DNA from: a bacterium
Lineage (GTDB): Bacteria; Patescibacteriota; Minisyncoccia; Phycocordibacterales; UBA9973
Length of the DNA: 34,603 nt
Assembly (NCBI GenBank): GCA_021831595.1
Contig: JAKBMK010000005.1
Span: forward strand, 1 to 34,603
Direction: 5' to 3'
Position 1 is the first letter of the stretch. The number at the start of each line of letters is the position of its first letter. This document shows positions 1-34,603 of this stretch, piece by piece. The notes under the pieces were generated by a model. That model saw nothing but the letters and a program-made list of their open reading frames with translations, was not told the origin of the DNA and made no database searches. The position numbers and the translations under genes are program-made.

Positions 1-106
1 ATAATCACATTTTATCTTAATCCCCATAAATTGACAGACTAGATTTTAAACAAGCAAAAAGCTTGCAGTAGAGAGGGGAACTCGAGCGCGCGAACCTCGC
101 TCAAAC

Positions 107-180
107 TGGCTGGGAGACTAGGAATCGAACCTAGATTAAAGGCTTCAAAGGCCTCTGTCCTACCGTTAGACGATCTCCCA
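107..180 (-). tRNA. tRNA-Gln (anticodon TTG), CCA encoded
   Basis: Reverse complement TGGGAGATCGTCTAACGGTAGGACAGAGGCCTTTGAAGCCTTTAATCTAGGTTCGATTCCTAGTCTCCCAGCCA folds as a cloverleaf; anticodon loop CTTTGAA. Confidence 0.93.
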
Positions 181-266
181 ATAGAAAACAATATAAGAAT
201 ACAACAAAAATGGTTATTTTTCAACTGTTTGATATTAGAAGTCTCACAGAACATTTCTTAGAAGAA

Positions 267-1034
267 TTATTCTATTACAGTAATAAGACCTGCTCTTAAA
301 ATATTCTTTCTTAATTCTGTCCTCTTTTCTTTTTCATTTGCATGGCTCGCGTCTCCTACGGTTTGTCCTTTAATTAAATTATCAGAAACATAAACAAGAG
401 CGGTGCTTGGAACATTAAAATTTTTAGAAACGGCAAAAACTGTAGAGATTTCCATTTCAACACCATAATATCCATCATCTGACCAAGAGGTGACATCCTC
501 CCATGATTCTCCCATCATTGCTTGGTTGGTTATGATAGGCCCTCTTTTGATTGCAAAATCAAGTCCAAGATTTTTTTGAAGTGTCTCTGATAAATTATCA
601 TCTGGATAATGCTTGAAGTCTTTTGATTCTTTATCATATATTCTTGTGATGCTTTCATTCCCATAACTATATGTGGGGATTATTAAATCTAAAGAATTAA
701 TATCTTTTCCCAAACCACCGCAACTACCTAAATGAATATTTTTCTTTGATCCAAACAAACAAGCCAAGTGAGTATATTCAGAAAGCATAGTTCCTCCATA
801 CATTACAACAAACCAATAATTTTTATCATTTATTTTTATTTCTAAAACATGAGAAAGAAATCCTTCCAAGGTTCTTAGAGAATAGATTATATTGTTCTCT
901 TTTAGAATAGATTCAAGTTCTTCTCTTTGTTTTTCTTCCATCCATCCGCCATATGAAATGAATCCTTCAACATTATAGTCGGATGGTAAATTAAAATGCT
1001 CCCGATATTCTTCTGCTGTAAATGATTTATACAT
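267..1034 (-). CDS. Nucleoside phosphorylase / PNP-UDP phosphorylase family protein
   Basis: ORF 267..1043 begins at TTG; the in-frame ATG at 1034 lies 8 nt after a minus-strand TATAAT. Motifs HLGSCGGLGKDI and YYGVEMEISTVFAVSKNFNVPSTALVYVSDN are typical of the family. Confidence 0.8.
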   Translation of the reverse strand: MYKSFTAEEYREHFNLPSDYNVEGFISYGGWMEEKQREELESILKENNIIYSLRTLEGFLSHVLEIKINDKNYWFVVMYGGTMLSEYTHLACLFGSKKNIHLGSCGGLGKDINSLDLIIPTYSYGNESITRIYDKESKDFKHYPDDNLSETLQKNLGLDFAIKRGPIITNQAMMGESWEDVTSWSDDGYYGVEMEISTVFAVSKNFNVPSTALVYVSDNLIKGQTVGDASHANEKEKRTELRKNILRAGLITVIE

Positions 1035-1112
1035 ATACTGCAATTATACAATAAATAAAATTAAAAACTAATGAAGCTAGCATTAGATATTTCGTCTTGA
1101 TATAATAAAATA

Positions 1113-1562
1113 ATGAAAGAAATTAAACTTCACAAACAATGGGTTATTAAGGCACCACTTGATAGTGTTTTTAAGATAATGACAGATTTTGAGAAATTAC
1201 CAGAATATTTCCCGGATGTGGCAGAAGCAGTAGAGATTAATAAAAGAGAAGGGGACCATTTAGAAATAGAAGCCACGGTTAAATCTTTTGGTCGGAAGTT
1301 TAAGGTGAAGATGAAAACAGAGATTCTCCCAGGAAAGGGTTTTATCTCTGATAATGACAGTTATCAATTTGGAACTTCTGGGCATGAAGAATTCTTGCTT
1401 TCTCTACATCCCGAAGGAACTCTTATAGATTACACATACCAAGTTACTATCCACAAAAAGTGGCTACGTATAGTCGCTACACCTCTTATCAAATGGTATG
1501 CCATGAAGGCCTGGGAGAAAGCTGTCATTAATAAACTTAAAAATATGCTTGAGAAGAAATAA
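1113..1562 (+). CDS. SRPBCC / COQ10-like polyketide cyclase family protein
   Basis: 149 aa ORF; KQWVIKAPLDSVFKIMTDFEKLPEYFPDV N-terminus typical of START/SRPBCC ribosome-association-like proteins. Confidence 0.7.
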   Translation: MKEIKLHKQWVIKAPLDSVFKIMTDFEKLPEYFPDVAEAVEINKREGDHLEIEATVKSFGRKFKVKMKTEILPGKGFISDNDSYQFGTSGHEEFLLSLHPEGTLIDYTYQVTIHKKWLRIVATPLIKWYAMKAWEKAVINKLKNMLEKK

Positions 1563-1609
1563 TAAAAAATAAGATTATTTTTTTTTGAAGTAGTCTATAT
1601 AATATAATT

Positions 1610-2623
1610 ATGATGGAAAATTTATTTAATAATATTGAAGAAAATAAAAGAATCAGTATTGCTTCAAGTTTAGAAAAATCAAATGGAGAAAACGAAAGTT
1701 TTTCTATTAAATTAGAGAAGGATGGTAAGCCAAAGTTGGTGGTGTTTGAAGATATCGACAAAACTCTTTTGCATTTAGAGCCTACATACAATGAGATTAG
1801 GAAAAATATGTGGCCAGAAGCCGTTGCCAAAGACGGGATTGAAGAAGTTAGTAAGGTTCACTTGGACGGATTTAGGCTAGGGACAATGTGGCGAGAGCTT
1901 TATAGAATGTATGGTATATATACTCTAGGGAAAGAAGAGTGGAAAGATTCGAATGTTTATACTGAAGAATTTCTATCTGAAGGAAAAGAAGGTGAGAATA
2001 TTGATAAACCTGGAGATAAATATCATGAATTTAGTGATGAGCTTTTAAGAAAGTTTGATGATATAGCGGCTGAAACAGTAGAAAAACAAGCAAAAGAAAA
2101 TCCAGATTTTTTCAATGAAGCAAAAATAGAATCTACATATAAATTAAACTCTTTGTACAAGAGGCTTGGTGTGGTGGTCGTGGGGATGTCAGCTAATCCA
2201 AGGAAGTTTATAAATGCGATTTGTAAGTACACAGGGCTGTCGGAAAATTTCATTGATTGTGCTACTGATACGGATGTATCGGGCACTAAGGAATATAAAA
2301 TGCAGTGGCTTATAGACAGACTTGAGAAGAAGGGTCTATCTGTCCCTTATGATAGATTGCTTGTTATAGGTGATTCACCCTTGGGTGACGTCGGAAGTGC
2401 TAGTCGATTCCAGAAACTAGTCAAAAGTGAACATCCGGAAGTTTCGGCTTCTGGTATCGTTATAATTGAATCTGAGAATGATATGGATGTTGCAGTAGAA
2501 AAATTAAAAGATATCAATGACATAAATATACACACATTTGATTATACAAAAGTCCCAAAAAACAAAGATGGTAATCCAGAGTTATTCTCTAAAAATAGAA
2601 AAGATTTTTATAAGAACATTTAA
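1610..2623 (+). CDS. HAD-like hydrolase
   Basis: 337 aa ORF; VVFEDIDKTLLHLEP (DxDxT-like motif) and DRLLVIGDSPLGDVGSA (HAD motif IV-like). Confidence 0.6.
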   Translation: MMENLFNNIEENKRISIASSLEKSNGENESFSIKLEKDGKPKLVVFEDIDKTLLHLEPTYNEIRKNMWPEAVAKDGIEEVSKVHLDGFRLGTMWRELYRMYGIYTLGKEEWKDSNVYTEEFLSEGKEGENIDKPGDKYHEFSDELLRKFDDIAAETVEKQAKENPDFFNEAKIESTYKLNSLYKRLGVVVVGMSANPRKFINAICKYTGLSENFIDCATDTDVSGTKEYKMQWLIDRLEKKGLSVPYDRLLVIGDSPLGDVGSASRFQKLVKSEHPEVSASGIVIIESENDMDVAVEKLKDINDINIHTFDYTKVPKNKDGNPELFSKNRKDFYKNI

Positions 2624-2739
2624 TACATAAGTTTAAAGGTTTTTGTATGTAGCATTTGCTATTTAGTCATTAAAATGTTATTTTTATAAAATAATAGTAA
2701 TAACTTGTCTAGTATAGGATAGGTCAATAAATATAATTT

Positions 2740-3285
2740 ATGGGAAATTTTAATGGTGGGGGTAATAGAGGTGGAGGATTTAGAGGAGGTAATGGTGGAG
2801 GACGCCCAGACTTCAAGAAGGGTGGATTCGGAGGAAATAGAGAGAAGACTATGTATAAAGCAGTCTGTGATGAATGTCACAAGAGTTGTGAAGTTCCTTT
2901 CCGCCCATCTCAAGATAAGCCAATATATTGTAATGATTGTTTTAGTGGCAAGAGGGGGAATGAAGCTCCTCGCCGTGATTTCGGTGGTGATCGTGGTGGT
3001 AATAGAGATTTCGGTAGTAAGCCATCTTTCAGCAAGCCAGCGGGAGCAGGTAACGATATGAGTAAGCAACTAAGTGAAATGAATAGCAAGCTTGATCGTT
3101 TGATTAGTTCTATAGAGAAGTTAGCAGCACCTAAAGCTGCAGTAGCTCCAGTAGTAAAAGCAGCAGCCCCAGCTCCAGTCAAAGTTGCTGCTGTCAAAGT
3201 AGCAGTCAAAGTTCCAGCTAAAAAGGTAGCAGTAAAAGCTCCTGCCAAAAAAGCAGTGAAAGCAGTAAAGAAAGGAAAGAAGTAA
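2740..3285 (+). CDS. CxxC-type zinc-ribbon protein with Gly-rich N-terminus and Ala/Lys/Val-rich basic tail
   Basis: YKAVCDECHKSCEVPFRPSQDKPIYCNDCF (paired CxxC) followed by VKVPAKKVAVKAPAKKAVKAVKKGKK. Confidence 0.75.
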   Translation: MGNFNGGGNRGGGFRGGNGGGRPDFKKGGFGGNREKTMYKAVCDECHKSCEVPFRPSQDKPIYCNDCFSGKRGNEAPRRDFGGDRGGNRDFGSKPSFSKPAGAGNDMSKQLSEMNSKLDRLISSIEKLAAPKAAVAPVVKAAAPAPVKVAAVKVAVKVPAKKVAVKAPAKKAVKAVKKGKK

Positions 3286-3297
3286 TTTAAACATTAA

Positions 3298-3326
3298 AAC
3301 AAAAGCTCCCAATGGGAGCTTTTGTT
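3298..3326 (+). terminator. Rho-independent terminator
   Basis: AACAAAAGCTCCC-AAT-GGGAGCTTTTGTT followed by T-rich tract. Confidence 0.85.
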
Positions 3327-3357
3327 TTATTTTAATTGAGGATGCTATAATGTTCCC

Positions 3358-4386
3358 ATGGATAAATACTATATACAGCATGAAGGAAAAGTTATAGACG
3401 ATGCCCGATTTAAGCATGTGATGGCTATCACTCTTGATCCTAGGTCAAATTTTAAGAAAGGAATAGTGAGGTGTGTAATTAAAAGAGAGGGAGATATTCA
3501 CATTAAAGGTTACTTAGATAGAAGTGAGTTATATAAAATAGAAGGAGATTCTCTAGAACATTTTGAAATTAAAGAAAGATTAAAAATAAAAAATGAGAAG
3601 GAAATTATAAAGAGTTTTTTACCTCCAGGTTTTGATTTTATTGGCCTGGAAGATCCCGACATCTGGATAGATAGAGAGACAGATCTAATGCATGTGTATT
3701 TCACGATCCCGTTTATTAGCAAAGATAAAAGTATCAAGAATAAAATCAGTCTTGGTCATGCGGTGGGTAACGATTTAGATTCTCTCGAGATGACGGAACC
3801 AACTCTTATGAGTATAGATGGCGTAAATGCAAAGGAGATTTCTATTGCACCAACAAACAAAAATGGTTTTCGTTACAATCTTATAGAATCAAAAAGTCGC
3901 AAGGATGGGTCTTCTTGTTCTGTTGTAGAAGTTGCTATTGCAAGAGATATGGGTAAGCCATGGGAGCGCGGAGAGATAGTTTTCCACCCAAAAGATCAAG
4001 ATATTCCCTGGATTGGTGGGCATGCTTCTCCGGGACCATTATTGCCGAAAAGTTTTATAGATATGGGGGAGGGTAAAATGCTCGGCATAATAAACGGACG
4101 TGAGGCAAACAATAAAATGGAAAACGGGACAACTTTATATGGAATGTTTAGTATAGGTCTTTTTATATATGATTATGAAAATGGAAAGATTGACTGGGTG
4201 TCATCTGAACCTTTTATACAAGATACTGAAGCTAGCACAATAACTTTTGCAAGTCAGTTTGTAGAAACTAAAGAAGGTGAAGGTACACTCTACGCTCACG
4301 TTGATGATTCATTTGTGAGAGCATATACTTTAACGAGAGAAAAAATTCAAGAATTTTTAATTGAAAATAAATATCATGGAACTTAA
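3358..4386 (+). CDS. Five-bladed beta-propeller glycosidase-like protein (GH43/GH130-like)
   Basis: 342 aa ORF; GLEDPDIWIDRETDLMHVYFT and GGHASPGPLLPKSF motifs. Confidence 0.5.
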   Translation: MDKYYIQHEGKVIDDARFKHVMAITLDPRSNFKKGIVRCVIKREGDIHIKGYLDRSELYKIEGDSLEHFEIKERLKIKNEKEIIKSFLPPGFDFIGLEDPDIWIDRETDLMHVYFTIPFISKDKSIKNKISLGHAVGNDLDSLEMTEPTLMSIDGVNAKEISIAPTNKNGFRYNLIESKSRKDGSSCSVVEVAIARDMGKPWERGEIVFHPKDQDIPWIGGHASPGPLLPKSFIDMGEGKMLGIINGREANNKMENGTTLYGMFSIGLFIYDYENGKIDWVSSEPFIQDTEASTITFASQFVETKEGEGTLYAHVDDSFVRAYTLTREKIQEFLIENKYHGT

Positions 4387-4969
4387 AGCAACTTTTGGAA
4401 TACTCTCAGCCTTTTTTACTTTTGCGGGACTCGTGCCTTATTTTTTAGAAATTAGTAAAAGAGAAATATATCCACACAATCTTTCTTGGCTCGGCTGGGC
4501 ATTCATAACTTTTGTTGGAGGCATGGCCATGCTTGCCGATGGGGGCAAGTGGTCTGTTGTTATTTTGTTTGCGAATAGCTTATCCTGCATTCTGGTTGTT
4601 TGTTATTCGATTTATAAAAAAGTAGGAGTTTGGTCCACGACCATATATGATTATTTATTTTTTGGTTTGGGTGTTTTAGGAGTTATTTTATGGCAGACTT
4701 TTGATATGCCCCTTATCGCTGTGGTTTGTTCTGTTGTTGCAGATTTTTCATTTGGTTTGCCTACAATTATCAAAGCATACAAGAATCCTAAATCTGAATT
4801 ACCTCTTGCTTGGCTTTCATGTTCTATTGCTGGATTACTTAGTTTGTTTGCTTTACAAAGTTTTGTTGTAGGAGAATTTCTGTACCCTTTATATCTATTC
4901 ATTTTTGATACAGTTGTATTTTTGATAGCCCTTATTGGTGGTTATATGAAAATGATCAAAACTAAATAA
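4376..4969 (+). CDS. Multi-pass membrane protein, possibly PQ-loop/SWEET-like
   Basis: Hydrophobic ORF; the track start at 4361 is TTG, while ATG at 4376 overlaps the previous gene by 11 nt. Confidence 0.55.
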   Translation: MELKATFGILSAFFTFAGLVPYFLEISKREIYPHNLSWLGWAFITFVGGMAMLADGGKWSVVILFANSLSCILVVCYSIYKKVGVWSTTIYDYLFFGLGVLGVILWQTFDMPLIAVVCSVVADFSFGLPTIIKAYKNPKSELPLAWLSCSIAGLLSLFALQSFVVGEFLYPLYLFIFDTVVFLIALIGGYMKMIKTK

Positions 4970-4971
4970 TT

Positions 4972-5436
4972 ATGCGGAGAATTTTCAAGATTATTAATGG
5001 GAGGCTTTATTATATTTCTAGAGTTAAAAGAAAAATTAAGAAGACAAGAAGAAAAAATTTAAATTATTTAAAACACAAAAAAGCTGCGAGCGTTTTGGTA
5101 AAAGAAAGATTAGAATATTTCAATCAGTTTTATAATTATAAATACGGTAGAGTAGCTATCCGGAATCAGAAGACCAGATGGGGGAGTTGTTCTAAAAAGG
5201 GGAATTTAAATTTTAATTACAAGATCGTTTTCCTTACTCCAAAACAAGCCGACTATATAATAGTTCACGAGCTTTGCCATTTGAAAGAATTTAATCACTC
5301 TGTGAGATTTTGGGATTTGGTGGCTAAAGCTGTACCCGAATATAAAGAAATTAGAAGTAGCCTGCGCCAGATAGGGGTTCAACCCCTATCTGGGAGCAGA
5401 AAGTCTTTCTATTTGGGGGAAAATAAGGTAAAGTAA
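4972..5436 (+). CDS. YgjP/SprT-like zinc metallopeptidase (DUF45)
   Basis: RNQKTRWGSCSKKGNLNFNYKIVFLTPKQADYIIVHELCHLKEFNHSVRFWDLV; HExxH-type motif HELCH. Confidence 0.85.
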   Translation: MRRIFKIINGRLYYISRVKRKIKKTRRKNLNYLKHKKAASVLVKERLEYFNQFYNYKYGRVAIRNQKTRWGSCSKKGNLNFNYKIVFLTPKQADYIIVHELCHLKEFNHSVRFWDLVAKAVPEYKEIRSSLRQIGVQPLSGSRKSFYLGENKVK

Positions 5437-5444
5437 GAATCTAT

Positions 5445-6917
5445 ATGGCTCACGGAGAAGTAGTAATACGATTTGAAAAGGTTTCTTTTGAATACGGGCA
5501 CAATAAACCGATACTGGATACGGTAGATTTTTCTGTACGTCGCGGTATGAAAGTGACAATAATGGGGCAGAATGGTGCAGGGAAAAGTACTTTATTCTCA
5601 CTCATTACTGGTGAGAGACAACCAGAGGACGGATCTATAAGTTTGGCTCAGAGGACAACCATTGCTCTTTCTAGACAAGTCATTCCTCGTGATGAACTCG
5701 ATCTCACGGTTCGTGAATTCTTTCAAAAAGTTTTCAAAGAAAAAGTTTACGATATTGATCCTCGTATCGATGATGTGCTAGAGGTAGTTAATTTGAAAGG
5801 ACACGAAAAGGTTCACGAGAGAATCATGCGCTCTTTCTCTGGAGGTCAGCAAGCCCGTCTCCTTCTTGCTTCAGCTTTGATACAAGAGCCAGATATATTG
5901 CTTCTCGATGAACCGACAAATAATCTAGATAAAGCAGGCATTGCTCATCTGACAGATTTCTTAGTAAAATACAAGAAGACAGTTATCGTCATCTCTCACG
6001 ATGCACACTTCCTCAATTCATTTACAGATGCTGTTCTTTATCTCGATGTCTACACAAAAAAGATTGAGCAGTATGTCGGTAACTATACAGATGTTCGCGA
6101 CCAGATAACCGCTAGAATGGAAAGAGAAAATAGAAAAAATGCTTTGCTTTCAAAAGAGATTCAAGCTAAAAAGGATCAAGCCAACGCTTTCGCTATGAAA
6201 GGAGGAAATCTTCGTGCTGTGGCCAAGCGTATGCGAGACTTAGCAGAAGAACTTGAAGAAGAGAAAGTAGATGTCAGACGCGAAGATAAAACAATAAGGA
6301 ATTTCGTTATTCCTACCCAGGATGATTATGTAGGAGATATTGTAACTTTTACATCTGTGCCTATCTATAAGAACCATAAAATAAAAAATATAAAAGTGAA
6401 CGTGAAGCTTCGCAAGAACAAACACTTGCTCCTATCAGGCCCTAATGGAATAGGGAAAAGTACTTTACTTGAATCTATTGTGAAAGGTGAAGTAGAAGGC
6501 ATAAAAGTTCCTCCAGAAGTTAGAGTGGGTTATTACAGGCAAGATTTCTCGACTCTCGATTTTAATGATACAGTCTATGAATCTCTTGCTGAAACTATGA
6601 GGAAGGTGAGTGGTAAGGTTCACGAAGAAACTATTCGCGCGACAGCTGCCAGCTTCCTTATTACTGGTGATATGGTTTATACACAGATAGGTAGCCTTTC
6701 AGAAGGACAGAAAGGACTTGTCGCTTTTGCCACATTGGTTCTTACAAAGCCCGGACTTCTTATATTAGACGAGCCGACAAACCATATAAACTTCCGTCAT
6801 TTACCAGTGATAGCGAAAGCCTTAAGTGAATTCAAAGGAGCAATGATATTGGTATCTCATGTGCCGGATTTTGTAGAGAAAATAAGGATAGATGAAATAC
6901 TTGATTTAGATAAATAA
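5445..6917 (+). CDS. ABC-F family ATP-binding protein
   Basis: Two Walker A motifs (GQNGAGKST, GPNGIGKST), SGGQQARLLLA and SEGQKGLVAFA signatures, no TM segments. Confidence 0.9.
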   Translation: MAHGEVVIRFEKVSFEYGHNKPILDTVDFSVRRGMKVTIMGQNGAGKSTLFSLITGERQPEDGSISLAQRTTIALSRQVIPRDELDLTVREFFQKVFKEKVYDIDPRIDDVLEVVNLKGHEKVHERIMRSFSGGQQARLLLASALIQEPDILLLDEPTNNLDKAGIAHLTDFLVKYKKTVIVISHDAHFLNSFTDAVLYLDVYTKKIEQYVGNYTDVRDQITARMERENRKNALLSKEIQAKKDQANAFAMKGGNLRAVAKRMRDLAEELEEEKVDVRREDKTIRNFVIPTQDDYVGDIVTFTSVPIYKNHKIKNIKVNVKLRKNKHLLLSGPNGIGKSTLLESIVKGEVEGIKVPPEVRVGYYRQDFSTLDFNDTVYESLAETMRKVSGKVHEETIRATAASFLITGDMVYTQIGSLSEGQKGLVAFATLVLTKPGLLILDEPTNHINFRHLPVIAKALSEFKGAMILVSHVPDFVEKIRIDEILDLDK

Positions 6918-6940
6918 AAACCTCCAATTGGAGGTTTTTA
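6915..6940. terminator. Bidirectional-type terminator between convergent genes
   Basis: TAAAAACCTCC-AATT-GGAGGTTTTTA. Confidence 0.8.
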
Positions 6941-6951
6941 TTTTACACAAA

Positions 6952-7896
6952 TTACTTTTTGTTAAAATCTTTCTCTCTCATGATTCGAAATCTTCTCATC
7001 ATATCCAAAGCAATACTTGATTTAGTATATTCATACAAGTCTATACTTTCGTGCATCTTCTCGTCAGTATGAATTTCATTTTTAATATTTCTCAATAAAG
7101 CTTGTATTTTTTCATATTGTAATTTTGCAAAGTCAAATCTAATGTTACTTCTATTTACTTCATGATAGTCTAGTATTGTCTGGAGTTGTTCTTCTATTTG
7201 TAATAAAATCAAATATTTTAATGGATGATTTTCAAGTACCTCATTATTGTCTGTGATATAAGCATTTGCTAGTTCTTCAATGTCTTTTTTTGATGCACCA
7301 ATAATGAATTTTGGAACAAGTAGTCTCCCTTTTTCTTTAGTGTCTGGGTCTTCAAAATATTTTATTGTAGGAATGTTTCCTCCTTCGACATTGTTGGACC
7401 AGTTTTTTTGAAGTTTTTCATAAATCTTTTTATCTTGATTCGTTACAGTGAAATCAAAAGCAATTCCCAAGTAGCCACCTCTCTCGTGTTTCATTATCGC
7501 ATCAATGCCTACTCTTAAATCATCATAATCTGATGTCATGATAGATTTGCAGCCCTTGAACCACTTTTTATTTAGTCTATCTACTATCATTGCCTGGAGG
7601 ATTTCTGATAACTGAAATCCTCCTTCAAGATGTTCGAGATTGTCTCTACCATATGAACTATTTGCTTCCTCTATTTTAGATCTAGTGTATGACACATACT
7701 GTTTATCTTTGTTGATAGATTCACTAGTGTAGTCATTTTCAAATTTTGTGCCAGGCATAGCACCTTTAAAAGAATCCAGATCTTCTGTTCTGTTTGAATA
7801 GACTGTTTCTAGTTTTTTGAATAATAATAATTGATTTTGCTGACTTTCTAAGATACTTGGCTCGTTTTTAATACTAGGTTTAAATTGTTCATTCAT
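6952..7896 (-). CDS. Hypothetical protein, 314 aa
   Basis: Long ORF with TATAAT on the minus strand 8 nt before ATG; no family recognised. Confidence 0.7.
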   Translation of the reverse strand: MNEQFKPSIKNEPSILESQQNQLLLFKKLETVYSNRTEDLDSFKGAMPGTKFENDYTSESINKDKQYVSYTRSKIEEANSSYGRDNLEHLEGGFQLSEILQAMIVDRLNKKWFKGCKSIMTSDYDDLRVGIDAIMKHERGGYLGIAFDFTVTNQDKKIYEKLQKNWSNNVEGGNIPTIKYFEDPDTKEKGRLLVPKFIIGASKKDIEELANAYITDNNEVLENHPLKYLILLQIEEQLQTILDYHEVNRSNIRFDFAKLQYEKIQALLRNIKNEIHTDEKMHESIDLYEYTKSSIALDMMRRFRIMREKDFNKK

Positions 7897-8014
7897 AATT
7901 ACTTATTATATGTCTTTTGGCCCAAAAAACAAATAAAAACATAATAAATTAAAGATATTGAGAAGGGGACTTACTATTGACAAAAGTTAATAAATAGTAT
8001 ATAATATGGGTGTT

Positions 8015-8620
8015 ATGAAAAGAATATACGTAATATTTTCAATACTTTTTATACTAATTTCTGGAATACTAGTAGCTCCTGCTAAAACAGAGGCTTCTTT
8101 CTGGGGAGAATTTTGGACTAGACTTTATTATACTGATGGATATACCTGTGGTGGATGTAATAATTATTCTCCTTATTATTATGGTGATGGATACAATTCT
8201 ACTTACTATGGTGGAGATTATTATTATCCTACATACTACGGAGGAGATTATTATAATAATTTAAATTATAATGGAATCGGGTACAACAATGTTTATTATG
8301 GAGGAGATCGCTATAACAATGTAAACTACAATACTGTTTATTATGATAATAATTTAAGATATGATGCGAACTCTACTTATTATGGAGGAAATTATTATAA
8401 CAATGTAAACTACAACAATGTAAGTTATGATGGTGATATAAATTACAATGCTTTGCATTATAATAATGTAAACTACGATGGGGATATGAATTACAACGCT
8501 CTAAACTACAATAATGTAAATTATAATCCTGTTGATTACAATACTCCTACATATAAAAACCTAAATTATGATGGGTCTGTGTATAGAGGAGAGTTCTATA
8601 ATGGACCAGTCTATGATTAA
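8015..8620 (+). CDS. Secreted Tyr/Asn-rich pentapeptide-periodic repeat protein
   Basis: MKRIYVIFSILFILISGILVAPAKTEA signal peptide, then repeats such as NYNNV-NYNPV-DYNTP-TYKNL-NYDGS. Promoter TTGACA (7977-7982)-N17-TATAAT (8000-8005); ATG at 8006 directly abuts the -10, so 8015 is the more plausible start. Confidence 0.8.
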   Translation: MKRIYVIFSILFILISGILVAPAKTEASFWGEFWTRLYYTDGYTCGGCNNYSPYYYGDGYNSTYYGGDYYYPTYYGGDYYNNLNYNGIGYNNVYYGGDRYNNVNYNTVYYDNNLRYDANSTYYGGNYYNNVNYNNVSYDGDINYNALHYNNVNYDGDMNYNALNYNNVNYNPVDYNTPTYKNLNYDGSVYRGEFYNGPVYD

Positions 8621-8630
8621 TTAAATACAA

Positions 8631-8670
8631 AAATAAATCCCCGCTAGCTTACGTTAGCGGGGATTTATTT
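8631..8670. terminator. Convergent terminator
   Basis: AAATAAATCCCCGCTA-gcttacg-TTAGCGGGGATTTATTT. Confidence 0.8.
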
Positions 8671-9715
8671 AGTCTTCTATTTGTGGTTTCTCAATTGTTT
8701 GGATTTCTATATTGATAGCTTCGCCTGTGATGCGCATGACATCCTTATCTATCTTTCGAAATTCATGGTTCGATTTATTGAAGTGATTTACTGTCGTTTC
8801 GAGAGCATTACCGAGCTTCTGATGCATCTCCTCATAAGTTTGTAGATGTTTACCAAGTTCACCGACTCTTTTGACTATGTCTTTGGCACTTTCTTCTATT
8901 TGCATAGCCTTAAGGCCTTGAAGAACCGTTTGGAGATAAGCGAGAAATGAAGTAGGAGAGACTATGATAACTTTGTATTTGCTTGCAGCTCGTTGAATCA
9001 AATTTTCAGTTTCTTCAGTTATCGCACCTATCTTATTTATAAGTAAGTCGTAGTATATAGCTTCGTGAGGTATAAACATGAAAGCGAAGTCCATCGTACC
9101 TTTGTCTGGCTGAATGTATTTTGAAGTTTCAGTAATTCTATTTTTAAGATCGTTCACAAAAACTTTTTCAAGTCTTTCTTTTTCTGTTTTATCAGATGTT
9201 TCAGAAATTCTATTATAATTTTCAAGAGAGAATTTAGAGTCGATAGGTATAACTTTGTCTTTCACAAAAACTGCTGCATCGACAATTGTGCCATCGGGGA
9301 AAGGGTATTGCATCTGGTAAGATCCTGGGGGCATGACATTCTTTAGAAGAGTTTCAAGATAGTATTCACCGAGTATTCCACGTTGTTTAGGGTTCTTTAA
9401 AATATCTTGCAAGTTTTTGAGCTGATCAGTGAATCCAACCACTTGTTTGTTTGTCTCATCTAGTCTTGTAATCTTTTCTGTGATATCAGCAATAATTCTA
9501 GACGTTTCGGTTGATTGATATCTCATTGATTGGTTAATTTCTTTTTGAGACTCACCAAGCTTTTGATCGATAGTTCTTGAAAGTTCGTTGATTTGTTGGA
9601 GGAGTAATTGATTTGCTGTGTTATCTTTACTTTCTACTGGTTTTTTTATAAAGAAAAAGAGCCCTATGACTAAAGCAATAAGTAGCCCCAAAAATATAAT
9701 AATTAAAGTTTCCAT
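8669..9715 (-). CDS. rmuC: DNA recombination protein RmuC
   Basis: N-terminal TM, coiled coil, and nuclease-like core KQRGILGEYYLETLLKNVMPPGSYQMQYPFPDGTIVDAAVFVKDKVIPIDSKFSLENY. Confidence 0.92.
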   Translation of the reverse strand: METLIIIFLGLLIALVIGLFFFIKKPVESKDNTANQLLLQQINELSRTIDQKLGESQKEINQSMRYQSTETSRIIADITEKITRLDETNKQVVGFTDQLKNLQDILKNPKQRGILGEYYLETLLKNVMPPGSYQMQYPFPDGTIVDAAVFVKDKVIPIDSKFSLENYNRISETSDKTEKERLEKVFVNDLKNRITETSKYIQPDKGTMDFAFMFIPHEAIYYDLLINKIGAITEETENLIQRAASKYKVIIVSPTSFLAYLQTVLQGLKAMQIEESAKDIVKRVGELGKHLQTYEEMHQKLGNALETTVNHFNKSNHEFRKIDKDVMRITGEAINIEIQTIEKPQIED

Positions 9716-9794
9716 AACTTTTCATATTATATCATATTTTAATTTATATATGATATAATATATTACATATTATTAATCTTGGTTTAGTGAAAAT

Positions 9795-10469
9795 ATGAAT
9801 ACAAAAAATACATTGTTAATGAAGATGGCCAGAGAATCTTTGCAGGGGAAGTGGGGTATTGCTATGATCCCCGGTCTTATTTTTTTTGTTATATCGTTGG
9901 TGTTAGGGTTTATCCCATTTATTGGTCAGATAGCTTCTTTCTTAGTGGCAGGACCTCTTGCTCTGGGAATTGCAATGTTTTTTCTCTCTATAGCTAGAGG
10001 TCAAGAAACAAAGACTGAACAAATGTTCCATGGTTTCAATGATTTTGGCCGAGCATTTCTTACTTATATCTTAATGGTGATATTTATAATACTCTGGTCA
10101 CTTCTACTTATAATTCCTGGTGTCATTGCCGCTCTTTCTTATGCGATGACATTTTATATCTTGGCAGACAATCCTTCTATTGGAGCAAATGAAGCAATAG
10201 ATAAAAGTAAGGTAATGATGAAGGGGTATAAATTAAAATTGTTAGGATTGTCACTTCTATTTTTCCTCCTAGGAATTTTATGTATTTTGACTCTTGGTAT
10301 AGGGTTCTTGTGGCTATATCCATATGCACAAGTAACAATGGCTAAGTTCTATGAAGATATCAAAAATAATTCAAAAGAAATAAAAGAAGTAAAAGTTGAG
10401 CCTGTACAAGAGATAAAGGAAGATGTGAAAGTTGAATCAGTGACAGAAGATCCAAAACAAGTAGCTTAA
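9795..10469 (+). CDS. DUF975-like integral membrane protein
   Basis: Multi-TM ORF; NPSIGANEAIDKSKVMMKGYKLKLLGLSLLFF motif. Confidence 0.65.
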   Translation: MNTKNTLLMKMARESLQGKWGIAMIPGLIFFVISLVLGFIPFIGQIASFLVAGPLALGIAMFFLSIARGQETKTEQMFHGFNDFGRAFLTYILMVIFIILWSLLLIIPGVIAALSYAMTFYILADNPSIGANEAIDKSKVMMKGYKLKLLGLSLLFFLLGILCILTLGIGFLWLYPYAQVTMAKFYEDIKNNSKEIKEVKVEPVQEIKEDVKVESVTEDPKQVA

Positions 10470-10481
10470 ATATAAATTTTT

Positions 10482-10507
10482 AAATAGCCCCCTTGGGGGG
10501 CTATTTT
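10482..10507. terminator. Convergent terminator
   Basis: AAATAGCCCCC-TT-GGGGGGCTATTT. Confidence 0.75.
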
Positions 10508-11232
10508 TATTGCAGCTTTCCTAAGTGATGCTTTAAAGTGTAGATCCAATCTTCTTCATTCTCAGGATTTTGTTCTTTTTGGGTGAGCATCCAGTCGAGA
10601 TAACTCGAGTCAGTTCTGGCTACTTCAGCGACGGTCTTGCCATTGTGTTTGCCAAAGTTAAAAATGTTCATGAGAGAAGGACGAGAGGAGATGTCTATCA
10701 TTTTTTCTATAGCTTCATCTTCACTTACACCATCTTCTTTCATTATTTTAGAAAGTAGTCTCTCGAAAAGCTTTTCAAGTACTAATACATCTCCCATAGC
10801 ATCGTGAGCAGTAGCTTCTATCTCGATATCTAGGAAGTAACGCAAGTATTGGAGTTTGTATTGAGGGATGACATTTTCTTTGTCGAGTGCTCTGGCCACG
10901 CGTAGCGTACAAATAAACTTTGTAGGCTTAATATCTTCTTTCTCAATTATTGCTAGATCAAACTTTGCATTGTGGGCAACGACGACAGCATCATCCTCTT
11001 CAAACAATTCTTTTATCTTTTTATAACCCGCACTTTCTTTGAAAGGCTCTTTGTCTGCTACCATTTTGTTTGATATGTGGGTGATAGCACTAGCTTCTGG
11101 GGGTATCATAATTGGCGGCTTGTATAATTCACAGAAGGTCTCACTACCAGTCTTATAAGCTATTTGGCAAAGAAAGTCTTTCTTTGGCTCATTACCTGTA
11201 GTCTCAGTGTCAAAAAATATAATTTTTTTCAT
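10507..11232 (-). CDS. DnaQ-like 3'-5' exonuclease
   Basis: MKKIIFFDTETTG, VVAHNAKFDLAIIEKE, ATAHDAMGDVLV (Exo I-III); C-terminal FGKHNGKTVAEVARTDSSYLDWML. Start taken at the internal Met (11232). Confidence 0.88.
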   Translation of the reverse strand: MKKIIFFDTETTGNEPKKDFLCQIAYKTGSETFCELYKPPIMIPPEASAITHISNKMVADKEPFKESAGYKKIKELFEEDDAVVVAHNAKFDLAIIEKEDIKPTKFICTLRVARALDKENVIPQYKLQYLRYFLDIEIEATAHDAMGDVLVLEKLFERLLSKIMKEDGVSEDEAIEKMIDISSRPSLMNIFNFGKHNGKTVAEVARTDSSYLDWMLTQKEQNPENEEDWIYTLKHHLGKLQ

Positions 11233-11270
11233 ATACTGGTATTCTATCATAAATTTGCTACAATATAGGC

Positions 11271-11726
11271 ATGACATTACATGAACAAATAAAGAACAAT
11301 ATTAAGGAAAGTATGAAGGCAGGAGATAGGATCCGCCTCGAAGTTATGCGTGGGCTTGTGACTGCTTTTACTAATGAACTTGTCGCCACAGGCAAAACAC
11401 CACAAGATATGCTTACAGATGAGGAAGCGATAAAGGTTATTACTCGTGCTTCAAAGCAAAGGAAAGATTCTATCGAGCAATTTGAGAAAGGTGGACGAAC
11501 TGATCTTGTAGATATAGAGACAGATCAGCTTCATATTCTAGAAGAATTTTTACCAAAACTTATGGACGAAAATGAGATAGAAGAAGTTGTGAAAGACAAG
11601 ATAGCAGAACTGGGAGCAGTAGATAAAACTAAAAAAGGCATGTTCATGGCGTCTATTATGAAGGATTTGAAAGGTAAGGCCGATGGAGCACTTGTCAAAG
11701 AAGTTGTAGATAGACTATTCGTATAG
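11271..11726 (+). CDS. GatB/YqeY domain protein
   Basis: MTLHEQIKNNIKESMKAGDRIRLEVMRGL ... KQRKDSIEQFEKGGRTDLV ... ILEEFLPKLMDENEIE. Confidence 0.92.
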   Translation: MTLHEQIKNNIKESMKAGDRIRLEVMRGLVTAFTNELVATGKTPQDMLTDEEAIKVITRASKQRKDSIEQFEKGGRTDLVDIETDQLHILEEFLPKLMDENEIEEVVKDKIAELGAVDKTKKGMFMASIMKDLKGKADGALVKEVVDRLFV

Positions 11727-11731
11727 ATCAT

Positions 11732-12352
11732 ATGGAGCATATTTCTATTTCTGCAATACATCGTTTTGTCGAAGTTCATGCTCTATGGGCTTATATTATT
11801 TTGTACCTTGGAGTAATTATTGAAGGAGAGATTGTAGTGATTTTTGCTGGAATATTTTCATTTCTTGGATCGATAAATCTTTTTATTGCATTTGCGGCCA
11901 TTGTTTTGGGTGGAATTACAAAATCTTTTCTAGGATATACGATAGGTTATTATCTGAACAAACATCATTCGCACAAGCCAGTAATAAGTAAAATAGAAAG
12001 AAGAATTTCCTACTTTTTACCTCGCTTTAAAGAGAAACCATTCTGGTCAATTTTTATTTCTAGATTCTTTCTACTAGGTATTGGTTGGTTCACTCTTGTT
12101 TTTGCTGGATATAAAAATATTGCAATTAAGCTTTATGCAAAGGCAGAAGCATTGAGTCTAGCTTTATGGTCTATCGGATTCCTTGCTCTTGGTCACTTCT
12201 TCGGCTATACTGCGCTATCGATCAGTCGAGATGTCCGCAAGGTTTTAGTTCTTATACTTATTTTCTTCATACTGTTCTTTATATTAGAGAAGATAATAGC
12301 TTTCGTAGTAGAATTATTTACAATTAAGGATTTTGATGAATACGAAGAATAA
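11732..12352 (+). CDS. DedA-family membrane protein
   Basis: Multi-TM; GVIIEGEIVVIFAGIFSFLGSINL, ISRFFLLGIGWFTLVFAG. Confidence 0.7.
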   Translation: MEHISISAIHRFVEVHALWAYIILYLGVIIEGEIVVIFAGIFSFLGSINLFIAFAAIVLGGITKSFLGYTIGYYLNKHHSHKPVISKIERRISYFLPRFKEKPFWSIFISRFFLLGIGWFTLVFAGYKNIAIKLYAKAEALSLALWSIGFLALGHFFGYTALSISRDVRKVLVLILIFFILFFILEKIIAFVVELFTIKDFDEYEE

Positions 12353-12355
12353 TAT

Positions 12356-13270
12356 ATGTCATTTTTAACAAAGAAAAAAATATGTGTCACACACAATGGA
12401 GCCTTCCATACTGATGATCTTTTTGCTACTGCGGCACTCTCAATATTAAACAATGGAAACATTAAAATTATCCGTACACGTGATGCCGAGATATTTAAAA
12501 AGGCAGACTATATATATGATGTAGGGGGGGACTATAACCCCGATAATAACATTTTTGATCACCATCAGAAGGGAGGAGCCGGCAACAGAGAAAGCGGAAT
12601 CCCATATTCTTCTTTTGGACTTATTTGGAAAACATATGGTGAAAAAATTTGTGGGTCAAAAGAGGTAGCAGATATGATAGACAAGAAAATAGTAGAACCG
12701 ATAGATGCGATAGACAATGGTATGGATATCACTGTCTCTAAATTTAAAGATGTCGAACAATACACGGTAAACAATATATTTAAAGCTTTTTATCCAACTT
12801 GGGATGAAGATGTTCTCGATGTTGATAAAATATTTGAAGGAGAGGTCAAAAAAATAATTCCTTTATTGAAAAGAGAAATAGAAGTTGCAAAATCGAATAT
12901 AAAAGGTGAAAAAATAATAATGGAAGATTATAATAATTCTCAAGACAAAAGAATTGTAATACTAAGCAAACCCTTCCATCGATTTTTAGTTAGAGATGTC
13001 TTGCCTCGATTGCCTGAACCTTTGTATTATGTTTGTCCAAGTGGTCACAGTAGTGAATGGAAGGTTGAAACGGTAAGTGTCACTCCGGACACCATGGAAA
13101 GCCGAAAACTATTTCCTGAAAGCTGGCGTGGTTTTACAAATGGTGATCCAAAACTAAGAGAAGTAACTGGTATAGATGATATTATCTTTTGTCATAAGTC
13201 AGGATATTTGATTCATGTTAAATCTAAAGAAAGTGCTATAAAACTTGCTGAAAAAGCATTAATAGCGTAA
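12356..13270 (+). CDS. MYG1-like (UPF0160) family protein
   Basis: CVTHNGAFHTDDLFATAAL, IYDVGGDYNPDNNIFDHHQKGGAG. Confidence 0.9.
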   Translation: MSFLTKKKICVTHNGAFHTDDLFATAALSILNNGNIKIIRTRDAEIFKKADYIYDVGGDYNPDNNIFDHHQKGGAGNRESGIPYSSFGLIWKTYGEKICGSKEVADMIDKKIVEPIDAIDNGMDITVSKFKDVEQYTVNNIFKAFYPTWDEDVLDVDKIFEGEVKKIIPLLKREIEVAKSNIKGEKIIMEDYNNSQDKRIVILSKPFHRFLVRDVLPRLPEPLYYVCPSGHSSEWKVETVSVTPDTMESRKLFPESWRGFTNGDPKLREVTGIDDIIFCHKSGYLIHVKSKESAIKLAEKALIA

Positions 13271-13284
13271 GTTGTATAAACAAT

Positions 13285-14250
13285 ATGTTTATTGATGAAA
13301 TAAAATTTTTTGCAAAAGCGGGCCGCGGTGGAGACGGGGTTGTTCGCTGGCGCCGTGAGAAGTTCATCGACAAAGGTGGGCCAAACGGTGGCGATGGTGG
13401 TAGAGGTGGCGATATATATGCAGTGGCTGTACAAGACATTCACATTCTTTCTCGTTATAAACACAAGAAAGAGTGGAGAGGAAATGATGGAGAAGAAGGT
13501 GCTGGAGGGAGTCGTCATGGTAAAGATGGGGAAGATTTGATAATCGAATTACCTATAGGCTCTATCATCACAAATATTGAAAGTGGAGCATCTGTCTCAC
13601 TTGAAGAAGTTGGACAAAAAGAGCTTTTATTAAAAGGAGGAGTAGGAGGTTATGGTAATGAGCAATTCAAAACTTCTATTAATACAACACCCACAACTGC
13701 AACGAAAGGTAAAACCGGAGAGGAAGGGAACTTTAAAGTAGAATTAGAACTTTTTGCAGAGATAGGTTTGATTGGTCTTCCAAATGCAGGGAAATCATCT
13801 CTTCTAAATGCGATTACAAACGCCGATGCAAAAATTGGTAGTTATCAGTTCACAACTCTTGATCCAAACTTGGGAGATTTTCATGGCCATATCATTGCTG
13901 ATATTCCAGGTCTTATTGAAGGAGCTTCAAAAGGCAAGGGCCTCGGTATTAAATTTCTGAAGCACGTGAAGCGTACTCGCATGCTTGCCCATCTAGTCTC
14001 TCTTGAGAATGAGAATCCGATGAAAGCTTATAAAGAAATTAGAAAGGAACTCGGAGCTTACGATAAGACTCTCCTAGAAAAGAAAGAGGTTGTAGTACTT
14101 ACCAAAACTGATGTTATAGACGATCCAAAGAAGATAGAAAAAATTAAAAAAGAATTTGAGAAAAATGGCTCTACCATTTTGACCTTGTCTTTGTATGATG
14201 ATAAGTCCCTAAAACAACTCATAGATGGGCTTATAAAAATGTTGAGATAA
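13285..14250 (+). CDS. obg: GTPase Obg/CgtA
   Basis: Gly-rich Obg fold (FFAKAGRGGDGVVRWRREKFIDKGGPNGGDGGRGGDIYA) plus GLPNAGKSS and DIPGLIEGAS. Confidence 0.97.
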   Translation: MFIDEIKFFAKAGRGGDGVVRWRREKFIDKGGPNGGDGGRGGDIYAVAVQDIHILSRYKHKKEWRGNDGEEGAGGSRHGKDGEDLIIELPIGSIITNIESGASVSLEEVGQKELLLKGGVGGYGNEQFKTSINTTPTTATKGKTGEEGNFKVELELFAEIGLIGLPNAGKSSLLNAITNADAKIGSYQFTTLDPNLGDFHGHIIADIPGLIEGASKGKGLGIKFLKHVKRTRMLAHLVSLENENPMKAYKEIRKELGAYDKTLLEKKEVVVLTKTDVIDDPKKIEKIKKEFEKNGSTILTLSLYDDKSLKQLIDGLIKMLR

Positions 14251-14292
14251 ATAAGGTTGTTAAAATATTTTGTAATAGTATAATTAGTCTAT

Positions 14293-15042
14293 ATGAAAAA
14301 GATAAACATTCTAAGCCTAGTTTTTGTTAGTCTCTTTTTATTACCATTGTTAGTTTCAGCTGATGTTATTCCTAGTAATTCACACCCTGTTAATAGATGC
14401 GTTAAGATAATTAATCTAAGTTCTTTCCCCGAAATTACTTTAACTGGCTTTATCTCGGGTCCTATGGTAGATAAAGATGATAAGGATGATACAACTTTTA
14501 CTGTTAAGGCAAATGAGTGTCTTTCTGCTGGATATAAATTTAACACCTTAGATATTTATTGGAATACGGCTGATAAAATTGGAGTCATAGACACAGATAA
14601 AATTCTATACAATAATTTACTAACATATGGTGGCTATATAGATAATAAGTCTCCTATAAATAAACAAACTGTAGAGTATTCCATAACTAAATCCCAGGAC
14701 GGAAAATATTCTTTGTATAAATCTAAAACTACCACCGGCTTTAATAACGGTGACCCAGAAAGAATTGATAGTTTTAATAATCTTGGACAGTTTGTCAAAG
14801 AAGTATATAAGGATGACAAAATTACAAAAAGTTTAAAAATGGGGTTAAAGAATGATTTACAAGTCAAACATCTTCAGCTTGTTTTGAATAAGGCTTTAGG
14901 TTTATCTTTGGCCACGGATGGTTCTTTTGGTCTTAGTACGAAGAAAGCCGTAATGTCTTTCCAGAAGAATAAGGGCTTGTTTGCTGATGGTGCTGTAGGA
15001 ACAAAAACAATTTCTGAACTTAACAAGATTTCAATTAAGTAA
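14293..15042 (+). CDS. Secreted protein with C-terminal peptidoglycan-binding domain
   Basis: Signal peptide; VKHLQLVLNKALGLSLATDGSFGLSTKKAVMSFQKNKGLFADGAVGTKT (PG_binding_1-like). Confidence 0.8.
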   Translation: MKKINILSLVFVSLFLLPLLVSADVIPSNSHPVNRCVKIINLSSFPEITLTGFISGPMVDKDDKDDTTFTVKANECLSAGYKFNTLDIYWNTADKIGVIDTDKILYNNLLTYGGYIDNKSPINKQTVEYSITKSQDGKYSLYKSKTTTGFNNGDPERIDSFNNLGQFVKEVYKDDKITKSLKMGLKNDLQVKHLQLVLNKALGLSLATDGSFGLSTKKAVMSFQKNKGLFADGAVGTKTISELNKISIK

Positions 15043-15043
15043 A

Positions 15044-15385
15044 ATGTCATACGAAAATTATTTTCTGATCTCTCTATTCTTGACCCTGGTGGTCGAGATT
15101 CCTGTTCTGTATTTAATTTCTAGATATTTTTATAAAGTTAATAATAATTGGAATATAGTTTTATCAGGTATTTTAGCTTCGGTTTTAACCTTGCCATATT
15201 TTTGGTTTGTTCTACCTGCTTTTATTATAAACAGGTCTATATATGTATTTGCTGGAGAATCTATGATTATTCTAGTGGAGGCTTTTATCTATTTTAAGTT
15301 GTTAAAATTAAAATTTAAGCAAGCTTTAGCTATTTCCCTAATTGCGAATCTGGCTTCGATTTTGGTGGGGCTATTGATTGGGTAA
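15044..15385 (+). CDS. Small integral membrane protein
   Basis: 113 aa hydrophobic ORF immediately after the preceding gene. Confidence 0.55.
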   Translation: MSYENYFLISLFLTLVVEIPVLYLISRYFYKVNNNWNIVLSGILASVLTLPYFWFVLPAFIINRSIYVFAGESMIILVEAFIYFKLLKLKFKQALAISLIANLASILVGLLIG

Positions 15386-15387
15386 AC

Positions 15388-15416
15388 AAAAAGAGCAATC
15401 TAAATTGCTCTTTTTT
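15388..15416 (+). terminator. Rho-independent terminator
   Basis: AAAAAGAGCAAT-CTAA-ATTGCTCTTTTTT. Confidence 0.8.
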
Positions 15417-15420
15417 ATGT

Positions 15421-15495
15421 GTGCCCCGTGAGGGAATCGAACCCCCGACCATCTCCTTAAGAGGGAGCTGCTCTACCAGCTGAGCTAACAGGGCA
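15421..15495 (-). tRNA. tRNA-Lys (anticodon CTT), CCA not encoded
   Basis: Reverse complement TGCCCTGTTAGCTCAGCTGGTAGAGCAGCTCCCTCTTAAGGAGATGGTCGGGGGTTCGATTCCCTCACGGGGCA; anticodon loop CTCTTAA. Confidence 0.92.
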
Positions 15496-15577
15496 TGTCA
15501 GCTAATCTAAAACTTCCGTAATTATTACAGAAAAAAGAGATTTTGTAAACTATATTAGAAGTTGTATAATAAACATT

Positions 15578-15796
15578 ATGAAGAATTTAGAAAATTTTTA
15601 TGGAAGTGATGATGAATTATCAAGTATGACTGGGGCTGGTACTTCAGAGGATAAATTAGAAAAAGAGAAGACTATACCATCTATACACGATTCTAAATCG
15701 GATAATACTGAACACGAACGTTCGTATATTAGTTCAAAATCAGAAGAATTTTCTTCTAGAGACTATTATAAAGAAGTTTTAAAAAATAATAAATAA
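15578..15796 (+). CDS. Hypothetical small acidic/Ser-rich protein
   Basis: 72 aa ORF with TATAAT 7 nt before ATG; no family recognised. Confidence 0.5.
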   Translation: MKNLENFYGSDDELSSMTGAGTSEDKLEKEKTIPSIHDSKSDNTEHERSYISSKSEEFSSRDYYKEVLKNNK

Positions 15797-15802
15797 TTTT
15801 TT

Positions 15803-16063
15803 ATGAAAGAATTTGGTCCAAATATAGAGGGAGATGGGCAATATAAAATTGATTTTGAAAAAGGAGTCGAAACTCCTTCAGTTTCTGAAAACAACGAAGA
15901 GAAAGATTTTAACGATAATATAGATGAGGGTTATGTAAATGAAAATGCAGAGGATCTATATGGCAGATACAACAGAATAGCAATAGAGAAAAAAGCTGAA
16001 AAAGCCGAAGAAAGAAAGCATCCCAGACCACCATTATTCCCAGACTTTGATCATTTAAAGTAA
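15803..16063 (+). CDS. Hypothetical small charged protein
   Basis: 86 aa ORF followed by a terminator; no family recognised. Confidence 0.5.
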   Translation: MKEFGPNIEGDGQYKIDFEKGVETPSVSENNEEKDFNDNIDEGYVNENAEDLYGRYNRIAIEKKAEKAEERKHPRPPLFPDFDHLK

Positions 16064-16079
16064 GATCTATTATTTAGAG

Positions 16080-16111
16080 CTAAAAACCCTTTATTTTTAA
16101 AGGGTTTTTAG
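16080..16111 (+). terminator. Rho-independent terminator
   Basis: CTAAAAACCCTTTA-tttt-TAAAGGGTTTTTAG. Confidence 0.75.
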
Positions 16112-16136
16112 ATTGATGTATGAGACCCTGAAAAGC

Positions 16137-16164
16137 TTGACTTCTTTATTTATATGTATATAAT
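16137..16164 (+). promoter_or_regulatory. Probable rRNA promoter (TTGACT-N16-TATAAT)
   Basis: TTGACT 16137-16142, TATAAT 16159-16164, about 190 nt upstream of the mature 16S 5' end. Confidence 0.7.
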
Positions 16165-16329
16165 AGTCCTTACAGTCTGATGTCTATCTGACTGTTTTAA
16201 TTTCTTTGAAAATTATATAGTTATGTATCATAAATCGCCGAGATTATTTTATAATCGAGGCAACGCAAAATAAGTAAGTCTCGCGAAACGCGCGAGACGA
16301 TAATCCAGTTTAAGGACACAAAAGTATTT

Positions 16330-16348
16330 TTTCTTTTGTTCCGTTCTA
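16330..16348 (+). repeat. 5' arm of 16S precursor processing stem (pairs with 18029-18047)
   Basis: TTTCTTTTGTTCCGTTCTA is a 19-nt perfect reverse complement of TAGAACGGAACAAAAGAAA. Confidence 0.85.
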
Positions 16349-16349
16349 T

Positions 16350-17903
<1,554 letters not shown>

Positions 17904-18028
17904 GAAATCGATCTCTCGTTCTTTATAACGAGTCGATCTTATTGAGTCGATATTGTGTTGCTCAATTGACAACACAATGGTCTAGATGTGCTACGACCTA
18001 AAAGCACATTGACTGATGGAAAGACATC

Positions 18029-18047
18029 TAGAACGGAACAAAAGAAA
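18029..18047 (+). repeat. 3' arm of 16S precursor processing stem
   Basis: See 16330-16348. Confidence 0.85.
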
Positions 18048-18088
18048 GGATACTTATGATTGATACACTTCTATATAATAAAGAAAAA

Positions 18089-18116
18089 TAAAAAACTCGC
18101 TTCGGCGAGTTTTTTA
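18089..18116 (+). terminator. Terminator directly after the 16S trailer
   Basis: AAAAACTCGC-TTCG-GCGAGTTTTTT. Confidence 0.88.
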
Positions 18117-18170
18117 TTTATTTTAGTGTTATAATATTTAAGTCTATTTTATTATTATTAAAAAATATTT

Positions 18171-19988
18171 ATGACAACACCAGAACTTATTCAATATGTG
18201 AAAAATGAGGTAGCCAAAGGAACAACAAGAGAAGTTATTTCAGGCAAATTAAAGATGCAGGGTTGGACAGACCTAGATGTTCTAGAAGTATTCAATATTA
18301 TAAATCAGCCATCACCCGAGTCGGTCCATCCTGTACAATCTCCTGTAACTCCTAATGTTTCGCCTATGCAACCATCCTCTCCAGCAGTTTCTTCTGCTTT
18401 GAGCCAGCTTACTTCTCTAAGCGAACAGTCTCTCCATCTCCAAAATACAAATCCAACCGTAAATCCAACTGCAAATACCATGAATCCTATTTCGGGGATT
18501 AATACGATGCAAATGCAATCCTCTTTGACACAACCCAAGTCTGGCAAGAAGTTTTTGAAGTACTTCGTTGTTATTATTGTGTTTTTGATTTTATTTATAG
18601 GAGGGGCGTTAGTTTATGCTTCAGGTTTTTTCTTGTCTACGACCAATATGTTATCTCAAATAACTGACTCTTCTAAAAATAATAAAACATTTAAATTTGA
18701 TTTTAATTTGAATATTGATGCTTCCAATATGAAGATTCCAGTAGAAAAAGATGGGATAATGGGGGACGTTAAAACAGCGGATATAAATATGGCAGGAGCA
18801 TTTGATATGAATGATACAAATAATACAAAGTTTGATAGTTCTTATGCTGTTAAAATGGGGAAGATTGATGCGGGTATAAATGTTCGTGCTTTGGATGGGA
18901 CTCTTTATTTAAATCTCACAAAAGCACCAGACTTAGGATTCTTTTCTTTGAAACCCTTTGAGAATAGATGGGTGTCTATACCCATGAAAAATAAAGATGG
19001 GCAATTAGATACAGCCAATCCTTTATTATCTGCTTCACCTGTAAAATCTGATTTTATAAACAATCTGACAGATGAGCAGAAACAACACATAACAGATATC
19101 GTTAAAAAGGCAAATTTTATAAAAATCACAAAGAAGCATTTGCCGGAAATAGTAGATGGGTCTCTATCCTATCATATTGGTTATAGTATAGATAAGGTAG
19201 GGCTTGTGTCTTTTATGAGAGGATGGACAGACTATATGAAGAGTCTAGATAAAAGTAATGATTCTCTCTCCGCAGTGCAATCAGCTGATATTAGTAAATC
19301 ACTAGAAGCCATAAATGATCTAAATGGGGAATTGTGGATTGGGGTTTTTGATAAACTTCCACACAAGATGACTATCAATATGACAGTAATAAATCCAGAA
19401 AAGAAAGAAGATGGAAGTGCCAAGGTGGCAGCCACACTAGTTTACAAAGATTGGAATAAGCCGGTAACAGTAGAAGTTCCAAGTAAGGTTGTAACAGTAG
19501 AAGAATTGATGAAAGAAATATTCGGAGGAGTGGCAAATAATACTCAGGTGAATGTAACTCCTAGTGAAGGGTTAGTTAGTCCAACATCTTCTGGGAATAT
19601 TGTCGGTAGTAATACAGAATCTTCGAACGTTGTTGTTTCTAATCCTGTTTCTCCAGATATTCATACCAGTCCTACACCAGGAGTTAAGTTAACACAAGAT
19701 GATCTGAAAAAGGAGGGTATAATGGATAGTATTAAAGCTCAAGCAAAAATATACTTTGATTTGAATAAAAGCTATAAAGGATTTTGTAGTTCAAAAGTTC
19801 AGAATGGGGCTTATCAATTCGCTATAACCTTACCTAAAGATAGTATTTATAAATGTAATGATTTTGGTAATAGTTGGGTCTCATGGGTTAAATTAAGTAA
19901 TAGTAGATATCTTTGTGTGGATGATATTATTACATCAATTGATACTATTCCGTTAGATGCACAGACAAAAAGTTGTCCTATAAGATAA
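18171..19988 (+). CDS. Membrane-anchored protein with N-terminal helical GWxxxDxxE-type domain and large ectodomain
   Basis: MTTPELIQYVKNEVAKGTTREVISGKLKMQGWTDLDVLEVFN, Pro/Ser linker, one TM (FLKYFVVIIVFLILFIGGALVYA), 400+ aa exterior. Confidence 0.8.
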   Translation: MTTPELIQYVKNEVAKGTTREVISGKLKMQGWTDLDVLEVFNIINQPSPESVHPVQSPVTPNVSPMQPSSPAVSSALSQLTSLSEQSLHLQNTNPTVNPTANTMNPISGINTMQMQSSLTQPKSGKKFLKYFVVIIVFLILFIGGALVYASGFFLSTTNMLSQITDSSKNNKTFKFDFNLNIDASNMKIPVEKDGIMGDVKTADINMAGAFDMNDTNNTKFDSSYAVKMGKIDAGINVRALDGTLYLNLTKAPDLGFFSLKPFENRWVSIPMKNKDGQLDTANPLLSASPVKSDFINNLTDEQKQHITDIVKKANFIKITKKHLPEIVDGSLSYHIGYSIDKVGLVSFMRGWTDYMKSLDKSNDSLSAVQSADISKSLEAINDLNGELWIGVFDKLPHKMTINMTVINPEKKEDGSAKVAATLVYKDWNKPVTVEVPSKVVTVEELMKEIFGGVANNTQVNVTPSEGLVSPTSSGNIVGSNTESSNVVVSNPVSPDIHTSPTPGVKLTQDDLKKEGIMDSIKAQAKIYFDLNKSYKGFCSSKVQNGAYQFAITLPKDSIYKCNDFGNSWVSWVKLSNSRYLCVDDIITSIDTIPLDAQTKSCPIR

Positions 19989-19989
19989 A

Positions 19990-20025
19990 CTAAAAATCCC
20001 TCGAATAAGTTCGAGGGATTTTTAG
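19990..20025. terminator. Rho-independent terminator, possibly bidirectional
   Basis: CTAAAAATCCCTCGAA-taag-TTCGAGGGATTTTTAG. Confidence 0.85.
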
Positions 20026-20032
20026 TTATGTG

Positions 20033-20095
20033 CTAAAGTCAGCGGGTGCTAACCTCCAACACAATTGCATATGTGAGTGCAGCCGCTGACTTTAG
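20033..20095. ncRNA. Candidate structured ncRNA (strand unknown)
   Basis: 13-bp perfect inverted repeat CTAAAGTCAGCGG / CCGCTGACTTTAG around a 37-nt loop, between two terminators and without an ORF. Confidence 0.4.
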
Positions 20096-20142
20096 GACAC
20101 AACGACTGCTACAAATATATGATAACATTTTAAATGAAAATA

Positions 20143-20170
20143 CAAAACCCCGGCCGAAGCCGGGGTTTTG
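20143..20170. terminator. Strong GC-rich terminator hairpin
   Basis: CAAAACCCCGGC-CGAA-GCCGGGGTTTTG. Confidence 0.8.
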
Positions 20171-20291
20171 CTATGCAATTGTTAAAATAAAATAATTTTT
20201 TATTTAACGTTGGAACTTAATCTCACTACAGGTAGTATAGCAAATTAATATGGTATTGTCAAGTCTCTGTATATCTGGTACTATGCATATA

Positions 20292-20645
20292 GGTTTGTAT
20301 CGGATAGATGCGCCCCGAGCGTAAGCGAGGGGTGAGGAAAGTCCGGGCACATATCCGTCGATGAGGCGGGGAGTGTAGTGGGTAATACCCATCGGTAGCA
20401 ATACCCGAGGTGCGAGCAGAGACGTCTTGGTCCGAAAGGGTCGGACATCCTTATGTAAATAAGGATGAATCCTATTGGTAACAATAGGGGTGAAACGGCT
20501 AAATCCTTACATGTGTGCAAGATCGTATTCTCTGGTTTCGGCCAGAGTCTGAATCGCTCGAGTCCGATGGTAACTTCGGACCTAGATAAATATCTATCAC
20601 TCTGACGAAAGGAGGAGAACAGAACCCGGCTTATAGATACAAACC
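20292..20645 (+). ncRNA. rnpB: RNase P RNA
   Basis: P1 GGTTTGTATC/GATACAAACC; conserved GGGGTGAGGAAAGTCCGGGC and ACAGAACCCGGCTTATAG (P4 cores). Confidence 0.95.
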
Positions 20646-20649
20646 AAAT

Positions 20650-20690
20650 AAATGAAAAACACCTTGTCCAAAGCATGGTGTTTTTCATTT
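20650..20690 (+). terminator. rnpB terminator
   Basis: AAATGAAAAACACC-N13-GGTGTTTTTCATTT. Confidence 0.8.
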
Positions 20691-20707
20691 GCGAATGTAT
20701 TAAACGA

Positions 20708-20828
20708 AAACACAAAATAAAAATGTTCTCGAGCGAACCCTTACGGAGGCCGACGGGCCGAGTACGAGCAAAATTTTCAGCAGAAAATTATTGTGTGGTG
20801 AGTCCGAGAATATTTTTATGAAGTGTTT
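20708..20828. repeat. 121-nt imperfect inverted-repeat element
   Basis: 24-nt arms AAACACaaaATAAAAATgTTCTCG / CGAGAATATTTTTATgaaGTGTTT (20/24 paired) around a GC-rich core with its own AATTTTCagcaGAAAATT hairpin. Confidence 0.6.
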
Positions 20829-21023
20829 AAAAAAAATTTTTCAAAATTTATAAAAAAAAGTTATCCACAGTTTTTTATTGAAAAAGTATTGCATTAATTA
20901 TTTATATGTTAGATAATATAAACGTGAGTGTGATAAATATTTTTTACAAATTATTTTTTATAAAATTTTTGTAAGGTCGTTAAATCACACACATCTTTTA
21001 AAAATAATTTATTTTTTAAATAT

Positions 21024-21095
21024 ATGGCAGCAAAAAAGAAGGCTAAGAAAGTTGTAAAGAAAGTAGCTAAAAAAGCAAAGAAGGGAAAGAAGTAA
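21024..21095 (+). CDS. 23-aa highly basic Lys/Ala/Val peptide
   Basis: ATG GCA GCA AAA AAG ... AAG TAA = MAAKKKAKKVVKKVAKKAKKGKK, followed by a terminator; below the ORF-track size cutoff. Confidence 0.7.
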   Translation: MAAKKKAKKVVKKVAKKAKKGKK

Positions 21096-21114
21096 TTCTT
21101 CCTTACTTAACTCA

Positions 21115-21149
21115 AAAGAAAATCCCCTCTCTATCGGGGATTTTCTTTT
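21115..21149 (+). terminator. Terminator of the 23-aa basic peptide gene
   Basis: AAAAGAAAATCCCC-N7-GGGGATTTTCTTTT. Confidence 0.8.
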
Positions 21150-21168
21150 TGTGCTAAAATAGCTAATT

Positions 21169-23640
21169 ATGGGTATATTTGAAAGTATTTTAGGTAGTGA
21201 AAATGATAGGCAGATCAAGAAATGGCAGCCTATAGTTAATAAGATAAACGAACTAGAACCTAGCATAAAAAGCTTGGATTCTTCTGTATTTATAAACAAA
21301 ACAGCCGAGTTTAAAGAAAGGTTAGAGAAGGGAGAAAGCCTGGACGATATCTTGCCAGAGGCTTTTGCTCTTGTCCGAGAAGGTTTCTCTCGTGTATACA
21401 ATCAGAGGCATTATGATGTTCAACTTATCGGAGGACTTGCTTTGCATCATGGAAGTATAGCTGAGATGAGAACGGGTGAAGGTAAAACTCAAATGGCAAC
21501 CTTACCAGCATACTTGAATGCTTTAACTGAAAAAGGAGTTCACATTGTGACGGTCAACGATTATCTTTCACGTCGTGACGCTGTATGGATGGGACCAGTC
21601 TTTGCTATGCTTGGTCTAAGTGTAGCTGTTGTGAATTCTGAAAATAAATCTTATATCTATGATCCAGCTCATAAGGATCAAGAATCTGAAACTGAAAAAG
21701 AAGAAAGCTCATTCAAAGTGCAGTATGAATTCCTGCGTCCTTGTTCTCGTCGTGAGGCTTATGCTGCCGACATCACTTATGGTACAAACAATGAATTTGG
21801 CTTCGACTTTCTTCGTGACAATCTAGCAAACAATATCGGTGATGTTGTTCAGAGAGGGCACCATTATGCTATCGTCGACGAGGTGGACTCTATCTTAATA
21901 GACGAGTCTAGAACTCCACTCATTATTTCTTCCGCTGCTGAGGACTCAGAAGATCTCTATTACACGTTTGCTGATATATCAAAGAGTTTAATAAAAGAAG
22001 AGGATTATACCGTTGACGAGAAGCTTCGTGCTATTTCTCTAACTGACGCTGGTATTACAAAAGCCGAAGACCTACTCGGGATTAAAGACATATATACAGA
22101 GAAAGGTATCAAGTATGTTCACCACTTAGAGACAGCAGTTAAGGCTAGAGCCTTGTATGAAAATAATAAAGATTATGTTGTAAAAGATGGGGAGGTTATC
22201 ATTGTTGATGCTTTTACAGGACGCATGCAGCCGGGCAGGCGTTGGAGTGAAGGTTTGCATCAAGCTATTGAAGCGAAGGAGGGGGTCAAGATAGAGAAGG
22301 AGACAAGAGCCGTCGCTTCTATAACTTTCCAAAACTATTTCCGTTTCTATAAAAAGCTTTCAGGAATGACAGGTACAGCTGAAACTTCTAAAGAAGAGTT
22401 CTTCAAAGTTTATGGACTCAATGTCATTGTCGTACCTACTCACAGACCTATAAACAGAAAAGACCAGAACGATTTGATATATCAGACAGAGAAGAGCAAG
22501 CTTCTAGCTGTAGCTGAAAAGGTCAAAGAACTTCATTCTAAGGGTCAGCCAGTATTGATAGGTACGGTTTCGATTGAGAAGAACGAACTTCTCTCCGCAT
22601 ATCTTACTCAAGCAGGAGTTCCTCATACGATACTTAATGCCAAGAATCACGAAAGGGAAGGTGAGATTATCGCCAACGCAGGTAAACTAGGAGCAGTGAC
22701 TGTTGCAACGAACATGGCCGGCCGTGGAGTTGATATCAAGCTCGGAGGTATACCGTTTAGTGAAGAATCTTATAATAAAGTCAAAGCCTTGGGAGGATTG
22801 TTTGTTATTGGTACAGAAAGACATGAAGCTCGTCGTATTGATAATCAGCTTCGTGGACGTGCAGGTCGTCAGGGTGATCCTGGAGCGACTGCTTTCTATG
22901 TATCCCTAGAAGATGATCTTATGAGAATCTTCGGTTCTGACAGGCTCAAGAGTATGATGGGCAAGCTTGGAGTTCCAGAAGATCAAGCTATAGAGAATAG
23001 ATTCATTTCAAATGCCATAGAAGGAGCTCAAGCAAAGATTGAAGGCTTTCATTTTGATTCTAGAAAACACACCTTGGAGTATGACAATGTGATGAATCAT
23101 CAGAGAAATACAATCTATGCTAGAAGGAGAGCTATGTTAACAGGAGACTATACAAAAATTCAGGAATTTTTAGATGAACTTGTATTAATATATCCAAATC
23201 TCGGTGAAATAATAAAAGAAAAGAAAGAGGGTGTGGGTGAAGCTGTCTTCTTCGAGACGGCTAGACGCATCATCTTATACATTACAGATACATTATGGGT
23301 AGAGCACTTGGAGACGATGGAATATACTCGCTCGTCGGTGAATCTTCGTGCTTATGGCCAACGTGAGCCTCTTATAGAATACAAGAAGGAAGGACTTCGC
23401 TTATTCAAAGAAATGGAAGCTGTCTTCAAGGAGCGTGTATCATCTCTTCTCACAACTATGAATGTAAATGTTGAGAATTCTAATGAGCAAGAAATAGAAG
23501 AAAAGCCTACACTTATCCTAAGTACTAGTGATGAGGGGAATAAGCCTGATAGGAGAGATTCTCCTAAGGTTGGACGTAATGACCCATGCCCTTGTGGCTC
23601 TGGCAAGAAGTATAAGGTTTGTCACGGAAAAGATAATTAA
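21169..23640 (+). CDS. secA: Preprotein translocase subunit SecA
   Basis: [61 protein letters not shown]-terminal SEC-C motif [14 protein letters not shown]. Confidence 0.99.
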
Positions 23641-23648
23641 AAATATAT

Positions 23649-23679
23649 CAAAAAAATACCCGCAAGGGTATTTTTTTGA
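23649..23679 (+). terminator. secA terminator
   Basis: CAAAAAAATACCC-gcaa-GGGTATTTTTTTG. Confidence 0.8.
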
Positions 23680-23694
23680 TATAATATAAACATT

Positions 23695-24681
23695 ATGGTA
23701 AATCAACAATTGTTAGATTTTATTAAACTTCAATTATCACGGGGTGTTAGTAGAGAGGCTATTACAAATGAACTATTAGGAGCAGGCGGTTGGACTGAAC
23801 AAGATATACAAGAAGGATTCAATACTCTTAGCAATGCTGTAATTAATCAAGTGGCTCCCGGTAATTTAAGTAATTCAACTGTAACTCAAACTACCACTAA
23901 TAGTCATTCTGACAACAAGGCTGTATTTATCATTGTTTCCTTGTTTGTAATTGCAGGAGTAGTATTTGGTTATTATTTTAGGAATGATATACCTGTAATT
24001 AAAGATTTGGTAAAAAATAAGGATGTTTTACCTATAAATGAGATAAAACAAGAAGATAATTCTTTGTCTCAATTGCAAAATGATGAAGTTGAAACTTCTC
24101 CGCGGGAACAGGACAAAAATTTAATTATTTCTGAAGCAACTGTCCAGTCTATGCCATCTACCAAAACCGAAGATAAAAAAGTAGTGGCCACGCCTCCTCA
24201 GGTAAAAGCTCCAACAGCACCATCAAAAGCATCACCGATTAACTGCGGGACTGAAATGAAATGTTTTATTTCTGCAGTCAAAACCTGCACACCTGCTTTT
24301 GTTGAAGAAACTACGACTCTAGATCTTTTTGGTGTATACAGTCAAACCAATAAAACCAAGATGACTTTGACTGGTTATGATTCTTCTAAAAAATGCGGAT
24401 ATTTAAGTAAGGTTCTTAGTGCTAATGTTGATTATAGTTCTGAAATTAAATCAAGTCCAGAATATATGGCTGCAACAGAGGCAGAAAAGAAAGAAGATTT
24501 AGCTAAACCTAATGAGTCAGTAAAAATTACTATTGGTATGACAACAAAATGTTCATTTACAACAACATATTTGAGTGCCATCTTAGCAAAATGGTCAAAA
24601 GGCGAATATAGTTCTGAAGATTATAAACCAGGAAACTGCACTACCACCGATTCCACAGGTAAGGTGTATCCTATGATGTAA
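23695..24681 (+). CDS. Membrane-anchored protein sharing the N-terminal domain of the 18171 protein
   Basis: MVNQQLLDFIKLQLSRGVSREAITNELLGAGGWTEQDIQEGFN, then TM AVFIIVSLFVIAGVVFGYYF and a Cys-containing ectodomain. Confidence 0.75.
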   Translation: MVNQQLLDFIKLQLSRGVSREAITNELLGAGGWTEQDIQEGFNTLSNAVINQVAPGNLSNSTVTQTTTNSHSDNKAVFIIVSLFVIAGVVFGYYFRNDIPVIKDLVKNKDVLPINEIKQEDNSLSQLQNDEVETSPREQDKNLIISEATVQSMPSTKTEDKKVVATPPQVKAPTAPSKASPINCGTEMKCFISAVKTCTPAFVEETTTLDLFGVYSQTNKTKMTLTGYDSSKKCGYLSKVLSANVDYSSEIKSSPEYMAATEAEKKEDLAKPNESVKITIGMTTKCSFTTTYLSAILAKWSKGEYSSEDYKPGNCTTTDSTGKVYPMM

Positions 24682-24721
24682 ATAAAATAAGATAAATTTT
24701 ATCCTAATAGTCTAACATATT

Positions 24722-24743
24722 AAACTTTGCCACGGCAAAGTTT
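24722..24743. terminator. Hairpin, possible terminator
   Basis: AAACTTTGCC-AC-GGCAAAGTTT. Confidence 0.5.
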
Positions 24744-24952
24744 GAGTTTTCGTCGCTCGCTCATTATAAAAGATTACTTTTACAAGAGCTCGCTAGAAAA
24801 AATAAGCAATGCCACGGAAAAGATAAATAGCAAATATCCTTATAAATCAAGCTTTTTATGATACAAAAGGGAATATCTGTCAAAAATGGCCAGATAAGCC
24901 CATAAATAAGGCTAATTTCACAATGTAAATAGGTGGTCTGTCAATGAAGACT

Positions 24953-24989
24953 ATACAAAATACCCTTATAAAATAAGGGTATTTTGTAT
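24953..24989. repeat. 17-bp perfect inverted repeat
   Basis: ATACAAAATACCCTTAT-AAA-ATAAGGGTATTTTGTAT; shares a 19-nt core with 31171-31213. Confidence 0.85.
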
Positions 24990-25019
24990 TTGACAGTGAG
25001 TAAAAGCATTGTATAACTA

Positions 25020-25048
25020 TTGACTTTTGTGGACCTATGTGCTACTAT
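25020..25048 (+). promoter_or_regulatory. Candidate promoter with a long downstream leader
   Basis: TTGACT 25020-25025, N17, TACTAT 25043-25048; start codon at 25160. Confidence 0.5.
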
Positions 25049-25159
25049 TAAAGGAGTTCCAAGTATGTTGTCATAAAGATGATATATAAGGAACTTTTTA
25101 CTTTACATCTGATTCTCTTTGGAAATTTAGTTTAAAGTAGAACCCGAAAGGGCGGACCG

Positions 25160-25756
25160 ATGGCACGAACGCTATCAACTATGAATAAACAAAAAATAAT
25201 ACGTTACTTGCAGTCGATTGTTGCTATCCCTATGATGGCAGTGGCATTACCACTATCAGGAATCCAAGCTATTCCAGACACGACTACACCTAACGATAAT
25301 AAGATTGAGATTTCTGCTTCAGCGATAACCACGCAAGAAAAGGAAGATCTCAAAGAGAAGGCAGGCATTATCGATTCATTCCTTGAATCACGCGGATCAG
25401 TACTAGCCGGATATGGGGCTAAATTCGTAGAGGAAGCAAGAAAGAACGATATTGACTGGAGACTAGTTGTTGCTATTGCTGGACGTGAGACTACTTTTGG
25501 AAAGAATATGTGTAAGAATCCAAAAGCTCCCAACAATCCATTCGGATGGGGATCATGTAAGATTGGTTTCAAATCTATCGACGAATCAATCGAAAAAATC
25601 TCAGCAAGCCTAGGAGGAAATAGTGAAGCTACCGCTCACCACTATGACGGCAAGACAACTACTCAAATCTTACGCAAATACAACTCTGTTATTCCGAATT
25701 ATCCAAATGAGGTAAAAAGAATAATGAAGATGATAGATGCGACAGATCCAATTTAA
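25160..25756 (+). CDS. Secreted lysozyme-like / glucosaminidase-fold cell-wall hydrolase
   Basis: Signal-like N-terminus; FVEEARKNDIDWRLVVAIAGRETTFGKNMCKNPKAPNNPFGWGSC ... ATAHHYDGKTTTQILRKYNSV. Confidence 0.75.
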   Translation: MARTLSTMNKQKIIRYLQSIVAIPMMAVALPLSGIQAIPDTTTPNDNKIEISASAITTQEKEDLKEKAGIIDSFLESRGSVLAGYGAKFVEEARKNDIDWRLVVAIAGRETTFGKNMCKNPKAPNNPFGWGSCKIGFKSIDESIEKISASLGGNSEATAHHYDGKTTTQILRKYNSVIPNYPNEVKRIMKMIDATDPI

Positions 25757-25767
25757 CAAATCAATCA

Positions 25768-25798
25768 AAAGAGCCGCCCCTTCGGGGCGGCTCTTTTG
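25768..25798. terminator. Convergent terminator
   Basis: AAAAGAGCCGCCCC-TTC-GGGGCGGCTCTTTT. Confidence 0.88.
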
Positions 25799-25804
25799 AT
25801 TCCT

Positions 25805-28800
25805 TTATATTCTCTTGAAATTATCTATTGCAATACTTTTCTCGCCGTTTCTTTCTGTTACTTTGCCTTGGAGGGCGATGATTGTATCTTTGACCAATAT
25901 GTCTTTATTGGTTTCAAAAAGTTTAGAGAAGACGACGGCATCGATGGTCCCAGAGAAGTCTGAAATCTTTATGAATGCCATTCTAGTGTTACTCTTTGTA
26001 GTGACTATTCTTATATCATCTATAATTGCGGCTATAGTTACTGGTGTATTCACCTTAAGCTCCTCTATAACTTTTTTTATTAAAGTGCCAAACTTCTCAA
26101 TTTTCTCTTTATAATTATCGAGTGGGTGTCCAGAGACATATAGGCCTAAGAGGTCTTTCTCCCAGGTGAGCTTGTCCATAAGTGTTTCCTTTTCTTGATC
26201 TTCTAGAGAAAGTTTGACTTCTATACCACCAATGCTGCCGAAGAGTGAATCTTGTGATCCTCCACCACGGGATTCCTTGTTGAAAGCTAGAAGTTTTTCT
26301 AGGTTGCCCATGATCATATTTCTATGTGTGACCATGTCATCCATCGCTCCACACTTGGCAAGGGCTTCCACAGACTTTTTGTTTAAATTCTTATGAGTAA
26401 TTCTTTCGAAGAAGTCGGCTAAAGATTTGAATTTGCCATTCTTTTTTCTTTCCTCGATGATAGCATCTGCAATATCGACTCCCAAGTTTTTAATATTATA
26501 AAATCCAAAGCGAATTGTCCTGTCCTCCTTGTGGTCACTGCCTTTGATGACAGTAAAGCCACCATAACTTTCGTTTATATTTGGAGGAAGAACTTTAATA
26601 TTCATCTTTTCACATTCGTGAATGATTTCTGCTACCTTCTCGATATCACCAGATTCGGAAGTCATTATCGCTGTCATATACTCTACAGGATAGTTGGCTT
26701 TCATGTAGGCGGTCTGATATGCCACGAGTCCATAACTCGCAGCGTGAGCCTTGTTGAACCCGTAGGCGGCGAATGGCTCGATCAGTGTCCAGAATTCTTG
26801 GGCTTTTTTCTCTGTCATACCATTCTTCACAAATCCTTCTAGAAGTTTGCCTTTCTCCGCTTCCATGACTTCTGGGATTTTCTTACCCATAGCTTTACGA
26901 AGTTTGTCAGCTTCGAGCCAAGAGTAGCCAGCAAGTTTGATAGCTATCATCATGACGTCATCTTGATAAGTGATAACTCCAAATGATTGATCAAGAATGT
27001 CTTTGAGTCTAGGGTCTAGATAAGTAATTGTTCTCGGATTATGTTTACGTTTTATATATTCTGGTATAGATTCCATCGGACCAGGACGGTAGAGAGCAAC
27101 CATAGCATTAATGTCGTGAATAGTTGAAGGACGAAGCTCCTTCAAGTATCTAGTCATTCCCGAACCATTGAGCTGGAAGAGTCCCATTGTTTCTCCTTTA
27201 GACAGAAGTTCAAAAGTTAGTTTATCATCTAGAGGAATGGTATCTATATCTATCTGTATTTTGTGTATTGCTTTTACAAGTCTGACTGCTTCTGCCAATA
27301 TTGAAAGGTTTCTGATGCCTAGGAAGTCGAATTTTGGAAGACCGGCATCTTCGATACTATACATGTCGTATTGAGTAATGATATTACCACCCTTAGGATC
27401 AAACTGCACAGGCGAGAATTCATAGAGAGGTTTCGGCGCCATCACAACTCCGGCGGCATGGACAGAAATATGACGGACACAACCTTCCATCTTTTTTGCG
27501 AGGTCTATAATCTTTTTAGTATCTGGTTCACTCTTATAGGCTGCTTTGAGTTCTGGGACAAGCTTCATCGCATGGTCTATAGTCATCGGCATTCCTTGAG
27601 AACCTAGAGGAATCATACTCGAGATGCGATCTCCGATAGCATAAGGGAAGCCGAGTGCACGAGCCACATCGCGGACAGAACCTTTGGCCATCATCGTACC
27701 GAAAGTTCCTATCTGAGCAACTTTGTCTTCGCCATATTTTCTTTTTGCATAAGCGATGATTTCATCACGACGATTATCGGCGTAGTCCATATCGATATCG
27801 GGCAGGGAGGGACGCTCTGGGTTTAAGAATCTTTCGAATGGTAGCTTGTAGGCGATAGGATCCACTTTTGTAATCCAAGTGAGATAGGTTGTGAGTGAGC
27901 CAGCAACTGATCCTCTGATGTTTGTATAGATCCCATTTTCTTTAGCGTATTTGAGAAGATCGGAAACTACAAGGAAATAGGCTGGATAACCCTTTTGTTT
28001 AATGATTTTGAGCTCGTATTCTAGTCTGTCGATATAAGCTTGTGTTTTCTCGAGTTTTCTAGTTTCAAAACCTTTATATGCAAGCTCGCGGAGTACTTCG
28101 TCGGCTGTCTGACCTTCTGGAATAGGGAAGTCTGGGAAGTAAGCAGTACCAAGTTCGAGGTCATAGTCTTCACATAAATCAGCAACCATTTTAGTATTGG
28201 CTACTGCTTCTTTTATATCACTAAAATATTTTAGAGCTGTCTTCTCATCGATAAGAGAGAAATCATCTACTCCGAATTCAAGTCCTGTTCCTTCTTTACC
28301 ACTTATGACTCCAGTATTTACTGCGAGGAGTGTGTCGTGTGCATCATGATCGTCTACGCATAGATAGTGAGAGTCTTGTCCGGCAACAACAGGGATATTA
28401 AATTTTTTACCAAGCTTGATGATTCCTTTACGAAGCTTCTCATCATTCTCGACATGAGGGTGCGAGTGGACTTCAAGGAAATAATTTTCTTTACCGAAAA
28501 TTTCTTGATGCTCTTTTATGATGGCTTCAGCTTTTTCGATGTTATCAGCTAGGACGGCCTGTGAAAGCTGACTTCCCATACAACCAGACATACAAATAAT
28601 ACCTTCGCTATATTTTCGGAGGATTTCTTTATCCATTCTGGGTTTGTAATAATATCCTTCTAGGTTGGCGATGGTGACAAGGCGCATCAAATTCTTGTAG
28701 CCTTGTTTCGTACGAGCCAGAAGGGTGAGGTGGTATCGTCTATTGTCTACTCCTGGTTCTTTGTCGGCTCGGCCTCTCTCGGCAATGTAGGCTTCCACTC

Positions 28801-29011
28801 CGATGATAGGCTTGATACCAGCTTTGTGAGCTTCTTTATAGAGTTCGATAGCTCCATACATATTGCCATGGTCAGTGATGGCGAGAGCATTCATACCATT
28901 CTTTTTGCACTGCTTCACCATGTCAGGGATTTTAGAAAGTCCGTCTAGAAGGGAGTAGTGAGAGTGGGTGTGAAGATGTATGAAGTTGGCATTTAGCTCA
29001 GTTTTTTCCAT
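25805..29011 (-). CDS. dnaE: DNA polymerase III subunit alpha
   Basis: FIHLHTHSHYSLLDGLSKI PHP motif, PDIDMDYADNRRDEII, GFNKAHAASYGLVAYQTAYMKANYPVEYM. Confidence 0.99.
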   Translation of the reverse strand: MEKTELNANFIHLHTHSHYSLLDGLSKIPDMVKQCKKNGMNALAITDHGNMYGAIELYKEAHKAGIKPIIGVEAYIAERGRADKEPGVDNRRYHLTLLARTKQGYKNLMRLVTIANLEGYYYKPRMDKEILRKYSEGIICMSGCMGSQLSQAVLADNIEKAEAIIKEHQEIFGKENYFLEVHSHPHVENDEKLRKGIIKLGKKFNIPVVAGQDSHYLCVDDHDAHDTLLAVNTGVISGKEGTGLEFGVDDFSLIDEKTALKYFSDIKEAVANTKMVADLCEDYDLELGTAYFPDFPIPEGQTADEVLRELAYKGFETRKLEKTQAYIDRLEYELKIIKQKGYPAYFLVVSDLLKYAKENGIYTNIRGSVAGSLTTYLTWITKVDPIAYKLPFERFLNPERPSLPDIDMDYADNRRDEIIAYAKRKYGEDKVAQIGTFGTMMAKGSVRDVARALGFPYAIGDRISSMIPLGSQGMPMTIDHAMKLVPELKAAYKSEPDTKKIIDLAKKMEGCVRHISVHAAGVVMAPKPLYEFSPVQFDPKGGNIITQYDMYSIEDAGLPKFDFLGIRNLSILAEAVRLVKAIHKIQIDIDTIPLDDKLTFELLSKGETMGLFQLNGSGMTRYLKELRPSTIHDINAMVALYRPGPMESIPEYIKRKHNPRTITYLDPRLKDILDQSFGVITYQDDVMMIAIKLAGYSWLEADKLRKAMGKKIPEVMEAEKGKLLEGFVKNGMTEKKAQEFWTLIEPFAAYGFNKAHAASYGLVAYQTAYMKANYPVEYMTAIMTSESGDIEKVAEIIHECEKMNIKVLPPNINESYGGFTVIKGSDHKEDRTIRFGFYNIKNLGVDIADAIIEERKKNGKFKSLADFFERITHKNLNKKSVEALAKCGAMDDMVTHRNMIMGNLEKLLAFNKESRGGGSQDSLFGSIGGIEVKLSLEDQEKETLMDKLTWEKDLLGLYVSGHPLDNYKEKIEKFGTLIKKVIEELKVNTPVTIAAIIDDIRIVTTKSNTRMAFIKISDFSGTIDAVVFSKLFETNKDILVKDTIIALQGKVTERNGEKSIAIDNFKRI

Positions 29012-29049
29012 ATTTCCTTAGTATAGCAAATAAGGTATTATTGTTCTAT

Positions 29050-29751
29050 ATGGCCGAAAAGAGCACCATAAAATACATAATCGGTATAGATGAAGTAGGA
29101 CGTGGTCCACTAGCGGGGCCGGTGGCTGTCTGTGCATTTCTCATGATAGATGATTCATTTTTAGAAGAACAAAAAGAGAAGAAGTTGCCAAAACTGAAAG
29201 ATTCTAAGAAACTTAGTAAAAAGCAAAGAGAAGAATGGTTTGAATATTTGAAAGTCGCAAAGACCCTAGGTCTTTGCGACTTTGCTGTCTCTTTTGTTTC
29301 TCCTGAAAACATTGATAAATTTGGAATTGCAAAATGCATACAAAAAGCTCTTAATCAATCTTTGGAGAAAGTTACTACGCAATTTAGTAAAGCCGCTTCA
29401 CAGAATCTTCCAAATTTTTCCGGCTTTACCCTAAAGGGCTCCGACGCCGATAAAAATTTGGAAGATTCTGTTTCGCTCGCTTCGTTTCAGATTTTTCTAG
29501 ATGGTGGATTACATGCGCCAGCAGAATATGTTAATCAAGAGACGATCATAAGAGGGGACGAGCTTCATCCTGTTATTTCTCTGGCATCCATCGTTGCGAA
29601 AGTTTCGCGTGATGCGGTAATGACTAAATATGCCCAAGAGTACCCAGAATATGGTTTTGATAAGCATTCAGGCTATGGGACGAAAGCTCACTACGAAGCT
29701 ATCAAAAAACATGGGGAAACCCCTATTCATCGCAAAACTTTTATTCATTAA
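29050..29751 (+). CDS. rnhB: Ribonuclease HII with palindromic in-frame insertions
   Basis: YIIGIDEVGRGPLAGPVAVCAF, LKDSKKLSKKQRE, ASIVAKVSRDAVM, HSGYGTKAHYEAI. The track start at 29041 is TTG; ATG at 29050. Confidence 0.95.
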   Translation: MAEKSTIKYIIGIDEVGRGPLAGPVAVCAFLMIDDSFLEEQKEKKLPKLKDSKKLSKKQREEWFEYLKVAKTLGLCDFAVSFVSPENIDKFGIAKCIQKALNQSLEKVTTQFSKAASQNLPNFSGFTLKGSDADKNLEDSVSLASFQIFLDGGLHAPAEYVNQETIIRGDELHPVISLASIVAKVSRDAVMTKYAQEYPEYGFDKHSGYGTKAHYEAIKKHGETPIHRKTFIH

Positions 29752-29794
29752 GATTCTTGCTTTATCATTTTTATGTATATATAATCGAGGTATT

Positions 29795-31171
29795 ATGAAA
29801 ATCAATTTTGGAAAAATTAAAAATGAAAAGGATGTTCTATTTATAAATGTTAGCTCGAAGAATACCGACGAAGTCGTCAGAGAAAATGGCAAAAAGACTT
29901 TGTATTTGAAATGCGATGAGAAGATGACCTTACGCAAACTCTTCCTCCTTGTCCGCAAAATGGTTGTCATGGCCAAAGGTATCAAAGCCGAGAAGATAGC
30001 TTTCAATTTTGCTGATTTCAGATTTAGTACTATTACTATCACTGATTTTGAACTTGCTGAAGTTGTCGGCACACAGCTCGACTTTGCCAACTACGAATTC
30101 ACTTTGTATAAGACAAAACCAAAAGAAGGATTCTCCGAAGTTAAGGAAGTTTTTATAAGTGGAACTACAAAAGAGATAGAGAAGGGAATTTTAAAAGGTC
30201 ACAGCATTGCAGATGAGGTGAACAAGACTCGCACCCTCTCGAATACTCCTGGAGGTGATATGACGCCGAAAATTCTAGCTGATAAAGCCAAAGAAGCCGT
30301 GAAGGGTTTGCCTGTGAAAGTTACTATCTTGGGTGAAAAAGAAATGCATAGAGAGAAGATGCATGCCATACTTTCTGTCGGCCGTGGTTCAGAAGAAGAG
30401 TCAAAGTTCATAATAATGGAGTACTATGGCGGGAGCAAAACAGAGAAGCCTATAGTTCTTGTCGGTAAAGGTGTCACTTTTGATTCTGGGGGCTTAAATT
30501 TAAAGCCTTCTTCCTCACTCCTTGGGATGAATATGGATATGTCTGGTGGAGCTTCTGTTGTTCACGCTGTCGCTCTTGTAGCAAGAATGAAATTAAAGAA
30601 GAACGTTATCGGGCTCATTCCTTCTGTTGAGAATATGGCTTCGGGGAATAGTTATCGTCCAGGGGACGTCATTCGTTCAATGTCTGGCAAGACTATCGAG
30701 ATATTAAACACTGATGCCGAAGGCCGTGTGATACTTGCCGATGCTCTAACTTATGCAGAAAAATATAAACCAGAAGTTGTTATTGATATTGCGACTTTGA
30801 CAGGTTCTGCAGTAGTAGCTTTGGGTGAACGTGCATCTGCTATCTTTACAGAAGATGACGAGCTCGCGAAAACTTTTGAGAGAATTGGCGAAAGGACAGG
30901 GGAATTTATGTGGCGTTTGCCTCTATGGGAAGAATATGAAGATGAGATAAAAGGAAGTCTGGGCGATCTTACGAATATTCAGAATAAAAATTCTCGTTAT
31001 GGTGATGCGATCCATGCGGCAAGTTTCCTTCATCAATTCATCAAAGGAACAAAGTGGATTCATATCGATATGGCGCCTCGTATGGTCTCGATAGCAGGGG
31101 AGAATCTGAGTTCGGGGGCTATAGGAACACCAGTCCGATCTTTATACAAATTTATTGAAGAAATTAAGTAG
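29795..31171 (+). CDS. M17 leucyl aminopeptidase
   Basis: VLVGKGVTFDSGGLNLKPSS, NTDAEGRVILADALTYA. Start at MKINFGKIKNEKDVLF with TATAAT 9 nt upstream; the track start at 29630 overlaps rnhB. Confidence 0.95.
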   Translation: MKINFGKIKNEKDVLFINVSSKNTDEVVRENGKKTLYLKCDEKMTLRKLFLLVRKMVVMAKGIKAEKIAFNFADFRFSTITITDFELAEVVGTQLDFANYEFTLYKTKPKEGFSEVKEVFISGTTKEIEKGILKGHSIADEVNKTRTLSNTPGGDMTPKILADKAKEAVKGLPVKVTILGEKEMHREKMHAILSVGRGSEEESKFIIMEYYGGSKTEKPIVLVGKGVTFDSGGLNLKPSSSLLGMNMDMSGGASVVHAVALVARMKLKKNVIGLIPSVENMASGNSYRPGDVIRSMSGKTIEILNTDAEGRVILADALTYAEKYKPEVVIDIATLTGSAVVALGERASAIFTEDDELAKTFERIGERTGEFMWRLPLWEEYEDEIKGSLGDLTNIQNKNSRYGDAIHAASFLHQFIKGTKWIHIDMAPRMVSIAGENLSSGAIGTPVRSLYKFIEEIK

Positions 31172-31213
31172 CACAAGTAAAAACCCTTATAAAATAAGGG
31201 TTTTTACTTGTGC
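31171..31213. terminator. 20-bp perfect hairpin, terminator-like
   Basis: GCACAAGTAAAAACCCTTAT-AAA-ATAAGGGTTTTTACTTGTGC. Confidence 0.75.
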
Positions 31214-31222
31214 ATATAGGGC

Positions 31223-31252
31223 TTGACAAGATGCATAGTTATATGCTATAAT
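31223..31252 (+). promoter_or_regulatory. Consensus promoter TTGACA-N18-TATAAT
   Basis: TTGACA 31223-31228, TATAAT 31247-31252, ATG at 31260. Confidence 0.85.
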
Positions 31253-31259
31253 ACCCAAT

Positions 31260-32009
31260 ATGAAAAATAAAGCATTAAAAAATTTAATAGCACTCGGCGT
31301 ATTCGCATTAGCTATTTTTAGTGTGAATTCCGCTCAAGCCTCATTGTATTATGATGCTCCTGTTTATGATAGTAGTGCTAATTATTATAATTATAGAAAC
31401 AACAATTATTATTCACCAAGACAGCAAATCGTCGAACAGCAACTTTCTTTCCAGCAACGTCAATTACAATTGGAAAGTCAATTGTCTCAACAGCAATATT
31501 ATAACGATCAACAGAAGTTAATTCAGGAACACAATCTCGCTTTGCAAAAGCAAGCTCTTGCAACGAATACTGTTTATACTGGAGCAACTTATAATCCACA
31601 ACCTGTATTAGTAAACAACACAGCTAGTCAGAATTATGTAAGCCAGCAAAAGCAAATAGAGTACGTACCTTCACAGCCTATTAGCTATATTCCTGCAAGT
31701 GCTCAAGGTGCATCAGCTTACAATTCTGTTTATACAAAGAAGGTTAATACTACAACAGGTCAGTACGTAAACTATGATCCAAACCTACAGGCCGCTAGTG
31801 CTTATGGATACGGAAATGTTCAGCAAGTAGGGCAAGTTGATCCAAACGGGGTCACAGCACTCTCAATGAATGGTTCCGGAAGCTTTATGCCAAGTTCAGT
31901 ATTCCAATGGTTCATGTTTATACTATTGATGCTTGCAATTATTATTGTCGCTCGCTTGATAATCAGAAAGAGAGCAGCCAATAATGCTCACGGAGTGGTA
32001 GCCCACTAA
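31260..32009 (+). CDS. Secreted Gln/Tyr-rich protein with C-terminal TM anchor
   Basis: Signal peptide MKNKALKNLIALGVFALAIFSVNSAQA, Q/Y-rich body, C-terminal VFQWFMFILLMLAIIIVARLIIRKR. Confidence 0.75.
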   Translation: MKNKALKNLIALGVFALAIFSVNSAQASLYYDAPVYDSSANYYNYRNNNYYSPRQQIVEQQLSFQQRQLQLESQLSQQQYYNDQQKLIQEHNLALQKQALATNTVYTGATYNPQPVLVNNTASQNYVSQQKQIEYVPSQPISYIPASAQGASAYNSVYTKKVNTTTGQYVNYDPNLQAASAYGYGNVQQVGQVDPNGVTALSMNGSGSFMPSSVFQWFMFILLMLAIIIVARLIIRKRAANNAHGVVAH

Positions 32010-32026
32010 GATTTAGGAAAAGAAAA

Positions 32027-32053
32027 AGGCGCCTTACAGGGCGCCTTTTTTAA
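32027..32053 (+). terminator. Rho-independent terminator
   Basis: AAAAGGCGCC-ttacag-GGCGCCTTTTT. Confidence 0.85.
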
Positions 32054-32351
32054 TGCAGAATGCGGTATTCATGTCCTTCCCAGAGACTAGCTCTGACGTT
32101 GGCAAAGAATTGATTCGTTGTGATTACACACCTAAAGATGTATAACTTTAGAAAATGCAATTTCTTCATAGCGGTAGATTTTAAAATTTGTTTTTATTAT
32201 ATCCTAATTTTGCATTTTTGCCACATTTTTGGTACTATATCCTAGTCTATAAATTATAGGCACATTTAGTGGTAGTTGAATTAGCGGTTTCCGCTGAGCT
32301 ACCACAAATGATTACATTCCGTGGTAGCTCAGCGGTAGAGCGGTCGCCTGT

Positions 32352-32910
32352 GGAGATTTCCTCCCTAATTGATATAATAAAAGTATGTCAAAGGAAAAAA
32401 GGAAATATGTCGATAGGCGCGAAGCACTTATCAAAGCTGTTGCGAAGAGACGCAAGAAGGTAAAAGAACTTGCGGTCGAATACAAAGGGGGCAAATGTCA
32501 ACTTTGCAATTATTCTAAATGTATAGATGCTCTTGAATTTCATCATATTGATTCTTCCAAAAAAGAATTTGGTATAGGAGATAAAGGGTACACTAGATCT
32601 TGGGATAAGGTGCGCAACGAATTAGATAAATGCATAATACTATGTGCAAATTGCCATAGAGAAATCGCATCAGGCATTACGCAGCTTTCTACTGAAAAGT
32701 AGATTGAAAAACGAGGTGAATTCGGGGAAGCCCTATATGGGTAATCCCGAGCCAAGCTCTGATGGAAATCAGAGAAGGTGTAGAGACTATCCCTTCGGGG
32801 AGTACTCTCCGACAGTAGTCGGAGCGGAAGCGCCTTGGTCCTAAGTTTCTTTGTAAAAAGAAATATGGATGTGATATAGTCCATCCCTTTTAGTAATTTA
32901 AGGATAAATG
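32352..32910 (+). mobile_element. Group I intron (IC3-like) in tRNA-Asn encoding an HNH ORF
   Basis: 5' exon ends in U, intron ends in G; P/Q TTCGGGGAAGCCC...GGGTAATCCCGAGCCAAGC; R AAGGTGTAGAGACTA; S GATATAGTCC; 3' end ATAAATG. Confidence 0.92.
32385..32702 (+). CDS. Intron-encoded HNH homing endonuclease
   Basis: CQLCNYSKCIDALEFHHIDSSKKEFGIG ... NELDKCIILCANCHREI; lies inside the intron upstream of P3-P4. Confidence 0.9.
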   Translation: MSKEKRKYVDRREALIKAVAKRRKKVKELAVEYKGGKCQLCNYSKCIDALEFHHIDSSKKEFGIGDKGYTRSWDKVRNELDKCIILCANCHREIASGITQLSTEK

Positions 32911-33023
32911 TAAGCGATTGGTCGTAGGTTCGATCCCTACCCACGGAGCCATTCAGTATACACCCCCATATTGTCAAAATACGGCGCGCGCTTCGCGCGT
33001 ATTAGCGTCGTGGCGGGTGTGGC

Positions 33024-33102
33024 GGGAACCCAAGAATTCCAAAGGATTCCCCAAGAATTTTTTGGGAAGAAAAGAAGTGTGCGGGAAGCGAGGAGAGGGT
33101 TC
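33024..33102. repeat. 79-nt perfect inverted repeat, left copy
   Basis: Exact reverse complement of 34525-34603. Confidence 0.97.
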
Positions 33103-33178
33103 CCTAATGATTACATTAGTCAAAATATTAATTTTGTGAGCCAATCGTGAAGCAATAATTTTAAAACCCAAAAGCAAT

Positions 33179-34603
33179 ATGAAATATTTTTTATATATAC
33201 GCAAATCTACCGACGAGGACGACCGACAAGTATTATCTCTCGAAGCACAAGAATTTGAATTGAATGAATTTGCCCGACGAGAGCATTTGATTATCGCCGA
33301 GACATTTCGGGAATCACAAACGGCGAAATGTCCCGGGCGACCCGTATTCAATCAAATGCTCGACAGAATGGAGCGTGGCGAAGCAGAAGGAATTTTAGCT
33401 TGGCATCCCGACCGACTAGCGAGGAACTCCGTTGACGGCGGACGAATAATTTACTTTGTCGATTCTTTAAAAATAACGGCGCTAAAATTCCCAACATTTT
33501 GGTTTGAAGCCACGCCCCAAGGCAAATTCATGCTATCTATTGCTTTTGGGCAATCGAAGTATTTTGTAGACAATCTTTCAGAAAATACTAAGCGCGGTTT
33601 GCGTCAAAAGTTACGACGAGGCGAATGGCCCGGCTGGGCACCGCTCGGTTATCTAAACGATCAACTCAAGCACAATATTATAAAAGACGATGAACGATTT
33701 CGCCTCGTCAGAAAACTTTTTGAATTATACGCAACCGGCAACTACTCGATGAAAGATTTACAAAATACTGCAAATAAATTTGGCTTGTTTGGAAAAAGTG
33801 GAAAAGTCTTATCGGTTTCGCTCATCGCACATACGCTTTCCAATCCTTTTTATTACGGCGTTTTCCGATATAACGGCGAGCTTCACGAAGGTAAACACGA
33901 GCCAATGATTTCAAAGACACTTTTTGATAAATGCTCGCAAGTAATGGCGAACAAGTCACAACCAAAGAAACGCCACATCGCACAGACGACACTCCGTGGA
34001 TTACTAAATTGTAAAGATTGCGGTTGTGCCATTACTTCCGAAATACAAAAAGGGCATCATTATTATCGTTGCACGAAGAAACGAGGTAATTGTGGCAACG
34101 GCTATATTCGTGAAGAATTACTCGTCGACCAAATAAATGATGTCCTTCAAAAAGTGTCCTTGCCTCCATCTTGGGCAGATAGTATGCTCGCAGAACTCGA
34201 AAAAGAACGCGAGCAAGAAAAACAAGATGGAGTCCTCTTTGCTCAAAATCTAAAATTACAGATTGAGGATTTTAATAATCGAATAGAAAAATTACTCGAC
34301 GCACATCTCGACGGACTTATTCCGAAGGAAGAGTATACGACGAAAAAACAAAAAATCCTCAATCAGAAAATTGATCTTGAGGAAAAATTACAAGATTTTG
34401 AGCAAAGGGGCAATCATTGGCTCGAACCGATGCGACTTTTCATTTTAGATAGTAAACAAGCCACAATTATCGCTTCCGAAGAAAATTTGGAAGACAAGAA
34501 AAATTTTCTTAAAAAGATTGGCTCGAACCCTCTCCTCGCTTCCCGCACACTTCTTTTCTTCCCAAAAAATTCTTGGGGAATCCTTTGGAATTCTTGGGTT
34601 CCC
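33179..34603 (+). CDS. Large serine site-specific recombinase, truncated by window end
   Basis: MKYFLYIRKSTDEDDRQVLSLEAQ ... ILAWHPDRLARNSVDGG ... recombinase domain GYL...FRLVRKLFELYATGNYS ... zinc ribbon LLNCKDCGCAITSE...YYRCTKKRGNCGN. Open to the last base (475 codons, no stop), hence absent from the ORF track. Confidence 0.93.
   Translation, partial: MKYFLYIRKSTDEDDRQVLSLEAQEFELNEFARREHLIIAETFRESQTAKCPGRPVFNQMLDRMERGEAEGILAWHPDRLARNSVDGGRIIYFVDSLKITALKFPTFWFEATPQGKFMLSIAFGQSKYFVDNLSENTKRGLRQKLRRGEWPGWAPLGYLNDQLKHNIIKDDERFRLVRKLFELYATGNYSMKDLQNTANKFGLFGKSGKVLSVSLIAHTLSNPFYYGVFRYNGELHEGKHEPMISKTLFDKCSQVMANKSQPKKRHIAQTTLRGLLNCKDCGCAITSEIQKGHHYYRCTKKRGNCGNGYIREELLVDQINDVLQKVSLPPSWADSMLAELEKEREQEKQDGVLFAQNLKLQIEDFNNRIEKLLDAHLDGLIPKEEYTTKKQKILNQKIDLEEKLQDFEQRGNHWLEPMRLFILDSKQATIIASEENLEDKKNFLKKIGSNPLLASRTLLFFPKNSWGILWNSWVP
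34525..34603. repeat. 79-nt perfect inverted repeat, right copy (in the 3' part of the recombinase gene)
   Basis: Exact reverse complement of 33024-33102; ends at the last base of the window. Confidence 0.97.

Follow-up and report, generated by a model that had tools for sequence, protein, structure and literature searches.

Integrons comprise the tyrosine integrase IntI, attC sites, and exchangeable cargo cassettes, which occur in arrays. The yeast 2-micron plasmid is a circle with two inverted sites, and its recombinase, Flp, belongs to the tyrosine recombinases. In CTX-phi, single-stranded DNA folds so that copies pair into a double-stranded attP. Catalysis by large serine integrases is directional and under the control of an RDF. 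tRNA genes are the typical targets of SSV-type elements. To our knowledge, descriptions of mobile elements from the reduced genomes of Patescibacteria are few. The suicidal integrases of archaeal SSV-type elements are tyrosine recombinases with a Phage_integr_3 domain, and the suicidal trait is stated to be exclusive to Archaea (PMC8371274). In the attachment sites of serine integrases, the zinc-ribbon motif of attB is shifted 5 bp inward relative to that of attP, and this shift is a signature of these enzymes (PMC3783163).

The inverted repeat beside tRNA-Asn

The DNA analyzed here (the window, 34,603 nt) is an entire contig (C16) of an assembly of 807 kb in 33 contigs. The genome is closely related to assemblies of Candidatus Nomurabacteria/Paceibacterota and therefore belongs to a patescibacterium. 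At its right end, a large serine integrase gene lies beside a tRNA-Asn gene and is bracketed by an inverted repeat. The main reading, to which a probability of about 0.75 is assigned, is that the repeat shows what can be seen of an attachment-site arm, A, which is present in two inverted copies around the integrase gene of an element integrated at the 3' end of tRNA-Asn. The region contains the following features.

32318-32351, + strand: 5' exon of tRNA-Asn(GTT), found by ARAGORN after removal of the intron.
32352-32910, + strand: group I intron in the tRNA-Asn anticodon loop, with a small HNH-like ORF (32385-32702); Rfam RF00028, 53.1 bits, 32642-32903.
32911-32951, + strand: 3' exon of tRNA-Asn, the predicted B half of attB; its T-loop TTCGA (32929-32933) is 12 nt away from the core, a geometry seen in 39 relatives.
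32946-32949, + strand: predicted 4-nt crossover core GAGC at the tRNA 3' end; P of contig C3 and P of G010 have the same core, with TTCGG at a distance of 17 nt; empty site in G003.
32946-33102, + strand: tRNA-side copy of arm A, about 157 nt, with the exact repeat 33024-33102 and a GC hairpin near 32982-32999; located here at the 5' side of the integrase gene; homologous arms in G010 and G049.
33179-34603, + strand: large serine integrase (Resolvase, Recombinase, and Zn-ribbon domains by Pfam; similar to A118 integrase structure 4kis), open at the contig end.
34525-34603, - strand: copy of arm A at the 3' side of the integrase gene, encoding the C-terminal segment of the integrase; cut by the contig end; in the joined sequence, the frame stays open over the missing part of the arm and enters P.

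Positions 33024-33102 and 34525-34603 of the window are exact reverse complements (79/79). They form the sole long perfect inverted pair in the window, where about 1e-37 pairs of this kind would be expected by chance, and no further occurrence of the 79-mer was found in the whole assembly. The length of 79 nt is a lower bound, as the right copy is cut by the contig end. This right copy encodes the C terminus of the recombinase, and the left copy, which sits between the start of the integrase gene and tRNA-Asn, is an inverted duplicate of the 3' end of that gene. The repeat and the nature of both copies had been described in the first-pass annotation and were borne out. That annotation missed that the repeat is one arm of the integrase's own predicted attachment site, that this site lies inside the integrase reading frame, and that a second inverted pair further out bounds a cargo cassette. 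The extent of the tRNA-side arm, from the core to 33102, was derived from the arms of relatives. On the inner side, the repeat stops where the integrase core ends with its conserved KKxGSN motif, and the codon is the same in other genera. A GC hairpin of the GCGAAGC type is present in each arm; its stem sequence varies among elements while its pairing is kept.

The tRNA-Asn(GTT) gene was recognized by ARAGORN only with the 559-nt intron removed. This intron shows about 90% identity to that of the congeners G007, G009, G014, and G019, and tRNA-Asn is uninterrupted in other congeners. The ORF within the intron matched no Pfam or NCBIfam model, and its HNH-like reading was made by eye. Just upstream of the tRNA gene lies a 15-nt inverted copy of its 5' end (32291-32305 versus 32321-32335), and the 12-mer aatgattacatt between these two segments recurs at about 33106-33117, just inside the arm.

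All three domains of the window integrase score above the Pfam cut-offs, and its similarity to 4kis has an E value of 9e-5. The best NCBIfam similarities are to CcrB and CcrC, with Ccr scores of 101.5, 69.3, and 57.5 bits versus CcrA/B/C cut-offs of 900, 900, and 700. Pfam analysis revealed serine recombinase domains only and no tyrosine recombinase or Phage_integr_3 domain. Other copies of the integrase in the genome of the window are located at tRNA-Gly, tRNA-Glu, and tmRNA; the copy at 2668-3183 of locus L039 (contig C30) adjoins the 3' end of tmRNA, not of a tRNA. Viral contigs yielded two truncated relatives only, and the relatives in plasmid and phage records are all below 60% identity.

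Arms, attachment sites, and the integrase tail in relatives

Relatives were taken from the 61 genomes of a first search and then from 80 contigs of the GTDB collection (80 loci from Patescibacteria and Elusimicrobia), most of these loci being metagenome assemblies. Inverted arms flank the homologous integrase gene in 57 of the 80 loci, with a median length of 121 nt and a median identity of 98.5% (20 pairs are perfect), and the inner arm boundary lies at the same KKxGSN codon across loci. The closed genome AP024682.1 (L231) also carries such arms. At the 3' arm of the integrase gene, an antisense tRNA gene was found in 61 of the 80 loci (mostly Ser, also Gln and others, and tmRNA twice), with nearly all of these arms covering the final 4 to 6 nt of the tRNA. 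The 5' arm adjoins a conserved flank, P. Beyond this flank lies a second inverted pair, the P arms (median of 204 nt and 99.5% identity in 19 loci), which enclose a cargo of 1.7 to 7 kb. The full order of an integrated element is tRNA / A, int, A' / P', cargo, P / chromosome. This anatomy, with its sites, arms, and attP inside the integrase gene, can be proposed with high confidence.

In loci L196 and L197, the integrase body is 100% identical and the outer arms are unrelated (46%), whereas the arms within each element are 94 to 100% identical. This pattern indicates that the two arms of one element evolve together. A transposon with terminal inverted repeats was considered and rejected, since the outside of the element is bounded by the tRNA end at one side and by the conserved P flank at the other. 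An origin of the arm sequence by copying from the target locus was likewise rejected, because native sequences downstream of the tRNA genes are unlike the arms. To the right of arm A, loci L212, L230, and L253 share a non-tRNA sequence (..ACCCGAGTG..CCGC or similar) that is unnamed by Rfam and may be a tRNA remnant or another target; Rfam matches near it in L230 were microRNA noise.

In silico removal of a 4.1-kb element from genome G020 yielded a contiguous tRNA-Ser(CGA)/tRNA-Val(GAC) region that is intact in at least 10 congeners. The far end of the window's element was found at the start of contig C3, which reads P / GAGC / chromosome. Joining the tRNA-Asn end of the window to the chromosomal part of C3 gave a junction sequence identical to that of congener G003 (48/48 nt), with a homologous gene downstream of it. 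In three congeners, tRNA-Asn is found without an arm. The end of contig C29 was also tried as the missing far end; its core is CAGC, and C3 was preferred for its GAGC core and its flank matching G003. This end of C29 (L122, near 1500) holds a P-like site and is probably the far end of another element of the same family. Comparison of these occupied and empty sites indicates integration at a predicted attB, giving attL and attR.

The T-loop motif TTC.A of the tRNA lies 12 nt from the 4-nt core (39 loci), and TTCG in P lies exactly 17 nt from it in 33 of the 39 loci, which corresponds to a 5-bp attP/attB shift measured on one half-site. The core is the same on both sides in 39/39 loci (CCGC for Ser, CAGC or CAAC for Gln, and CCGA in some Elusimicrobia), partly by construction, because it lies inside the repeat. 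From this geometry, the published shift, and the similarity to the A118 integrase, tRNA/chromosome is assigned as the predicted attB, P/A as attP, tRNA/A as attL, and P/chromosome as attR. The A'/P' junction inside the element corresponds to attP in inverted orientation, so that an excised circle would carry two inverted attP sites.

By these assignments, the predicted attP lies inside the integrase reading frame. When the frame is followed from A over the core into P, no stop interrupts it before the junction in 36 of 39 loci, and in most loci it terminates in a conserved P-encoded tail of 16 to 20 residues, R(C/Y)LLDKVRxFFExNPDD. At attL, the tail is replaced by tRNA-antisense residues; integration would swap the conserved tail for tRNA-antisense codons. 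Joining the window integrase and arm to P of G010 continues the frame to ...TEWLPLYHKIRTFFAENPNEEF, followed by a stop, if the outer part of the right arm, which the contig end cuts off, has the sequence of the left arm. The tail is naturally carried by the flipped locus L199 and by L050. In the tail codons beyond the DNA-binding motif, variation is 0.56 at the third position versus 0.22 at the first and 0.33 at the second (permutation p 0.006, kinship ignored). The KVR residues overlap the DNA motif GTTCGA, and part of the tail conservation may therefore be for DNA binding. The predicted structure places the tail in a C-terminal helix, which was not counted as evidence because of its low confidence (pLDDT below 50).

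Orientation of the cassettes and a possible tail latch

After the loci had been oriented, the integrase showed the common orientation in 61 of the 80 loci and was flipped in three or four. In L199, the integrase is flipped relative to the tRNA, and the arms differ in their outer halves; the flipped order is therefore not a repeat collapse. In L226 and in the window, the tRNA lies at the 5' arm of the integrase gene, and both loci are cut by contig ends. A cargo cassette common to L050 (genome G033) and L203 is 98.45% identical over 2,712 nt and inverted relative to the integrase; its large protein is identical in 516/516 residues, and the integrase cassettes of the two loci are only 84.7% identical. 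A small XRE-type HTH gene was found in 16 of 20 cargos, beside the P' arm in most. In L203 and L048, it lies at the opposite cargo end, and by this mark the cargo is inverted. Judged by sequence, the segment between inverted repeats occurs in both orientations for the integrase (L199 versus the common order) and for the cargo (L203 versus L050); these flips are known from comparison between genomes, and no recombination was seen within any one genome. The cassette next to tRNA-Asn, described at first pass as possibly invertible or mobile, is regarded as mobile and probably invertible.

Tandem arrays were found in L231 (the closed genome) and L251. In L197 (9778-11596), the integrase cassette has a tRNA-Ser gene on each side, and the two are different (GGA and GCT); the cassette looks as if the internal attP had recombined with the second tRNA. 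The cargos encode restriction-modification functions (HpaII and TdeIII endonucleases, type I and Eco57I-like methylases), a diversity-generating retroelement, D-Ala-D-Ala ligase, cytochrome D1, DHDPS with an aminotransferase, HSP70/GrpE, and transporters. In the L044 cargo (5248-7953), the diversity-generating retroelement consists of a reverse transcriptase and an Lcl_C-domain target protein.

In the mechanism proposed here, the tailed integrase would drive movement of the element. Integration at the attP inside its gene would remove the tail and leave a locked integrated element. The inverted copy of A would let the integrase cassette flip, by the action of the integrase or by homologous recombination between the arms, so that the integrase gene would be rejoined to P and the tail restored. 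The common orientation, with the tail lost, would be the locked state, and the rare flipped orientation (L199, and the window if the contig is right) would be the tail-on state, in which the element regains its mobility. The tail would thus serve as a directionality latch built into the integrase. Such a latch would explain the retention of the inverted arm and the dominance of the tail-less orientation, and it is put forward tentatively, at somewhat less than even odds. Against it, the few flipped loci (three or four versus 61) may be rare events and not a switch, and recombination of attP with attP is not an expected reaction of serine integrases (PMC3783163). The small XRE protein of most cargos is an alternative directionality factor.

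Whether the window itself shows the flipped state depends on one contig that ends inside an arm. We lean toward a true flip of its integrase cassette. The competing explanation, which appears less probable but still deserves serious weight, is that the element is as described and the contig joins tRNA-Asn to the wrong side of the integrase gene, the true order being the common one, with the integrase 3' end at the tRNA, as in G049. The 61 of 80 loci with this order speak for such a misjoin, and so do the A arms, which are usually identical over 120 to 150 nt, near or above the k-mer size of the assembly. This size was estimated by comparing both ends of all 33 contigs for exact overlaps: the overlaps cluster at 125 to 127 nt, with one of 73 and none of 79, which indicates an assembler k of about 127. 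Arms identical over at least 127 nt could have let the assembler join the wrong side, and the contig does end inside an arm. However, a contig end at a graph branch should share about 126 nt with the other copy, and only 79 nt are shared here, which suggests that the join was not a choice between repeat copies. A fully resolved flipped example also exists in L199.

A role of the inverted attP copy in replication or transfer, instead of in a latch, is considered unlikely. By analogy, the copy could serve a circle with two inverted sites, like that of the yeast 2-micron plasmid, or single-stranded DNA that folds the copies into one double-stranded attP, like that of CTX-phi. The predicted circle would indeed carry two inverted attP sites, and the A arms and P arms are each near-identical within an element and different between elements, as such a role would lead one to expect. 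However, no replication gene common to the cargos was found, the small XRE regulator being the only widely shared gene, and no circular form of the element was found. A serine recombinase that cuts double strands would, moreover, leave hairpin ends on a folded site and not a simple insertion.

A simple invertible phase-variation switch, in which the recombinase only flips its cassette and no mobile element exists, is very improbable. It would account for inverted repeats that bracket a recombinase and for the two orientations of the integrase and the cargo, but the empty sites, the attB/attP geometry, the many tRNA targets, and the presence of one cargo in two genomes point to an integrative element, and the orientation is far from 50:50.

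Least probable of all, and dismissed here, is the graph-loop or k-mer artefact that the first-pass annotation had raised, or a fold-back (amplification) chimera at the contig end, as the maker of the second copy: the match does stop at the last base of the contig, and repeats break short-read assemblies here and in relatives, but no contig-end overlap has the 79 nt of the repeat, which excludes a k-mer artefact, and both arms are conserved in relatives (the 5'-side arm in G010, the 3'-side arm beside tRNA-Asn in G049), which excludes a fold-back chimera, and many independent genomes, one of them closed, carry near-identical arms mid-contig with the boundary at the same codon. An artefact is refuted as the source of the repeat's existence. 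Of the earlier interpretation, the inverted duplicate and the mobile, probably invertible cassette were supported, and the graph-loop alternative was not.

Comparison with known systems

The elements are tentatively suggested to form a new class of bacterial cassettes, although the chance is put below one half. In this class, integrase and cargo would each lie between inverted arms, with attP inside the integrase gene and an inverted duplicate of it; inversion of the integrase cassette would switch between tail-less locked and tailed mobile forms, and tRNA genes across Patescibacteria and Elusimicrobia would be places where cassettes are inverted, exchanged, and stacked. The open-access literature searched contained no report of a serine integrase with attP in its gene, of a duplicated inverted attP, or of such cassettes in Patescibacteria, and the family is a widespread and apparently undescribed kind of mobile DNA. 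It would give Patescibacteria a common mobile element that moves restriction-modification systems, diversity-generating retroelements, ligases, transporters, and chaperones between lineages. As far as found in the open-access literature, it would be the first serine integrase with an attachment site in its own gene. How a serine integrase chooses between integration and excision becomes open to direct testing, by attaching or deleting a single short tail. Where inverted arms and contig breaks are found next to tRNA genes in these genomes, they can be biology and not assembly error.

The predicted circle resembles the yeast 2-micron plasmid in that two inverted recombination sites would split a recombinase half from the other half. 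Unlike in the 2-micron plasmid, the enzyme is a serine recombinase, and no circular form was seen and no replication genes were found. With integrons, the family shares an integrase, exchangeable cargo cassettes, and arrays, but the enzyme here is a serine recombinase and the cargo lies between inverted P arms. Staphylococcal cassette chromosome (SCC) elements, with their ccr recombinases, are similar in combining serine recombinases with cargo at the 3' end of a conserved gene and in forming tandem cassettes. SCC inserts in rlmH, whereas the elements described here insert at the 3' ends of tRNA or tmRNA genes. The window integrase also scores far below the Ccr cut-offs (101.5 versus 900 bits), and the long inverted arms around integrase and cargo and the predicted attP inside the gene further distinguish these elements from SCC.

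The enzyme and its chemistry are of a known kind, and an attP inside the integrase gene is known from the archaeal tyrosine suicidal integrases (PMC8371274). The phage large serine integrases, such as that of Listeria phage A118 (PMC3783163), have the same domain order, and the window family shows similarity to the solved A118 DNA-binding region and the 5-bp attP/attB motif shift. The family departs from these phage systems in that its predicted attP is part of the integrase coding sequence, an inverted duplicate of this site exists, and the T-loop of a tRNA supplies the attB motif. With the SSV-type integrases (PMC8371274), the family shares an attP in the integrase gene and a gene that is altered or broken by integration, as indicated by the 36 of 39 open frames and the replaced tail. 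In contrast to the SSV type, the enzyme here is a serine and not a tyrosine recombinase, the hosts are Bacteria, only a short C-terminal tail would be lost, and an inverted spare copy could restore it.
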